Shown here: positions 1 to 53,549 of the stretch, one piece after another
Layout: every line of letters starts with the position of its first letter
Numbering within the stretch: position 1 is the first letter of the stretch
Source: a virus
Virus record (IMG/VR): IMGVR_UViG_3300050821_003845
Location: 1 to 53,549 of that record
Reading direction: 5' to 3' (one strand)
DNA length: 53,549 nucleotides
The notes under the pieces: generated by a model
Databases searched by the model: none
Told to the model about the DNA's origin: nothing
Seen by the model: the letters and a program-made list of their open reading frames with translations, nothing else
Program-made: the position numbers and the translations under genes

Positions 1-2
1 CT

Positions 3-773
3 GTGCCCTTCTCGATTGCGCAGATGCTCGGCTATTCGCCCGTGTACGTGGCGATGCCCACTTTGCCTCTTGCGGTGGGGCTATTCGTCAACAAGGCGCA
101 TCTTGCCGAGGTGGGTGTGCTGGCACTGATCGGGGTGCTTGGCACTATTGTGGCACGGCGCGCGTGGTGGTGGGCACTCATTCCGGGGCCGCTGCTCGCC
201 ACGATCCTGCCCGAGAGCCGCGAGACGATCCTGGTGCTCGGTATTGTCGCGGCGGCATGGGCTTGGCACATCGCGCCGCGAGCGCGCGTATTGTGGGTGC
301 CCGGATGCGCGGTGGCAACGGCGGCGATCCTTTGCGTTGCGTTCATGCAGCCAGGCGGGACAGGAACCGTCTTTGATCGCTTTGAATACTGGCGGATCAC
401 AGCCTCACATTTGACGTGGTTCGGTTATGGATTTGGGACGTTCGCTGCGCTGATCCCCGAATTGGAGTCTGTTCACAATGAGCCGTTGCAGTTCGTCTTT
501 GAGTTGGGAGTGGGGGCAGTTCTCTTGGCCCCTCTCGTGGTCTATGCATTATGGGCGCGTGCCGGCGTTGAGAGGCTGCTACTCGTCGCCATCATTGCTC
601 AAGGACTCGTTTGGTATCCGCTTCACGTCCCGACTACGGCATTTCTATTTGCGGTATTGGCGGGTTTTCTTGTTGGCGTTCACAATCGGAATCGTCGGCT
701 CGAATCTGGTCGCGGAGCGGGTCGTCTACACGACGCTACATACGGATGGCCTGTCGTTCCAACAGCGCTTTAA
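3..773 (+). CDS. O-antigen ligase/polymerase-like polytopic membrane protein (5' cut by window edge)
   Basis: Several hydrophobic membrane segments are followed by a loop reading HNEPLQFVFELGVGA. This matches the H-N-x-x-L-Q-x-x-x-E-x-G signature in the large periplasmic loop of the WaaL/Wzy family, which joins or polymerises O-antigen at the inner membrane. Only the C-terminal half is present. The GTG at position 3 is merely the first available codon, so the gene probably starts outside the window. It ends in a last membrane segment and a basic tail that overlap the next small ORF. Such a gene is not part of virion assembly and looks like a cargo gene that could alter host lipopolysaccharide. 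Family assignment is fairly sure; ligase versus polymerase cannot be decided. Confidence 0.7.
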   Translation: MPFSIAQMLGYSPVYVAMPTLPLAVGLFVNKAHLAEVGVLALIGVLGTIVARRAWWWALIPGPLLATILPESRETILVLGIVAAAWAWHIAPRARVLWVPGCAVATAAILCVAFMQPGGTGTVFDRFEYWRITASHLTWFGYGFGTFAALIPELESVHNEPLQFVFELGVGAVLLAPLVVYALWARAGVERLLLVAIIAQGLVWYPLHVPTTAFLFAVLAGFLVGVHNRNRRLESGRGAGRLHDATYGWPVVPTAL

Positions 774-882
774 CGGACTGATGTTTGCAGCAAAAATATA
801 TCCGTTTGATAGGAACATCAGGTGGTCAGCTTTTTCATTCGCCTTTGCCTATGAGCGCGAGCGCTACAAGGCGACCCAATAA
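670..882 (+). CDS. Small membrane ORF overlapping the O-antigen-like gene
   Basis: This reading frame starts about 100 bases inside the preceding gene. It gives one membrane segment followed by a soluble tail rich in aromatic and charged residues (FAAKIYPFDRNIRWSAF) that resembles the short helical tail found after the last membrane segment of WaaL-type proteins. No ATG is available before residue 38. TTG at 670 or 673 lies a few bases after GGCGGG and is the best start seen. It may be a separate overlapping gene, or the C-terminus of the upstream protein reached by a frameshift. Confidence 0.4.
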   Translation: MLAFTIGIVGSNLVAERVVYTTLHTDGLSFQQRFNGLMFAAKIYPFDRNIRWSAFSFAFAYERERYKATQ

Positions 883-896
883 TTCATTGACGGCTG

Positions 897-1751
897 ATGC
901 GATCTGGTATCCTCGTCGCTCCGATTCGTTTGAGGATGCGGATGCGGTCATTTTTTAATCGGCTGTGCTCACTCCAAACAGTCTTGGCGCTGTATCTGAT
1001 GCTCACGCCCGCAGCGGCATGGGCGCAGGCATGGCCGCAGAACTTTCCATCGCAGCCTCAGCTCAGTCTGTCATTCACACAGGTAGCGCAGACTCAGCTC
1101 GCGGTCACCACGACCACGGGCAATGTGGCGTTTCCGTCGAGTGCCGGGATCAACAGCAATTACGCCTACATCTGCAACACGGGCACAGCGACAGCCTGGG
1201 TGAACTATGGCGCGACGAGTGCTGTGACGGCAGTCGCCAATTCGGGCCAGGCTGTTGCGCCAAATCAGTGCAACTATCCGCAGGGCTTTCCATTCCCGGC
1301 TTTTGTCGCGGCGATCACGGCCGCAGGCACGGCCAATCTGGTCATCATTGTTGGACTGGTCACGCAGCCGCAGCTTGGCAACTATGACGTTGGCCCGCTG
1401 ATCACCGCTGCTGCGCAGGCCACAGGTACGGTCAATAGCCAAGATCAGGTCAACTTCACTTCTGCGGGGGTTAACTGTTTTCTGAACGTCACAGCGACAA
1501 GCGGGTCTCCTTCCTACAATTTTGCGATCCAAGGAAAGGATACAACGTCCGGCGTTTACTACGACGTGGTTCGGTCCAGCGCGAATGCCACGTCCGGCAA
1601 CATCACCACGACAACCTTTCCCGGTCAGCCGATCAGCATCGCGGCCAATCTGGCGCGCGAGAGCTTCCCGCTCCCGCGCGTGTGGCGCGTGCAGTTAGTC
1701 GTAGGTGCAGGAACGGTGACGGGAACCGCTGGGTGCTCGGTGCTGCTGTGA
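897..1751 (+). CDS. Exported protein of unknown function, probable structural or surface protein
   Basis: The protein has an N-terminal signal peptide (a basic region, then LALYLMLTPAAAWAQ) and a Ser/Thr/Ala/Gly-rich mature part of about 240 residues with little charge, as in beta-rich phage surface proteins. It contains a few cysteines that could pair in the periplasm. ATG at 897 is the first start; ATG at 936 or 942 would place the signal peptide closer to the N-terminus and may be correct. The gene overlaps the next one by 4 bases (GTGA), so both are probably co-translated. No family recognised. Confidence 0.65.
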   Translation: MRSGILVAPIRLRMRMRSFFNRLCSLQTVLALYLMLTPAAAWAQAWPQNFPSQPQLSLSFTQVAQTQLAVTTTTGNVAFPSSAGINSNYAYICNTGTATAWVNYGATSAVTAVANSGQAVAPNQCNYPQGFPFPAFVAAITAAGTANLVIIVGLVTQPQLGNYDVGPLITAAAQATGTVNSQDQVNFTSAGVNCFLNVTATSGSPSYNFAIQGKDTTSGVYYDVVRSSANATSGNITTTTFPGQPISIAANLARESFPLPRVWRVQLVVGAGTVTGTAGCSVLL

Positions 1752-3154
1752 GAGGCGCTATTCAGGATCGGGATTCGACAGGGGTCTACACGGCGTTCGA
1801 GATCGGCGACAACATGGCCGAGACGCCGGAAGGATTTCTGCTTTGCAAGAACGTGCCCATCGCGCGCACGGGAAAGATGATCTATGGGCCTGGCGAGACG
1901 CCAGTGAGCACGGGCGACGCCGGCTACGTGGTCATCGATCGGGACGCTGAAGACCTGTTCGATGAAGAGACGATCGCCAGCTATTGGGGCAAGCCGGTCT
2001 GCGATGATCACCCGACAGAGGACGTGACGCCGGACAACTGGCGTCTTCTCTCACGCGGAGTCACGCTCAATCCGCGCCGTGGCACGGGGTCTCAGGCAGA
2101 CCTCCTATTAGCTGATCTGCTCATAACGGATCGTGCTACGATCCGGGTGATTCGTGACAAGGAAAAGCGCGAAGTCTCACCGGGCTACGATGCGGACTAC
2201 AAAGAAATTTCACCGGGTCACGGACGGCAGCGAAGGATCAGAGCAAACCATGTCGCTCTTGTTGATCGCGGCCGATGCGGCACTCGCTGCTCCATTGCTG
2301 ATAAGGTCGGCCCTCGCGGGTCGCGGATCGAAACCATAGCCGACAGGAAGACGGAGACACCAATGGTGCGGACGACTGACAAGGCAACCGGATGGAAAGC
2401 CGTTCGGGACCGTATTCTGGGTGCTTGGGACGGCAAGGACAAAACCGCGCTGGACGCCGCGCTGAAGGACGCCAAGAAACTCGTCAAGGACGAGCACGAG
2501 GAAGAGGGTGAGGGCGAGCACCAGCACATCCACATCCACACCGGCGAGGCCAAGGATGCTGACCCGATGGAGGAGATCAAGTCCACGATGGACTCGCTCG
2601 CGACCGACGTGAAGAAGATCGCCGACCGTCTTGAAAAGGTCGAAGACAAGATCAAGGGCAAGGACGGGGAAGGGTCGCTTGAGATCACGATCCCCGAGGG
2701 AGCCGAGCATGGCGCTGGAACGGATCGCCGGGGCGCGAAGGACTCTGCCGCGTTCGAGGAGCCGTTTGGCGAGACGATCTCACTCGCCGAGATCCTTGTC
2801 CCAGGAATCCGCGTGCCGACGTTTGACCGGGCGAGCGATCCCAAGAAGACGCTGGACGCCATGTGCAAACTACGGCGCGATGCGCTGGAACTCGGTTACG
2901 CGGACAAAGACACGCGTCCGGTGATTGATCAGGTCATCGGCGGCAAGGCGCTCGATCTCAAGAGCATGACGTGCGACGCGGTGAAGCCGATCTTCCTGGC
3001 TGCGGCCAACGTCAAGCGCGCTCTCAACAGCGCGAAGTCGACGGACATGACCGGGCACACCAAGCACGGCCAGCCCTCGTTGCCGCATACGATCTCGGAC
3101 ATGAACCGCGCGGCGGACGAGTATTGGAGCAAGCAGCCACGGGTTGGCAGCTAA
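1748..3154 (+). CDS. DUF2213-type prohead protease fused to scaffold
   Basis: The N-terminal 180 residues read like the DUF2213 family (TPEGFLLCKNVPIARTG, later EVSPGYDADYK and NHVALVDRGRCG), the prohead protease seen in many Mu-like and myoviral heads. The middle is acidic and histidine-rich, and a coiled coil follows at about residues 272-305 (EIKSTMDSLATDVKKIADRL). The last 100 residues form a conserved helical tail. The layout fits a maturation protease carrying its own scaffold domain, which would be removed as the capsid matures. GTG at 1748 is chosen because it overlaps the upstream stop and the DUF2213 similarity starts just after it. The upstream part of the same frame is antisense-like in composition and left out. 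Confidence 0.85.
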   Translation: MRGAIQDRDSTGVYTAFEIGDNMAETPEGFLLCKNVPIARTGKMIYGPGETPVSTGDAGYVVIDRDAEDLFDEETIASYWGKPVCDDHPTEDVTPDNWRLLSRGVTLNPRRGTGSQADLLLADLLITDRATIRVIRDKEKREVSPGYDADYKEISPGHGRQRRIRANHVALVDRGRCGTRCSIADKVGPRGSRIETIADRKTETPMVRTTDKATGWKAVRDRILGAWDGKDKTALDAALKDAKKLVKDEHEEEGEGEHQHIHIHTGEAKDADPMEEIKSTMDSLATDVKKIADRLEKVEDKIKGKDGEGSLEITIPEGAEHGAGTDRRGAKDSAAFEEPFGETISLAEILVPGIRVPTFDRASDPKKTLDAMCKLRRDALELGYADKDTRPVIDQVIGGKALDLKSMTCDAVKPIFLAAANVKRALNSAKSTDMTGHTKHGQPSLPHTISDMNRAADEYWSKQPRVGS

Positions 3155-3190
3155 GCGCAACGGCAAACCTAGAAGAGCGGAGCGGTCAAT

Positions 3191-3799
3191 ATGAACTTCC
3201 ATCGGGTTATCGGCGCTCTTGCGATGCCGTCGATTCTTCGGCCTCGCGAGCGGTTCGTGGGCCGGCAGCGCACGCGGGATGTGGCGTTCCAGTTCCGCAT
3301 GGCGACAGGGTTCGCGGGTGAAATCGCTCGGCACGGCCCCTTCAGCGTCGTCTCGCGCATGGCTGACCCGACCAACCCGCCGCTCAACTACGGCGTTCCG
3401 GTCATCCTGATGACCAGCGGCGCGGTGCGGCAGTTCATCTCGTCTGACACGGGTGTCACGGACCCCTTCGGGATCATCGTGCGGCCCTATCCGATGAGCC
3501 CGCAGACCGCGACCGGCTATGGCGCAGCGGGCATCGGTGCCACCACGCCACCGACCAACTTCCCGGTCGACATCCTCGTGTCCGGCTTCGTGACCGTGGC
3601 GGTCAATGGCACGATTACCAATATCGGTGCACCGACAAGCGTGTTCGTGTGGTGCGCTGCTTCAACTGGCGCGCACATTGCGGGCGGCTTCGAGGCGGCC
3701 TCATCCGGCGGCAACACCGCGACGCTCAATTGGGACAAGACGTTCTGGAACTCGCCGGCAGGACCGGACGGGATCGCGGAACTCGGGTTCAACGTGTAA
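3191..3799 (+). CDS. Capsid cement/decoration protein
   Basis: A 202-residue protein between protease/scaffold and major capsid genes, the usual position of a head decoration (cement) protein. The body is beta-rich (VDILVSGFVTVAVNGT, ISSDTGVTDPFGI), in line with structural cement proteins of Gp24/DUF2190 type. Its N-terminus carries RPRERFVGRQRTRD, almost the same as a segment near the N-terminus of the major capsid protein next door, which suggests a shared docking or processing signal. Sequence similarity to a named family is weak; the assignment rests mainly on position and fold character. Confidence 0.65.
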   Translation: MNFHRVIGALAMPSILRPRERFVGRQRTRDVAFQFRMATGFAGEIARHGPFSVVSRMADPTNPPLNYGVPVILMTSGAVRQFISSDTGVTDPFGIIVRPYPMSPQTATGYGAAGIGATTPPTNFPVDILVSGFVTVAVNGTITNIGAPTSVFVWCAASTGAHIAGGFEAASSGGNTATLNWDKTFWNSPAGPDGIAELGFNV

Positions 3800-3825
3800 T
3801 CGGGACCGGACCTTTCAGGAGAAGA

Positions 3826-5073
3826 ATGATGCGACTAATGACAGACGATCTCGGTCCCGGCCTGGCTCCTCCGCGCCTGAAAGAGCGGTTCGTGGGCCGC
3901 ATGTCGACCCGCGATCACATGACGTTCGACCAGATCGTCCAGGCAGGACGCACGCGGGACAATCTGGGCGAGGCGCTTGGTCATCGGTTCGAGGCAGCGC
4001 CCTACCGGGTCGCCAATCCGAAAAGCAACTGGCAACCGCGCTGGGGTGTTCGGGATGGCGAATGGGTGTCGCAGCGGGTCTATGACTCGACGGGCGCGTT
4101 CATGCTGGGTGAGCTGGAACGGCTCGATCAGACGGCGCATTTGCCCCTGGCGGCCGTGTTCTGGTCGCGTGACATTCAGCTCCGAGAGGACGTCTCAAGC
4201 GCGGACGAGATCACGTCCTATACGGTGCAGACCTACGGCTCGCCGGGCGGCCTTGGCGTCAGCCAGTCGGTTGGCAACTCCAAGTCATGGTCCGGCAAGG
4301 ACGTGACGCAGATCCAGGGCATCTCGCTGGACATTGGCAAGATCGCCCACGTGCTGCGCATCTGGGATCTGGAGATCAAGTACACGATCCCAGAACTGGA
4401 AAGCGCGGTGAAGCTCGGTCGTCCGATCGATGCACAGAAGTACGATGGCCTTCTGCTCAAGCATCAGATGGACATCGACGAAATGGTGTACTACGGGGAC
4501 ACCGGGTTCACCGAATACGGCATGATCAATTCGGAGTACCGCAGCGGCGCGGATCAGGTCACCAACTACGCGAACGCTCCGAACGGTGCCGCCGGTTCGC
4601 CATTGTGGGCACAGAAGACGCCCAACGAGATCCTGGCTGACGTCAACACCATCCTCAATTCGACCTGGAAGGGCGCAGCCTGGGCGGTCATTCCGAATCG
4701 GCTGCTGCTGCCGCCGACGCAGTTCTCTTACATCTCGACGCAGCTCATCTCGATCGCCGGCTCGCAGTCGATCCTGACCTACGTCCGCAACAACAACATC
4801 TTCTCGTCCAGCGGGCGTGGGCAGATCGACATCTTCCCCTGCAAGTGGTGCATCGGAACAGGTCACGGCGGAACGGTCACCACGGAGAACGGCAACAACC
4901 GGATGATGGCGTACACGCGGGACATGAAGTACATCCGGTTCCCGATGACGCCGCTCCAGAAGACGCCGCTCCAGTACGATGGCATCTGGCAGAAGACCAC
5001 CTACTGGTGTCGGCTTGGCGTCGTGGAAATCGTGTACCCGGAGACGGCGGGGTATCTGGACCAGATCGGCTGA
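3826..5073 (+). CDS. Major capsid protein, DUF2184 type
   Basis: A 415-residue protein whose C-terminus (KYIRFPMTPLQKTPLQYDG, then VEIVYPETAGYLDQIG) is the hallmark of the DUF2184 major capsid family. It builds the icosahedral shell. AGGAG at 3817-3821 precedes two adjacent ATG codons at 3826 and 3829; the second has the better spacing and either could be used. The N-terminus carries KERFVGRMSTRD, shared with the cement protein. The long open frame upstream of 3826 overlaps the cement gene and is not coding. Confidence 0.92.
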   Translation: MMRLMTDDLGPGLAPPRLKERFVGRMSTRDHMTFDQIVQAGRTRDNLGEALGHRFEAAPYRVANPKSNWQPRWGVRDGEWVSQRVYDSTGAFMLGELERLDQTAHLPLAAVFWSRDIQLREDVSSADEITSYTVQTYGSPGGLGVSQSVGNSKSWSGKDVTQIQGISLDIGKIAHVLRIWDLEIKYTIPELESAVKLGRPIDAQKYDGLLLKHQMDIDEMVYYGDTGFTEYGMINSEYRSGADQVTNYANAPNGAAGSPLWAQKTPNEILADVNTILNSTWKGAAWAVIPNRLLLPPTQFSYISTQLISIAGSQSILTYVRNNNIFSSSGRGQIDIFPCKWCIGTGHGGTVTTENGNNRMMAYTRDMKYIRFPMTPLQKTPLQYDGIWQKTTYWCRLGVVEIVYPETAGYLDQIG

Positions 5074-5101
5074 TCTTGAAATCAGCTTATAGGAGGTTAC
5101 C

Positions 5102-5773
5102 GTGGTTGAGACCGCAGACACCGTTCGCATCTGGTCACCGAGCGCGTTCAACCTAACGCGCGACGACGGCATTCTGATCCCCATCCGCGTCGGCTGGAAT
5201 CTGGTTCCGGCCGAGTACGCGGATCACTCGTATCTCAAGGCGCACGGCGCGGTGCGCGAAGAGGACATGACGGACGCGCAGAGGATCAAGTTTGTGCGCG
5301 CTGAAGAGGATGCTGCGTTGGCGTCCGACCGAGCGGCGGTGGATGCCGAGATCGCCAACCGACGTTCCTTGGAGGACACGGAGTTGGCGCGGCAGTTGGA
5401 GGACGAGCAGCGCTTGAAGTCGGAGGCGCTTGCTGATGGCCGCGAGCCGACGACGGAATGGCTAACCGCGCGGCGTGCTGATGAGGACAAGCGTGCGACC
5501 GAGGCTCGCGCCAAGCTGGACGCCAAGGTCAAGGCGGACGCTGGGGTTACAGAGAGGCGCAAGGCTGAAGATGCCGCTACGGCTGAGCGCCGCAAGAGCG
5601 AAGACGAGGTGGTAAAAAGGCTCGATGCCAGGCGTCAACGCGATAAAGCGGCAGCGGACAAAACGGCGGCGGCGGATGCCGCTAGGGCTTCGGCAGCGAA
5701 GGCTAACGGCGACAAGGTTGAGGGCAAAGCGGGCAAGGCCGACAAGAAGTTTTCGGGGACACTCGAATCCTGA
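5102..5773 (+). CDS. Phage protein with N-terminal STY1053-like domain and long charged helix
   Basis: Residues 15-50 (FNLTRDDGILIPIRVGWNL, then ADHSYLKAHGA) match a small phage domain found beside capsid genes and known as STY1053-like. The remaining 170 residues are an unbroken alternation of Ala, Lys, Glu, Asp and Arg and should form a long charged helix or coiled coil, ending in an Ala/Lys-rich tail. GTG at 5102 follows a full AGGAGG at 5091-5096. A second copy of the domain without the long helix is encoded at 5834. Role unknown; position suggests a head accessory protein. Confidence 0.7.
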   Translation: MVETADTVRIWSPSAFNLTRDDGILIPIRVGWNLVPAEYADHSYLKAHGAVREEDMTDAQRIKFVRAEEDAALASDRAAVDAEIANRRSLEDTELARQLEDEQRLKSEALADGREPTTEWLTARRADEDKRATEARAKLDAKVKADAGVTERRKAEDAATAERRKSEDEVVKRLDARRQRDKAAADKTAAADAARASAAKANGDKVEGKAGKADKKFSGTLES

Positions 5774-5783
5774 TGTGCTAGTC

Positions 5784-5816
5784 AGGGGGGCAGAATAAGT
5801 TTACTGCGGCCCCCCT
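5784..5816 (+). terminator. G/C-run hairpin between two head accessory genes
   Basis: AGGGGGGC at 5784-5791 pairs exactly with GCCCCCCT at 5809-5816 across a 17-base loop. It lies just after the stop of one STY1053-like gene and just before the ribosome site of the other. There is no T-run after it, so it may be a partial terminator, an mRNA stabiliser or a processing site. Confidence 0.45.
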
Positions 5817-5833
5817 CATGTTAGGAGCGATCA

Positions 5834-6169
5834 ATGGCGAAAGAGCCCCACAAAGCAACTCAAGCAGAACTCGAAGAGGCGCGGGAGCACGCCGACAAGA
5901 AGGCGCTGGAGGAACTGCAAAGCGACAAGCAAAAGGCGATCCTGCAACAGAAGATCGCCAACTCGATGCTCGATGCGGGCTCGATCGCGCACGAGCCAGG
6001 GGACGACAAGGTGCTGTGCTCGGTGCCGAAGACGTTCAATTTCACCATGAACGATCATCGGCGCGTGATCGTGCCGGCGGGTATCTGCCCGATCCCGAAG
6101 GCGCTGGTGGAGCACAGCTATATGAAGAACCACGGCGTCAAGCCGCTTGAGACGGCCAAGGCAGGCTGA
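5834..6169 (+). CDS. STY1053-like small head-module protein
   Basis: A 111-residue protein with a charged helical N-terminal half followed by the same domain as the protein encoded at 5102: [16 protein letters not shown] and [12 protein letters not shown] align with FNLTRDDGILIPIRVG and DHSYLKAHGAVR. Two neighbouring genes sharing this domain point to a tandem duplication followed by divergence. Function unknown. Its stop overlaps the next start by one base (TGATG), so translation is probably coupled. Confidence 0.75.
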
Positions 6170-6591
6170 TGCCGCTCAAGGAAGGCTCGTCATCCGAGAC
6201 GATCAGCGAGAACGTCAAAGCCGAGATGGAGCACGGCAAGCCTCAGAAGCAAGCCGTGGCGATCGCCATGAACCAAGCGGGCAAGAGCAACCGTGACAAC
6301 ATTCCAGGGTCGGCATATTGTGATGGCGTGACGTCGCCACCCTTCGGACCATCGGAGTCTCACGTGCACAAGGTTCCAGACAACATGCCCAATGCGGGCG
6401 CAGCTCCATCAGGTGCGAATGCGCCGCTGGGAGCTGATTGCGGCCCTCCTTCACGTGACATGGCGCGCGATGCCTCTGCGCCCGAGCGCGGGCCGGGAAA
6501 CTCTACGGCCCAGTCGGTGGCCGAGACACAGGCCCAAAACCGCAAGCTCTGGGAGAACACGGACCCTGCGTTCGTCACCGGGCAGAAGTGA
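6169..6591 (+). CDS. Small phage protein with DUF6496-like N-terminus
   Basis: The first 45 residues ([19 protein letters not shown], then [18 protein letters not shown]) match a short basic helical domain common in phages and annotated as DUF6496-like. The rest is Pro/Gly/Ala/Ser-rich and probably disordered. Position between head accessory and connector genes suggests a virion or assembly role, not otherwise known. Confidence 0.65.
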
Positions 6592-6597
6592 TGAGCG

Positions 6598-7137
6598 ATG
6601 GCCGTCGTCCAGAATGCGGTGACGTTCGGGAATGTGAACGAGGCGCAGTTTCGGGCTGACTTCCCCGAGTTCGCTAACCCTGTCACCTATCCGCCGACTA
6701 CGATCAACTGGCATCTGAACCTCGCCAGCCTCACGTTCACGTCCGTGTGGGATCAGACGGTTGGGGCTGGTGGACTGTCAGTGCAGGACTCGGCGGTAGA
6801 GCTGTTCATCGGACACTTCCTGACGCTTGAAAAGATGGCGATGGACCAAGCGCTCCGCGGCGGTCCGGTCGGGATTCAGAAGGGACCGATAAGCTCCAGC
6901 GGTGCTGGCCCAATCAATCAGAGCTACGCGGTGAGTGAGGTGGTTGAGCCCAACGCTGGCCATTGGAACTACACCACGTTCGGCATCCGGCTGAAGCGGC
7001 TGATCAGCTACTACGGAGCGGGACCATTTCAGGCGAATATCGGGGCGAGCCCGACGCCATTCTCCATCGCCGCGCTTGGGGCCTTTGCGGGGCCGTGGCC
7101 GTGGCCTATACCGGGTGGGTTCGGTTTCACGAGTTAG
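6598..7137 (+). CDS. DUF4054-type head-tail connector protein
   Basis: The opening FRADFPEFANPVTYPPTTIN and the helical middle (ELFIGHFLTLEKMAM) match the DUF4054 adaptor family, which binds below the portal and forms part of the neck. The C-terminal 40 residues are Pro/Gly/aromatic-rich and less conserved. At 179 residues it is somewhat longer than the roughly 130-150 I expect, because of this tail. It is followed by a strong ribosome site (AGGAGG) for the next gene. Confidence 0.75.
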   Translation: MAVVQNAVTFGNVNEAQFRADFPEFANPVTYPPTTINWHLNLASLTFTSVWDQTVGAGGLSVQDSAVELFIGHFLTLEKMAMDQALRGGPVGIQKGPISSSGAGPINQSYAVSEVVEPNAGHWNYTTFGIRLKRLISYYGAGPFQANIGASPTPFSIAALGAFAGPWPWPIPGGFGFTS

Positions 7138-7148
7138 GAGGCGTGGCG

Positions 7149-7301
7149 ATGGCCACCGAAGTGTCAATCGTACTAAAGGTCAGATGGTGGATTCATCCGT
7201 TTATTTGGCTCTGTAGAGCCATTCTTTTGTTAGGCATTTGTCCATCTCGTAGCTGGATAGAGCGCGTTATTTCGCGCGGCATTGTGCCGATTGTCAAATG
7301 A
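7149..7301 (+). CDS. Small membrane protein, unknown
   Basis: A 50-residue protein with AGGAGG seven bases before the ATG and a hydrophobic stretch (FIWLCRAILLLGICP) with basic flanks. It overlaps the next ORF by 4 bases. It sits among neck genes where no membrane protein is expected, so it is probably a cargo gene or an entry/exclusion factor; no family recognised. Confidence 0.5.
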   Translation: MATEVSIVLKVRWWIHPFIWLCRAILLLGICPSRSWIERVISRGIVPIVK

Positions 7302-7474
7302 CTCCGCGCAAAGCATGGTTCCGATACAAGCAGGCCCGTCAGCGCGACTTCATGATGCTCGCGGCGGTGACTCTGGTGCTCGCGGCGGCTTTGTTTGCTA
7401 ACCTGCTCTCGGGCTGGGCGGCGTGGCGTCACATCGGGCACATGGAACGCCACCTCGTCTTGCCGGTGGACTGA
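7298..7474 (+). CDS. Small single-pass membrane protein, unknown
   Basis: A 58-residue protein overlapping the previous stop (ATGA) and the next start (TGATG). A basic N-terminus (KAWFRYKQARQRD) precedes one membrane segment (MMLAAVTLVLAAALFANLL) and a short His/Arg-rich tail. Tight overlap on both sides supports translation. Function unknown. Confidence 0.5.
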   Translation: MTPRKAWFRYKQARQRDFMMLAAVTLVLAAALFANLLSGWAAWRHIGHMERHLVLPVD

Positions 7475-7698
7475 TGGCCATCGATCGAGCGCTTGATGTC
7501 CGCCTGCTCGGCAATCAGGTCGAAGAGCTGATCGAGTGCCTGGAGTACATCGAGTGCCAGGTGCCAGAAGAGTGCCGCGAGCGGGTGCGCAAGAACGTGC
7601 TACAGCTTGAGGGGGCGGTGGCGAGCGCGATCAAGCGGGATCAGGTGCTCAATGCGGCGCTACAGTTGCCGGCGGGGATGCGGTTCGGTGCGCGATGA
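7474..7698 (+). CDS. Small helical neck-module protein, unknown
   Basis: A 74-residue, mostly helical protein (LLGNQVEELIECLEYIECQ) with four cysteines in the middle. It starts inside the stop of the membrane peptide before it and overlaps the next gene by 4 bases. No family recognised. Confidence 0.5.
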   Translation: MAIDRALDVRLLGNQVEELIECLEYIECQVPEECRERVRKNVLQLEGAVASAIKRDQVLNAALQLPAGMRFGAR

Positions 7699-8189
7699 AG
7701 ACCGGGGTCACCAAGACCAAGAGCATGGCATCGGTGCTGGACAAGCGGATCCGCGAGCTGGCGGACAGCGAGGTGCTTGTGGGCGTGCCACGGGAGGGGT
7801 CGCAGCGGCAGGGGGCGATCAGCAACGCGGCGCTGGCCTACATACACGACAATGGTGCGCCTGAAGCGGGCATCCCACCGCGCCCGTTCATGAAGCCTGG
7901 GATCAAGGATGCGTCGGAGAAGATCAAGGCGCACATGAAGCAGGCTGGGCAGGCGGCCCTCCACGGGCGCGCTGAGGCTGTTGAGCGGGCATTCCATGCG
8001 GTTGGGCTCACGGCCGTGTCATCCATCCAGGCGGTGATCCGCGCCAGAATACCGCCGCTGCTTGCGGAATCGACGCTTGCGGCGCGGCGACGGCGCGGGC
8101 GGACCGGAGATGTGCCGCTGATCGACACTGGCGCGTTGATCGCAGCCCTAACCTATGTGATTCGGCGCAAGAGGCGCGAGGCACGCTGA
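7695..8189 (+). CDS. Neck / tail-completion protein, HK97 gp10-like
   Basis: The segment LVGVPREGSQRQGAISNAAL followed by AYIHDNGAPEAGIPPRPFM is a widespread signature of gp10-like neck or tail-completion proteins. Here it is followed by a helical region and a basic C-terminus. The protein is expected to sit between connector and tail. Overlaps with both neighbours (ATGA and TGATG) fit one translated block. Confidence 0.75.
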   Translation: MKTGVTKTKSMASVLDKRIRELADSEVLVGVPREGSQRQGAISNAALAYIHDNGAPEAGIPPRPFMKPGIKDASEKIKAHMKQAGQAALHGRAEAVERAFHAVGLTAVSSIQAVIRARIPPLLAESTLAARRRRGRTGDVPLIDTGALIAALTYVIRRKRREAR

Positions 8190-8623
8190 TGGCGCAGCTA
8201 GACGTCACGGACGTTCTTTTGGACCCCGACGTTGCGGGCGACAGCTTTATTGTCGTGCGCCGGCAGGAAGTCGTGGACAACAATGGCTTCTCGCAACTGA
8301 CCATAACGAAGATCCCGGCGTTCGGGCATGTGAGCCCAACGGGGGAGAACTCGCTTGTCCGTCTTGACGCCTATCAGCAAAAGGCCAGGACGATCCAGGT
8401 CATCACGAACTTTGCGTTGCGTGGTCCGAGCGAGGATGCGTTCGGGCGCAAGTGGCAACCTGACATCATCCAATGGCAACCGCCTTGGGCATCGGAAGCC
8501 TTGCATTTCATCGTCGTGACGATCAATGCTTTCACGAACTACGGCGCGGGGTTTGTCAGCGCCGAGTGCACGACGATCGATTTCGTGGACCAGTATCCGG
8601 TCAATCGGCCCGTGGCGGTGTGA
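8189..8623 (+). CDS. Head closure / neck protein
   Basis: A 144-residue beta-rich protein (SFIVVRRQEVVDNNGFSQL, IPAFGHVSPTGE, then FGRKWQPDIIQW) of a type regularly found between gp10-like and tail terminator genes in phages with DUF2184 capsids and DUF3383 sheaths. By position it would seal the DNA exit channel. Assigned mainly by context. Confidence 0.55.
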   Translation: MAQLDVTDVLLDPDVAGDSFIVVRRQEVVDNNGFSQLTITKIPAFGHVSPTGENSLVRLDAYQQKARTIQVITNFALRGPSEDAFGRKWQPDIIQWQPPWASEALHFIVVTINAFTNYGAGFVSAECTTIDFVDQYPVNRPVAV

Positions 8624-8624
8624 G

Positions 8625-8963
8625 ATGGAAACAGAGAAGCCTCAAGAAGTCGAAGTCAACAAGGATCTAATAAATTCGCTGCGCACTGCGTTGGCGCAAG
8701 CGGAACGGGGGCAGATTCTTGACGGCGTGTTCTGCGGGATGGGCAACGGATGCTACGTTCAGAGCTTCAACGTGAGGCATCCGCAGGACATGTCAGGCAT
8801 GATTTTCGAGGTGGACATGCTGTCTCTCACAATGAAGGGCGTCGTGAGTCAGCAGAGACAGAAAATGATGGAAGCTCAGATGCGTCCCGGCATCATCCTT
8901 CCACGGCAGCATGGACCGGGGGTTGCCATGACGATGCCTGGGCTCGATCCGACCAGGCGCTGA
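8625..8963 (+). CDS. Conserved-looking phage protein, unknown
   Basis: A 112-residue protein starting two bases after the previous stop, with an acidic helical N-terminus, a Cys/Gly-rich centre (DGVFCGMGNGCYVQSF) and a methionine-rich C-terminus. It closes the head/neck block before the fibre genes. No recognised family or motif. Confidence 0.55.
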   Translation: METEKPQEVEVNKDLINSLRTALAQAERGQILDGVFCGMGNGCYVQSFNVRHPQDMSGMIFEVDMLSLTMKGVVSQQRQKMMEAQMRPGIILPRQHGPGVAMTMPGLDPTRR

Positions 8964-9028
8964 GAACATCTGCGCCATTGCTCACCGAATCGGCTATAGA
9001 AGGAAGGCCGAACAGGTGAAGGAAGCAG

Positions 9029-9667
9029 ATGCTATACGACCTCGCCGGAATGACGGTGGCTGCTGCACCCGGAACTGGCGCGATTACGCTTGGTGCGGCG
9101 GCGGTCATAAGCGGGATCAGTCGGCTTACATTCGCCCAAGCCGGTGTACCTAACGGGGCAACCGTCAGTTATTCTCTGCTCGATTCTGGCAATGGCGGAT
9201 GTGAAGCTGGACGCGGCGTCTACAATGGAACGACGCTCACCCGCGCAGCGATCACGGCGTCATCTAACGGCGGTAATGCGATAAACGCTTCAAGCTCGTC
9301 GCTGGTGTTCATCACGGCGCTTGCGGAGGACATTACCAACAGGACGCGGGCAGTCACGGTGAGCACGACTGACACCGTTTTGGCATCTGATCAGATTGTC
9401 ACGTACAACCGAACTGCATCACCAGCGGCGGGCAATATCAATTTGCCGGCGGTTTCCACTTTTCTCGGACCGGAACTTATTTTGGTGGACATAGCCGGAA
9501 ACGCTTTCACGTATCCCTTGAGCTTGGTGCCGAACGGCACGGATTCGGTCAGCGGGTACACGGCTTCGAGCAATCCGCTGCTGAAGATCAATTCAAACTA
9601 TGGCGGCATCAAAATTAAGCCCGTCGAGCCGAGGGCGACATCTGGAGCTTGGTACATCTCGCCATGA
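9029..9667 (+). CDS. Fibre or surface protein with SSNGG module
   Basis: The N-terminal 100 residues hold a module common in phage fibre proteins, ending in GVYNGTTLTRAAITASSNGG and a short hydrophobic strand. The same module recurs at the N-terminus of the beta-helix spike at 14712. The rest is Ser/Thr/Asn-rich beta structure. GAAGGAAG upstream supports ATG at 9029. The stop overlaps the next start (ATGA), so it is probably made together with the large fibre. Confidence 0.6.
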   Translation: MLYDLAGMTVAAAPGTGAITLGAAAVISGISRLTFAQAGVPNGATVSYSLLDSGNGGCEAGRGVYNGTTLTRAAITASSNGGNAINASSSSLVFITALAEDITNRTRAVTVSTTDTVLASDQIVTYNRTASPAAGNINLPAVSTFLGPELILVDIAGNAFTYPLSLVPNGTDSVSGYTASSNPLLKINSNYGGIKIKPVEPRATSGAWYISP

Positions 9668-12600
9668 AGAACTTCCGCGCTATCGGGTTGGCCCTTGGTC
9701 TTGCTTTGGCGGCTGCAATGCCCGCGCGAGCACAGGTCGTGCAATTGCCGGCCGGCTATCTGTGGGGCAATCCGACCGGCACTGCGGCGCAGGCGCAACC
9801 AACCCCGATCGTAGGCGGAACGACTGCGATTTTGGGAGTCGTCAGCGGAAACTTTCTCGGTGTCACATCAGGAAAGATTGTTGACAGCGGCATTCCTATG
9901 TCCGCCGGAGCCGTCACTTCGGTGTTCGGCCGCACGGGCGTGGTGACGGCGCAGGCCAACGATTACAGCTTCAGCCAGCTCTCCGGGCAGATCGCCGCCG
10001 GTCAGATCCCGAACAGCACGATCACGTCAGCGATGCTCAACTTCGTGCCTGGCACCGTCACGAGCATTTCGGCGGGGTGCGGGTCCACCACGGGCGGCTC
10101 GGCGATCACGACCAGTGGCACGCTCTCGGCAAGTGAGCCGGTGGACGCGGCGGGCACCGGCAGCAACTATGCGATCCCTAATGCGGATTGCGGCAATCTT
10201 GTAAAACTCAGCAATGCATCCGCGCAGACGCCAACGCTCGCGCAGGCCGGCACCGGTGGGAATTTCCCTGCCGGATGGTTTGCTGATGTTTGCAACATAG
10301 GGGCTGGGACTCAGACGCTCACGCCAGCGACCTCAACGATTGATGGCGCGGCAAGTCTCGCGATCGCTCAGAAGCAGTGCTTCCGCGTGGTGTCTGACGG
10401 AACCAATTATCAGCTCGCGACGCGGAGCACATCTGTCAGTAACTCTGACGGAACCCTGACGATCTCTCCGATCGTAGGGAGCGTTGTAGCATCGCTCAAT
10501 CTTGCTCATTCCAACACATGGTCAGTTCTTCAGACATTCGCCACCCTCACTGTGACCGGAAGCCTGACCACGAATCTCACGGGTGGAGGAACGCAGTGCG
10601 TCCAGGCGAGCAACACGGGCGTGTTGAGCGGAACCGGCTCGGCTTGCGGGAGCGGGAGCGGAGCGGTCAACAGCGTCACGAACAGCGACGGCACGCTGAC
10701 GATCAGTCCGACTACTGGCTCTGTCGTCGCGAGTCTTAATCTTGCCCACACCAATGGTTGGACTGTGGCGCAATCGATCGCCTCCGCGAGCGCGACAGCC
10801 TTTGCGGTTGGCTTGAACGGGGCGACCAATCCGGCGTTCAACGTCGATGCTTCGACCGCGAGCATGACGGCTGGCCTCAACGTCAAGGGCGCTGGGTCAG
10901 GAGGGACCGTCGCGCTTTCGCTGATAGACAGCGGGACGAACACGAACCTCACGATCAACGCCAAAGGCTCTGGCACGATCGGGATTGGCAACGTCTCAAC
11001 CGGGGCAGTGACAATCACGCCTGCCCTGACGTTAAGCGCAGCTCTGACCTATGGCGGGGTGACGCTAAGTAATTCGGTCGCCGGCACGGGGAGCATGGTG
11101 CTCGCCACGTCACCCACGCTTGTGACTCCAGTCCTTGGCGTCGCGGCTGGCACCTCGCTGGCTTTGGGCGGCTGCACGATAGGCAGCAATACGCTTTGCG
11201 CCGGACTCACGAACCTCACCGGGAACGTCACGGTGACCAGCGCTAGCTTTGGTCTCACCGGGAACATTAGCGCTGCGGCATGGACCACAAATGGCATCAG
11301 GTACAAGAACATCGCCGCGACGCTTACGGACACCTCGTCAAGCGGGACCGTAGCGGCGATCTACAACGACGTTTGGGGCGGCAACACGAACGCGGCGTCG
11401 AGCGCGACGGTCTACACGAATGCCTATGGCTCATATTACAAAGTTCCCGTCGCCGGGACGAACGTCACGTTCACAAACGCCTATGCTCTTGGTGCGGACA
11501 GTATCAGCACGACCTCGCTGCTGATCGGCGGCATCACCGGCTCGACTCAATGTCTGCACGTCAGCACCACGGGCCTCGTGAGCGGAACGGGGAGCGACTG
11601 CGGCAGCGGCGGCGGGAGCACGCTGACGGCAAACTCAAGCCCCACGTCAGGCTTCACCGCCGGGCAATTGCTCTACAGCGACGGCACGCTTCTCCAGGCT
11701 TCAGGTGGCGTCACGTGGGCCGGCACGGGTCACCTCGCTCTCGCGCCAGCGGTCAACACCTCGGCTCTAACTGTGACAAGCTATTCGCTGACTGGTTCGA
11801 GCGCGGTCGGCATGATGAGCCTGACAGGTACGCTTAATACCTCCGGTGCAGGTGATGTGTTCGCTTTGAACATCACGGTGACCAGCGCGAACAGCATGAA
11901 GCTATTCAATCTGTACGGTGGGGCGAGCGGCACGACGAGCAAGTTCTCCATTGACGTCTTCGGCGGCATCCTCACGACCGGAGCCATTAACGGCGCACCG
12001 TTCAATTACTATTTCGGCTCGACTACCGTGGGTAACTCCACTGCGACGTTCAGCAACGGATACGTCTTTGGCTTCGCCTCCTCGACCAACCCGGTCGTGC
12101 AGCCTGATACAATGTGGAGCCGGGGTGGTGCTGCGGCGACATGGCAGTCTGGAGGCCCGGATGCGGCGGCTCCCGTACCGCAGTTTATCCAGGCTCAGTC
12201 CGTCGTGGCCGGGACGAGCAACACGGCCGGCGTGAACTGGACGCACAACGGGAGCAGGGGAACGGGGACCGGGGCGGGCGGGAACATCATCTTCCAGATT
12301 TCGCTCGCCGGAACGACAGGCACGTCACAAAACAGCCTGACGCCAGCTCTTACGATCCTAAACACCGGATCGGTTCAGTTGAGCTACACGACGACTTATG
12401 CAAGCTGCACGGCGCTGACGACGAATGCATCCGGCACGATCGGCTGCACGGTTTCTGCGGCAAGGTTCAAGAACATCATCGGCACGATTATGGCGGGCAA
12501 TATCGAGTTGCCTGATCCGACCGCTTGGACCTACAAAGATCAGAATCGGTTTGGCGCTGGCGAGCGCGTTGGTCTCATTGCTGATGATGTGGTCAGAATG

Positions 12601-12735
12601 GATAATCGCTGCGCGGTCTATGACCCTGATGGGCAGTTGAAGAATTACGACGACCGTTGTTTTACCGCCTACATGGTGGCAGTGATCAAGCAGCAACGGA
12701 TCGAAATCGACGATCTCAAGCGTAAATCGAACTGA
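9664..12735 (+). CDS. Large tail fibre with signal peptide and C-terminal S74-type chaperone domain
   Basis: A 1023-residue protein. The first 24 residues (MKNFRAIGLALGLALAAAMP, then ARAQ) form a classical signal peptide, unusual for a virion fibre. The long middle is Ser/Thr/Gly/Asn-rich with internal quasi-repeats (NSDGTLTISP occurs twice, about 80 residues apart) and opens with LWGNPTGTAAQAQPTP, a linker type seen in phage fibres. The last ~93 residues (SAARFKNIIGT, RVGLIADDV, then the final helix IKQQRIEIDDLKRK) match the peptidase S74 intramolecular chaperone, with the Ser and Lys of its self-cleaving dyad in SAARFK. The chaperone trimerises the fibre and then cuts itself off. ATG 9664 is preferred to GTG 9649 because it begins the signal peptide and overlaps the upstream stop. 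Confidence 0.8.
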   Translation: MKNFRAIGLALGLALAAAMPARAQVVQLPAGYLWGNPTGTAAQAQPTPIVGGTTAILGVVSGNFLGVTSGKIVDSGIPMSAGAVTSVFGRTGVVTAQANDYSFSQLSGQIAAGQIPNSTITSAMLNFVPGTVTSISAGCGSTTGGSAITTSGTLSASEPVDAAGTGSNYAIPNADCGNLVKLSNASAQTPTLAQAGTGGNFPAGWFADVCNIGAGTQTLTPATSTIDGAASLAIAQKQCFRVVSDGTNYQLATRSTSVSNSDGTLTISPIVGSVVASLNLAHSNTWSVLQTFATLTVTGSLTTNLTGGGTQCVQASNTGVLSGTGSACGSGSGAVNSVTNSDGTLTISPTTGSVVASLNLAHTNGWTVAQSIASASATAFAVGLNGATNPAFNVDASTASMTAGLNVKGAGSGGTVALSLIDSGTNTNLTINAKGSGTIGIGNVSTGAVTITPALTLSAALTYGGVTLSNSVAGTGSMVLATSPTLVTPVLGVAAGTSLALGGCTIGSNTLCAGLTNLTGNVTVTSASFGLTGNISAAAWTTNGIRYKNIAATLTDTSSSGTVAAIYNDVWGGNTNAASSATVYTNAYGSYYKVPVAGTNVTFTNAYALGADSISTTSLLIGGITGSTQCLHVSTTGLVSGTGSDCGSGGGSTLTANSSPTSGFTAGQLLYSDGTLLQASGGVTWAGTGHLALAPAVNTSALTVTSYSLTGSSAVGMMSLTGTLNTSGAGDVFALNITVTSANSMKLFNLYGGASGTTSKFSIDVFGGILTTGAINGAPFNYYFGSTTVGNSTATFSNGYVFGFASSTNPVVQPDTMWSRGGAAATWQSGGPDAAAPVPQFIQAQSVVAGTSNTAGVNWTHNGSRGTGTGAGGNIIFQISLAGTTGTSQNSLTPALTILNTGSVQLSYTTTYASCTALTTNASGTIGCTVSAARFKNIIGTIMAGNIELPDPTAWTYKDQNRFGAGERVGLIADDVVRMDNRCAVYDPDGQLKNYDDRCFTAYMVAVIKQQRIEIDDLKRKSN

Positions 12736-12745
12736 GCTAGGCAAG

Positions 12746-13855
12746 ATGGCCGGGGAACGCATGACCCGGATAGTGGCGGTCCTCGCCGCTTTCCTCACGG
12801 CCATCGGCATGGCCTTGATCGCGCCGAGCAAGTCTCAACAGTTTGGCTTCACTGGTGCTAATGTCATTTTCCAGGCCAACTGGCAATTGCCGATCATATC
12901 TGCAAGCGGCAATCAGATCATCGTTCCGACCTACGGCGGCGGCCCCTTTCCGTTGGGTGCGCAGGGAAACAACGGCTACCTCTACGTCTCATTCGACATA
13001 AATCACTGGGCGCAGATTACGGCCGCAGGCAAGCGTCAATGGACATATGGATGCAACTCCTCCGATGGGTCGATCATTTACATCGGCGACCAGCCAGGAT
13101 TCATCTACAAGATAACGAATCTTACAAGCACGGGCAGTGCAACCGTAGCAGCGTTGTCCGCTTTTGGAAGTGCAAATTGGCAGCAAGTCTCATGCTCAAG
13201 CGATGGCTCGACTATCGTCGCGTGCGTAGGATCGCAAGGCAACGGAGACGTCTGGACTTCGAGGGACGGAGGCGCAACTGCAGTTGATCAGACGAGCGCT
13301 CTGACGCGCAACTACCTCAACTGCACTATTTCTGGGGACGGCACGAAGATTGCCACGTCCAATTGGCTTGGGCAGGGAGCGAACGGCGACGGCGGCATTT
13401 ACGTTTCAACAAACTGGCAGAGCGGAAGCCCGACCTGGGCCGCCAATCTTTTCGCCGCAAACGGTTCGACATTCGCGCAGGGACTGAAATACTCACGCGA
13501 TGGTTCGACGCTCTATGCGGCGTTCAACGCCAACGGCTCGACCTCGATCATTTACAAGACCGCAACAGACGGCGGGGCATGGGCATCTGCCACTCCCGCT
13601 GGGGTGCACGGCTGGTACTGGATAGACACCAGCGCCAACGGGCAGAGCGTCGTTGCTTCGACTCTCACGAACGTTTACCTGTCTGCCAACGCGGGTGGCG
13701 CATATACAAACCAGGTCATGCCTGGACCATCAAATCATCAGAACGGATTTCAGACTATTTCCGACAATGGACAAATCATCGTCAATGCTGTTTATTACGG
13801 CTTCGTCAACGTATCGACCAACGGCACCTGGCGCGTGACGAGCGCCACGCCATGA
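12746..13855 (+). CDS. Exported beta-propeller-like protein
   Basis: A signal-peptide-like N-terminus (RIVAVLAAFLTAIGMALIAP) is followed by about 340 residues of repeats with the rhythm of BNR/sialidase-type propellers: S-D-G-S-x-I/L blocks (SSDGSIIYIGD, SSDGSTIVACV, SGDGTKIATSN, SRDGSTLYAAF) spaced about 35-60 residues apart. Such folds bind or cut sugars, but I see no catalytic set. It lies between a fibre and a small exported protein, so a receptor- or polysaccharide-binding role is plausible. ATG 12761 is an alternative start. Confidence 0.6.
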   Translation: MAGERMTRIVAVLAAFLTAIGMALIAPSKSQQFGFTGANVIFQANWQLPIISASGNQIIVPTYGGGPFPLGAQGNNGYLYVSFDINHWAQITAAGKRQWTYGCNSSDGSIIYIGDQPGFIYKITNLTSTGSATVAALSAFGSANWQQVSCSSDGSTIVACVGSQGNGDVWTSRDGGATAVDQTSALTRNYLNCTISGDGTKIATSNWLGQGANGDGGIYVSTNWQSGSPTWAANLFAANGSTFAQGLKYSRDGSTLYAAFNANGSTSIIYKTATDGGAWASATPAGVHGWYWIDTSANGQSVVASTLTNVYLSANAGGAYTNQVMPGPSNHQNGFQTISDNGQIIVNAVYYGFVNVSTNGTWRVTSATP

Positions 13856-13868
13856 AAGAGGAGATGAC

Positions 13869-14306
13869 ATGAACACGTTGCGTTGGTGTTTTGGAGCGAT
13901 CCTTTTCTTTGCAACAATGGTCACCGCGTCGGCTGACGAGCCGAGGAAGATCAATTTTCTCACTGCCATCGTAGATCAGGACGGCAAGACGATCACGGAA
14001 TGCGTGAAGCTATCCGAGGATACGAGCAAGTGCGCAGAGACGCAGGACTTGACGCTCGGTCGATTGGCGGTCGCCGCGCTGACGCGGCAGTACCCCGCTG
14101 ATCCGACCCAATTGTCAGGCGAGGATCAGGTCAGGCGAGCGCTCCTGGCTCAAACGATCTACAAGAATGGCGAGGCTGTTCTCGATACCAAGGACATCGA
14201 CTTGCTCTGCACCTCGATCGCAAAGCTGGTCCCAAGGGTCGGCTATTCGGCGTCGGTGACGCTGCAGGCGTGGCAGCTCCTCGACCCGGTGCGCGTCAAG
14301 AAATAG
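13869..14306 (+). CDS. Small exported phage protein with a conserved helical domain
   Basis: Residues 1-22 form a signal peptide (LRWCFGAILFFATMVTASA). The mature part (LTLGRLAVAALTR, LSGEDQVRRALLAQTIYK, KDIDLLCTSIAKLV, then QAWQLLD) resembles a small cytoplasmic phage domain normally found without a signal, with the order LSGEEK... AxKIY ... ALIKxxIGK ... AWxLLD. Here it seems to have gained an export signal. Function unknown in either context. A purine-rich GAAAGAGGAGATG stretch precedes the ATG. Confidence 0.6.
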   Translation: MNTLRWCFGAILFFATMVTASADEPRKINFLTAIVDQDGKTITECVKLSEDTSKCAETQDLTLGRLAVAALTRQYPADPTQLSGEDQVRRALLAQTIYKNGEAVLDTKDIDLLCTSIAKLVPRVGYSASVTLQAWQLLDPVRVKK

Positions 14307-14316
14307 GATCAAACAA

Positions 14317-14712
14317 ATGTTGCTCGGCCACGATGGCATAGGGTCGGACGCTCTTGGCGGGCTGATGACTACGGCTGTCGCGGCCGTCTCCAATGTTTTC
14401 TACTCCAAGACCAAGGTGCCGTGTTCTCCTAAGCGCGGATCAACAATCGAGTGGCAGACGATTTTCTATGACGCCTACGGCAACATTGTCCAGCCGAATG
14501 GCGCGACGCTCTCGATTGCATACCCAAACGGCACCATCGAGATTGCAATGTCGCCCGGCCCATCTCCGATTTGGGTAGCGCAGTGGGATTCTCGGGGGGC
14601 CACGCCAGGGCAGGTTGCGTGGAGCATCCACTCGAACTCACCTGTTCCGTCGTCCGTGGAGGACGGCGCGTTCGTGCTCTCGGCTAACGCAGCCAATCTG
14701 ACGACATTCTGA
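14317..14712 (+). CDS. Putative structural protein, unknown
   Basis: A 131-residue beta-rich protein with an Ig-like look (STIEWQTIFYDAYGNIV, then ATLSIAYPNGTIEIAM). It overlaps the next gene by one base (TGATG), so it may be an adaptor or partner of the spike encoded there. No family recognised. Confidence 0.5.
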   Translation: MLLGHDGIGSDALGGLMTTAVAAVSNVFYSKTKVPCSPKRGSTIEWQTIFYDAYGNIVQPNGATLSIAYPNGTIEIAMSPGPSPIWVAQWDSRGATPGQVAWSIHSNSPVPSSVEDGAFVLSANAANLTTF

Positions 14713-16181
14713 TGCAGATGTTGGTCAACGAGTGCGCCTTTCGATCGGTCTCGGGCGGACTTGGCGACTTTGTTGTGGCATCGGCGCGCACCGGCTTCTT
14801 TATGCCCGCCCAACTCACGACGCCCGCGATCACGGACGGCGGGCTTTATCACTATCGCGCCGAGAGCGACGATCAGAGCCAGCACGAGAGCGGGGTGGGC
14901 ACCTATAGCGCTGGGAGCACGACGCTCGCACGCACCGGCATCTACCAATCGTCGAACGGCGGTGCCAAGGTCAACTTCTCCGCTGCTCCGACCGTCCGGC
15001 TGATGGCACTGGCGCAGGACTTCCCGGTCTCGTTCCGCCCCATCCTGACCTCCACCGCGACCCGCTTCGTGCGGGCAGGCGGGAACGACAGCAACGACGG
15101 ACTCACCAGCGGCACGGCCTGGGCCACGCTGCAGCACGCGATGGACCTCATCTCGATGCTGGACACGGCGGGGTTCTTGACCAAAGTCGACATAGGGCCG
15201 GGGCTGTTCGCCGGCGTCGGGCTCAAAAGCACCGTTGGCGGCGGGATCATCTACTGGGTCGGTGCCGGCGTGGCTGCGACCACGATCGCCGATGGCCCCA
15301 ACGACGGCATCTTCAACCAGGGTGAAGCCTTCGGTTGCCATGTTGGGCTGCAGTCGCCGATCTACGTCGATCAACTGACGATGACCTCCGCGTCGTCTAT
15401 CGCCATCGGGCTGCAGGCCCCGTGCCAGTTTTTCACGGGCAACCCGGCGGGTGGCGGGGATATCGGCTACATCGGCACCGGCAACATCCTCGTTGACATG
15501 GAAACTGCGGGGGCCATCTTTAATGATTTTGCCAATACCGTAGAGATCAGTGGGACGTTCTCGAATTTCCTGATCAACTTCGGAGCGAACGTCACCACTG
15601 GCTTCGGGACCGCCTACACGATCAACGGCAACCCGACCATCTTATCATTCTTCACGGTCGGCGGCGGCGGGGTAAGCAACCACAACATCAGCGTGAGCGG
15701 AACGGTCAACGGGCCGGCATTCTCGGTTGCGCCCGGCGGCTCTCTGACGGCGGGAGGATTCCCTGGCTCAGCGGGAACGGTCCAGCCCGGCGGGCGGTTC
15801 TTCAACTTCTCCACGGGCGTGGAGTACGGGGTGGACAGCTTCCGGCAGGTTCCGGCAACCGCCATTGTCCTGGCCAATGGGCTCAACTCGAACATCGCGC
15901 TGCCGGCCACGGGGCGGTGCCGGATTACGGGGCCGACCGGCGCATTCAGCCTTGGCGGGTTCGCGGTGCCGACCGACGCAGAGCCTGACGGAACGGAGCT
16001 GAAGGTGTATAACGCCAGCGGTCAGCAGATGACGATCGTGAACGACGATGCTAGCTCGACGGCGGGGAACCGGATCTTTACGCTTACCGGCGCGAACGTC
16101 GTGCTGCGGGCCGGCAACTCGTTCGCGACCTTCAGCTACGACGCGACAAGTGCCGGATGGGTTCTAGAGAGCACGAACTGA
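14712..16181 (+). CDS. Tail spike with right-handed beta-helix
   Basis: Residues 1-105 carry the fibre module also present in the protein at 9029 (GTYSAGSTTLARTG, then IYQSSNGGAKVNFSA). At about residues 118-140 a beta-helix entry motif follows (FVRAGGNDSNDGLTSGTAW, then ATLQHAMD), the same signature as in pectate-lyase-like spikes, and then long Gly/Thr/Asn-rich coils. The last 90 residues look like a small beta-sandwich (FSLGGFAVPTDAEPDGTEL). Such spikes bind and sometimes cut surface polysaccharide; no catalytic residues could be pointed out. No signal peptide. Confidence 0.7.
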   Translation: MQMLVNECAFRSVSGGLGDFVVASARTGFFMPAQLTTPAITDGGLYHYRAESDDQSQHESGVGTYSAGSTTLARTGIYQSSNGGAKVNFSAAPTVRLMALAQDFPVSFRPILTSTATRFVRAGGNDSNDGLTSGTAWATLQHAMDLISMLDTAGFLTKVDIGPGLFAGVGLKSTVGGGIIYWVGAGVAATTIADGPNDGIFNQGEAFGCHVGLQSPIYVDQLTMTSASSIAIGLQAPCQFFTGNPAGGGDIGYIGTGNILVDMETAGAIFNDFANTVEISGTFSNFLINFGANVTTGFGTAYTINGNPTILSFFTVGGGGVSNHNISVSGTVNGPAFSVAPGGSLTAGGFPGSAGTVQPGGRFFNFSTGVEYGVDSFRQVPATAIVLANGLNSNIALPATGRCRITGPTGAFSLGGFAVPTDAEPDGTELKVYNASGQQMTIVNDDASSTAGNRIFTLTGANVVLRAGNSFATFSYDATSAGWVLESTN

Positions 16182-16214
16182 AAATGACGCCCAAGGTGCT
16201 GGGATGATGGAAAT

Positions 16215-16766
16215 ATGCTCGGCTTCGGCTGCCTCGGTGAGTTCGCGCTCGGCGAATACGAGGCCACGTTTACCCCACCACCACCACCGCCGCCGCCCCC
16301 ACCGCCCACGGCGATCGGCTCGGTCCAAGAGGGCTACATTGCGCTCCTATCGCTACAGAATAATATGATTGCGTTGCTGCCGCCGCAGAATATGATCGCG
16401 CTGATCAGGAGCGACACCGTGTCCAGGGCCAATGATCTCACGCCGGCAATAGATGCGGTCACGGAAGTTAAAACCGCCGCATTCGATTTTGGCGCGGTGC
16501 TTAATCCTGGCGTGTCGATCACAAGTGTGCTTCAGATGACGTGCTCCGTGCTGGAGGGCAACCAGGATTCGACACCCGCCGCGCGTCTTATCGGTGCCTT
16601 TGCGATCGGACAATCCCCATATAGCGATGCACCGGCACAAGCTGTCTATCAAAAAGTCGGGCAGATGGTGGATGGCACGGTCTATCGGCTATTGTGTCAG
16701 GTCCAGACATCGGATGGACAGCAGCCGCAAGCCTGGACGCACATCACATGCAAGGCACCTAACTGA
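16215..16766 (+). CDS. Structural protein with polyproline hinge
   Basis: A short N-terminal peptide (LGFGCLGEFALGEYE) is followed by eleven prolines in a row (residues 21-31) and then a domain seen in several phage tail-block proteins (FDFGAVLNPGVSITSVLQMT, later AVYQKVGQMVDGTVYRLL and VQTSDGQ). The stiff polyproline rod would hold the C-terminal domain away from its anchor. Precise role unknown; it ends the fibre block and abuts the tail terminator gene. Confidence 0.6.
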   Translation: MLGFGCLGEFALGEYEATFTPPPPPPPPPPPTAIGSVQEGYIALLSLQNNMIALLPPQNMIALIRSDTVSRANDLTPAIDAVTEVKTAAFDFGAVLNPGVSITSVLQMTCSVLEGNQDSTPAARLIGAFAIGQSPYSDAPAQAVYQKVGQMVDGTVYRLLCQVQTSDGQQPQAWTHITCKAPN

Positions 16767-17362
16767 TGCCGAACTCGTCCACGGGCGGCGCTCTTCTCCC
16801 GGCCCAGACTCCAGCTCCCCTGGACGGAAAAGACTTGCTTGTGTTTCTCAACAATTTCTATGTCGGGATCACGGGAATGCAGGGGCTATACGTACGAGCC
16901 GCCTACCAGAGCGAGCCTCCTGATCTTCCTGATGCCGGCACCGCCTTCATGGCGTTTTTCATCAAGGACCGGAAGGCGGACAAGTTTCCATTCGTGGCTT
17001 GGTATCCGCAGGCGAGCGAGTACGTCTTGTGGCGGCATGAGCTGCTGAGCATTCTTTGCAGCTTCTATGACTTGGGCATCACGGGCCAAGCGTATGCGCT
17101 CGCGGAGCTGCTGCGGGATGGGTTGGCGATCCCGCAAAACCTGGAAACGCTCTTCCTCAACAATATGGGACTGATTTCGGTTGAAGATGTGCTATCGGTT
17201 CCGGTACTGTTGAAGCAGCGATGGGTGAATCGAGTCGATCTCCAGATGACCATCTCTCGGCAAATTATTCGCACGTACCCTGTTCTCAGCGTCCAGTCCT
17301 TCAACGGGATTCTCGTGCAGGACAACGGCTTGCCCAATCGCGCTCTCAGCGCTCACCAGTGA
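16766..17362 (+). CDS. Tail terminator / neck terminator (gp12-like)
   Basis: The sequence follows the phage neck terminator gp12-like pattern: FYVGITGMQGLYVRAAYQSE, PDAGTAFMAF, HELLSILCSFYDLGITGQA, LLRDGLAIPQNLE, then VDLQMTISRQIIRTYPV near the end. The protein caps the finished tail tube and sheath and joins them to the neck. Its 198 residues fit the family, and it sits immediately upstream of the sheath gene as expected. Confidence 0.8.
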   Translation: MPNSSTGGALLPAQTPAPLDGKDLLVFLNNFYVGITGMQGLYVRAAYQSEPPDLPDAGTAFMAFFIKDRKADKFPFVAWYPQASEYVLWRHELLSILCSFYDLGITGQAYALAELLRDGLAIPQNLETLFLNNMGLISVEDVLSVPVLLKQRWVNRVDLQMTISRQIIRTYPVLSVQSFNGILVQDNGLPNRALSAHQ

Positions 17363-17368
17363 GGCACC

Positions 17369-17635
17369 ATGTCGGAAGACGCTCCCAAGCCCGTTACGCA
17401 AGATGAGCTGGACGCGCTCTACAAGCGACATTCGGATGAGATCAACGCGATGGTCTCGGAGTTCGGGGCCTCGCACGCGGCACTGGTGAATGTGCCGGAT
17501 GATCAACGCAAGCCGGCTGAAGAGGCTAAGCTGAAAAGAGATTTCAACAAGAAACTTCTGGAAGCTGTGGCCCGGCATGTGAACGTCCAGAACGACCATT
17601 CCCGCCGCCTTGTGTCGGAGCCTGATCCCAAATGA
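17369..17635 (+). CDS. Small charged helical protein, unknown
   Basis: An 88-residue protein rich in Asp, Glu, Lys and Ala with no hydrophobic segment. It lies between tail terminator and sheath, overlapping the sheath start by 4 bases (ATGA). Probably a tail assembly helper, judged only from position. Confidence 0.5.
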   Translation: MSEDAPKPVTQDELDALYKRHSDEINAMVSEFGASHAALVNVPDDQRKPAEEAKLKRDFNKKLLEAVARHVNVQNDHSRRLVSEPDPK

Positions 17636-19146
17636 CGCTTCCCGTCTCAAAGCTGATTTCGGTTGCGGCGACGCTTACGGCAGCGGCTGCGCAGGGGATC
17701 AACTTCGGCAACTTCATGATCTTCGGTGACTCGAACGTCATCGACGTGTCGCTGCGCTCGCGGCTCTACAGCTCGCTGGCGGCGATTGCCACGGACTTCG
17801 GAACCAGCGCGGCCGAGTATCTGGCGGCCAAGGACTTCTTCGCGCAGACGCCGCAACCACCAACGGTGGCGATTGCCAGGTGGGCAAAGACGGCGACGGC
17901 CGGGTTGAACATTGGTGGCGCGCTTACGGCCACGCAGCAGGGCTTGGGCAATTGGACGACGATCACCAATGGCGGCTTTCACGTCGCGGTGGATGGCGGT
18001 GCATCGACCAATATCACGGGGCTTAATTTCTCGGCGCAGACGACGCTTGCGGGCGTGGCGAGTGTGATCCAGACCGGCTTGCAGGCGATCGGCGGGGCGT
18101 TCGCGAGTGTGACGTGCACCTGGAATGCGACCTACGGGTATTTTCAGATCGTGTCAGGCACCACGGGAGCAACGTCTGCTGTGACTGCGCTGACCGCTCC
18201 AACGGCCGGCACGGACATCTCCGGGCAGTTGATGATGACGGCGGCGACGCTCCAGCGGCTCGTGGCCGGCATCGCGGCAGAGAGCGCGCTCACGGCGGTC
18301 ACCATCCTCGACGGTATGACCACGCCGTTCTATGGGTTCTCGTTTGCCGCCGGCACCAACAACACTGACATCTCTACATCGGACTATCTGGCAATCGCCG
18401 CCTACACGGAAGCGGATACGGTCCCCCACCTCTTCGGGATCACCGTGTTCAACGTAGCGGCGGCGCTGTTGGCCGGAGACAGCACCTCGGTCGGAGCGCA
18501 GCTCAAGGCGCTCGGTTACAACCGCACAGGCTATATCTGGAACGGCACGGACCCTTATGCCGTCTGCTCTTTGCTGGCCAAGCTGATCACGGTGAACTAT
18601 CTCGCGAGCGGTTCGACGATCACGCTGGCGTGGAAGCAGCTCCCCGGCGTGGCGGCGGACAATCTCACGACCTCCCAGGCGGCGGCGCTTGATGCGAACA
18701 ACTACAGCTATTATGCGCAAGTCGCGAACGGCACCTCGATCGTCTACAACGGGACCGTCGCAAGCGGCCATTATTGGGATGAGATCATCAACACCGACTG
18801 GCTTGCGAACTACATTCAGACAAACGTCTACAACGTTCTCTTCACCACCACGACGAAGATCCCGCAGACGGACGCCGGGATGCACCAGATAGGCACGGCG
18901 ATCGAGGGATCGTGCTCGCAGGCGGTCAGCAACGGCTTCCTGGCACCAGGTGTGTGGACTGGACCGGGCTTTGGACAGATTTCGACCGGCACGTATCTTT
19001 CCAAAGGATTCTACCTGTATCAACCACCAATCGCCAATCAGTCTCAAGCGGCGCGAGCAGCGCGGCAGTCAGTGCCATTCCAGATCGCTGCCAAGGAAGC
19101 CGGCGCAGTCCATAGCGTCTCGATTTCCTTGACAGTGAACCAGTAG
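17632..19146 (+). CDS. Contractile tail sheath, DUF3383 type
   Basis: A 504-residue protein with the DUF3383 sheath layout: LPVSKLISVAATLTAAAAQG at the start, then FGNFMIFGDSNVIDVSLRSR, long Ala/Thr/Gly-rich insertions, and SVPFQIAAKEAGAVHSVSIS near the end. It forms the contracting outer layer of the tail, which identifies this as a myovirus. The tube gene follows directly. Confidence 0.9.
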   Translation: MTLPVSKLISVAATLTAAAAQGINFGNFMIFGDSNVIDVSLRSRLYSSLAAIATDFGTSAAEYLAAKDFFAQTPQPPTVAIARWAKTATAGLNIGGALTATQQGLGNWTTITNGGFHVAVDGGASTNITGLNFSAQTTLAGVASVIQTGLQAIGGAFASVTCTWNATYGYFQIVSGTTGATSAVTALTAPTAGTDISGQLMMTAATLQRLVAGIAAESALTAVTILDGMTTPFYGFSFAAGTNNTDISTSDYLAIAAYTEADTVPHLFGITVFNVAAALLAGDSTSVGAQLKALGYNRTGYIWNGTDPYAVCSLLAKLITVNYLASGSTITLAWKQLPGVAADNLTTSQAAALDANNYSYYAQVANGTSIVYNGTVASGHYWDEIINTDWLANYIQTNVYNVLFTTTTKIPQTDAGMHQIGTAIEGSCSQAVSNGFLAPGVWTGPGFGQISTGTYLSKGFYLYQPPIANQSQAARAARQSVPFQIAAKEAGAVHSVSISLTVNQ

Positions 19147-19156
19147 GAGAAAAACA

Positions 19157-19630
19157 ATGGCCACTTACGCATTCGCCAACGTCTCGGCCACACTTCAGGG
19201 GCCGGGGGCCTCAATCTCTCTCGGCTATGGCGCTGGCGTTGCCAAGGAGGGCCTTACCTCCGAAATGCTGGAGGACAAGGATCTGCTGACGATCGGCGCG
19301 GACGGTTCGGCCATGCACTCATTGCGGTCAAGCAATGCAGCGCGGCTGCTCGTACGTTTGCTCAAGACCTCGCCGGTCAACTCACTGCTGTCTTTCGCCT
19401 ACAACTTTCAACGGGCTTCAGCATCCAATTGGGGACAGAACTACCTGGTGGTGAGCGACATTGCGCGCGGCGATAACTGCGCGGGCAGGCAAGTGGCGTT
19501 CGCTCGTCAGCCGGTAGTGACCTGGGCAGAGGACGCCAACTTCAACGAGTGGCAATTCCTGGCCGGGCATTGGATCGAGCTGCTTGGTGCTGGCGTGCCT
19601 GACATCAACACGGCGACGCTGCCGATCTAA
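19157..19630 (+). CDS. Tail tube protein, DUF3277 type
   Basis: A 157-residue protein with the DUF3277 pattern (YAFANVSATLQGPGASISLG, DKDLLTIGADGSAMHSLRSS, then VTWAEDANFNEWQFLAG). It polymerises into the inner tail tube through which DNA passes. Position directly after the sheath supports the call. AGGAG at 19146-19150 precedes the ATG. Confidence 0.9.
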   Translation: MATYAFANVSATLQGPGASISLGYGAGVAKEGLTSEMLEDKDLLTIGADGSAMHSLRSSNAARLLVRLLKTSPVNSLLSFAYNFQRASASNWGQNYLVVSDIARGDNCAGRQVAFARQPVVTWAEDANFNEWQFLAGHWIELLGAGVPDINTATLPI

Positions 19631-19642
19631 TCCAGAGGGTCC

Positions 19643-20059
19643 ATGTTTGAGTTCGAAGTTGCCAAGGTCCACTATCGGGGCCGCAGGCTTGATGCGTTCG
19701 AGCAACTGGCCATCGCCACCAAATTCGGTGTGGTGCTGAGCCGGATGGCGATGTTGAAGAAGGAAGGCAAGCGCAAGGAGCTGTCAGCATTCACGCGGGC
19801 GATCACGCTGCTCACGGGCGAGCTGAACAACGATGATCGTGAGTACGTGTTCAACCGTGCCATGTCTTCCGTCCAGCGGCGTCAGCAGGACGGACAGAGC
19901 TACGCTCCGGTGATGGTGAACGGCATCGTCGCCTACAACGACATCGACCTTCCGCAAATGATCGAGATCCTTTGGTATGTGCTGGAAGGGAACAAGCTGA
20001 TCGATTTTTTCGACTTACCCCCCTCAACTTCGGAGGGGGGAGAAGATCAGACCTCGTGA
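19643..20059 (+). CDS. Tail assembly chaperone, short form (G-like)
   Basis: A 138-residue helical protein between tube and tape measure genes, the fixed position of the gpG-type chaperone that coats the tape measure during tail assembly. It ends in a short acidic tail (PPSTSEGGEDQTS) reached only when ribosomes stay in frame. A slippery site at 20005-20011 with a hairpin after it would divert some ribosomes into the -1 frame to give the longer form. Confidence 0.8.
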   Translation: MFEFEVAKVHYRGRRLDAFEQLAIATKFGVVLSRMAMLKKEGKRKELSAFTRAITLLTGELNNDDREYVFNRAMSSVQRRQQDGQSYAPVMVNGIVAYNDIDLPQMIEILWYVLEGNKLIDFFDLPPSTSEGGEDQTS

Positions 20060-20220
20060 AATTGCCCAATGACGAGGGGTTCCTGATGGCCCCCGTCATG
20101 CGCGGCATGTGTCATTACGAAAGCCTTCTGGACGGTACGCTGACGCTGTGTGATTTTGCTCGCCTCAATAATACGATAGCCTGTTACGATGAGAACGCCC
20201 GGCGCATGAGAGATTCGTGA
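19643..20220 (+). CDS. Tail assembly chaperone, -1 frameshift product (GT-like)
   Basis: If ribosomes slip by -1 on T TTT TTC at 20005-20011, codon 123 (Phe) is followed by the frame that begins at 20011 and runs to 20220, adding 69 residues: RLTPLNFGGGRRSDLVKL and a conserved tail with PVMRGMCHYESLLDGTLTL and FARLNNTIACYDENARRMR. The tail resembles the DUF6889-type domain found after chaperone genes. The fused 192-residue protein would link chaperone to tape measure, as GT does in lambda. A separate start at GTG 20056 is possible but lacks a well-spaced ribosome site. Confidence 0.7.
20005..20040 (+). promoter_or_regulatory. Programmed -1 ribosomal frameshift signal
   Basis: The heptamer T TTT TTC (20005-20011) lies in phase with the chaperone frame (GAT TTT TTC). 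Six bases later an 8-bp perfect hairpin follows: CCCCCCTC (20018-20025), loop AACTTCG, GAGGGGGG (20033-20040). Slippery heptamer, short spacer and stable stem are the standard parts of a -1 frameshift signal. A second in-phase heptamer, G GGG GGA, lies in the 3' arm. Confidence 0.8.
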
Positions 20221-21725
20221 TGGCTGCAACCACGCTCGAAGAATACCTCGTACACGTGGGGTTCTCTGTTGATCTGTTAGCCCAGGCTCGGTTCATGGAA
20301 ATGACCGGGGTCATCGGCAAGCGGATGATCGGGCTAGGTGCGTTCGCGGTCGAAGCAGCGGCCAAGGTTGCGGCTTCCATCGATGACATGACGGAGAAGT
20401 ACCGAAGCCTCTACTACCTGTCGGCTGCAACCAAAGAACCGATCCAGGGACTTCAGGCATTCTCATTCGCAGCGACACAGGTCGGGATGAGCGTCGGGCA
20501 GGCCCAAGGCGCGATCTCGCGCTGGTCCTTGGCGATGCAGTCCATGCCTGGCCTCGACATTCTGATGGAGGGCATGGGGATCAAGCGGGGCATGTCGGTC
20601 GGTGAGCAGATCGATGCCCTCGCCGCCAAGGCCAAATATGCTCTTGATACAAACAACAAAATGTATTTGGCAATCCTTGGGCAGATTTCGTCTCTCACGG
20701 GGATCGGGCTGGACGAGCTGCGGCAGTACGCGGTGTCCCTGCCGGCGCGGCAGAAGGCAGAGCGTGATCTAGCCGAGCGGCAAAAGGAGTTCGGGTTCAA
20801 CGCGGAGGACGCGGGCAAGAAGTCAGATCAATTTCAGCAGTCGCTTGGTCGGCTTGGCATGACACTCACCACGCTGAAGGAATCGTGGATGGCCGGACTG
20901 ATCGAGCCGATAGGTCAGGCCATCGATAAGGTGGATGAGTTCGTGCGGGCGCTTAATGCGCTGAAGCCGAGCGAGAAGCAAAAGGACATCCTGAGAGCTG
21001 CGGAAGGCTATTTGCCGGGAACACCTGAGGGTCGCGAACAGCAAAAGCAGGACTTGCACTGGCTGATCAGAACCATCATCGGACCGAAAGCGGAGGCTGG
21101 ATGGATACGTGCGTTCGGAGGCGAAGCCACATTTGCGGAGCGTTTTGGTGAGCCGGGCAAGTCAGAGTCCGCAACGTCGGCTGCGGCCTCACGGGTCATG
21201 CAGCTTCAGGGCAGGACGGCTGGGCTGGACGCTGACTTTTCGGCGCGGCTAAATTCGGCGCTTGCCGCGATGCCGCCCGAGCTGGGAGGGTTCAAGGTCG
21301 GTTCCGGGTTTCGTACGCACGCTGAGCAGGCGGCGCTCTATGCGCAGAAGCCGGGCCTTGCGGCACCTCCGTTCCACTCGAAGCACGAGCTGGGCGGGGC
21401 GGCCGACATAGAGGGCTCTGAGGCGGCCAAGGCATGGCTGCACGCTCACGCGGGCGAGTTCGGGCTGCGATTCCCCATGTCCCATGAACCGTGGCACGTA
21501 GAGCCAATGGCGGGCTTCCAGGGCAACGTTGCGCCGGCAGGGGGCGGATGGACGGGCGGCCCGAGGCAGAATGGCCAGACGTTCAACATCAATACGACAG
21601 TAAACGGTGCTGGTTCGGATTCTGGCCGCACGGCGCTGCTCGTTGAGCAAACGCAGCGATCTTTCTGGTCGGACGTGCTGCGCTATTCTCGCCCGGTTGA
21701 CTCTCCGACCGGAGGGCCGTCGTGA
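20220..21725 (+). CDS. Tail tape measure protein with C-terminal peptidase M15 domain
   Basis: Position after the chaperone and the long Ala-rich helical N-terminal two-thirds identify the tape measure, which sets tail length. At about 500 residues it is short. Residues ~360-430 form a D-Ala-D-Ala carboxypeptidase-type (M15/VanY) domain: GFRTHAEQAALYAQ, then SKHELGGAADIEG and EPWHVEP, holding the SxHxxGxAxD and WH motifs with the zinc-binding His, Asp and His. It could open peptidoglycan during DNA entry. ATG 20220 overlaps the frameshifted stop; GTG 20217 would add one residue. Confidence 0.85.
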   Translation: MAATTLEEYLVHVGFSVDLLAQARFMEMTGVIGKRMIGLGAFAVEAAAKVAASIDDMTEKYRSLYYLSAATKEPIQGLQAFSFAATQVGMSVGQAQGAISRWSLAMQSMPGLDILMEGMGIKRGMSVGEQIDALAAKAKYALDTNNKMYLAILGQISSLTGIGLDELRQYAVSLPARQKAERDLAERQKEFGFNAEDAGKKSDQFQQSLGRLGMTLTTLKESWMAGLIEPIGQAIDKVDEFVRALNALKPSEKQKDILRAAEGYLPGTPEGREQQKQDLHWLIRTIIGPKAEAGWIRAFGGEATFAERFGEPGKSESATSAAASRVMQLQGRTAGLDADFSARLNSALAAMPPELGGFKVGSGFRTHAEQAALYAQKPGLAAPPFHSKHELGGAADIEGSEAAKAWLHAHAGEFGLRFPMSHEPWHVEPMAGFQGNVAPAGGGWTGGPRQNGQTFNINTTVNGAGSDSGRTALLVEQTQRSFWSDVLRYSRPVDSPTGGPS

Positions 21726-22339
21726 GCCTGATCCCTGCCGGCCTATCGGTTCTCGCGGCCTCGATCGACAACCTCATCAATCCGGTGCTGTTCGTGCAGC
21801 GGAACATCGGAGGGTTCGTCGCGGACGTCACCGTGCGCGAGCACCACATAGACGAACTGGCGATGACGGACCATCCGGTGGAGCAGGGGGCGAACGTCTC
21901 GGATCATTCGTACAAACGGCCGGCGACGGTGACCATCGAGGCGGCGTGGTCCAATTCGAGTTTCCAGTCTGGTGGTGATCCGAACTACACCAACGCGATT
22001 TATGACCAGTTCCTCTCAATGCAGGCGGATCGGACCACCTTCAACATCGTGACGGGCAAGCGCCAGTATCAGAACATGCTGGCGGCACGGGTTTCTGTCG
22101 TGACGGATGAAAAGACAGAGCAGGCGCTTTTCATGACGGTTGAATGCAAGGAGATTCTGATCGCGCAGACGCAGATCGTGACCGTCAATTCCTCAAACAT
22201 GCAAAACCAGCAGCAGGCACCGCCGACGCAGGATGGGGCATCCTCAACCGGAGCGCCGCCCACAGGGACGCAGATACAGATCCCGGTAGGATCGAATAAT
22301 GGGCTACAATCGGGTTCCTTCTCTGTACCAAGTTCATAA
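21722..22339 (+). CDS. Dit-like baseplate / distal tail protein
   Basis: The first 150 residues match the Dit-like N-terminal family of myoviral baseplates: VTVREHHIDELAMTDHPVEQ, GANVSDHSYKRPATVTIEAA, then FLSMQADRTTFNIVTGKRQY. It is expected to form the ring joining tube to baseplate. The C-terminal 50 residues are Gln/Pro/Ser-rich and probably flexible. GTG at 21722 overlaps the tape measure stop by 4 bases. Confidence 0.75.
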   Translation: MSLIPAGLSVLAASIDNLINPVLFVQRNIGGFVADVTVREHHIDELAMTDHPVEQGANVSDHSYKRPATVTIEAAWSNSSFQSGGDPNYTNAIYDQFLSMQADRTTFNIVTGKRQYQNMLAARVSVVTDEKTEQALFMTVECKEILIAQTQIVTVNSSNMQNQQQAPPTQDGASSTGAPPTGTQIQIPVGSNNGLQSGSFSVPSS

Positions 22340-22352
22340 ATGGAGACTTCCT

Positions 22353-22520
22353 ATGACTGTTGCTGAACTCCGCAGGGCACTTGAAGGCGTGCCGGACGAC
22401 ATGCCTGTTCTTCGCCGTGCTAGGGAATGGGAATCGTGGGCCATACCTGATACTGCCGAGGTTGGCCGCGTAGAGAACGTGAAAGGCGACGGCAAAACGC
22501 CAGCATTTTTGATCTCCTGA
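22353..22520 (+). CDS. Small protein of unknown function
   Basis: A 55-residue protein starting MTVAELRRALEGVPDDMPV, a short phage motif of the type xLxxLPDDxPV seen in many small early proteins. Here it is inserted between baseplate genes. GGAG at 22341-22344 is nine bases before the ATG. It may be a cargo gene. Confidence 0.5.
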   Translation: MTVAELRRALEGVPDDMPVLRRAREWESWAIPDTAEVGRVENVKGDGKTPAFLIS

Positions 22521-22526
22521 CGTTTC

Positions 22527-22862
22527 ATGACCACCATCAACGAGATCCCCACGAAGCCATATGCCAGGACCACGACGATCTCGCTCGCGGGCGTGACATA
22601 CACGCTGAATTTCTACTACAACAACACGGTCTATGGCGGGGGGCTGCCGAATCCATGCTGGCTGGTGGACATTGAAGATCAGTTCGGGAAAGCGATCCTC
22701 ACAGCCGTGCCTCTAATCACGGGGGCTGATCTGCTCTCTCAGTTCGGCTATCTGGGGATCGGCGGGGCGCTATTGTGCCAGAGCGACTTTGATCCGACTG
22801 TTGTTCCGTCGTTCACGTCACTTGGCAGCACCGGGCATCTTTACTTCGCAACGAACCCATGA
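22527..22862 (+). CDS. Baseplate plug protein (Pam3 gp18-like)
   Basis: A 111-residue beta protein with the plug-family look: ISLAGVTYTLNFYYNNT, GLPNPCWLVDIEDQFG, then LLSQFGYLGIGGALL. In the cyanophage Pam3 baseplate the plug closes the tube beneath the hub. It overlaps the hub gene by 4 bases, as expected for this module. Confidence 0.75.
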   Translation: MTTINEIPTKPYARTTTISLAGVTYTLNFYYNNTVYGGGLPNPCWLVDIEDQFGKAILTAVPLITGADLLSQFGYLGIGGALLCQSDFDPTVVPSFTSLGSTGHLYFATNP

Positions 22863-23851
22863 GCGATCTTTATCTCCGCAAGATCGGACTCGCAGTTTAC
22901 AAGTCGAGTTCAAAGCCAGGTCAGCAAGGACCGGAAGCGCAGCAGGGCGGGCTCGACCTGTCGCAGATGAAGATCCAATTCCGCACCTTCGCTGCGGATG
23001 TGGATGCGCCGCCTACCGGGATCATCAAGATCTACAATCTCAGTGACACAACGGCCAGAAGCGTGCGAACGGAGTTTCAGAAGGTCACGTTGCAGGCCGG
23101 GTACGAGAACGGCCCCTATGGCGTGATCTTCCAAGGCTGGATCAAGATGGTGAAGGCCGGTCGCGAGGATGCGATCAACAGTTTCGTGGAGATTTACGCG
23201 TCCGATCTCGATCTCGTTTTTCGGTTCGCAAACCTGGAGCAAACTCTGCGCGCCAGCCAGACGAGCGCACAGGCACAGGCGCAGGCGATCCAGAACTCCG
23301 TCCAGGCTAACGGCGGCACGATCAATGCGCAGGACATGAACGCTTTGCAGAGCACGGGCGGGACACTGCCGCGCGGCAAGGTGCTCTACGGCATGACGCA
23401 GGATCGAATGACCGACCTGGCCAATTCGACGGGCACCACGTGGTCAGTGCAGAATGGAGAGATCCGGTTCCGCAAGTTCTCTGACGTCGATCCGGGGCAG
23501 GCCGTTGTTCTCACCTCGCAAACCGGGCTTATAGGCGTTCCGACGCAGGAGCCAGACGGCATTCACTTCACGTGCCTGATCAATCCAAACATCAAAACCG
23601 GCGCACGAGTGCGGATCAACAACAAGAGCATTCTGGCCACGAACATCGTCAACCAGGGTGCGGGGTTTCCGAAATACACGGATTGGCAGAGCAACATCCT
23701 GGCGACCACGAACGCGGATGGTATCTACAAGGTGCTGGTGGTCGAGCACGAGGGGGACATTCGCGGCAATCCGTGGTACTCGCATTGCATCGCGCTGAGC
23801 CTCGATGGCAGCGCCGGGTCGACCACGGACGCAGGTACGCAAGGGTTCTGA
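22859..23851 (+). CDS. Baseplate hub protein
   Basis: A 330-residue protein between plug and spike genes. Motifs include RTFAADVDAPPTGIIKIYNL near the N-terminus, a Gln/Ala-rich helix (SQTSAQAQAQAIQNSVQANG) and a C-terminal beta part ending KVLVVEHEGDIRGNPWY, a phrase typical of phage hub proteins of the gpD/gp44 type. It forms the trimeric hub to which the spike binds. Confidence 0.78.
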   Translation: MSDLYLRKIGLAVYKSSSKPGQQGPEAQQGGLDLSQMKIQFRTFAADVDAPPTGIIKIYNLSDTTARSVRTEFQKVTLQAGYENGPYGVIFQGWIKMVKAGREDAINSFVEIYASDLDLVFRFANLEQTLRASQTSAQAQAQAIQNSVQANGGTINAQDMNALQSTGGTLPRGKVLYGMTQDRMTDLANSTGTTWSVQNGEIRFRKFSDVDPGQAVVLTSQTGLIGVPTQEPDGIHFTCLINPNIKTGARVRINNKSILATNIVNQGAGFPKYTDWQSNILATTNADGIYKVLVVEHEGDIRGNPWYSHCIALSLDGSAGSTTDAGTQGF

Positions 23852-23855
23852 ATGA

Positions 23856-24518
23856 ATGGACGCCAGGGAGCGTTTCCACAATCCCCTTGTGCAGATCCGC
23901 GCCGCGATCCGGCAAGCGGACGCTGATCACTGGTCCTGCCTGCCTGGCATCGTGTCAGGCACGTTCAATGCGGCAAAGCGCATCTGCGATGTGCAGCCAA
24001 CGCTTCAGGTCAAGATATTCGCGGCGGATGGTTCTAGCCAGTTGGTCAACATGGCGGTGAGCCCGGACTGCCCGGTTGTGTTTCCTGGCAACAGCAAGGG
24101 CTTGCTTACGTTTCCGCTCACTGCCGGCGATGAGGGGATTCTCGTCTTTGCGGATCGGTGCATTGATGCGTGGTGGCAGAACGGAGGAATCCAGCCGCAG
24201 GCAGAGATCCGCATCCATGACCGCTCGGATGGGTTCTTTATCCCCGGTGTCAATTCAGTGCCAAACGTGGCACCAAGCATCAGCACGAGCACGTGCCAGT
24301 TCCGCAGCTTCGATGGGACGACATACTTCGAGATCGCGAACGGTCAGATCATCAACATCGTGGCACCGGGAGGAATAAACCTCACGGGAAGTCTGCATGT
24401 TAGCGGCGACGTGATAGCCGGATTCGGCGGCGCGGATCAGGTCAATGTACGGACGCACAAGCACACTGGCGTCACGGCCGGCGGCGCTCAAACCAGCTCT
24501 CCGGTGGCAGGAACCTAA
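23856..24518 (+). CDS. Membrane-piercing baseplate spike, Gp138 type
   Basis: The start (PLVQIRAAIRQADADHWSC, then LPGIVSGTFNAAKRICDVQP) and centre (VVFPGNSKGLLTFPLTAGDE, GILVFADRCIDAWWQNGG) match the Gp138 N-terminal OB-fold family. The end carries RTHKHTGVTAGGAQTSSP, a His-x-His motif found at the tip of central spikes, where it may bind iron. The trimer punctures the outer membrane on contraction. The adjacent gene encodes another spike-like protein. Confidence 0.85.
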   Translation: MDARERFHNPLVQIRAAIRQADADHWSCLPGIVSGTFNAAKRICDVQPTLQVKIFAADGSSQLVNMAVSPDCPVVFPGNSKGLLTFPLTAGDEGILVFADRCIDAWWQNGGIQPQAEIRIHDRSDGFFIPGVNSVPNVAPSISTSTCQFRSFDGTTYFEIANGQIINIVAPGGINLTGSLHVSGDVIAGFGGADQVNVRTHKHTGVTAGGAQTSSPVAGT

Positions 24519-25865
24519 ATGGTCGCTCAGTGCAGCAATTGCTTCTTCGTGCGCGGGAGCACAGGCAGCTTCACCTGTAACCGGAACTCGCCCACGAGCC
24601 TGTCGAACGATCTTTCAACCGAGCAGGCGTCATGGCTTCCGGTTGATGACACGCAATGGTGCGGGAATTACTCGGCGACGGATCCAGGCGTCTATACGCC
24701 AGGCGTACCGCAGCCTCCCGGCGGACAGTGCTCCAATTGCTTCTTTGCTCGCGGGACTTCGGGGAATCTCACTTGCCAGCGCATCGCTCCAGAATCCTAC
24801 TCGGTAGAGGCAACAGATTCATCAACGAGATCGGAGTGGATCAAGGTCCATGACGCGGATTGGTGCGGAGCCTATGCGGCAGTAGACCCGGCTGTTTTCA
24901 GGGGAACCGGCCTCACTCTCCTAACCGCCAACACGACATTCTATGTTGATCCGGTCGCGGGTAATGACACCAACAACGGTCTCACTAGCGGGACGGCTTG
25001 GCAGCATCTTCAGTACGCCATCAACTACCTTACAAAAAATTATTATCAATTCTTCTGCGCCACAGCGATCATTGTCGCTGATGGAACGCTGGCGGAAAGT
25101 GTCACTCTTAACGCGATGCCGGGGTACAATTTTTCGCTCGCGATCACCGGGGACATAGCGGCTCAAGCTAACTGCATCATCAAGCCATCGAGTGGTGCGC
25201 CTATCACGGCCTCCGGGTTCAACGGAAGTCTCAGCATATACGGCTTCACATTGGACGGGACCGTATCCGGCAGCACATGTTTGAGCGCATCCGGGTCAAC
25301 CGTGACCCTCGGCTACTTGAATTTCAATCTTGCCAATGGCCAGGGCGGCATATCCGCACAGAATTATGCGAACGTCAGCCTTGGTGCCGGAATTGATAGT
25401 TGCAATGTCAACGGCTCCCTGCCGAGCTACTTTGCTCAGTATAGTGGCTTCTCACAATTGACGATCGGCCCTGTGGCGCTCACGTTCACCGGGTCGCCTG
25501 TGTTTAGTGGTGATTTTCTATTAGGAAGCAGTTGGTCCAATTGCACCATGCTTGCGACCTTTGATGCCAGCGCGGCGACAGTCACGGGACCGCAGCTAAA
25601 CTTGAAACAATACGCCAACTTCACTGACGCCTCTGGAAACAACACATCTTCTTATATTCCTGGCAGTGGTATTTTCATTGATTCGACGTCCAGTTACACG
25701 ACGGGTGCCGGTCCGGCTTTCGGCATTCAGCAGAGCGCTGGTGCTCCATCTTCAACAAATATTCCCATTCCTGGCACGACGGTGGTCATCTCGGACACCG
25801 TGAACAACACGATTGGTCTTTATGCCAATATCGGCGGATCGATCAAAAAGGTGCTCCTGACATGA
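24519..25865 (+). CDS. Spike/fibre with two four-cysteine modules and a beta-helix
   Basis: Residues 1-120 hold two copies of one module: QCSNCFF-R-G ... C-x-R ... W-x-x-V ... WCG-Y ... DP, with cysteines 5, 8, 20, 48 and 71, 74, 86, 116. The CxxC-x11-C-x27/29-C pattern suggests a metal or Fe-S site and recalls short HiPIP-like domains. From about residue 140 a beta-helix entry motif follows (FYVDPVAGNDTNNGLTSGTAW), close to that in the spike at 14712, then Asn/Gly/Thr-rich coils. It lies inside the baseplate operon between spike and gp25 genes. Metal binding is an inference from spacing. Confidence 0.7.
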   Translation: MVAQCSNCFFVRGSTGSFTCNRNSPTSLSNDLSTEQASWLPVDDTQWCGNYSATDPGVYTPGVPQPPGGQCSNCFFARGTSGNLTCQRIAPESYSVEATDSSTRSEWIKVHDADWCGAYAAVDPAVFRGTGLTLLTANTTFYVDPVAGNDTNNGLTSGTAWQHLQYAINYLTKNYYQFFCATAIIVADGTLAESVTLNAMPGYNFSLAITGDIAAQANCIIKPSSGAPITASGFNGSLSIYGFTLDGTVSGSTCLSASGSTVTLGYLNFNLANGQGGISAQNYANVSLGAGIDSCNVNGSLPSYFAQYSGFSQLTIGPVALTFTGSPVFSGDFLLGSSWSNCTMLATFDASAATVTGPQLNLKQYANFTDASGNNTSSYIPGSGIFIDSTSSYTTGAGPAFGIQQSAGAPSSTNIPIPGTTVVISDTVNNTIGLYANIGGSIKKVLLT

Positions 25866-26230
25866 GAGTGCGAACCCAGGATGCGAATGGCGACATGCTG
25901 TTCGGACTTTCGACAGCCGACTTCCTGGTCAACTCAAGCGCATGCGTGCGGCAGCTTGTGCTGACCACCTTGCGGCTGATGCAGGGCGAGTGGTTTCTCG
26001 ATGTGACTGCCGGCGTGCCGTATGCGACGGAGGTGATCGGAACTGGCACCAAGTCGCTCTACGATCTCGTGATCCGACAGGCGATCCTTGGCGTGCCGGG
26101 GGTCACGGAGCTGATCAATTACTCCAGCCAGTTCACTCCGCAGACACGACAGCTCGTCATTCCGCCTAGCGTGCTGATCCAAACGCAGTATAGTCAGGAA
26201 CCGATTCCCTTAGGGCCAGTGACGATCTGA
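25862..26230 (+). CDS. Baseplate wedge protein, gp25/gpW-like
   Basis: A 122-residue protein with the gp25-like pattern: LVLTTLRLMQGEWFLDVTAG, VPYATEVIGTG, then LGVPGVTELINYSSQF. It forms the wedge core that starts sheath assembly. It overlaps both neighbours by a few bases and directly precedes the J gene, the standard order. Confidence 0.88.
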   Translation: MRVRTQDANGDMLFGLSTADFLVNSSACVRQLVLTTLRLMQGEWFLDVTAGVPYATEVIGTGTKSLYDLVIRQAILGVPGVTELINYSSQFTPQTRQLVIPPSVLIQTQYSQEPIPLGPVTI

Positions 26231-27660
26231 TGACGAGTCTCGCGGTCCAAATCACGCCTCAAGGTCCGGTCGCGCCAACGTTCGCGCAGATCCTCGCCTC
26301 CCTTCAGGCGTCCTATTCCTCGATCTACGGCAGCGATGTTAATTTCGGACCTGGCACTCAGGATGGAGCATGGATTGCAGAGATTGCGACCGCGATCAAT
26401 GACTGCAACAATTCTTTGATCGCGGTCTACAATTCGTTCTCCCCGCAGTTCTCGCAGGGATCAGCCCTTTCAAGCCTTGTGAAGATCAACGGTTTGCTGC
26501 GGCTTTCCCCGACCTTCAGCACCGTGACACTGACGCTCACCGGCACGGCCGGGACGCCTATCGTGAACGGGCTCGTGGGGGATAATCAGAATCTCGGGAC
26601 CGTCTGGTCTGTCCCCACCACCACGATCCCGCTGAGCGGCACCATCAACGTGGTGGCGACATGCACCACGGCGGGGGCTACGTCTGCGCCCGCCAATACG
26701 CTGGTGAACATCCTTACCCCGGTCAACGGGTGGTCCACCGTCAACAATGCAAGCGCCGCCTCGCCGGGGGCTCCCGTGGAAACGGATTCGGCGCTGCGGC
26801 AGCGTCAGTCGAACTCGACAGCGCTGCCGAGCCAGACCCAGCTTGGCGCGATCTCTGCGGCTGTGGCCAACACTCCGGGCGTCACCCGATCTTACGTGTA
26901 CGAGAATGACACGGACGTCACCAATGCGCTGGGCATCCCGCAGCACTCGATCTCGGCGGTGGTCGCGGGCTCGGCAACGACAGCGGCGATCGGCACCGCC
27001 ATCGCGCTCAAGAAGAGCGAGGGAACGAACACCTACGGGACGACGACATACAATTTCATTGACATCAACGGGCTTGTAGACCCGATCAACTTTTACATTC
27101 TCTCCAGCGTCACGGTCAGCGTGACGGTGAACGTCCATCAGCAGACCGGCTATCAGTCGACCACGACGGCGCTGATCCAGCAGGCCGTGGCCGGCTACGT
27201 CTCAGGGCTTGCGATCGGCCAGTATTCGTGGGGGCCGAATCTCAACGGGCCGGCGAGCTTGCAGGGGGACGCGGCGACGGCGGCGACAGGCTTCACGCAG
27301 CAACAGCTTGACCCGATCCGTGCGACGTTCCTTGTCACCTCCATCACGCAGAGCCGCACCTCCAATCCGGTTGACACGACAGTCACTGGGGGGCCGTATA
27401 GTGCGGGGGCAACCAGCATTGGCGTGGCGAGCACGGCTGATCTTTATGTGGGCCAGATCATCGCGATGGCGGCGAGCGGTGGCAATTTCAACACCGTGGT
27501 CCAGTCAATCGGCGTGGGCACGGTCACGATTGCACCGGGGGTTCCAGCCGCCAACACGCTCGCGAACGGTGCGAACGTGTATCTGATCTCCGACGTCAAG
27601 ATGCAGTTCTACGAGGCGGCTGCCTGCACCTCGGCAAACGTGACGGTGAACTTTGTATGA
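26230..27660 (+). CDS. Baseplate J / gp47-like wedge protein
   Basis: A 476-residue protein with the baseplate J layout: QILASLQASYSSIYGSDVNF, GPGTQDGAWIAEIATAINDC, ETDSALRQRQSNSTALPSQT, then TPGVTRSYVYENDTDVTNA and PQHSISAVVAGSA. It carries an insertion of about 60 Gly/Ala/Thr-rich residues near the C-terminus (TGGPYSAGATSIGVASTADL), a beta module also common in tail fibres. It builds the wedges together with gp25. Confidence 0.9.
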   Translation: MTSLAVQITPQGPVAPTFAQILASLQASYSSIYGSDVNFGPGTQDGAWIAEIATAINDCNNSLIAVYNSFSPQFSQGSALSSLVKINGLLRLSPTFSTVTLTLTGTAGTPIVNGLVGDNQNLGTVWSVPTTTIPLSGTINVVATCTTAGATSAPANTLVNILTPVNGWSTVNNASAASPGAPVETDSALRQRQSNSTALPSQTQLGAISAAVANTPGVTRSYVYENDTDVTNALGIPQHSISAVVAGSATTAAIGTAIALKKSEGTNTYGTTTYNFIDINGLVDPINFYILSSVTVSVTVNVHQQTGYQSTTTALIQQAVAGYVSGLAIGQYSWGPNLNGPASLQGDAATAATGFTQQQLDPIRATFLVTSITQSRTSNPVDTTVTGGPYSAGATSIGVASTADLYVGQIIAMAASGGNFNTVVQSIGVGTVTIAPGVPAANTLANGANVYLISDVKMQFYEAAACTSANVTVNFV

Positions 27661-28334
27661 CCACCGGAAACGTTGCAGCTTGGCTGGCGCTGACGCCACA
27701 GCAGCACGCGCAAAAGCCGAACTTCATTGCGACGCTGACCGCGACGCTTCAACCCTTTGCGGACATTACGGCAACCGCGCTCACCTTGCCGAGCATGTTC
27801 GACATCAACAGTGCGGTCGGGCAACAGCTCGACTTCGTAGGACAGTTCGTTGGCATAACGCGCTATCTTTCAGTTCCAGTGACAGGAGTGTACTTCAGTT
27901 GGGGCACCTCTGGGCTCGGATGGGGGCAGGCGAATTGGGCGCCGACTGCCAACCCGAGCAAGCTCACGGCGCTGCCGGATGCCAACTACCGCCTGCTCTT
28001 GCTCGCGCGCGGTGCATTCAATCGATGGGACGGGACCAAGAACGGCGTGAACGGGGCCTATGCGGTTTGGGCAGCGGCCAATACGGGGTATGTCCTACTG
28101 ATCGACGACTACATGGACATGCACGTTTCCTACGCGCTGGGCAGCATTCCCGATGCCGTCACCTATCAAATCTTTATTCAGGGGCTCCTGACGCCAAAGC
28201 CGGCCGGGGTGCGGATCGATGCATTCTGGACGCCATCGGTAAACGGTCTACCCTATTTCGCCTGGAATCTGTCAGGATCACTGACAGCGGGATGGGGAAT
28301 CGGCTATTGGGGTACACGCTCACCGGGGATATGA
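27657..28334 (+). CDS. Tail protein I-like, DUF2612 type
   Basis: A 225-residue protein following J, with the DUF2612 pattern: NSAVGQQLDFVGQFVGITRY, LPDANYRLLLLARGAFNRWD, then a strand-rich end. It occupies the place of tail protein I and probably anchors fibres to the baseplate. Overlap with J is 4 bases. Confidence 0.8.
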   Translation: MTTGNVAAWLALTPQQHAQKPNFIATLTATLQPFADITATALTLPSMFDINSAVGQQLDFVGQFVGITRYLSVPVTGVYFSWGTSGLGWGQANWAPTANPSKLTALPDANYRLLLLARGAFNRWDGTKNGVNGAYAVWAAANTGYVLLIDDYMDMHVSYALGSIPDAVTYQIFIQGLLTPKPAGVRIDAFWTPSVNGLPYFAWNLSGSLTAGWGIGYWGTRSPGI

Positions 28335-28335
28335 G

Positions 28336-28761
28336 ATGCTGAAGGCATGGCGAAACCATCGACAGTTTTTTGTGGAGTGCGATGTGTGCGCCTCGCGGGG
28401 CACGACGCACGTCCAGGCTAGGACCGAGATCGAGCCAGGTGTTGCGCTTAAAAGATCCGCGCATATTGAGAAGGCGAAGGTTCTCGGGCAAAGCTATCAG
28501 GCGACCATCAACGCGATCGTGGATCAGGCGCAGAAGAAACAGATCACGCTGGACGACGCGCAAAAGCAGATTGCAGCCGAGTTCTCCAAGCACTATGCGA
28601 GCCTCGTGCTGCTCGCAAAGGACGCGCCCGGAGACGAGACGGGGATTGCGCATTACCTCGACGCTTGTCCGTGGTGTGGGGTCAAGCCAGCGCAGCCAGC
28701 GCTAATCTGGCTGCTGCCGCCGGACGTTCACGAGCCGGCCGATTGGCGCAAGGGGGCATAG
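28336..28761 (+). CDS. Small protein with two CxxC knuckles, unknown
   Basis: A 141-residue protein that starts two bases after the previous gene. Residues 13-20 contain CDVCASRG and residues ~111-116 contain CPWCGV, so the four cysteines could bind one zinc with a charged helical stretch between them. No family recognised. It lies between baseplate and fibre genes. Confidence 0.55.
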   Translation: MLKAWRNHRQFFVECDVCASRGTTHVQARTEIEPGVALKRSAHIEKAKVLGQSYQATINAIVDQAQKKQITLDDAQKQIAAEFSKHYASLVLLAKDAPGDETGIAHYLDACPWCGVKPAQPALIWLLPPDVHEPADWRKGA

Positions 28762-28764
28762 GCT

Positions 28765-29343
28765 ATGTCAGTCGATTACGTCACTTGGGCAATCGGCGGC
28801 GGTGCGAACGTCTATCTGCCGGCGACCTATCAGGCCAACCCGCTGACCGGAACTGGTGTCACCACGGGCCTGGCTGATCCGCAGCTCTACAACACCACGC
28901 TGCGGCTCGCATCCATGATGAGCGCTGCGCTTGGCAACTACATAGCCAACCAGCTCGGGATCAGCGTCAATGACGACGGCAACCTTTCCAACCTGATCAC
29001 GAATCTCACAAACGCGATAAACTCTCCAGCGAGCGTCAAGCCGGCGCGCATCGTGACGGCGAGTTCGACTTTGAACTTGTCCTGCACGACGGATTTTGCC
29101 ATAGGCTTGAACCGGACCGCCGGCCAATCGGCCATGACGATCAATTTGGCCAATAGCGGCGTTCTCGTCGTCGGTCAGGAGTTCTCGATCGCGGACTTGT
29201 CGAACAACATGAACACCTACCCGGCGACGATCACGCCGCCCGGTGGCCACAGCATCGCCGGACTTTCCACCTACGTGATGAACATCAACAGAGGCAAGAA
29301 CAGCTTCAAGTATTACGGGAGCAGCATATGGGACGTGAAATGA
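28765..29343 (+). CDS. Putative tail fibre protein
   Basis: The N-terminus (MSVDYVTWAIGGGANVYLPA, then TLRLASMMSAALGNYIANQL) looks like a fibre attachment domain. The C-terminal half (ITPPGGHSIAGLSTYVMNIN, then KNSFKYYGSSIWDVK) resembles small fibre-tip domains. The last 4 bases overlap the following collar gene. Assigned from composition and position. Confidence 0.55.
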   Translation: MSVDYVTWAIGGGANVYLPATYQANPLTGTGVTTGLADPQLYNTTLRLASMMSAALGNYIANQLGISVNDDGNLSNLITNLTNAINSPASVKPARIVTASSTLNLSCTTDFAIGLNRTAGQSAMTINLANSGVLVVGQEFSIADLSNNMNTYPATITPPGGHSIAGLSTYVMNINRGKNSFKYYGSSIWDVK

Positions 29344-30257
29344 TAAAGCGGTTTGATAACTGGAAGGCATTCACGTCGCTCGCGTTCGTGTTGCTGATTG
29401 TCGGGCTGCTGTTGCAGCCGAACCGCCAGACGTTGGCGCAATTTGCCGGACAGGCCACCTATGGCGGCACCAGCGGCGGCACGGCCAATGCTCAGACCAT
29501 CACTGTCCCCAACCTGACGCAGAACATCCCTGGTCTGGTGTTGTCATTCCTGGTCGGTGCGGGTCTCACCAACACGGATCAGACGACGATCAACGTTTCA
29601 TCGATCGGCGTGACCGGCATAGTGCGGCAGACACCGACAGGCATTTTCCTCATGTCTGGTGGGGAATTGCAAGCCGGTCAAATCGCCAACATTATGTTCG
29701 ACGGCACGTACTATGAGTTGTTGAATACGGCGGGACAGGCTCCGATCGGGTCCACGATTGAGTTGCGAAGCTCGACCATCCCTGCGGGTTACGTGGTAGA
29801 AGATGGGACATGCCTTGCTCAAGCCGGGAAATATGCGCCTCTTTTCGGTGTCATCGGCACGACCTACAATGCCAATGCTCCGGTTGGGTGCTCTGGAAGT
29901 CAGTTTGCGGTTCCGTATAGCAACGGAACCATGTTTGCTGCGGTTGACACTCAAGGGGCTCACACGGCGAGTCGCATCACCAATTCTGGCACTGGCAACA
30001 ACTGCGCGGCGACGGCGGCGGGTGTCCTCTGCGGGTCGCAGAACCACACGCAGACGACGCTGGAGATGCCGGCGCACACTCACCCATATACTCCTTCCAC
30101 AACTACTTTCATCACCAACGCCGGATCGCTGGCTGGTTCGTCCGGCGGAATAGGTAATACGGGAACTCTGGCCGTTGCTACTGGCAGCACCGGCACCGGC
30201 AATGCCATGCCGATCCTTCCTCCGATCCTCACCGGCTACCGCGCCATCAAGTATTAG
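29340..30257 (+). CDS. Tail collar-domain fibre with N-terminal membrane/signal segment
   Basis: After a basic start the protein has a hydrophobic segment (TSLAFVLLIVGLLLQP, residues ~13-28), odd for a virion protein. The middle is beta-rich. From about residue 138 the phage tail collar pattern appears: IGSTIELRSSTIPAGYVVED, then YAPLFGVIGTTYNANAP, with EMPAHTHPYTP near residue 246 and ILTGYRAIKY at the end. His-rich collar tips of this kind usually bind the receptor. ATG 29340 is chosen because it overlaps the upstream stop. Confidence 0.75.
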   Translation: MIKRFDNWKAFTSLAFVLLIVGLLLQPNRQTLAQFAGQATYGGTSGGTANAQTITVPNLTQNIPGLVLSFLVGAGLTNTDQTTINVSSIGVTGIVRQTPTGIFLMSGGELQAGQIANIMFDGTYYELLNTAGQAPIGSTIELRSSTIPAGYVVEDGTCLAQAGKYAPLFGVIGTTYNANAPVGCSGSQFAVPYSNGTMFAAVDTQGAHTASRITNSGTGNNCAATAAGVLCGSQNHTQTTLEMPAHTHPYTPSTTTFITNAGSLAGSSGGIGNTGTLAVATGSTGTGNAMPILPPILTGYRAIKY

Positions 30258-30266
30258 GAGTGCGTC

Positions 30267-30404
30267 ATGCGTCTGATCATTCTTGCTGCTGTTGCATCAG
30301 TGGTGTTGTGTTTGATCTCGATCCGGGTTGCGCCTTCATGCCGTGATCTCGGCCACGGCTATGACATCCGCGTCGGAGCCGTGATGAAACTGGCGGGGTG
30401 CTGA
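30267..30404 (+). CDS. Small membrane-anchored peptide, unknown
   Basis: A 45-residue peptide with AGGAG at 30256-30260 before its ATG. It has one hydrophobic segment (MRLIILAAVASVVLCLISIR) and a short soluble tail with two cysteines. It lies just ahead of the nuclease and lysis genes. It could be a lysis accessory, but no lipobox is clear. Confidence 0.45.
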   Translation: MRLIILAAVASVVLCLISIRVAPSCRDLGHGYDIRVGAVMKLAGC

Positions 30405-30405
30405 G

Positions 30406-31011
30406 GTGCCCCACGACCTGACCATCATGACGATGACACGCGCGACGGCAAAAGCCGCCGGGTTAAAACGCTACTTCACCGGCAAGCCATGCTCTCGCGG
30501 GCATGTCTGCGAGCGGCGTATCTCAACGTGCCAGTGCATTTCATGTGTGACGCCGCAGAAGCGGGACTGGGCGAAGGCCAACTATTGCCCAGAGATGGCA
30601 CGGCAACGGCGGCTTGCCGAGTCCGAGCAGCGGGCGCGTCGCATAAAGGCGTGGAGACGAGAAAATCAGGATCACGTCAGATCATACAAGAACGATCGTC
30701 GCCGAACAGACCCACAAATCAAACTTGCTGAGAAGCTCCGCATTCGGCTCTATAAGGCGCTGCACGGTCAGGCCAGGAACGGATCGGCGGTTAAGCTGTT
30801 AGGCATACCGCTGAAAGCAGCCATCGCCGCGATTGAAGCCAAATTCCTTCCGGGCATGACCTGGGCTAATCATGGGCTTTGGCATATCGACCACCGGCGT
30901 CCCCTTTCAAAATTTGATCTAACTAATCCCGAGCAATTGGCAGAAGTGTGCCATATTTCCAATCTTCAACCACTGTGGGCTATCGACAATCAACGAAAAG
31001 GCAGCAGATGA
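30406..31011 (+). CDS. HNH endonuclease
   Basis: A basic protein with paired cysteines (GKPCSRGHVCER, then CQCISC) and a long Arg-rich helix. The C-terminus has the HNH core typical of phage homing-type nucleases: WHIDHRRPLSKFDLTNPEQ, then CHISNLQPLWAIDNQRKG. It cuts double-stranded DNA, probably at related phage loci. Start is GTG 30406 or ATG 30427. It overlaps the endolysin start by 4 bases, as if inserted into the lysis operon. Confidence 0.8.
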   Translation: MPHDLTIMTMTRATAKAAGLKRYFTGKPCSRGHVCERRISTCQCISCVTPQKRDWAKANYCPEMARQRRLAESEQRARRIKAWRRENQDHVRSYKNDRRRTDPQIKLAEKLRIRLYKALHGQARNGSAVKLLGIPLKAAIAAIEAKFLPGMTWANHGLWHIDHRRPLSKFDLTNPEQLAEVCHISNLQPLWAIDNQRKGSR

Positions 31012-31634
31012 CAGCGATTGACTATGCAGCGCAGATTGCGGACTGCGAGGCGCGATGGGCAAAGTGCGAGATCCTTCCCTCACGGCTCAAGGAAGTGATG
31101 ACAGCCTGCGAGCGTTTGGTGGCTGCTACTGCCAAGGTCAGGTATCAGGCAGTTGAGGCCGCGACCGGCGTTCTCTGGCAGAACGTCGCCGTCATCGCCA
31201 TGCGCGAGAGCGATGCCAACTTCAAGTGCCAGCTCGGCCAGGGCGACCCGCTCAACGAAGTCTCACGCCACGTTCCCAAGGGCATGGGGCCATATCTGGA
31301 TCACCCGAGCGATGGGCCTGGTCACGATGCGTGGCACCGCTGTGCTGTGGACACCTTGCAGAACACGCCGCCCTATGCTGCGCGCTGGCGCGTTTGGACT
31401 ATCGGCGGGTCTCTTTGTTTGTTCATTCAGTACAATGGAGAGGGTTACTGGCTCTATCACGGCCATGAGCCAAGCCCTTACGATTGGGGCGGAACGAACC
31501 AGGAAGTCCGCGGCAAATATACTTCTGACGGCTCTTTCTCTGCGAGCCTCTGGGATACGCAATTGGGCTGTGCTGCCTTGCTCAAGGGCATGATGCAGCT
31601 CGACCCGTCGATCAAGTTTGCGGAGGCAGCATAA
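31008..31634 (+). CDS. Endolysin (lysozyme-family peptidoglycan hydrolase)
   Basis: A 208-residue protein with no export signal. Motifs include IAMRESDANF at about residue 64 (probable catalytic Glu), GQGDPLNEVSRHVPKGMGP, YNGEGYWLYH, SPYDWGGTNQEVRGKYTSDG and LWDTQLGCAALLKGMMQLDP. This pattern is shared by lysozymes I associate with rhizobial phages. It degrades the cell wall once the holin opens the inner membrane. ATG 31008 is favoured over upstream codons because it overlaps the previous stop. Confidence 0.8.
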   Translation: MTAIDYAAQIADCEARWAKCEILPSRLKEVMTACERLVAATAKVRYQAVEAATGVLWQNVAVIAMRESDANFKCQLGQGDPLNEVSRHVPKGMGPYLDHPSDGPGHDAWHRCAVDTLQNTPPYAARWRVWTIGGSLCLFIQYNGEGYWLYHGHEPSPYDWGGTNQEVRGKYTSDGSFSASLWDTQLGCAALLKGMMQLDPSIKFAEAA

Positions 31635-32194
31635 TGGCGCGATTTGCGATCTTGCTCGCTTTGTTTCTGGTGTTTTCTCCAACTCTCACGGTTTCTCAGC
31701 CGGCGCAGGCTCCGGCCACTGCGCCCAGCCATCAAACCACGGTCACCACGACGGGTCCGGTCAACTCCACTGAGACGATCTCGGTAGGCACGCTCGCCGG
31801 GCAGGCTTTCCTGTGGATGGTGACTGCTTTCGGAGGGGTCATAGGAACAGCGTTGACGGCGCTTATCATCAAGCTGATTCAGGCCGCAGGCATCAAGGCG
31901 ACGGACGCGCTCCGTGCCAGGCTTCAAGACATCGTGGTCAACGGGCTCAATCTGGCCGCGCAGGAAGCCGCAAAGGACTTGAAGGGAAAGCTGCCCGTGA
32001 CCGTGAACGCTGACATCAAGGCGCGGGCAACCGAGTATGTGATGAGCCACGGTGCTGATACGATCAAGGCTCTCGGCATCGACCCTACGAGCAAGCAGGC
32101 AACCGAAGCCGTCGCTGCGCACATTGAGACGGCGATAGCCGATCCGTCTGTTCCGACGCCGGCTGTGCTCGACAAGCCAAAGATCCTCACCTGA
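31634..32194 (+). CDS. Holin-like protein (LLH type)
   Basis: An N-terminal signal-like segment (RFAILLALFLVFSPTLTVS), a Thr-rich linker and a second membrane segment (AFLWMVTAFGGVIGTALTAL) are followed by a soluble helical tail (LRARLQDIVVNGLNLAAQEA). Two hydrophobic segments with a helical cytoplasmic tail directly after the endolysin fit a holin of the LLH type. The gene overlaps the endolysin by one base (ATAATGG). Confidence 0.65.
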   Translation: MARFAILLALFLVFSPTLTVSQPAQAPATAPSHQTTVTTTGPVNSTETISVGTLAGQAFLWMVTAFGGVIGTALTALIIKLIQAAGIKATDALRARLQDIVVNGLNLAAQEAAKDLKGKLPVTVNADIKARATEYVMSHGADTIKALGIDPTSKQATEAVAAHIETAIADPSVPTPAVLDKPKILT

Positions 32195-32208
32195 CGAAAG
32201 GAACAACT

Positions 32209-32484
32209 ATGAACCCCGCGACCATCTTTCAACTCTTCGCTACCAACGGTGCAGACATTCAAGCGATCATCGAAAAGATCGGACTTGGCAATGTGTTCAA
32301 GATGGTGCCAAGCGTCAGCACTTTATTCGGCCACTTTCAGACTGGAGGGATCGCACAGATACTCGCCGTTGGTGGTCCCGAAATTCAGACCATCATTGAG
32401 ACCATAGGCACTCCCAACATTCCTGCGCTTCTGCCGAACTTGGCCAACATTTGGAAAACGCTGTCTTCACCACCGGCAGCGTGA
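32209..32484 (+). CDS. Small lysis-module protein with an internal repeat
   Basis: A 91-residue protein with the repeat GADIQAIIEKIGLGN and GPEIQTIIETIGTPN about 45 residues apart, suggesting a two-helix unit duplicated in place. It is moderately hydrophobic without a clear membrane span. It is translated just after the holin (AAGGAAC before the ATG), so it may modulate lysis. No family recognised. Confidence 0.55.
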   Translation: MNPATIFQLFATNGADIQAIIEKIGLGNVFKMVPSVSTLFGHFQTGGIAQILAVGGPEIQTIIETIGTPNIPALLPNLANIWKTLSSPPAA

Positions 32485-32523
32485 CGTAAAGGTCACACTG
32501 ATCAACAAAGTGTTTCAGGCGTC

Positions 32524-32552
32524 TTGATCTCCGCAGGTGCGTCGGTTCTAAG
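32524..32552 (+). promoter_or_regulatory. Putative sigma70-type promoter of the outer-membrane barrel gene
   Basis: TTGATC (32524-32529) and TCTAAG (32547-32552) each match four of six consensus bases with an ideal 17-base spacer. The predicted start near 32559 leaves a short leader with AGGAG before ATG 32588. A promoter private to this gene fits a cargo ('moron') gene. Confidence 0.45.
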
Positions 32553-32587
32553 TCGGATCGTCGTTAACCTGATCAGGAGTTCTTGAC

Positions 32588-33370
32588 ATGAAGCGTTTGC
32601 TGACGACTGCGGCAATTCTTGCATCTCTCTCGGTCCCGGCCCTTGGTGCGGACCTGACGCCGACTCCCACTGCCTTTAAGGCTGTCCCGGCAGCCGTCTT
32701 CAGTTGGACGGGTTTCTATGTCGGCGGCAACCTCGGCTACGGCTGGGCGGCCAGTGGTGGCGTTCCTATCGACCCTGCCACTCCAGCAGCGAACAACTTC
32801 TTCAATATGCTGGGCACGCCTGGCTCGCTCGATCAATCCAGCAAGGGGCTTGTGGGCGGCGGCCAGGCCGGCTTCAATCTGCAATACGGCACATGGGTGG
32901 TCGGCATAGAGGCGTTGGTTGATGCCACCAACATGCAGAGCAGCGCAGCACAGAATGCAGCCGGTGCCGGCATGGCGGCCATGTTGTCGTCAGGAACTCG
33001 GATCGATTGGGATGATGCAGTCCTGCTACGGCTTGGCTTTACGCCCGCGCCGAATTTCCTGATCGCCGCCATTGGTGGTGTGGCCTTTGGGAACATCTCG
33101 GACAACGCGGCCGTGGTCTGCGTGATCAAGTGCACGCTCAATGGCTTCAGCAATGGTCCGAGCAACATCCACGCCGGCTGGACGCTAGGTGCGGAGATCG
33201 ACTATGCGCTCACGAGCAACATCATCGCAGGCGTGCGGTATCGTTATGTTGACCTGGGGACACAATCTTTCCTGGTGACCGCAGGCGGTGCTCCGGCGTC
33301 GGCCACGTTCAATGCGTCTGATTCGGCGCGCTGGAACGAAATTGTTGGGACGATAAACTTCAAGTTCTAG
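32588..33370 (+). CDS. Omp25/31-like outer-membrane beta-barrel protein (host-derived cargo)
   Basis: A signal peptide (residues 1-21, ending PALGA) is followed by a linker and SWTGFYVGGNLGYGW at about residue 39, the hallmark of the abundant Omp25/31-type porin-like proteins of Bradyrhizobium, Brucella and relatives. Glycine/aromatic-rich strands follow (GLVGGGQAGFNLQYGTWVVG, AGVRYRYVDLGTQ), and the last residue is Phe, as in the beta-signal for barrel insertion. At 260 residues it is full length, so it is probably working, not a relic. It has its own candidate promoter and terminator. By analogy with lambda Lom it could change the surface of an infected or lysogenic cell. Confidence 0.85.
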   Translation: MKRLLTTAAILASLSVPALGADLTPTPTAFKAVPAAVFSWTGFYVGGNLGYGWAASGGVPIDPATPAANNFFNMLGTPGSLDQSSKGLVGGGQAGFNLQYGTWVVGIEALVDATNMQSSAAQNAAGAGMAAMLSSGTRIDWDDAVLLRLGFTPAPNFLIAAIGGVAFGNISDNAAVVCVIKCTLNGFSNGPSNIHAGWTLGAEIDYALTSNIIAGVRYRYVDLGTQSFLVTAGGAPASATFNASDSARWNEIVGTINFKF

Positions 33371-33394
33371 CGATCACGGCCACTTGATAGTTGC

Positions 33395-33425
33395 AAGCGC
33401 CGCCCGTAATCTGGGGGCGGCGCTT
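33395..33425 (+). terminator. Strong GC hairpin after the outer-membrane barrel gene
   Basis: AAGCGCCGCCC (33395-33405) pairs perfectly with GGGCGGCGCTT (33415-33425) across nine bases. It starts 25 bases after the barrel stop codon. Few T residues follow, so termination may be partial. It closes the promoter-gene-terminator unit. Confidence 0.65.
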
Positions 33426-33452
33426 TGCTTCAGCCCTTCTTCTGGTGCGATC

Positions 33453-34166
33453 ATGGCAGCGGCCCGCAGCGATAACAACGACGATGACCGTCGAGGATAC
33501 CAGACTGGCGGGCGTCTTGTTCCGGTGCCCGATCCGACCATCCTGACGACGGATCAAATACGACGCGAGATCGGTGCGCTGCGCGAGACCTTTGAAGCGC
33601 GCGTTACAAGCCAGGACCACATCCTTACTATCGCCAAGCTAGTCTTTGATCAGCAGCGCACTACGATTGATACCGCCAATTCCTCATTGAGGGAGCTGGT
33701 GTTTTCCGAGATCGCCAAGCTCAAGACTTCGACGGACGAGATGTTCAAGCGGTTGGAGGGGCAACTAAACGACCGCCTTTCTGTGATAAGCGAGGTGTTC
33801 CGCAAGGTGGACGTCCAGTTCATCGAGCGAGACAAGCAGGCCACTCAGCTCGCTTTATCGAACTCAACCGCTATCGCCGCCGCCATGCAGGCCGCTGAGA
33901 AGGCGGTCGGCGCTCAGAACATCAGCAACTCAACGGCCATTGCTAAGAGCGAGAGCGCGACGGCCGAAAGTCTGAAGCAATTGCGCGAGCTGTTCCTGTC
34001 CGAGAGCAAGGCAACCAATGATAAGGTCGAAGACCTGAAATCGAGGATGGACAAGGGCGAAGGGTTCAAGGGCGGCGGTGGCGCAGTCTGGGGCTACGTC
34101 GTTGGTGCGGCTGGACTCCTCCTTGCAGGGGCTAGCCTGATCGCCGCTATTATCCGCCATACTTAA
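33453..34166 (+). CDS. Coiled-coil protein with C-terminal membrane anchor
   Basis: A 237-residue protein. A charged N-terminus with VPVPDPTILTTDQIRREIGA is followed by long heptad-like helices (FSEIAKLKTSTDEMFKRLEG, FIERDKQATQLALSNSTAIA) and a glycine hinge. A single C-terminal membrane segment ends it (GYVVGAAGLLLAGASLIAAI). The family recurs near lysis genes in phages but its job is unknown; a holin- or spanin-like role is possible. ATG 33453 is preferred because earlier codons of the frame fall within the terminator hairpin. Confidence 0.65.
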   Translation: MAAARSDNNDDDRRGYQTGGRLVPVPDPTILTTDQIRREIGALRETFEARVTSQDHILTIAKLVFDQQRTTIDTANSSLRELVFSEIAKLKTSTDEMFKRLEGQLNDRLSVISEVFRKVDVQFIERDKQATQLALSNSTAIAAAMQAAEKAVGAQNISNSTAIAKSESATAESLKQLRELFLSESKATNDKVEDLKSRMDKGEGFKGGGGAVWGYVVGAAGLLLAGASLIAAIIRHT

Positions 34167-34188
34167 CTGCGGCGGGGATTATTAAGGA

Positions 34189-34401
34189 ATGACCGGCCTC
34201 GATCTGCGCATAAGTTCCGATCAGGTTCGTTCGATCGAGGTCGTGCTTGAAGCTGATCTATTGATCGCGATACGCACGAGCTGGATGACGGTTGAAGGCG
34301 CGCGCAAGGGTGATTGGGTTTATCTCTCGCCCGACCAAGCTGAGACGGTTGCCAAGGCTTTGATGGAAAGCGCCCAAGAGGCACGGCGTGGTCAAAATTG
34401 A
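34189..34401 (+). CDS. Small protein, unknown
   Basis: A 70-residue soluble protein (LRISSDQVRSIEVVLEADLL at the start, a C-terminal helix rich in Ala, Glu and Gln). AAGGA lies close before the ATG. No family recognised. Its last codons overlap the -35 element of the promoter for the next gene. Confidence 0.5.
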   Translation: MTGLDLRISSDQVRSIEVVLEADLLIAIRTSWMTVEGARKGDWVYLSPDQAETVAKALMESAQEARRGQN

Positions 34402-34426
34402 ACATCTGACAGATCGTAGCTATGTT
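34398..34426 (+). promoter_or_regulatory. Putative sigma70-type promoter of the BA14K-like gene
   Basis: TTGAAC (34398-34403) and TATGTT (34421-34426), with a 17-base spacer and four of six matches each. The start would fall near 34433, shortly before AAGGAG and ATG 34450. Confidence 0.5.
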
Positions 34427-34449
34427 AGGATGCAGCCAAGGAGACTCAC

Positions 34450-34809
34450 ATGAGAATGCTTACTCTTTCGATGGCGGCGATCGCTGTTCTGGCCTCTACT
34501 TCCGCTGACGCCCAATGGCGACGCGGCTGGGACCGTGGCGAGGGGATCATAGGCGGCATCATCGGGGGCGCAATCGTCGGCTCTCAAGCGCCGTACTATC
34601 AGCCGCCCGTTGTTTACGTGCCGCAGCCGGTTTATGTGCCGCCGCAATACGAACAGGTGCCGGCATACGTTCCGCCTGTTCCGCCCGTCGCAGCCATCGC
34701 CGTCAATCCGGCCGTCGCCATCGCATACTGTGCGCGTCGCTTCCGCACCTATGACCCGACGACTGGAACGTACTTCGGACCTGGTGGCATCCGCCATTCA
34801 TGTCCCTAA
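34450..34809 (+). CDS. BA14K-like exported protein (host-derived cargo)
   Basis: A signal peptide (residues 1-22, ending STSADAQ) precedes a glycine-rich helix (GIIGGIIGGAIVG) and a Pro/Val/Tyr repeat region. The C-terminal 30 residues (AYCARRFRTYDPTTGTYFG, then IRHSCP) match the BA14K family, a small lectin-like envelope protein known almost only from Hyphomicrobiales such as Brucella and Bradyrhizobium. The two cysteines of the motif are present. It has its own promoter and ribosome site. Likely role: surface or periplasmic modification of the host. Confidence 0.82.
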   Translation: MRMLTLSMAAIAVLASTSADAQWRRGWDRGEGIIGGIIGGAIVGSQAPYYQPPVVYVPQPVYVPPQYEQVPAYVPPVPPVAAIAVNPAVAIAYCARRFRTYDPTTGTYFGPGGIRHSCP

Positions 34810-34823
34810 CAAGGAGACCGACC

Positions 34824-35225
34824 ATGAGGCTGTTCCTGATTGCGCCGCTCGCCGTTCTGTTGAGCACAGCGGCTTTCGCGCAAGCACCTGCTGTTGCGCC
34901 AGCTCCCGCACCTGTCGCGGCTCCGGTGCCTAATCCCAATGCCCCGGTGACGGCTGTGGCTGTCGAGCTGACCCCGGAGCAGGATGCGATCATCTACCGT
35001 GAGGCCACGATGACGCCGGCTGAGCGGGCGCAGATTCCGATCCGGCTTGGCGACATGGTGCCGTTGACGGTGAAGACCGCGCTGGTTCCTGATTCGCTGG
35101 GCATCGAGAAGGCCAAGGGCCTGTGGTACACGGTCGTTCCTAGTCTGCACGATGGACAGACGTTCCACGACGTCATCCTTATCGACGGCAACCACAAGGT
35201 CGTGCGGATCATTCCGGGGCACTGA
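34824..35225 (+). CDS. Exported DUF1236-like periplasmic protein
   Basis: A signal peptide (MRLFLIAPLAVLLSTAAFAQ) is followed by an Ala/Pro-rich linker. A compact C-terminal domain (RLGDMVPLTVKTALVPDS, then DVILIDGNHKVVRIIPGH) recalls the DUF1236 repeat of rhizobial periplasmic proteins, whose function is unknown. AAGGAG lies before ATG 34824. It is probably co-transcribed with the BA14K-like gene. Confidence 0.65.
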   Translation: MRLFLIAPLAVLLSTAAFAQAPAVAPAPAPVAAPVPNPNAPVTAVAVELTPEQDAIIYREATMTPAERAQIPIRLGDMVPLTVKTALVPDSLGIEKAKGLWYTVVPSLHDGQTFHDVILIDGNHKVVRIIPGH

Positions 35226-35228
35226 TCA

Positions 35229-35239
35229 GTTAGACTAAC
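35229..35239. promoter_or_regulatory. Short odd palindrome in the leader of the small membrane gene
   Basis: GTTAGACTAAC is a perfect palindrome around a central A, four bases after the previous stop codon. Ten of its bases recur on the minus strand at 51503-51513 (GTTAGACTAAT). It could be a protein-binding site; chance cannot be excluded. Confidence 0.25.
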
Positions 35240-35310
35240 GAGGTGCTGCTAGGATTCGCGCAGCTTAATGACGAGCCGGAATCGTCGCCTTTAAGACAAG
35301 GAAAACCGCC

Positions 35311-35496
35311 ATGCCGATCGGTTATATTTTCTGGTTATTGATGATCTTGTGGGCCTTCGGCTTCTGGGGGATTGGTTGGGGTGGCTGGGGTGGCGCGAGA
35401 GGTCCGCTTTGGGCCGGCTTCATGCTTTGGTTGCTTTTGTTTTTTTTAGGGTGGCACGATTTTGGCTTCGTGCTACAAGGCGGCATGGGGCGCTGA
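35311..35496 (+). CDS. Small Trp/Gly-rich membrane protein
   Basis: A 61-residue protein with two hydrophobic segments separated by a Gly/Trp-rich turn (GIGWGGWGGARGPLWAG) and a C-terminal GGMGR. AAGGAAAA precedes the ATG. It resembles tiny membrane peptides encoded next to DUF3309 proteins in Proteobacteria, which is what follows here. Function unknown. Confidence 0.55.
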   Translation: MPIGYIFWLLMILWAFGFWGIGWGGWGGARGPLWAGFMLWLLLFFLGWHDFGFVLQGGMGR

Positions 35497-35660
35497 CATG
35501 GATCTTTTTGTTGCTCGTCATCGTGCTGCTGCTGCTATTCGGCGGCCTCGGCATTGTCCCTGGCACGAGTTATGGGTACGGATGGGGACATGGCGGCATC
35601 GGGATCGTAGGCGTGATCCTGATCATCGTCGTGATCTTGGTGCTGACGGGGAACCTCTAA
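35493..35660 (+). CDS. DUF3309-like small membrane peptide with non-canonical start
   Basis: The frame encodes WIFLLLVIVLLLLFGGLG, a Gly/Tyr/Trp-rich loop (YGYGWGHGGIGIVG) and a second span (VILIIVVILVLTGNL), the exact layout of the DUF3309 family. There is no ATG or GTG at the right place: the choices are CTG at 35493, which overlaps the upstream stop as CTGA, or TTG at 35508. Translational coupling to the upstream peptide would explain how it is read. Confidence 0.55.
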   Translation: MTWIFLLLVIVLLLLFGGLGIVPGTSYGYGWGHGGIGIVGVILIIVVILVLTGNL

Positions 35661-35664
35661 AACT

Positions 35665-35696
35665 GAGCCGGCCGACTCCTTCCAATCGGCCGGCTC
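35665..35696. terminator. Bidirectional terminator between converging operons
   Basis: GAGCCGGCCGA (35665-35675) pairs perfectly with TCGGCCGGCTC (35686-35696), and flanking ACT/AGT bases extend it past one bulge. It lies between the ends of plus-strand and minus-strand genes, so it can serve both. Confidence 0.75.
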
Positions 35697-35708
35697 CAGT
35701 TCGCTCCC

Positions 35709-36239
35709 TTACCTCGCTCTTGACATCTTGGTGATCCGGTCAGTCGCGCTCTTCATGTGCTTGCGCGCGTCTGAGAGACTCTTGGCGAACTCGATCACGC
35801 TCTGTTGCTGCTGCTCACTTAGGACGGCGAGCTTCTTGAGCATGTCGCGCGTTTCGGCCTCGACGTCGCGGATCTCTTGGTCCAGGTCATTCTTCAGGTT
35901 GGTCGCACGCTGGCGCAGCTCGTCGAGCATTGCTTCCGCCTGGGCGGCGAATCCCTGACTGAGCTGGGCGATGCCGGCTGCGGCCGTAATGGCTATGGCT
36001 GGCGTGCTGTAGACCTCCGGGGGGCGGTCGGGCTCGCTTGTGCCGGCCGACTTTTGAGGGGTCATCACAGCACGTTCCAGAGCCGCGAGATCGGGATGGT
36101 GCGGTGCAGGCACGATCGACGGGGCGTCTGCCGGGTCGCGTCGGGGCTCGGTGCCGAATCGTCGTTTGGTTAGCTCCATGTTCTGCTCCTGACTGTCGTT
36201 GATGATGCGCTTAAAATCGTCTAACGGGTCTTCCGTCAT
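35709..36239 (-). CDS. Coiled-coil protein of the recombination operon, unknown
   Basis: A 176-residue protein. The acidic N-terminus (TEDPLDDFKRIINDSQEQ) and Pro-rich linker precede a long amphipathic helix (AEAMLDELRQRATNLKNDLD through LAVLSEQQQQSVIEFAKSL). It is the last gene of the leftward operon with RecT and the exonuclease and overlaps the HNH gene by 4 bases. No recognised family. Confidence 0.6.
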   Translation of the reverse strand: MTEDPLDDFKRIINDSQEQNMELTKRRFGTEPRRDPADAPSIVPAPHHPDLAALERAVMTPQKSAGTSEPDRPPEVYSTPAIAITAAAGIAQLSQGFAAQAEAMLDELRQRATNLKNDLDQEIRDVEAETRDMLKKLAVLSEQQQQSVIEFAKSLSDARKHMKSATDRITKMSRAR

Positions 36240-36622
36240 GGCCTCTGTCCTCGTGGGTCAGAGAGACTTGCAAGTTGGATGATGGTCCGTGCTTCGTCCT
36301 CCTTTCCTGTGGCACCGAATAGAGCGAGCGCGGTGACAAACGGGTTGATGCCATGTTCATGGAACCAGCGCACTTCGTCGCCATCCTTGTGAACGGCGTC
36401 GCGGCCGAAGACATGGTGCGCGGCACATAGCGGGAGTGTCCAGCGATCGTCTGGCTTCTCCCCCATGCCGGTCTGACGCTTGCCATAGCGGATGGCTGCT
36501 GCGCGGATGTGAGCCGCATGGATCTGGTCGTCAACCGATCCGCAGATGACGCACGGCAGCGACCTGATGAACGTTAGGTGCTGCGGATCACGCTCGCGCG
36601 GCTGACGTTGACGGAGCATCAT
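36236..36622 (-). CDS. HNH-type nuclease, DUF968-like
   Basis: The protein carries LTFIRSLPCVICGSVDDQ, HAAHIRAAAIRYGKRQTGMG and KPDDRWTLPLCAAHHVFGRD, the zinc-binding Cys pair, His and terminal HH of a DUF968-like HNH nuclease common in phage recombination operons. It probably cleaves branched or damaged DNA intermediates made by the annealing system next door. Confidence 0.75.
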   Translation of the reverse strand: MMLRQRQPRERDPQHLTFIRSLPCVICGSVDDQIHAAHIRAAAIRYGKRQTGMGEKPDDRWTLPLCAAHHVFGRDAVHKDGDEVRWFHEHGINPFVTALALFGATGKEDEARTIIQLASLSDPRGQRP

Positions 36623-36631
36623 TCCGTTGCC

Positions 36632-36844
36632 TCAATAGTCGAAGGGTTGTCCATGCCGCGCGGCTTTCATTCGTTTGCGGGTGCGCCAAGCCCTTCGGTT
36701 GGCTTCCCGCCGAGAGACCGTCAGACACTCACGGCAGAGTTTCCATTGACGGGAGAGCAGGCCGTTGTAGAGTACGGTTCGCTTGGCTGGCGGTCTGATC
36801 CCACAACGGCTGCATACTGGCGAAGTTCTGATTTCACCAGACAT
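36632..36844 (-). CDS. Small zinc-knuckle protein
   Basis: A 70-residue basic protein with two CxxC pairs (CSRCG and CRECLTVSRREANRR) that could hold one zinc, followed by an Arg-rich helix. It lies between RecT and the HNH gene with gaps under 10 bases. DNA or RNA binding is plausible but not shown. Confidence 0.6.
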   Translation of the reverse strand: MSGEIRTSPVCSRCGIRPPAKRTVLYNGLLSRQWKLCRECLTVSRREANRRAWRTRKRMKAARHGQPFDY

Positions 36845-36851
36845 TTCAACG

Positions 36852-38126
36852 TTACGACGACAGCTCCGCGATCCGGTCGTCCGCGATCTGTTGCAGGACG
36901 CGCTTTTCCTTCGGGATCATCTTGAGGGTCTTGCGGATGTCGTCCTCAAGGGCATAGCGGGCGGATACCATGCCGACCGTCTTGGCGTCCTTAAGCCACG
37001 CAATGAGGTGAGCGCGGTATTCCTCGACGGTTTTGCCCTCGAACGTCGCTATCTTGCCCGGTTGTGGCCCAACGGTTGCCGCCGACTCAGGTGATGGTGC
37101 GTCTGCGGTGGTTGGTACTTGTTGCGTTTGTTGCGTCTGCGTACCTGGAACGGCGGCCGGATCGGGGGTTTTGGGTTCCGGCCGCGTTTCAGCTTCCTTG
37201 GCCCCGCCGCTGGCCGCATTAGCCGCCTCGCTCGCTGGCTGATCATCCCCCTTACCCTTAGAGCTCTTCCGTGTACGGCCCTTCACCGGGCTCGCTGTGC
37301 CATTCTGGACGGCATCGGGATGGAAGCCTTCGCCCTCGATCCGGCCAGGGAGGCGGGCCATGAAGTTGGGCGTGGCCTCAGTGGGCTTGTCCGCCTCGCG
37401 CATGGCCTCGCGGTATTCATCGAGTTCGTCTTTGTCGTAGATGCCTGCGAGGATTTGCGGCACGTACTTGCGTCCCCAATCGCGACCCGTGTCGTAAGAG
37501 AGCTGCATGTCCGGTTTCTTTTGCCATAGCGGGCTTCCTGGCGTGTATTTTCCGCCATCCTTTCCGGTTCGCTGTGCAGGTCTCGCGTCCTTCAGCGGTT
37601 TTGATCGATGCTCGGTCGGACTGGCCTCGCCGATGAACGTCGCATAGGCGATGCACACGCGATCGTCGCCTTCTCCCTCGTAGCGAAACTTGAGACCACG
37701 CTCTTTGATCGGCGCGCGAGCATTGATGATGGCGATGAAAATCGAAGCATCAAAGGCCAGTGTTTTTGTGCCATCCTTCTTCTCAGATACGTAAGAATGT
37801 TCCGCACAAAAATAAGGATCTAAGTCCCATCGATACGCGCGCTCGCAAATACCAAGACAGACGTATGGTCGCCCGCGACAGTGGGCCGGCACGGTCACGT
37901 TGTCTTCACCACCTTGGCTCATGAGCATGGCGAAATCCATCATTTCGCGAAATGTCTCAAAACGAAGCCCTTCGCCGCGTGAAACTCCGAAGCGGGCGCG
38001 GTCCTGCTTGGGGATCGGATCATCCATCCGCGTCAGCGGTTGTGCGGGTTTTGGGTTGAATGTCTCTTGGAAGGCTTGCTCATCCACAAGTGTTTGGTCT
38101 TGCGTGGTGGTTTGATCGTTCGACAT
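36852..38126 (-). CDS. recT: RecT-family single-strand annealing protein
   Basis: A 424-residue protein. The N-terminal 230 residues carry RecT-type segments: FREMMDFAMLMSQGGEDNVT, RAYRWDLDPYFCAEHSYVSE, AFDASIFIAIINARAPIKER and DMQLSYDTGRDWGRKYVPQI. An acidic, Pro/Gln-rich linker (residues ~270-350) leads to a C-terminal helical domain (EEYRAHLIAWLKDAKTVG) that may contact partners. It anneals complementary single strands made by the adjacent exonuclease. The exonuclease gene ends 3 bases upstream. Confidence 0.85.
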   Translation of the reverse strand: MSNDQTTTQDQTLVDEQAFQETFNPKPAQPLTRMDDPIPKQDRARFGVSRGEGLRFETFREMMDFAMLMSQGGEDNVTVPAHCRGRPYVCLGICERAYRWDLDPYFCAEHSYVSEKKDGTKTLAFDASIFIAIINARAPIKERGLKFRYEGEGDDRVCIAYATFIGEASPTEHRSKPLKDARPAQRTGKDGGKYTPGSPLWQKKPDMQLSYDTGRDWGRKYVPQILAGIYDKDELDEYREAMREADKPTEATPNFMARLPGRIEGEGFHPDAVQNGTASPVKGRTRKSSKGKGDDQPASEAANAASGGAKEAETRPEPKTPDPAAVPGTQTQQTQQVPTTADAPSPESAATVGPQPGKIATFEGKTVEEYRAHLIAWLKDAKTVGMVSARYALEDDIRKTLKMIPKEKRVLQQIADDRIAELSS

Positions 38127-38129
38127 GGA

Positions 38130-39059
38130 TTAGCCTCCGTTGGAGAATTTGATATGGTCATCAATCCGCTTTTGATCCCATTCTGACAATTCGATAAACT
38201 TCGGTTCCGCTCGCTCCCCGCGTGGTCCAGGCCAATTCTTGGCCTTGTAGCAGTCTGCAAACTTGCGCAGTGCGATGCGGTTGGCTTGGATGCCGCGTAT
38301 CAGATCAGCATCCTTGAGTGCCACGAACTCGATGGCGTAGGGTTGCTTCTTCTCGATGAAGGTGAACCAGAAAGATTCGATCTGTGTGCTGAGCAGCGCT
38401 GTGCATCCCTCCGCTACGAGCGCAGCCTGCATGTAGTAGGCATAGTCTCTGATCGAGCGCTGGATGTCAGGCCACATGACGCTAGGCGTGGTCTTGAGGT
38501 CGTTGAAGATCAGCGAATCCGTGGGGATGGCATCCGGCCGGGCCTTCACGTATACGCCGGTTTCCTTATCGAGCCACACCATGGTGATCTCGATCTCACC
38601 ATTGAGCGAACCGCGCTGGACGGCGGGGTCGGCGGCGAGCGACTTGGCCATGCCCTTGATGTGGTCCATCTGAGACGGGCTGATCACGGTGAATCCCTTG
38701 GCCTTCTTCTCAGCGAGCCAGCTCTTGCAGACGTTCTTGTTGCCGTGCCACGTCTCACCGTTGATGGTGTCAGGGCGCAGCGCGAAGATCTTCTGAAAGT
38801 CGGCCTGCCCGAACAGGAGGTGATGGACGGCACGGCCCATGACTAAGGCTTCCGTCTCGTCGTCGTCCTCTAGGCGATCAGGGTTGTAGGGAGATGTGCA
38901 CCAGTAATGCGCGGGGCTTTTCAGAAAGATCTTGCGCAGTCCGGTTGAGGAGATTGAGGGGCCGACGCAGAGATCGCCTGAATGGTAGAGTTCGATTGGG
39001 ATTCCTCGAATGAATCCAGGCATGCCGATTCTTTTCCCATCCCACTTTCTGATTTCCAT
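38130..39059 (-). CDS. RecE-like PD-(D/E)XK exonuclease
   Basis: A 309-residue protein with the phage RecE/PDDEXK_1 pattern: SSTGLRKIFLKSPAHYW, MGRAVHHLLFG (His 79-80), NGEIEITMVWLDKETGVYVK with Glu155, RPDAIP with Asp176, and NDLKTT with Asp187 and Lys189, the catalytic set. It degrades one strand of duplex ends to feed RecT. It is encoded directly upstream of recT in the same operon. Confidence 0.85.
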   Translation of the reverse strand: MEIRKWDGKRIGMPGFIRGIPIELYHSGDLCVGPSISSTGLRKIFLKSPAHYWCTSPYNPDRLEDDDETEALVMGRAVHHLLFGQADFQKIFALRPDTINGETWHGNKNVCKSWLAEKKAKGFTVISPSQMDHIKGMAKSLAADPAVQRGSLNGEIEITMVWLDKETGVYVKARPDAIPTDSLIFNDLKTTPSVMWPDIQRSIRDYAYYMQAALVAEGCTALLSTQIESFWFTFIEKKQPYAIEFVALKDADLIRGIQANRIALRKFADCYKAKNWPGPRGERAEPKFIELSEWDQKRIDDHIKFSNGG

Positions 39060-39115
39060 TTATGGCAGACTCCTCCATCGCTTCCGGGCTACGGGCTCAA
39101 TTCTAAGTCTGTGTT

Positions 39116-39688
39116 TCAGCATGAACAGGAGAAATAGGTTGGCCGTTTTTCGATTTTCCGGCCAGTCACGATCTCGACGTGGCGCCAGAACTCTCCCGGT
39201 ATTTCGCCATGGGCATCCGAACCGGAGACGAGTAGATAATCGTCTTCATGGTTATTGACCGCAAGCGCGAGCGTGGTCTCATAATCGGGACAATCCGATC
39301 GGTTTACAAAATCACGGAGCCACTGTTCTGATTCCAGTTTTTGTGATGGCGGCGCATATGCCGTGTTCGTGGCATCCTCTGGAAAGGCCGGGTGCGTCCA
39401 CTGATGCCGCAGGCTGGTGATTGTGCGCGGGTAAAGGAATAGCCAGAACCGTTGATTCGGCCATACCGGCGATTTCAAGAACGGATCGACGATCCCGATC
39501 AATTCGTTGGCGTGCTTACTGCCCGCAATTCGCTCGCCGTTTGGCGCTACCCCGGTTAGGAACCCGACATCTTGGCCAGCCGCCAACTTCTCATCAGCAA
39601 CGCACGATACGACCGCAACATGCACGGCATCGCGCCCGCTCACATCATCGGGCAGCACCGCGCCCATCGTAGCAGTGGCGTCTTTCAT
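39116..39688 (-). CDS. Conserved-looking phage protein of the recombination operon
   Basis: A 190-residue protein. LPDDVSGRDAVHVAVVSCVA, then GIVDPFLKSP and FWLFLYPRTITSLRHQWTHP form a pattern I associate with recombination modules in alphaproteobacterial phages, without known function. The C-terminus ends in a Cys pair (FSCSC). ATG 39688 is preferred to an upstream ATG at 39766 because similarity starts there. It is the first gene behind the promoter at 39785-39813. Confidence 0.6.
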   Translation of the reverse strand: MKDATATMGAVLPDDVSGRDAVHVAVVSCVADEKLAAGQDVGFLTGVAPNGERIAGSKHANELIGIVDPFLKSPVWPNQRFWLFLYPRTITSLRHQWTHPAFPEDATNTAYAPPSQKLESEQWLRDFVNRSDCPDYETTLALAVNNHEDDYLLVSGSDAHGEIPGEFWRHVEIVTGRKIEKRPTYFSCSC

Positions 39689-39720
39689 CGGGGCCTTTCC
39701 TCTTGAGCTTGATCGCCCTA

Positions 39721-39737
39721 GCCGTATCGAACGGCTT
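39721..39737. promoter_or_regulatory. Inverted repeat in the leader of the recombination operon
   Basis: AGCCGT (39721-39726) and ACGGCT (39732-39737) are an exact inverted repeat with a 5-base centre. They lie between the minus-strand promoter and the first gene, so this could be an operator or a small leader hairpin. Confidence 0.3.
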
Positions 39738-39784
39738 CCTGCTGTGCACTGACAGGCGCATTCCACGCTCGGGCGGTTTTTTCT

Positions 39785-39813
39785 TATGTACGCGCATTGA
39801 CGAGTAAGGTCAA
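39785..39813 (-). promoter_or_regulatory. Promoter of the leftward recombination operon
   Basis: On the minus strand TTGACC (39813-39808) and TACATA (39790-39785) are separated by exactly 17 bases. Transcription would start near 39778 and read the six-gene recombination operon. The element sits in the divergent gap between left and right early genes. Confidence 0.6.
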
Positions 39814-39832
39814 GCAGCGTAAATATGGCCCA

Positions 39833-40438
39833 ATGCTGGAACGGCCCGGAAAATCCAAAACGCTATTTGACCAGTTCTCGCGCGGCTACGTGCGTCATTG
39901 GCCGTCGATCCCTGCCGGGGTTCAGGAAGCCAAGCTCATGACCGCTGGTCTGTTGGCTCGGCAATTATACCGGGAAGGACGAGGCGCTGAGAGCCTACAG
40001 ACGCTTGCCAAAGCGACACGCAAGGGTCAGATCATTGGGGTGTTCGGCGGCTTGAGAATCTTCGGCGGTAGTCACCGGGAGATCTCTGACGCCACGGCCG
40101 AGATCAAGAAACGCGGCGGTATCATCGTTGATGCGAGCACGGGGCAGCGCAGCGATATAGACGGTATCGAAATGTTGTCGCGCGCCTTGGCAATGCTCAA
40201 AGGTGAGAAGGTGCTCGGTGATCGAGCTGCCGAGATCGGATCGCTCGGCGGCTTGGCGGCGGCTCGCGCCGCCAGGAAGCTCCGAATGTCTGAAGCTCAA
40301 GCACGGGCAATCTGGCGTGACAAGTCGCTCACCCGTAATGAGGCGATCTCGCGCATGCCAGGCTGGACGCTCTCGACTGCGAAGCATCACTTCAAAGCCA
40401 GCGGCCGAAAGAAAGGCCCGAAGGCGAGAAAGGGCTAG
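39833..40438 (+). CDS. Early protein, paralogue of the GIY-YIG protein N-terminal domain
   Basis: A basic protein. After 60 helical residues it has a domain (GLRIFGGSHREISDATAEIK, IIVDASTGQRSDIDGIEML, RALAMLKGEKVLGDRAAEIG) that aligns along its length with the protein encoded around 40928 (GLRVLGDSRKTI, GTGDRSDRHGVRML). A C-terminal HTH-like part follows (MSEAQARAIWRDKSLTRNEA). The fold recalls a resolvase-like alpha/beta domain plus a DNA-binding tail; this is inference. TTG 39797 would lie inside the opposing promoter, so ATG 39833 is preferred, without a clear ribosome site. Confidence 0.55.
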   Translation: MLERPGKSKTLFDQFSRGYVRHWPSIPAGVQEAKLMTAGLLARQLYREGRGAESLQTLAKATRKGQIIGVFGGLRIFGGSHREISDATAEIKKRGGIIVDASTGQRSDIDGIEMLSRALAMLKGEKVLGDRAAEIGSLGGLAAARAARKLRMSEAQARAIWRDKSLTRNEAISRMPGWTLSTAKHHFKASGRKKGPKARKG

Positions 40439-40447
40439 GGAACGACG

Positions 40448-40576
40448 ATGCTGATCAACCCGCATGCGCATATCTACCAAGGCCCGGCGTGGCGAGGTGT
40501 AATCTACGGCATGCCGCTTTGGCCGAGCTTCTGCCACTGGATGATCCCAGGTTGGGGCCATCCGATCGATAAGTGA
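40448..40576 (+). CDS. Tiny early protein, unknown
   Basis: A 42-residue peptide rich in Trp, Pro and His (HIYQGPAWRGVIYGMPLWPS). GGGAACGACG lies directly before its ATG, the junction motif used by many genes to the right. It ends PIDK with the stop forming TGAGGAACC for the next gene. Confidence 0.45.
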   Translation: MLINPHAHIYQGPAWRGVIYGMPLWPSFCHWMIPGWGHPIDK

Positions 40577-40585
40577 GGAACCGGA

Positions 40586-40867
40586 ATGGACGACGGACCT
40601 TGGCTATCTTTGGGCGCTTGCTTCCAAGGGGCTGCAAGGGACGTTAACAAGCGCTCGGCAGCGGAATGCAGCACTGGTCGCGAACGGTGTTGCCGCCCAT
40701 TAGGCCACACGAGAAGTTGTCCGTCTCTCACACCAGGCGACGGCCCCTGTACGTGTGCGCTCGACGAGCGGATTGCTTTGCAAACCGAACAAACGATGAG
40801 CGCGGCATGGCGCAAACGGGCCGAAGAGGCGGAAGCCGAATTGGTGCGGCTGAAGTCTGGCTCATGA
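40586..40867 (+). CDS. Small Cys-rich early protein, unknown
   Basis: A 93-residue protein preceded by TGAGGAACCGGA. It has seven cysteines in the first 60 residues, including CC and CxC, and a C-terminal helix (SAAWRKRAEEAEAELVRLKS). No family. The composition of the N-terminal part is unusual, so a later start at about residue 71 is possible. Confidence 0.4.
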   Translation: MDDGPWLSLGACFQGAARDVNKRSAAECSTGRERCCRPLGHTRSCPSLTPGDGPCTCALDERIALQTEQTMSAAWRKRAEEAEAELVRLKSGS

Positions 40868-40889
40868 ACGTGTCAACCGGAGGAACCAA

Positions 40890-41614
40890 ATGAAGCTCGA
40901 TGCAAAATTCTACGGTGAGGCCTGCGCGTGCTCGGCGATAGCCGCAAGACAATCGTGGCGGCGGTGAACGCAATCGCCGAGAAGGGCGCCGTCCTTTACG
41001 ACGTGGGTACCGGTGATCGCAGCGACCGACATGGCGTCCGCATGCTCAATCGAGCCATCGCAATGCTTCATGGCGAGCTGTCGATGGGTGACCGTGCGGA
41101 GATTATCGGCTCGATGGGCGGTGAGGCGCACGCCGAAGCCATCCGCAAGGCGCGCATGCCCAAAGAAGAAGCCCGCATGATTTGGCTAGACCAGCGCATA
41201 AGTACCGCAGAGGCAGTCAAGCGCATGGGGCCGTACTGGTCGAAGCCAACAGCTCAACGCGCATTCGGGCCATCGGGAAGATCGAAGGGACCGTTCAAGG
41301 CCGAGAAGGCAAATGCAGCACCCGCTCCGATTCATCCCAAGATAAGACGCGCTAAGGCACCAGGGCAGGTTTATTTTCTGCTGGCGCGTAAGGGCGGCGC
41401 GGTAAAGATTGGCTTCTCGGCAAAAGGTGTCTCGCGCATCAACGATCTACAGATTGCGCACCATGAACCGCTGAAGCTTGTTGCGCTCATACGAGGATCG
41501 CGCGCGAAGGAAGCAGCACTACATAAGAAGTTCGCGCAATATCGGATCAGAGGTGAATGGTTTCGGTATGCCGGTGAAGTCAAAGACTTCGTTGTGGCTC
41601 ACCGCAAGCGGTAG
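40890..41614 (+). pseudogene. Resolvase-like/GIY-YIG (MUG113-type) protein, start separated by a likely frameshift
   Basis: ATG 40890 has a good GGAGG and begins MKLDAKFYGEAC, then runs into TGA. The homologous body lies in the -1 frame, where a TGA at 40916 is followed at once by GLRVLGDSRKTI, matching GLRIFGGSHREI of the neighbouring paralogue. Adding one base near 40915-40918 would join them. As it stands the body could start at GTG 40928 (229 codons with stop). The C-terminal 85 residues are a GIY-YIG/MUG113-type nuclease domain: GQVYFLLARKGGAVKIGFSA, then HHEPLKLVALIRGSRAKEAA and RIRGEWFRY. Either a recent mutation, a sequence error, or a real late start. Confidence 0.6.
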
Positions 41615-41716
41615 AATGAGGGAACGAAATTTGGTTCAGCCTCCAAAGACGGCTGACTTGGGCGCCCAAGGGCTAAAGTTATGGACTCGCCGCCAAACCC
41701 TCGAAGGAGGGAACCG
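41615..41716 (+). other. Short spacer with relic junction motif and palindrome
   Basis: The spacer begins with TGAGGGAACG, the translation junction seen before neighbouring genes, but no start codon follows it. It also holds a perfect 14-base palindrome CTTGGGCGCCCAAG at 41658-41671. A second junction (GGAGGGAACCGATG) then opens the next gene. It looks like a place where a small gene was lost. Confidence 0.45.
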
Positions 41717-41959
41717 ATGACCATCCAGAACTGCCCGAACTGCGGCGGCACGCACTTTGGCTCCTTCAAATGCCCCTACATAAAAGAGCCGTGCTCCGTT
41801 TGTGGTGAGCTAACCATCATGGCGTGCTCGGACTGTGCGATAGATTCCGGCGGCAAGAAAAGCGTCCATGTCTGTCAGAAAAGCGAGTGCCGCGACAAAC
41901 ACGAAGCTGACATCCATCCAACGCGGGTCACCGAAGGTGTGGCTCGGTTGATGCAATAG
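41717..41959 (+). CDS. Zinc-ribbon-rich small protein
   Basis: An 80-residue protein with cysteines in pairs: CPNCGG, CPYIKEPCSVCG, CSDC, and then CQKSEC followed by two His. Enough ligands are present for two zinc sites. GGAGGGAACCG precedes the ATG. It probably binds nucleic acid or protein; function unknown. Confidence 0.6.
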   Translation: MTIQNCPNCGGTHFGSFKCPYIKEPCSVCGELTIMACSDCAIDSGGKKSVHVCQKSECRDKHEADIHPTRVTEGVARLMQ

Positions 41960-41971
41960 AGGTGAGGAACG

Positions 41972-42292
41972 ATGGGTACCAAAAACAATCCGGGCTTCTT
42001 CGACTGCTACGACAAGGCCGAGCCTGACGAACCAATGTTCGTCCTCTTGGCCCGCGATCCGCTGGCCGGATTTCTTACGTCCATTTGGTCGAAGCTGCGC
42101 TATGGCGACATAGAGGCTGCGCAAGTCGTGTTCGCGGCAATGTGCGATCGCGCCGCGCCCCGTTATACTGTCGAGCCGGATGTTGATAAGGCGAGCGAGG
42201 CGTTGGATTGCTCTCTTGCGATGTTTAAGTGGCGCGAGATGAACCGTCGCCCTCTTGCCAAAACGTTTGGACCATTGAAGGTCGATAAGTGA
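41972..42292 (+). CDS. Conserved-looking small early protein
   Basis: A 106-residue protein starting MGTKNNPGFFDCYDKAEPDE then PMFVLLARDPLA, a phrase recurrent in small phage proteins of unknown function. TGAGGAACG precedes the ATG. It ends KVDK with the stop again forming TGAGGAACG for the next gene. Confidence 0.6.
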   Translation: MGTKNNPGFFDCYDKAEPDEPMFVLLARDPLAGFLTSIWSKLRYGDIEAAQVVFAAMCDRAAPRYTVEPDVDKASEALDCSLAMFKWREMNRRPLAKTFGPLKVDK

Positions 42293-42298
42293 GGAACG

Positions 42299-42520
42299 AT
42301 GGTTCCGTCCGCACCAGATCGACGAAAGAGCGGCCACGGCGCCATGAAGGGTTGGAAAACCCGACGTGCAAACATGCGGGCGAAGCAGGATGAGGTAAAA
42401 CGTCTTTGGTTATCGTTGCTGCACTATGGTCGCCATACAGACGACTGCCGCTATCGAACCGGCCATGACTGCGATTGTGGCTGGGAAGGTCTGAAAGAGA
42501 TTGCAAAACCCTATAAGTGA
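42299..42520 (+). CDS. Small basic early protein with Cys/His motif
   Basis: A 73-residue basic protein with a C-terminal DDCRYRTGHDCDCGWEG that could bind a metal. It is framed by TGAGGAACG upstream and TGAGGAAACCGAG downstream. No family recognised. Confidence 0.5.
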   Translation: MVPSAPDRRKSGHGAMKGWKTRRANMRAKQDEVKRLWLSLLHYGRHTDDCRYRTGHDCDCGWEGLKEIAKPYK

Positions 42521-42530
42521 GGAAACCGAG

Positions 42531-42653
42531 ATGGTCAATTGCCCATGCTGCGGCAAGCCTGCGAAGTTTGTCGAGGACGATGAGGACATGGGTTGGTACT
42601 GTGAACCATGTCACATCGCGATCGACACCTCCGTTGACGATCAGGACGACTAG
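42531..42653 (+). CDS. Tiny zinc-ribbon protein
   Basis: A 40-residue peptide with CPCCG and CEPCH separated by an acidic stretch, a minimal zinc ribbon. It follows a TGAGGAAACCGAG junction and ends in an acidic tail. Confidence 0.5.
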   Translation: MVNCPCCGKPAKFVEDDEDMGWYCEPCHIAIDTSVDDQDD

Positions 42654-42661
42654 ATGACGCC

Positions 42662-42898
42662 ATGGACCCGATTTGCTTCCAGTGCCAGCACTTTCGCCAA
42701 TATCAACCGCTCAGCTTTTTGAAGCCGGGAGATTGTGGTTGGCAACCTGACGCGGTCCCTGCTTGGCTGGAGCCGTACATCAATAGCGACGACTACTATG
42801 CACCTAAACGTGAAATTTGGTCACGCGGTCACATCATTGAGCATTGCCAGACCTTTGCGAAAAAGGCGGAGTCTGGATCAACCGAGGCAACAGGATAG
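42662..42898 (+). CDS. Small Cys-rich early protein
   Basis: A 78-residue protein. CFQCQHFRQYQ, then GDCGW and HCQTF give four cysteines spaced like a small metal site, a pattern also seen in the two modules of the spike at 24519. No strong ribosome site is visible before the ATG. Function unknown. Confidence 0.5.
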   Translation: MDPICFQCQHFRQYQPLSFLKPGDCGWQPDAVPAWLEPYINSDDYYAPKREIWSRGHIIEHCQTFAKKAESGSTEATG

Positions 42899-43167
42899 GG
42901 AACCAAACAGATTATGACGGTGAATGCCCTGGACCGTTCTCGCTCGCGGTCGAGTAAGCCAAGGTGGAAGGGGTAACCCGTGGGGAGAATTCTCCGCCTG
43001 AGTGTGGGGAGGTCCGCAAGACCGGAACGCAACAGGTGACCACCGGCCGAAGTCTACTGCTAGGCATTCCGCGGATGTAGTAGGCACCCTTGCCCTAGGC
43101 ATTCCGATAAGCCGCCGAGACGGGCCGTCGCCAGTTTAGATAAATTGAGGCAAAGAACGAGGGAACG
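42899..43167 (+). ncRNA. Gene-free, hairpin-rich stretch with a 12-base direct repeat
   Basis: No convincing protein is encoded here; one 20-codon frame starts at 42914. The stretch holds GACCG/CGGTC (42932-42951), the palindrome GGAGAATTCTCC (42984-42995), GGTC/GACC (43011-43023), CTACT/AGTAG around 43054-43083, and CTAGGCATTCCG twice (43060-43071 and 43095-43106). All other gaps in this gene row are under 110 bases, so a 270-base gap with this much pairing suggests an RNA element. No known RNA family was recognised. Confidence 0.4.
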
Positions 43168-43470
43168 ATGCCAGTCCTGCAAGCCCCGGCTAATCCCTGT
43201 GACCGCGCTCGCATCTTCATGCTGGCGTACATGAAGGCGAAACGCGGAACTGATGTGCAGATACATGCCGGCCGATCTGAGGACGGCGAACGCGCACTCG
43301 TCATCAAGCTCGGCAAAAAGCTTCACGGCTTCACGCTAATGGAGGCCGGCGTATTGGCTGAAGTTTTTGAAGATGGCTTGCGAGAATTTGGGACCGGCCC
43401 TCATACTGAGGGGTTTGGACAAATCGTTGCGGCGATCCGAGAAAGCGTTAATAGGCTCAACGCACATTAG
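43168..43470 (+). CDS. Small early protein, unknown
   Basis: A 100-residue alpha/beta protein (RIFMLAYMKAKRGTDVQIHA, then ALVIKLGKKLHGFTLMEAGV). ACGAGGGAACG precedes the ATG. No family recognised. Confidence 0.55.
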   Translation: MPVLQAPANPCDRARIFMLAYMKAKRGTDVQIHAGRSEDGERALVIKLGKKLHGFTLMEAGVLAEVFEDGLREFGTGPHTEGFGQIVAAIRESVNRLNAH

Positions 43471-43485
43471 AACGAGGGAACCACG

Positions 43486-43659
43486 ATGATACCGGCATCA
43501 ACATATCACCAAAAACTCAAGGTCGGCGAAGCGATCAGCGAGGCGTTCAAGCGTCTCCAGCGTCAGGGAATGCCGACTGAGGCGTTTTGGACAGAGCTTG
43601 GTGGTATAGCGATCGAGCGTATCGATATGATCCGCGACGCCACAACTGAAACCGTCTAG
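43486..43659 (+). CDS. Tiny helical early protein, unknown
   Basis: A 57-residue soluble peptide (VGEAISEAFKRLQRQGMPTE) preceded by ACGAGGGAACCACG. No family recognised. Confidence 0.5.
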   Translation: MIPASTYHQKLKVGEAISEAFKRLQRQGMPTEAFWTELGGIAIERIDMIRDATTETV

Positions 43660-43670
43660 GAGAGGAAGCC

Positions 43671-43769
43671 ATGCACCGCTTTGCCGTGCCTCCTGAACTC
43701 GCAGCGGTGGTGATCATTTTGGGAATGCTCACAGTGATCGTCGGCAGCATAATACTTTGGCTTAGATAA
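43671..43769 (+). CDS. Tiny membrane peptide
   Basis: A 32-residue peptide that is nearly all one membrane span (LAAVVIILGMLTVIVGSIIL) with a basic end. GGAGAGGAAG precedes its ATG. It could be a superinfection or lysis modulator; nothing more can be said. Confidence 0.45.
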   Translation: MHRFAVPPELAAVVIILGMLTVIVGSIILWLR

Positions 43770-43782
43770 AAGTGAGGAAGCT

Positions 43783-44028
43783 GTGTCGCTTGCCATCGCT
43801 CCATGCACTGATATTGACTTCCTGCTTGGTCAGTTGCAGCTGCAGACAACAGATGATCGGGTGAAGGCTTGGCATCGATTGGGCGAGACACACATAAAAT
43901 GGAGGAAGGGAAGATCGATTTCCTTTTGCCGACTTGCGGCCGGACTCGATCGGGCGTATCGGTTGTGTTCTCTCACACACAAGAGGATGCGTCATGACCA
44001 AGCCGAAGGCACCACGGAAAGCAGGTAA
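43783..44028 (+). CDS. Small early protein, unknown
   Basis: An 81-residue protein starting at GTG after GTGAGGAAGCT. The first half is acidic and helical, the second basic. Its end overlaps the next gene by 35 bases, so the C-terminus may not be under selection. No family recognised. Confidence 0.4.
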   Translation: MSLAIAPCTDIDFLLGQLQLQTTDDRVKAWHRLGETHIKWRKGRSISFCRLAAGLDRAYRLCSLTHKRMRHDQAEGTTESR

Positions 44029-44509
44029 GACGACGACACGCGGTAAAAAGCTCGGGGCGAAGGACGCGCTGAAGGAAGCGGCTGAGAACGCCGCGACGCA
44101 GGGCGATCAGGTCGAGCGCGTTGCCAGCGGCAAGGCGGTCAAGGATACCTATCGTGACGTGAAGATCTGCGAGAACCGCTCGGCGACGGCCTCCGCTGAG
44201 GGGCGCGAGATCATCGACACGGCCGCCCGGAACAAGTTTCTCAACAAGGTGGCGTTCCGGCTGGCCAAGCGTTTTTTCACTGCTGCGGAGCGCGATCCGG
44301 CCAAGGCGGCGAGGGACTTCCGAGACTTCATGACGTACCTGGGGCCTGCGCATCTGGACTTCGAGGGGTACATCCGCAAGCAGGCTCCCGAGTTCCAGTT
44401 AGGCCGCACAGAAGAGGCAAGCGACGAAGGACAGGAAGCAGGCGACGAAGGTGGGTCGGCTGCAAATGTGTCGTCTCTTGACGAGCACCGAGCGGGCGCG
44501 GCTGCGTGA
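43994..44509 (+). CDS. Helical early protein with basic N-terminus, unknown
   Basis: A 171-residue protein. A Lys/Arg/Ala-rich N-terminal tail is followed by helices (NKFLNKVAFRLAKRFFTAAE, RDFRDFMTYLGPAHLDFEGY) and an acidic Glu/Gly/Ala tail. The charge layout resembles small DNA-binding phage proteins, and a terminase-small-subunit role crossed my mind, but no motif supports it. AGAGGA precedes ATG 43994. Confidence 0.55.
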   Translation: MTKPKAPRKAGKTTTRGKKLGAKDALKEAAENAATQGDQVERVASGKAVKDTYRDVKICENRSATASAEGREIIDTAARNKFLNKVAFRLAKRFFTAAERDPAKAARDFRDFMTYLGPAHLDFEGYIRKQAPEFQLGRTEEASDEGQEAGDEGGSAANVSSLDEHRAGAAA

Positions 44510-44519
44510 GACAACGGCA

Positions 44520-44933
44520 ATGGGGAAGCCCTTCCGATTGAAGGCTTGGGAACCGGACGAAACACAGACGCAGATCGCTCTCGTTGACGTGCTTCGCCGG
44601 TTCGCCCATCCCCATTGCCTCTGGTTCTCGATCCCCAATCAGCGCAGAGCTTCGACAGGCGAGCGGGTCCAGCAATACCGCATGGGGCTGCGCAAGGGAG
44701 CCGCTGATCTTTGCTTCCTGATGCCAGGCATCAAGCCGCTGCTGCTTGAACTCAAAACCAGTGAAGGCGCACAAAGCGAAAGCCAGTGCGACTTCGAGGC
44801 GGATGCTCACATAGCCGGCGCAGAATATCTTCTTGTCAGATCGCTCGATGATGCAGTCAACGAACTCCATCGGCGCGGCATCATTCCAAGGAACCTATTG
44901 AATGCCCCAAAGCAACTTGAAGCCAATCTCTGA
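44520..44933 (+). CDS. VRR-NUC domain nuclease
   Basis: A protein of about 137 residues with the VRR-NUC pattern: an N-terminal Glu in DETQTQIALVDVLRR, then GLRKGAADLCFLMPGIKPLL and LELKTSEGAQSESQ with the Asp...Glu-x-Lys catalytic set, and AGAEYLLVRSLDDAV. These stand-alone nucleases act on branched DNA such as Holliday junctions. ATG 44466 or GTG 44451 would extend it into the preceding gene; neither has a clearly better ribosome site. Confidence 0.8.
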   Translation: MGKPFRLKAWEPDETQTQIALVDVLRRFAHPHCLWFSIPNQRRASTGERVQQYRMGLRKGAADLCFLMPGIKPLLLELKTSEGAQSESQCDFEADAHIAGAEYLLVRSLDDAVNELHRRGIIPRNLLNAPKQLEANL

Positions 44934-45093
44934 TCCCAGGATCGCGCGGCAGATCAAGTTCGTGATCGATCAGATGGCAGAGCCGAAAGAACGGCATGAC
45001 CATCCATCTATGCCTTGCCCACATTGCGGGTTCCTCTACAATTTTAAGGGATGGGAAAAGTGTGAGGAATGTGCGCGGCCATCTCGCAGATGA
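44902..45093 (+). CDS. Small zinc-ribbon protein
   Basis: A 63-residue protein with CPHCGFLYNF and CEEC in its C-terminal half, enough for one zinc. It overlaps the nuclease gene by 32 bases and the methylase start by 4 bases (ATGA), placing it in one translated block with them. Confidence 0.55.
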   Translation: MPQSNLKPISDPRIARQIKFVIDQMAEPKERHDHPSMPCPHCGFLYNFKGWEKCEECARPSRR

Positions 45094-45692
45094 CATGGCC
45101 CTTCGGCAAGCTGCCGATGTTCGGCTTCGATTTTGCGATGATTGACGCTCCCTGGACCTTTGCGCTGCACTCCCCGAAGGGTGAGGCAAAGGCCGCGCAA
45201 GCCCAATACGCCTGCATGTCGCTTGCGGAGATCAAGGCGCTGCCGATCGGTGATCTGCTGCGGCCTGACGCCGTGGTCATGCTGTGGGCGACGAATCCTA
45301 TGTTGCCGCAGGCGTTCGAGGCGCTGGACGCATGGTCGATCAAGTTCAAGACGGCGGGCCATTGGGTCAAGCACACTGACAGCGGCAAGCTCTCGTTTGG
45401 AACCGGCTACCTGCTGCGCTGTGCCGGCGAGCCCTTCCTGATTGGCACGGTAGGGAAACCACGGACGACGCGGGTATGCCGCTCGATTATTGAAGGCCCT
45501 GTTCGGGAACACTCACGCAAGCCTGACGAAGCCTACGCATGGGCGGAAGCGTTGATGCCGGGTGCGATGCGCGCGGACATCTTCGCGAGACAGAGACGCC
45601 CGCGATGGGTGGCATGGGGCCACGAGGTTAGTAAGTTCGATGGGGCGGTATCCGAGAATCGATCGCGACCTGGTGCGCGGGCTGTACGATGA
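45090..45692 (+). CDS. MT-A70 family adenine methyltransferase
   Basis: A 200-residue protein. FDFAMIDAPWTF at residues 13-24 holds a DAPW version of the DPPW catalytic motif of N6-adenine methylases. LRPDAVVMLWATNPMLPQAF, then LSFGTGYLLRCAGEPFLIGT and REHSRKPDEAYAWAEALMPG follow in MT-A70 order. It probably methylates phage DNA and may protect it from restriction. ATG 45090 overlaps the upstream stop. The C-terminus overlaps the next gene by 53 bases. Confidence 0.85.
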   Translation: MTWPFGKLPMFGFDFAMIDAPWTFALHSPKGEAKAAQAQYACMSLAEIKALPIGDLLRPDAVVMLWATNPMLPQAFEALDAWSIKFKTAGHWVKHTDSGKLSFGTGYLLRCAGEPFLIGTVGKPRTTRVCRSIIEGPVREHSRKPDEAYAWAEALMPGAMRADIFARQRRPRWVAWGHEVSKFDGAVSENRSRPGARAVR

Positions 45693-46536
45693 GCACCGCA
45701 ACGTCACGCGGGTGCATGAGCTGTTAGTTGAGCGCGGTATTGCGTGCAGCTATGGGACCATCCGCTCCATCATCTCAGGCAAGGCAGATTCCGCGAAGGG
45801 CCGCAAAACCCGTTCCAGGTTTGCGGAAGAGCCCGTGGACAACCGGCTGGCCAAAATGCCGGCGATCAACAATCCGGCATTAGCAGAGATGCGAACGCTC
45901 TACCCGCACACCGTCGTTCGCGATCTCACCAACGTGACGATGCTCAAGAGCGGCGAGCACCAGAAAAAGATCGGTGGAAAAGTCTTGAAGGGGAAGTGGG
46001 CCGGATTTCCCGTCTACTGCCTGACGCTGGAAGAGCGGGTGACGTGTCCGGTGTCCTGTCGGCATATTCGTAGCTGCTACGGGAATCAAATGAATTGGGC
46101 ACACCGACACGATCACCGTGCGCCTGAGTTCGAGTGGAAGCTCGCGCGGGAGGTGGTGGAACTCGGCCGGCGACACCCGAACGGATTCGTGGTTCGCCTA
46201 CACATCCTCGGGGATTTCTTCTCAGTACGGTACGTGCACCTGTGGGAAGCGCTGCTCGACCAGGTGCCAGCGCTGCACGTGTACGGCTACACCGCTCGAT
46301 GGGGGGATGAGATCGCGAGCGCGTTGATGTCTATCTCGGTGAACCGATGGGCGCGGTTTGCGATCCGGTTTTCCAATGCTCCGATGCCAGCGCGAGCGAC
46401 GGTGACGATCGAGCACCCGATGCAGCGGCCGGCAAACGCCTTCATCTGTCCGGTGCAGTTGGGCAGAACTGAAAGTTGCGCGACCTGTGCCGCCTGTTGG
46501 TCGACAAAGAAGAATGTCGCCTTTGTCCAGCATTGA
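45640..46536 (+). CDS. HTH-fused cysteine-rich phage protein (Gp88/DUF7227-like)
   Basis: A 298-residue protein. The first 50 residues look like a helix-turn-helix (DRDLVRGLYDEHRNVTRVHE, then CSYGTIRSIISG). The body holds VTCPVSCRHIRSCYGNQMNW, RLHILGDFFSVRYVHLWEAL and ALHVYGYTARWG, the pattern of a phage family related to Gp88. It ends in a second cysteine cluster (CPVQLGRTESCATCAACW). The clustered cysteines suggest an Fe-S or zinc site near a conserved LGDFFS pocket. Function of the family is unknown to me; the HTH fusion hints at DNA or RNA targeting. Confidence 0.65.
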   Translation: MGRYPRIDRDLVRGLYDEHRNVTRVHELLVERGIACSYGTIRSIISGKADSAKGRKTRSRFAEEPVDNRLAKMPAINNPALAEMRTLYPHTVVRDLTNVTMLKSGEHQKKIGGKVLKGKWAGFPVYCLTLEERVTCPVSCRHIRSCYGNQMNWAHRHDHRAPEFEWKLAREVVELGRRHPNGFVVRLHILGDFFSVRYVHLWEALLDQVPALHVYGYTARWGDEIASALMSISVNRWARFAIRFSNAPMPARATVTIEHPMQRPANAFICPVQLGRTESCATCAACWSTKKNVAFVQH

Positions 46537-46540
46537 GCCC

Positions 46541-46705
46541 ATGAAGCGATGTGTCGAATGCGGCTCTGAGTTCGTCGCCAGCAAGAACCGCAAGACCTGT
46601 TCGGAAAAGTGCTCTGCGGCAAACGCCCGCAAGAATCAGAAGGCGGCTCGCCAGCGCTATCGCCAAGAATTGCGTGAGATCAAGGCCAAGCGGGACCAAC
46701 ACTAG
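46541..46705 (+). CDS. Small zinc-finger protein
   Basis: A 54-residue protein with CVECGSEFVASKNRKTCSEKC, a compact four-cysteine finger, followed by a basic helix. It starts 4 bases after the preceding gene. Probably nucleic acid binding. Confidence 0.6.
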   Translation: MKRCVECGSEFVASKNRKTCSEKCSAANARKNQKAARQRYRQELREIKAKRDQH

Positions 46706-46711
46706 GCTACG

Positions 46712-46740
46712 GTTTATTTTCCCAACGACATTGCTATATG
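46712..46740 (+). promoter_or_regulatory. Putative extended -10 promoter ahead of the structured RNA
   Basis: TGCTATATG at 46732-46740 fits an extended -10 (TG, one base, then TATATG at 46735-46740). No clear -35 is present, as expected for extended -10 promoters. Transcription would begin near 46747, the first base of the first hairpin. Confidence 0.45.
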
Positions 46741-46746
46741 GGGAGG

Positions 46747-46858
46747 GCGATCGGGATCGGAGTGGCCTCCTCAAACCCCGATCGCTGGGGGCCGGGAGTG
46801 ATCCGTGCATGGTCCGCCGCATTTCCATGCACGAGGTCCGCCATCAAGCCCGGCCCCC
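46747..46858 (+). ncRNA. Candidate structured RNA: small RNA or gene leader
   Basis: Three strong pairings lie in 112 bases. Hairpin 1 is GCGATCGGG (46747-46755) with CCCGATCGC (46777-46785), and its loop displays CCTCCTC, complementary to ribosome-binding sites. Stem 2 is GGGGGCCGGG (46787-46796) with CCCGGCCCCC (46849-46858), enclosing hairpin 3, CGTGCATGG (46804-46812) with CCATGCACG (46825-46833). No ORF of note lies within. It could be an independent small RNA or the leader of the gene at 46882. Not recognised as a known family. Confidence 0.55.
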
Positions 46859-46881
46859 TCCATTACCACAGAGGTGCGTCG

Positions 46882-47136
46882 ATGAAAATCCACGAATGGA
46901 CCAAGGCGGCGATGGACCGGGACTTCCCCGGCGGGATCAACCTGCCGAGCGAGGCCGAAGTCGCGGAGCTGCTGTATCATCACAATCGCGTTCCTCGTGA
47001 CAGCGTTTGCAGTCCTGGTTGGCTCACGTGGTCGGAGGTACAACAGAACGGCATGGCCGAGCGCTACTACGGCGCGGCTCGTCTGATCATCGAGTGTTGG
47101 ACGTCGGCTGTGTCGTCTGAGTCACAGGCGGCCTAA
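46882..47136 (+). CDS. Small early protein downstream of the structured RNA
   Basis: An 84-residue helical protein (WTKAAMDRDFPGGINLPSEA). Its ATG lies 24 bases after the structured element and is preceded by AGAGGTGCGTCG. Expression may therefore depend on folding of the leader. No family recognised. Confidence 0.55.
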   Translation: MKIHEWTKAAMDRDFPGGINLPSEAEVAELLYHHNRVPRDSVCSPGWLTWSEVQQNGMAERYYGAARLIIECWTSAVSSESQAA

Positions 47137-47197
47137 ATCGTCCTTGTCCACAGTCGCGACATTGTGATCTGGCGGTGATTCGCGCCAATGATGGCGG

Positions 47198-47353
47198 ATG
47201 GACGAGTTTCAGATCAGCGCGCTCTTAGGAGCATTCGGGTACGGTTTTTGCGTCACGGCCTTGATGGGGCTTGCGTTTATTGTCATCCTGCTGGCGGTCG
47301 GGTGGCTTGAGGATCACTGGTGGAAGCATCATGGGGACCGTGATCGAGTGTAA
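47198..47353 (+). CDS. Small single-pass membrane protein
   Basis: A 51-residue protein with one membrane span (MGLAFIVILLAVGWL) and a His/Trp-rich tail (EDHWWKHHGDRDR). It overlaps the next gene by 23 bases. Function unknown. Confidence 0.5.
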   Translation: MDEFQISALLGAFGYGFCVTALMGLAFIVILLAVGWLEDHWWKHHGDRDRV

Positions 47354-47540
47354 CTTCGCGCCTGTGGCGATTTGTCCCTGGACGCGTCAGCCGTGCCCTC
47401 ATCCCGAGGTCTGCGGGCTGCGCTATGGCCGCAACATCGTGGTGATAGACAGGTGCACGGCCGGGCGAAGGTTCATCACGGGCTCGGTGCTGGCCTTCTA
47501 TGCGGTGCTCTTCGCTTTGGTGCTTTGGTGGCTGTGGTGA
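47331..47540 (+). CDS. Small Cys-rich membrane-anchored protein
   Basis: A 69-residue protein. The N-terminal part has five cysteines (ICPWTRQPCPHPEVCG and others) and the C-terminus one membrane span (GSVLAFYAVLFALVLWWLW). The layout suggests a metal-binding domain tethered to the membrane. It overlaps the next gene as GTGA. Confidence 0.5.
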   Translation: MGTVIECNFAPVAICPWTRQPCPHPEVCGLRYGRNIVVIDRCTAGRRFITGSVLAFYAVLFALVLWWLW

Positions 47541-47704
47541 GGTCTGCTCGCCCGAAGAAGATCAAATGCCGCCCCAAGTGGGGCGCGCGCTGGTGCGTGA
47601 ACTGCTACCGCTTCATCAAGCGCCGGGACCAAGACTGCCGAGACTGGCCCGATTGTCGGTTCGGTAGCCAGATGAGGTTGCGCTCGGCAAAGACTCAGGC
47701 GTAA
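47537..47704 (+). CDS. Small basic Cys-rich protein
   Basis: A 55-residue protein with CVNCYRF and DCRDWPDCRF and many Lys/Arg residues. GTG 47537 overlaps the preceding stop by 4 bases. It is the last gene of this run and is followed at once by a terminator hairpin. Confidence 0.5.
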   Translation: MRSARPKKIKCRPKWGARWCVNCYRFIKRRDQDCRDWPDCRFGSQMRLRSAKTQA

Positions 47705-47711
47705 AAAGAAT

Positions 47712-47740
47712 GGCCCGGCAGCGCTGAAACGCTCCGGGCC
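47712..47740. terminator. Terminator hairpin
   Basis: GGCCCGG (47712-47718), one bulged C, AGCG, loop CTGAAA, CGCT, CCGGGCC (47734-47740). On the minus strand the stem is followed by ATTCTTTTTAC, a good T-run, so it can stop transcripts from the right as well as from the left. Confidence 0.7.
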
Positions 47741-48282
47741 TGATTCTGGTGATTTCCTGCCAAGGACCAGAACCGATAACGAGCCATAAATAGCCCAGGC
47801 TCGTCGTCAGTTCAACCCCCAGCGAAATTCCCTCAATCAGCATTTCTTGAGCAACACGTTCCCCTTGGACGGGGGTCCGTCTGCGAGCGTGATCGCTGGC
47901 GGTAAAACAGGAAAGCACCCGCACCTCGGGCTCGGCATGGTTAAGCGGTCCATGTGGGCGTAGGGGACTGTGGTGACACCACGAGAGAATGCAGTTCGTG
48001 GCAGCAAATTCTGCATGGGGTGCGCCCCGAGAGCGAGGGATGCCTCGCCGATAGCGTCCTGATAAAGACGTGGGCTTGATCGGGCAGAACCCGGTCGAGC
48101 TGCTACTCGCGCGGTCGGCATGTCCACAAAGGTTGTGGCCCCGATCGGTTGCGCCCATCTGGGCAGACGTTTGTCTTGTTGTGTTTTTCTTTGTTAGTTT
48201 CTTGGTCCGAAGGAAGAGAAACAACTCTTCTCTGAAGGCCACTTCTGTTGAGAGACTTTAGGCTCTGGAATCCGCGCGCGAA
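47741..48282. other. 540-base gene-free stretch with several small hairpins
   Basis: No frame here has a ribosome site and protein-like composition. Small pairings include GTGGT/ACCAC near 47970, GGGG/CCCC near 48019-48030, GCGAGG/CCTCGC near 48033-48048 and GAAGAG/CTCTTC near 48213-48230. The right end (48165-48205) is unusually T-rich for this genome and may hold a promoter for the RNase HI gene. TGTCCACAA at 48120-48128 is a weak match to a DnaA box. Origin, regulatory RNA or eroded gene are all possible. Confidence 0.4.
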
Positions 48283-48813
48283 GTGCAATGGGGGTGCCAA
48301 GTGAGTAAACGGTTTCGTCGTCCAAAAGCTCGCAAGGATTTAGCTTTACTCCGGTACTCGGAGAGCGTTGGCTATCGATGTTTCTTCGATGGATGCTGCG
48401 AGCCTTGCAATCCAGGTGGGACTGGCGGCTTTGGTGTGGTCATCTATCGTGGTGCCGACAAAATCTATGAGGATTCTGGATCGATCACGGCATCGCCGGA
48501 AGTAACTAACAACGTGGCGGAGTATAGCGCGCTGGACCTCATCCTGGATTGGTTCATCACGAATGGGCTGACGGGCGAGCCGATCGCGGTGTTCGGCGAT
48601 TCTAATATGGTGATCCAGCAATGCTTCGGGACGTGGAAAATCCGTGGCGGCTACTACGCGGAGATTGCGCGCGTGGTCAAAGAGAAGCTGAAGCAGTTCA
48701 CGAACATTCGTGGAAGCTGGATACCGCGTGAGGAAAATGGCACTGCGGATGATCTTTCAAAAGCGCATCTGCGCGCGGCCGGAGTCGAGTTTCGCATTCA
48801 ACCGGAGGGCTGA
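48283..48813 (+). CDS. rnhA: Ribonuclease HI
   Basis: A 176-residue protein with the RNase H set: CFFDGCCEPCNPGGTGGFG (Asp36, Glu40), NNVAEYSAL (Glu80) and FGDSNMVIQQ (Asp106), followed by a C-terminal part with WIPREENGTADDLSKAHL. It removes RNA from RNA-DNA hybrids such as primers or replication R-loops. GTG 48301 with GGGGG upstream is an alternative start that would remove six residues before the domain. Confidence 0.85.
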   Translation: MQWGCQVSKRFRRPKARKDLALLRYSESVGYRCFFDGCCEPCNPGGTGGFGVVIYRGADKIYEDSGSITASPEVTNNVAEYSALDLILDWFITNGLTGEPIAVFGDSNMVIQQCFGTWKIRGGYYAEIARVVKEKLKQFTNIRGSWIPREENGTADDLSKAHLRAAGVEFRIQPEG

Positions 48814-48816
48814 TCG

Positions 48817-49407
48817 ATGGTGCAGAAGAATAGGATTCGGCCAGTCCGTGATTTTGATGCCGGCATTGAGCGAGCGGCGCAATTTGTTGAACAGTACGAT
48901 GGTGGTCTATTCGGGCTTTCGTTGAAGGATTTGGCGGCCGAGATACGAGCGCTCGCGCCGGCCGTCGATGTTCCGAAGCTCGAAGAACAATGGGAGCGGT
49001 TCTGTGTGATCTACCCGGTACGGGTCGGGGCCAATCCAAAGGCGGAAGGTAAGCACAGTTTCGAGCGCATGGCCAAGCGTGGGGTCGACCCAGAAACGAT
49101 GATACAAGGCTGTCAGCGGTTCGCCCGATCGCGTCCTGATCCACGCTTCGTGCCCATGATGGCAACCTGGCTCAACAACGAACGTTGGAGCGCAGAGTAT
49201 TTCAGCGATCCTCGCGCGGAGCAGCAGGCGACGTTGCAGGACATCGAAAGGGAGCTGAGCAATGGCGTACACGGAGATTCAGAAGCTCACGGCGATCGAG
49301 CGCGAGGTCAAGCTGCGCAAGCGCGTGTACCCGCGTTGGGTCGAGCAGGGCCGGATGACGCCATCGGAGGCCGCTTACGAGATCGCGATCCTAGAGGCTT
49401 GCGCTGA
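48817..49407 (+). CDS. Replication-associated protein with DnaT-like C-terminal motif
   Basis: A 196-residue protein. Residues ~65-128 carry FCVIYPVRVGANPKAEGKHS, then GVDPETMIQGCQRFARS and RFVPMMATWLNNERW, a domain that ends many phage replication initiator and helicase-loader proteins. The final 48 residues (Gly/Arg/Asp/Ala-rich) overlap the next gene by 146 bases in another frame and look like read-through sequence, so an original stop near 49270 may have been lost. Confidence 0.65.
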   Translation: MVQKNRIRPVRDFDAGIERAAQFVEQYDGGLFGLSLKDLAAEIRALAPAVDVPKLEEQWERFCVIYPVRVGANPKAEGKHSFERMAKRGVDPETMIQGCQRFARSRPDPRFVPMMATWLNNERWSAEYFSDPRAEQQATLQDIERELSNGVHGDSEAHGDRARGQAAQARVPALGRAGPDDAIGGRLRDRDPRGLR

Positions 49408-49447
49408 GGACTACAGGACGCGCAGCGCGGGCGAGAGGTTGATATGA
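49262..49447 (+). CDS. Small conserved-looking phage protein
   Basis: A 61-residue helical protein (AIEREVKLRKRVYPRWVEQG, RMTPSEAAYEIAILEACAED) of a type found in many phage early regions. AAGGGAG lies before the ATG. It shares 146 bases with the preceding gene and 4 with the next. Function unknown. Confidence 0.6.
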   Translation: MAYTEIQKLTAIEREVKLRKRVYPRWVEQGRMTPSEAAYEIAILEACAEDYRTRSAGERLI

Positions 49448-49683
49448 GCGGAGAACCGTTGACAAGCGAGGAGTACGGCAAGATCGCAGCCGCGCTGGCG
49501 AACTGGTTCGAGTCGCAGGATTTGCGGCCTGGTGATGCTGGGCTCACGATGATGCTTCTGATTGCGCGATTGTTGACGCAGAGAACACGGAACAAGGACG
49601 AGCTGGCTGAGGCGATTTACAATCACGCCCAATGCCTGACCGCAGAAGTCGCCGCGATCTTGAAAGAGCCGCAGCCGTCTTGA
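49444..49683 (+). CDS. Small helical early protein, unknown
   Basis: A 79-residue helical protein (LTSEEYGKIAAALANWFESQ). The start overlaps the preceding stop. No family recognised. Confidence 0.55.
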   Translation: MSGEPLTSEEYGKIAAALANWFESQDLRPGDAGLTMMLLIARLLTQRTRNKDELAEAIYNHAQCLTAEVAAILKEPQPS

Positions 49684-49703
49684 AATTGTAAGGATTATGC
49701 AAT

Positions 49704-49925
49704 ATGTCCAAGAAGGAAGAGGCCGCTGTCAAGATGGAGGACGAGGTAAGGCAGATGGCAGTCTCGATCGTCAAGCTGGCGCACGATCGTAATCCGCAGC
49801 ACTTCATCGCGGCGCTTGGGCTCGCGGCCGGAATGCTGATCAAGCAATGCTGGCCTAGAGGGATTTGGTTGGCAGTGGTTGACGGCCTCTGCACGAACAT
49901 CCGCAAGGTGACATTTGATGAATGA
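49704..49925 (+). CDS. Small early protein, unknown
   Basis: A 73-residue protein with a charged helical start and a hydrophobic middle (FIAALGLAAGMLIKQCWP) that is more likely a buried helix than a membrane span. It overlaps the next gene by 8 bases. No family recognised. Confidence 0.5.
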   Translation: MSKKEEAAVKMEDEVRQMAVSIVKLAHDRNPQHFIAALGLAAGMLIKQCWPRGIWLAVVDGLCTNIRKVTFDE

Positions 49926-50727
49926 GTTGGTTGCCACGGAAGAAAAGCTGGTCAGCGTCCCGGTTCATGACTCGGACGTGGACGGCTTGCTGCGCCTGTA
50001 TCAGTCGGGCGCGGTTTCGACTCCGCTTGGCAAGCTGCGCATGATCAACATGCCCACGGAACAGGGGCGGGCTCGGCTTGCTGCGCGAATGCGCAAGCTG
50101 TCTGCCTCGCTCAAGGAGCATGACAGGAAGCAGATCGCGCTGCACATCACGGCGATGCTCAAGAGCTACCGGAACGCCATTCGGCCCAATGAGAGCGCAC
50201 GCGACGTGGTAGCGACCTATCTGCAAGAGCTGGGGCGCATTGGTGACGAGCCGGCGATCCCGACATGGGCCGTGGTGCTGGCGTGCAATGCGATCCGCCG
50301 GGGCGATGCACCTGGGATCAGGCATGACTTCCCGCCGTCCACGGTGCAGCTCCGGGTGCTGGCGAAGGGCTACCTGGACCCGTGGCTGACGGAGGTGGCG
50401 TCGATCTCGCGCGTGCTGGACGGCGAGAAGTTCGAGCCGGAACAAAGCGTGGCTGAGCGGCAGCGGATCGGTGGGCTGCTGGCTGATCTTGGGGAACGCC
50501 TCAAGGCGCGGCTGAATGCTGAGAGAGCGGAAGCCAGCGCAAGGATGTCCGAGCGGGCGGGTGAGGCGATGGGCCGCCGGCTGGCAGAAATTCAACGCGA
50601 GTGGGGAAGCGATCCGGTTCCGACAATCGCCGGGATTCCGGTTTCGCGCGAGTTGGCGCAACGCATTCGACGCGAGTGCGACGCAACGCGGGATGCCGCC
50701 GCAGAGTACGCGATACGCAACTCGTAA
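49918..50727 (+). CDS. Putative replication accessory (helicase-loader-like) protein
   Basis: A 269-residue helical protein. RARLAARMRKLSASLKEHDR, then PAIPTWAVVLACNAIRRGDA and HDFPPSTVQLRVLAKGYLDP resemble phage replication loaders of the G40P-inhibitor type. The C-terminal third is a charged helix (LGERLKARLNAERAEASARM). The family call is weak and rests partly on position next to a DnaT-like protein and RNase HI. Start ATG 49918; a TTG codon precedes it. Confidence 0.5.
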   Translation: MNELVATEEKLVSVPVHDSDVDGLLRLYQSGAVSTPLGKLRMINMPTEQGRARLAARMRKLSASLKEHDRKQIALHITAMLKSYRNAIRPNESARDVVATYLQELGRIGDEPAIPTWAVVLACNAIRRGDAPGIRHDFPPSTVQLRVLAKGYLDPWLTEVASISRVLDGEKFEPEQSVAERQRIGGLLADLGERLKARLNAERAEASARMSERAGEAMGRRLAEIQREWGSDPVPTIAGIPVSRELAQRIRRECDATRDAAAEYAIRNS

Positions 50728-50981
50728 GGTATATATTTCCCAATACAACCTATTGAGGTATGGCCTTGCCAGGCCATTGGGGAGGCCATGGGCGGGCCAT
50801 AGGGGAGGGCAGTCTAGGACATAGGGGAGGGGGAGGAATCCAAGCCCACTAGGCTGGCTGCTAGGGTGCCATTGGGGGCCAGGGGAGGGCCAGGGGCCAA
50901 GGCAAAGGCCAGGGGGGCAGGAAGGGGAGGGGGGGCAAGGGAAAGCCCCTTGGCAGGGGAAGCCAAGGGGGCAGGTAGGGG
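50728..50981 (+). repeat. G-rich quasi-repeat tract between converging operons
   Basis: About 250 bases dominated by GGGGAGGG, AGGGGAGG and GGCCA(G)GGG units on the plus strand. At 50912-50941 four G-runs (6, 4, 7 and 3 G) separated by 6, 1 and 3 bases fit a G-quadruplex. No protein on either strand is credible; the open minus-strand frame gives only Pro/Leu/Trp repeats. It lies where plus and minus operons end, so it may stop forks or transcripts, or serve in replication. Confidence 0.55.
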
Positions 50982-51422
50982 CTAGGCCCTCTTGAGGGCT
51001 TGGCCAGCGCACCAAGCGGCTTTCTTGGCAGTCCAAGAGCGCTTGCGCCTGGCAACCGGCTTGGCTTCGGCTGCCTTCCGCTTCTCAGCCATTGCGGCAT
51101 CGTACATGGATTTCCATTCGACTTCCGAGCGGGCGCGGCGTTCCTGGTCGGGCCAAGCGAGCAATTGATTGCGCAGCATCTTCAGTCGGGCATCGCCTAG
51201 CGGCTCGTTGCGCCGGTCCGGCGTTTTCGTCTCACGGTCCAGCTCTCGCCGCTGTAGAGACAGGATCGCCAGCTCAACGGCCTCGCCGTACGCATAGCGA
51301 TCCTCGCGTGCCATCTTGGCCAGTCCCTTGCGGGCGAGCCTGCGGTACTTTTCAACACCGGGTCCGAGCTGGGGGTAGAGCGGACCGCCAAGGTCAGGTA
51401 TCTTGCTCACGTCATGCTCCAT
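50982..51422 (-). CDS. Basic early protein, unknown
   Basis: A 146-residue Lys/Arg-rich protein (YRRLARKGLAKMAREDRYAY, then RKRSWTAKKAAWCAGQALKR) with a helical centre. It is the last gene of the right-hand leftward operon. A possible DNA-binding protein, judged from charge only. Confidence 0.55.
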   Translation of the reverse strand: MEHDVSKIPDLGGPLYPQLGPGVEKYRRLARKGLAKMAREDRYAYGEAVELAILSLQRRELDRETKTPDRRNEPLGDARLKMLRNQLLAWPDQERRARSEVEWKSMYDAAMAEKRKAAEAKPVARRKRSWTAKKAAWCAGQALKRA

Positions 51423-51446
51423 AGGTTGGGGTTTCGATTAGCCTCG

Positions 51447-51502
51447 CCCCGATCGGGGAGGGTGACAGGGACCGCGATTCGCTGGGGAGCAGTCGCGGTC
51501 CC
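51447..51502 (-). terminator. Hairpin plus palindrome between two minus-strand genes
   Basis: TCGCGGTCCC (51493-51502) and GGGACCGCGA (51468-51477) form a perfect 10-bp stem right after the stop codon of the gene ending at 51509. The palindrome CCCCGATCGGGG (51447-51458) follows before the next gene. The first is likely a terminator or attenuator, the second a site or small hairpin. Confidence 0.5.
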
Positions 51503-51508
51503 ATTAGT

Positions 51509-52025
51509 CTAACGGCCTAACGCGCGTTGCTTGGCACCGATTGCCTTCGCTTCCTTGGGGCCGCTCACCTCGCGCGGATCAAACGAGCCTACCGGGATCG
51601 GTATCGGTGCCCATCCGTCCCGATGGGGGGTAAGCAGGACATAGAGGTGAAACTGATTGGCCACATCCATCACTCGGCTTTCGGGCCGGGTAAAGTTCAA
51701 TGGCCTCGAACTCGGGACCGACAAGCGCAGTCTTGATCGCTTGCAGATCACGCCAGTCGTGGATCGGCTTTTTGTCGATCCGCTTGATTGACAAGTGCCA
51801 CACTACGGTGTCGTCGCTGAATCGGTGCTCCGAGTTCTTGTTGATGTTCACTTGATACTCGTCATTCTTCCATATTTCTTCTGAGATCAGACGATCATAG
51901 GCCGCAGCCGCAGTCTGAGGCGGCACACCGCGAGAGATTTGCCGGTTCATGAACGCGGTGAAGTCTTCAAGGACCGGCTTCGCGCGTTCGAAGCGTTTGA
52001 GGTGTCCGTTCATCACAGCCCCCAT
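51509..52025 (-). pseudogene. DUF7694-like protein split by a one-base frameshift
   Basis: From ATG 52025 the frame reads ISEEIWKNDEYQVNINKN, WHLSIKRIDKKPIHDWRDLQ and GPEFEAIELYPA, then turns into unrelated sequence and ends at 51579. The expected continuation (ESRVMDVANQFHLYVLLTP, then GWAPIPIPVGSFDPREV) is present at once in the next frame down to 51509. Dropping one G from the GGG at 51683-51685 restores a 171-residue protein. This is either a recent mutation in a homopolymer or a sequence error. Function of the family is unknown; it is common in phage early operons. Confidence 0.65.
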
Positions 52026-52423
52026 ACGCGCCGAGCGCGCCTTGTGATCCCCTCCGTCTTGCGGCCGATCTCCCGCAGCTTGGAGTGAAAGTCGTGGTTG
52101 GTCGGCTCGCCATTGATCCGGCAGTCACAGCCGGGGCAATCGGACGCGCCGATCAGATGCAAGGCGGCGTCGACCACCTTGTTGTGTCCATGTGTGAGCA
52201 CCTGACGCCGGCCGTAATCCATCGGCTTGGCCACGAGCCCGCAGTAGGATTTGCCCTCAGTGTCATAGCCAAGAGCAGGGCACGGCCCGAGCTGGCGCTT
52301 GAATAGGAACGCGCCAAGCGGGCAGAGCGTCGCCTCGCAACAGATGCCGCAGTTGTTGCAGGGCGCACTGTGCGGCGGCTTCTGTGCCGCGCGGCCTTTG
52401 GGCAAGATCACAGCGGGTTTCAT
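52013..52423 (-). CDS. Cys-rich protein, YkgJ-like
   Basis: A 136-residue protein. PCNNCGICCEATLCPLG, then PCPALGYDTEGKSYCGL and CPGCDC give the CxxCxxCC start and following cysteines of YkgJ-like metal-binding proteins (zinc or Fe-S). Function in phages unknown. It overlaps both neighbours by a few bases. Confidence 0.65.
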   Translation of the reverse strand: MKPAVILPKGRAAQKPPHSAPCNNCGICCEATLCPLGAFLFKRQLGPCPALGYDTEGKSYCGLVAKPMDYGRRQVLTHGHNKVVDAALHLIGASDCPGCDCRINGEPTNHDFHSKLREIGRKTEGITRRARRVWGL

Positions 52424-52725
52424 TGCTGCACCCTCTGTTCGCCCTCAGCGATGGCTCGCTGTAGGCAGTCGTTAACATCAGTGAGCATGGCGGTTGCCCG
52501 GTGAAATTTGCCGGCGAGCGCAGCGGTGAGCAAGCCCATGTCGTTCTCGCCCATTCGGCGCAGTCCATCGACCAGGACGTCCAGCCGGCTTTGCACGCGG
52601 CAGAAGTCTTGCCACGTGGCGTTCTCTCTCAATTGTTGTAGTTTGCTCTTGGGCATATCAGTCTCCGGTTCTGGACCGAGAAATTCATCGGCCGGGTTGG
52701 TTGTTTTCCAGTGGTCGTATGTCAT
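52420..52725 (-). CDS. Small helical early protein
   Basis: A 101-residue protein starting MTYDHWKTTNPADEFLGPE, an opening shared by several small phage proteins, followed by helices (WQDFCRVQSRLDVLVDGLRR). An internal ATG at the MPKSKL segment could give a shorter form. Start 52725 overlaps the upstream stop by one base. Confidence 0.55.
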   Translation of the reverse strand: MTYDHWKTTNPADEFLGPEPETDMPKSKLQQLRENATWQDFCRVQSRLDVLVDGLRRMGENDMGLLTAALAGKFHRATAMLTDVNDCLQRAIAEGEQRVQQ

Positions 52726-52934
52726 CACCCCTCCTGACACTCAGGCAAGCCGATCCGCACCCGGTTGCGCCTGATGCGCGCATTAGAGGCGGCGGGTTTC
52801 TTTAGCTCGCCGCGTGCTGCCATGCGACGGCGCAGTTTTCCTTGCGCTATGTCCCAATCGAAACACGTGCAAGTATCAGGGTGCGGGCACGGCCCGGTTC
52901 CCCTGACGACTCGTTTACAGATTGCTCTGACCAT
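52725..52934 (-). CDS. Small basic Cys-rich protein
   Basis: A 69-residue protein with ICKRVVRGTGPCPHPDTCTC, a cluster of four cysteines and one histidine suited to a metal, followed by an Arg-rich helix. It overlaps the ribbon-helix-helix gene by 20 bases. Function unknown. Confidence 0.5.
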   Translation of the reverse strand: MVRAICKRVVRGTGPCPHPDTCTCFDWDIAQGKLRRRMAARGELKKPAASNARIRRNRVRIGLPECQEG

Positions 52935-53202
52935 GATGCTTAGCCTCTTGCTGGACGTGGTTGAGAAGGAACAGCCGCACGGCAGACGAGAGGTTAGGCT
53001 CGTGCCGTGCCAGGCGGTCGCGATTGATCTCATTGACAAGGGAGCGGATCGTTCGGTTCTGTGCCTGTGCGATCTTGCGCATGGCCTCGTAGAAGCTGTC
53101 TTCCAGGCTGATGCTGGTCTTACGGTTGCCGCCGCGCTCTTCAAGAATGAAGGTGCGGCGTTTTACGGCGCTGCCATCGAGGCCGTTGCTATGGCTGGTC
53201 AT
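52915..53202 (-). CDS. Ribbon-helix-helix transcriptional regulator (RHH_4-like)
   Basis: A 95-residue protein with the RHH_4 pattern: RKTSISLEDSFYEAMRKIAQ, then LVNEINRDR and LSSAVRLFLLNHV. The strand RKTSISL would insert in the DNA major groove as a dimer. It probably regulates early phage genes. ATG 53202 overlaps the stop of the upstream gene (ATGA). Confidence 0.75.
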   Translation of the reverse strand: MTSHSNGLDGSAVKRRTFILEERGGNRKTSISLEDSFYEAMRKIAQAQNRTIRSLVNEINRDRLARHEPNLSSAVRLFLLNHVQQEAKHHGQSNL

Positions 53203-53549
53203 CGCCGCACCTGTAGCTTGCTGGTCCTGAAGAATCGGACGCCCTTCATAGGTTGCCAATCCTCATTCTCAGACAGGTTCTCCGGTGCGTTGGCTTTGAG
53301 CCATGCTCGGATCGCCTGTTCCTTCACGGCTCGCGTGATGTAGGGCCACAAGGGCGCGCCCCGCACCATGTCAATGTCCGTGATCTCGAAGGACCACGAG
53401 TCCTTGAGCGAGCCGAGCGTTCCGGTAGCGGAGCGAGTCCGGCCAAGGTCCGCAGACTTGGCGCGGGCCTGCTCTTCCGCAGCGCTCGCCTCATTGGCCA
53501 GACGCTCCGCTTCGCGGGCAGCAAGGGCCGCTCGGCTTTCGGCCTCTTG
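53199..53549 (-). CDS. C-terminal part of a phage protein with coiled coil and conserved tail (cut by window edge)
   Basis: The 116 visible codons start in an Ala/Glu/Arg-rich coiled coil and continue RTRSATGTLGSLKDSWSFE, ITDIDMVRGAPLWPYITRAV, then KEQAIRAWLKANAP and MKGVRFFRTSKLQVRR. This tail is common in phage recombination or early operons, usually after an Ala-rich helix, and its function is unknown to me. The N-terminus lies beyond the right edge. Confidence 0.6.
   Translation of the reverse strand, partial: QEAESRAALAAREAERLANEASAAEEQARAKSADLGRTRSATGTLGSLKDSWSFEITDIDMVRGAPLWPYITRAVKEQAIRAWLKANAPENLSENEDWQPMKGVRFFRTSKLQVRR

Follow-up and report, generated by a model that had tools for sequence, protein, structure and literature searches.

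A lysis-plus-envelope gene cassette, probably exchanged among phages, at the end of the late region of a contractile-tail phage contig

Phage-encoded surface proteins are known, mostly as lysogenic cargo of enterobacterial phages. The window studied here, i.e., the entire 53,549 bases of the IMG/VR record IMGVR_UViG_3300050821_003845 (linear, terminal repeats absent), carries several genes of families typical of Hyphomicrobiales chromosomes directly after its lysis genes, which raises the question of whether these are host genes borne as cargo or belong to the late program of the phage itself. An earlier note on this DNA had argued for the former, viz., an island of host-type envelope genes, with promoters and a terminator of their own, that jointly remodel the surface of the infected or lysogenic cell. 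Our analysis favors another answer: these genes are probably part of a late-operon lysis-plus-envelope cassette exchanged among phages of this host group. We take the exchanged cassette to comprise the genes for the endolysin-like protein, the holin-like protein, the outer-membrane barrel, a coiled-coil membrane protein, and the small membrane peptides TM61 and DUF3309, with the BA14K and DUF1236-like genes being seen so far only in this contig.

Organization of the contig and the cassette

The contig belongs to a soil phage with a contractile tail, as indicated by genes for the sheath, hub, and baseplate wedge. A scan of proteins from this incomplete contig turned up no integrase, and searches for tRNAs and Rfam families returned no matches. 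The envelope genes form the distal end of the rightward late genes, directly ahead of a convergent leftward operon with the RecT and exonuclease VIII genes, which lie on the strand opposite to the late genes. The features of the region, in order, are:

30948..31634, + strand: endolysin-like protein, 228 aa, name based on its position and on a similar protein encoded next to a DUF3309 gene
31634..32194, + strand: holin-like membrane protein, 186 aa, two hydrophobic segments, name inferred
32209..32484, + strand: orf91, without a family, no relative found
32588..33370, + strand: outer-membrane beta-barrel, 260 aa, PF13505, eight predicted strands, hydrophobic N-terminal segment
33393..33428, + strand: hairpin after the barrel gene, -27.3 kcal/mol, terminator-like with a weak T tract
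33453..34166, + strand: 237-aa coiled-coil-like protein with a membrane segment at the C-terminus, relatives in L007, L092, and L115
34189..34401, + strand: orf70, no confident family
34450..34809, + strand: BA14K-family exported protein, 119 aa, PF07886
34824..35225, + strand: 133-aa exported protein with a remote resemblance to DUF1236, outside the family by Pfam
35311..35496, + strand: TM61, small two-segment membrane peptide, 61 aa, homologs in other phages
35508..35660, + strand: DUF3309 peptide, about 50 aa, PF11752, TTG start at 35508 guessed
35661..35701, no strand assigned: hairpin separating the late operon from the convergent RecT/exonuclease operon, -25.3 kcal/mol

The proximity to lysis genes described in the earlier note stands, in that the endolysin-like and holin-like genes directly precede the island; both are named by position or analogy, and the endolysin-like protein has neither a Pfam match nor a PHROG name. 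As for the island itself, the note named four of the seven genes within it and overlooked the 237-aa coiled-coil protein, orf70, and TM61.

Recurrence of the cassette in other phages

No DNA match to the whole island was found in cultured phages. Parts of it recur among the virus contigs compared here, in which L-numbers label the contigs or loci and L002, L007, and L107 are independent virus contigs. The gene order is lipoprotein-barrel-holin-coil in L007, lipoprotein-barrel-hairpin-TM56-DUF3309-coil in L002, and holin-like-TM61-DUF3309-coil in L107, where the holin-like gene directly precedes the TM61-DUF3309 pair; L111 has lysozyme, lipoprotein, holin-like, and DUF3309 genes, and L113 has endolysin-like, membrane protein, and DUF3309 genes. 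The cassette proteins are 55-83% identical to their counterparts in L002 and L007, save for the endolysin-like protein of L007, whereas elsewhere in the genomes most of the proteins that could be aligned share 22-40% identity, two matches in the tail region and a right-arm gene being higher, at 52-58%. Among the individual components, the C-terminus of the endolysin-like protein is 64% identical to that of L002, 36% to L113, and 29% to L007; the holin-like protein is about 82% identical to that of L007 and 54% to that of L107; and the 237-aa coiled-coil protein is 75-78% identical between the phages (75% to L007), 37% to L092, and 25% to L115, with no counterpart found in 297 host-family genomes in a search run without a positive control. 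Between these phages, the cassette genes resemble each other far more closely than most of the other genes do, and the simplest reading of identities so far above the rest is that distant phages with similar hosts have swapped parts of the cassette; structural genes that evolve faster than the cassette genes may be an alternative source of the contrast.

The close association of these genes with those for endolysin-like and holin-like proteins, seen in several phages, would also suit a function in lysis proper, in which the envelope is breached with the help of the barrel, the small membrane proteins, and, in the relatives, the lipoprotein, and the barrel has nothing to do with other phages. 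No spanin pair was recognized in the window, and both DUF3309 and TM61 resemble two-segment membrane peptides, which agrees with such a function. However, the predicted eight-stranded barrel is not among the known folds of lysis proteins, and other phages with the same small membrane genes (L107, L115, and L092) have no recognized barrel, which makes the barrel an optional component. We therefore regard a direct lysis aid as somewhat unlikely, albeit the best-surviving alternative to an exchanged cassette that combines lysis and envelope functions.

DUF3309 and TM61 as a recurrent phage gene pair

The peptide described in the earlier note as DUF3309-like matches PF11752 above the Pfam cut-off (E=1.6e-8; 35 bits against 22.3), has two hydrophobic segments around a Gly/Tyr/His-rich loop, and is 80% identical to the copy in L002. 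A DNA pattern for the Gly-rich loop retrieved 42 IMG/VR contigs, several of them near-duplicates, and all 42 encode DUF3309-like peptides. Within 2 kb of the phage DUF3309 genes are found endolysins, SU10-type capsid/adaptor genes, terminases, and tail fibres; endolysin, holin, tail-fibre, or head genes are often nearby, and the DUF3309 genes themselves often overlap late genes or stand a few bases away from them. These contexts mark DUF3309 as a gene that phages repeatedly carry in their late region. The copy in the window went unrecognized in a PHROGs search; no DUF3309 protein match was obtained in cultured phages, in a search weakened by low-complexity filtering; and the open literature searched names DUF3309 only in a secretome list unrelated to phages. 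The recurrence of this family, known from bacterial chromosomes, as a phage late gene is the most useful lead to emerge from this locus.

TM61, which likewise has two hydrophobic segments, is 55% identical to its homologs in L107 and L115 and 30% to that in L002. Homologs lie directly upstream of DUF3309 in L107 and, in less similar form, in L002, L076, and L084; the TM61-DUF3309 pair thus recurs in other phages. At the junction of the two genes (35440-35510), TM61 contains a run of eight T, and DUF3309 lacks the in-frame ATG present at this place in L002; a sequencing error, a start codon other than ATG, or a -1 slip could each account for this.

We tentatively suggest that TM61 and DUF3309 work alongside the holin in the inner membrane. 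A bolder and distinctly speculative extension is that they constitute an unrecognized lysis-control pair of the holin/antiholin/pinholin type, widespread in uncultivated phages and kin to a bacterial envelope-stress family, with the barrel as an outer-membrane partner that would shield the dying cell and its debris from readsorption.

Alternatively, the two peptides might be mere hitch-hikers that came from host envelope-stress loci and play no part in infection. DUF3309 occurs in 97 of the 150 host-family genomes sampled; the best-matching chromosomal genes lie in stress- or transport-type neighborhoods near CsbD-like genes, and at 7 of 14 host loci the gene stands behind a 48-aa membrane peptide. 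Two phage copies also display a host-like GGFSG loop, and the chromosomal loci make a host origin of the family plausible. Yet hitch-hiking sits poorly with the presence of the gene in 42 virus contigs, often overlapping late genes or a few bases from them, and with the TM61 pairing in several phages, and we consider it quite unlikely that the peptides are passive passengers. The 48-aa peptide preceding the host genes is itself conserved (MNRN...YQLYQERQKTTGIEINIG...ISIEKK in L032, L035, L038, and L040-L043) and parallels TM61 in the phages.

A phage lineage of outer-membrane barrels

The assignment of an Omp25/31-like barrel in the earlier note is borne out by a match to PF13505 (OMP_b-brl; E=1.5e-9; 38.7 bits against a cut-off of 28.7). 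A hydrophobic N-terminal segment is a probable signal peptide, and the protein would go to the outer membrane. The structure model has eight strands (pLDDT 67, i.e., moderate confidence), and its closest solved folds are OmpA, Ail, and OmpW; the sequence returned no match when searched against solved structures, and neither a PHROG nor an Ail_Lom-type Pfam match links it to Lom/Ail. Among predicted viral proteins, the model matches several annotated phage outer-membrane barrels along with Bartonella Pap31; phage barrels as such are thus already known.

The barrel is 69% identical to that of L002 and 55% to that of L007, as against 37-42% for the best matches in 392 host-family genomes, of which 162 encode barrels at E<=1e-20 and two, both from Bradyrhizobium, have 18 and 22 matches, respectively. 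In a phylogenetic tree the barrels of the window, L002, and L007 group together in a single long-stemmed clade, supported at 100/100 and distinct from the sampled host paralogs. As this clade holds only the three closely related phage barrels known and the 392 genomes sample one family, a closer host donor may exist, and any transfer may have run in either direction. The dN values of 0.26-0.39 against a dS of about 1.5 (near saturation) indicate that the barrel is under purifying selection, and its GC3 of 0.69 compares with a phage mean of 0.716. These sequence comparisons argue that the barrel belongs to an old phage lineage and is not fresh host cargo.

A more distant Omp-type barrel (31% identity) is encoded in another virus contig (L008:3415-4257), with terminase-type genes about 2.5 kb downstream. 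In L002, a gene that appears by eye to be transposase-like (1876-2793) lies between the end of the endolysin gene and the barrel. An exported protein of L107 was considered as a second barrel and rejected, with its fold predicted at pLDDT 29 and its HMM similarity residing mainly in the signal peptide.

Transcription signals and the two genes seen only in this contig

The promoter-gene-terminator layout of cargo genes attributed to this region survives in part. A strong hairpin does follow the barrel: its stability is unmatched among 1500 random segments of equal length, and it resembles a terminator with a weak T tract. The 17-spaced promoters claimed for the barrel and BA14K genes are at chance level: both are 8/12 sites, equaled by 19% of random 110-nt stretches of the same genome when only the sigma-70 consensus is considered, and a scan at 9/12 finds no site at either gene. 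An unrelated hairpin with a T5 tail occupies the equivalent position after the barrel in L002, and none follows the barrel in L007. The spacing is tight in these relatives, at 27 nt between the lipoprotein gene and the start of the barrel in L002 and 28 nt between the barrel and the start of the holin-like gene in L007, which speaks for co-transcription of the barrel with its neighbors.

The BA14K-like protein is a genuine family member (PF07886: E=3.1e-10; 40.3 bits against a cut-off of 26), with best host-family matches at 43-53% identity and copies of the family in 115 of the 150 host-family genomes sampled. A BA14K motif scan recovered three virus contigs (L117-L119) with near-copies of one protein that is far from the BA14K of the window; this protein is 230-244 aa long, glycine/tyrosine-rich, and lies in a different setting. 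For the DUF1236-like protein the earlier assignment holds as a resemblance and not as a membership: it has no Pfam match at E<=1, and scores 13.2 bits against our own HMM of 13 host DUF1236 domains, vs a best of 7.2 in 200 shuffles and a curated PF06823 cut-off of 32.4 bits; the resemblance is thus real but distant, and the score falls well short of family membership. DUF1236 itself is present in 31 of the 31 host-family genomes sampled; relatives of the window's protein were found in none of the viral contigs and in 0 of 249 genomes. Neither gene was seen in the related phages, and cultured phages gave no protein match to either.

It is these two genes that may best fit the idea of host capture. 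In its full form, that idea holds that a recently captured host envelope island with its own promoters jointly remodels the surface of the lysogen. The host-type character ascribed to the protein families is well founded, as the above counts from Xanthobacteraceae/Bradyrhizobium-like genomes show for all of them; the hairpin after the barrel is also in keeping with capture, and the BA14K and DUF1236-like genes, not found in the related phages, may be captures. Against this stand the long-stemmed, phage-only barrel clade with its phage-like GC3, the chance-level promoters, and the phage genes (the coiled-coil protein, orf70, and TM61) lying between the named ones. With DUF3309 recurrent in phages, the picture of fresh host cargo gives way; nor do the four named genes, which are not conserved as one traveling set, or the lack of an integrase among the proteins scanned from the incomplete contig, lend support to a coordinated remodeling of a lysogen. 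We accordingly hold recent capture of the whole island to be improbable. A misassembly joining host DNA to the phage, conceivable for a metagenomic contig with host-type families, is most improbable, given that the cassette neighbors recur together in L002, L007, and L107 and that the GC3 of the barrel matches that of the phage.

Proposed function and comparison with known systems

Under the exchanged-cassette interpretation, the cassette genes would be transcribed late, together with the lysis genes, and the barrel would be exported and inserted into the outer membrane, altering the surface of the infected cell near the time of lysis. By analogy to the logic of Lom/Cor, the likeliest of the roles for the barrel, proposed here with reserve, might be to limit superinfection, or to limit how far progeny readsorb to the infected cell and to cell debris.

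Lambda Lom and Bor are phage-encoded outer-membrane cargo expressed in lysogens (PMC7067206). Like them, the barrel of the window is a small, phage-borne, predicted outer-membrane protein with an OmpA/Ail-type predicted fold; unlike them, it is without a Lom/Ail sequence match, is linked to lysis genes, is of the Omp25/31 type of Hyphomicrobiales, and shows no sign of lysogeny. With the host Omp25/Omp31 barrels (OMP_b-brl, Porin_2; Bradyrhizobium and relatives, Bartonella Pap31/HbpA) it shares the Pfam family, an SWTGFYVG start, a probable signal peptide, and the predicted eight strands, whereas the phage versions stand in their own clade with at most about 42% identity to host copies. The phage DUF3309 likewise passes the same Pfam cut-off as the chromosomal versions and shares their Gly-rich loop between two hydrophobic segments; it differs in that the phage genes lie in late or lysis regions, several paired with TM61, in contrast to the stress-type neighborhoods of the chromosomal ones. 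A comparable arrangement is found in Agrobacterium phage Rivra, whose OMP_b-brl barrel RIVRA_27 lies beside a lysozyme and a coiled-coil membrane protein; in contrast to the window, that barrel (31% identical) is on the strand opposite to the lysis genes and Rivra has an integrase. The present locus thus offers a Hyphomicrobiales-type barrel in a lysis-region cassette probably exchanged between distant phages, and the barrel cassette and the phage DUF3309 together yield testable predictions on how lysis and superinfection proceed in a host group that has received little study.

Elsewhere in the window, two adjacent genes (39797-40438 and 40928-41614) share a common domain that is 52-54% identical to one L002 protein, with the product of the latter having this domain fused to a T5orf172/MUG113 domain. 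The left end of the contig (3-773) encodes a truncated, hydrophobic, multi-segment protein that appears O-antigen-ligase-like by eye, without a Pfam match, and the right arm codes for a protein with a Gene product 88 domain (45562-46536; PF17338) and an RNase H-like protein (48283-48813; PF13456).
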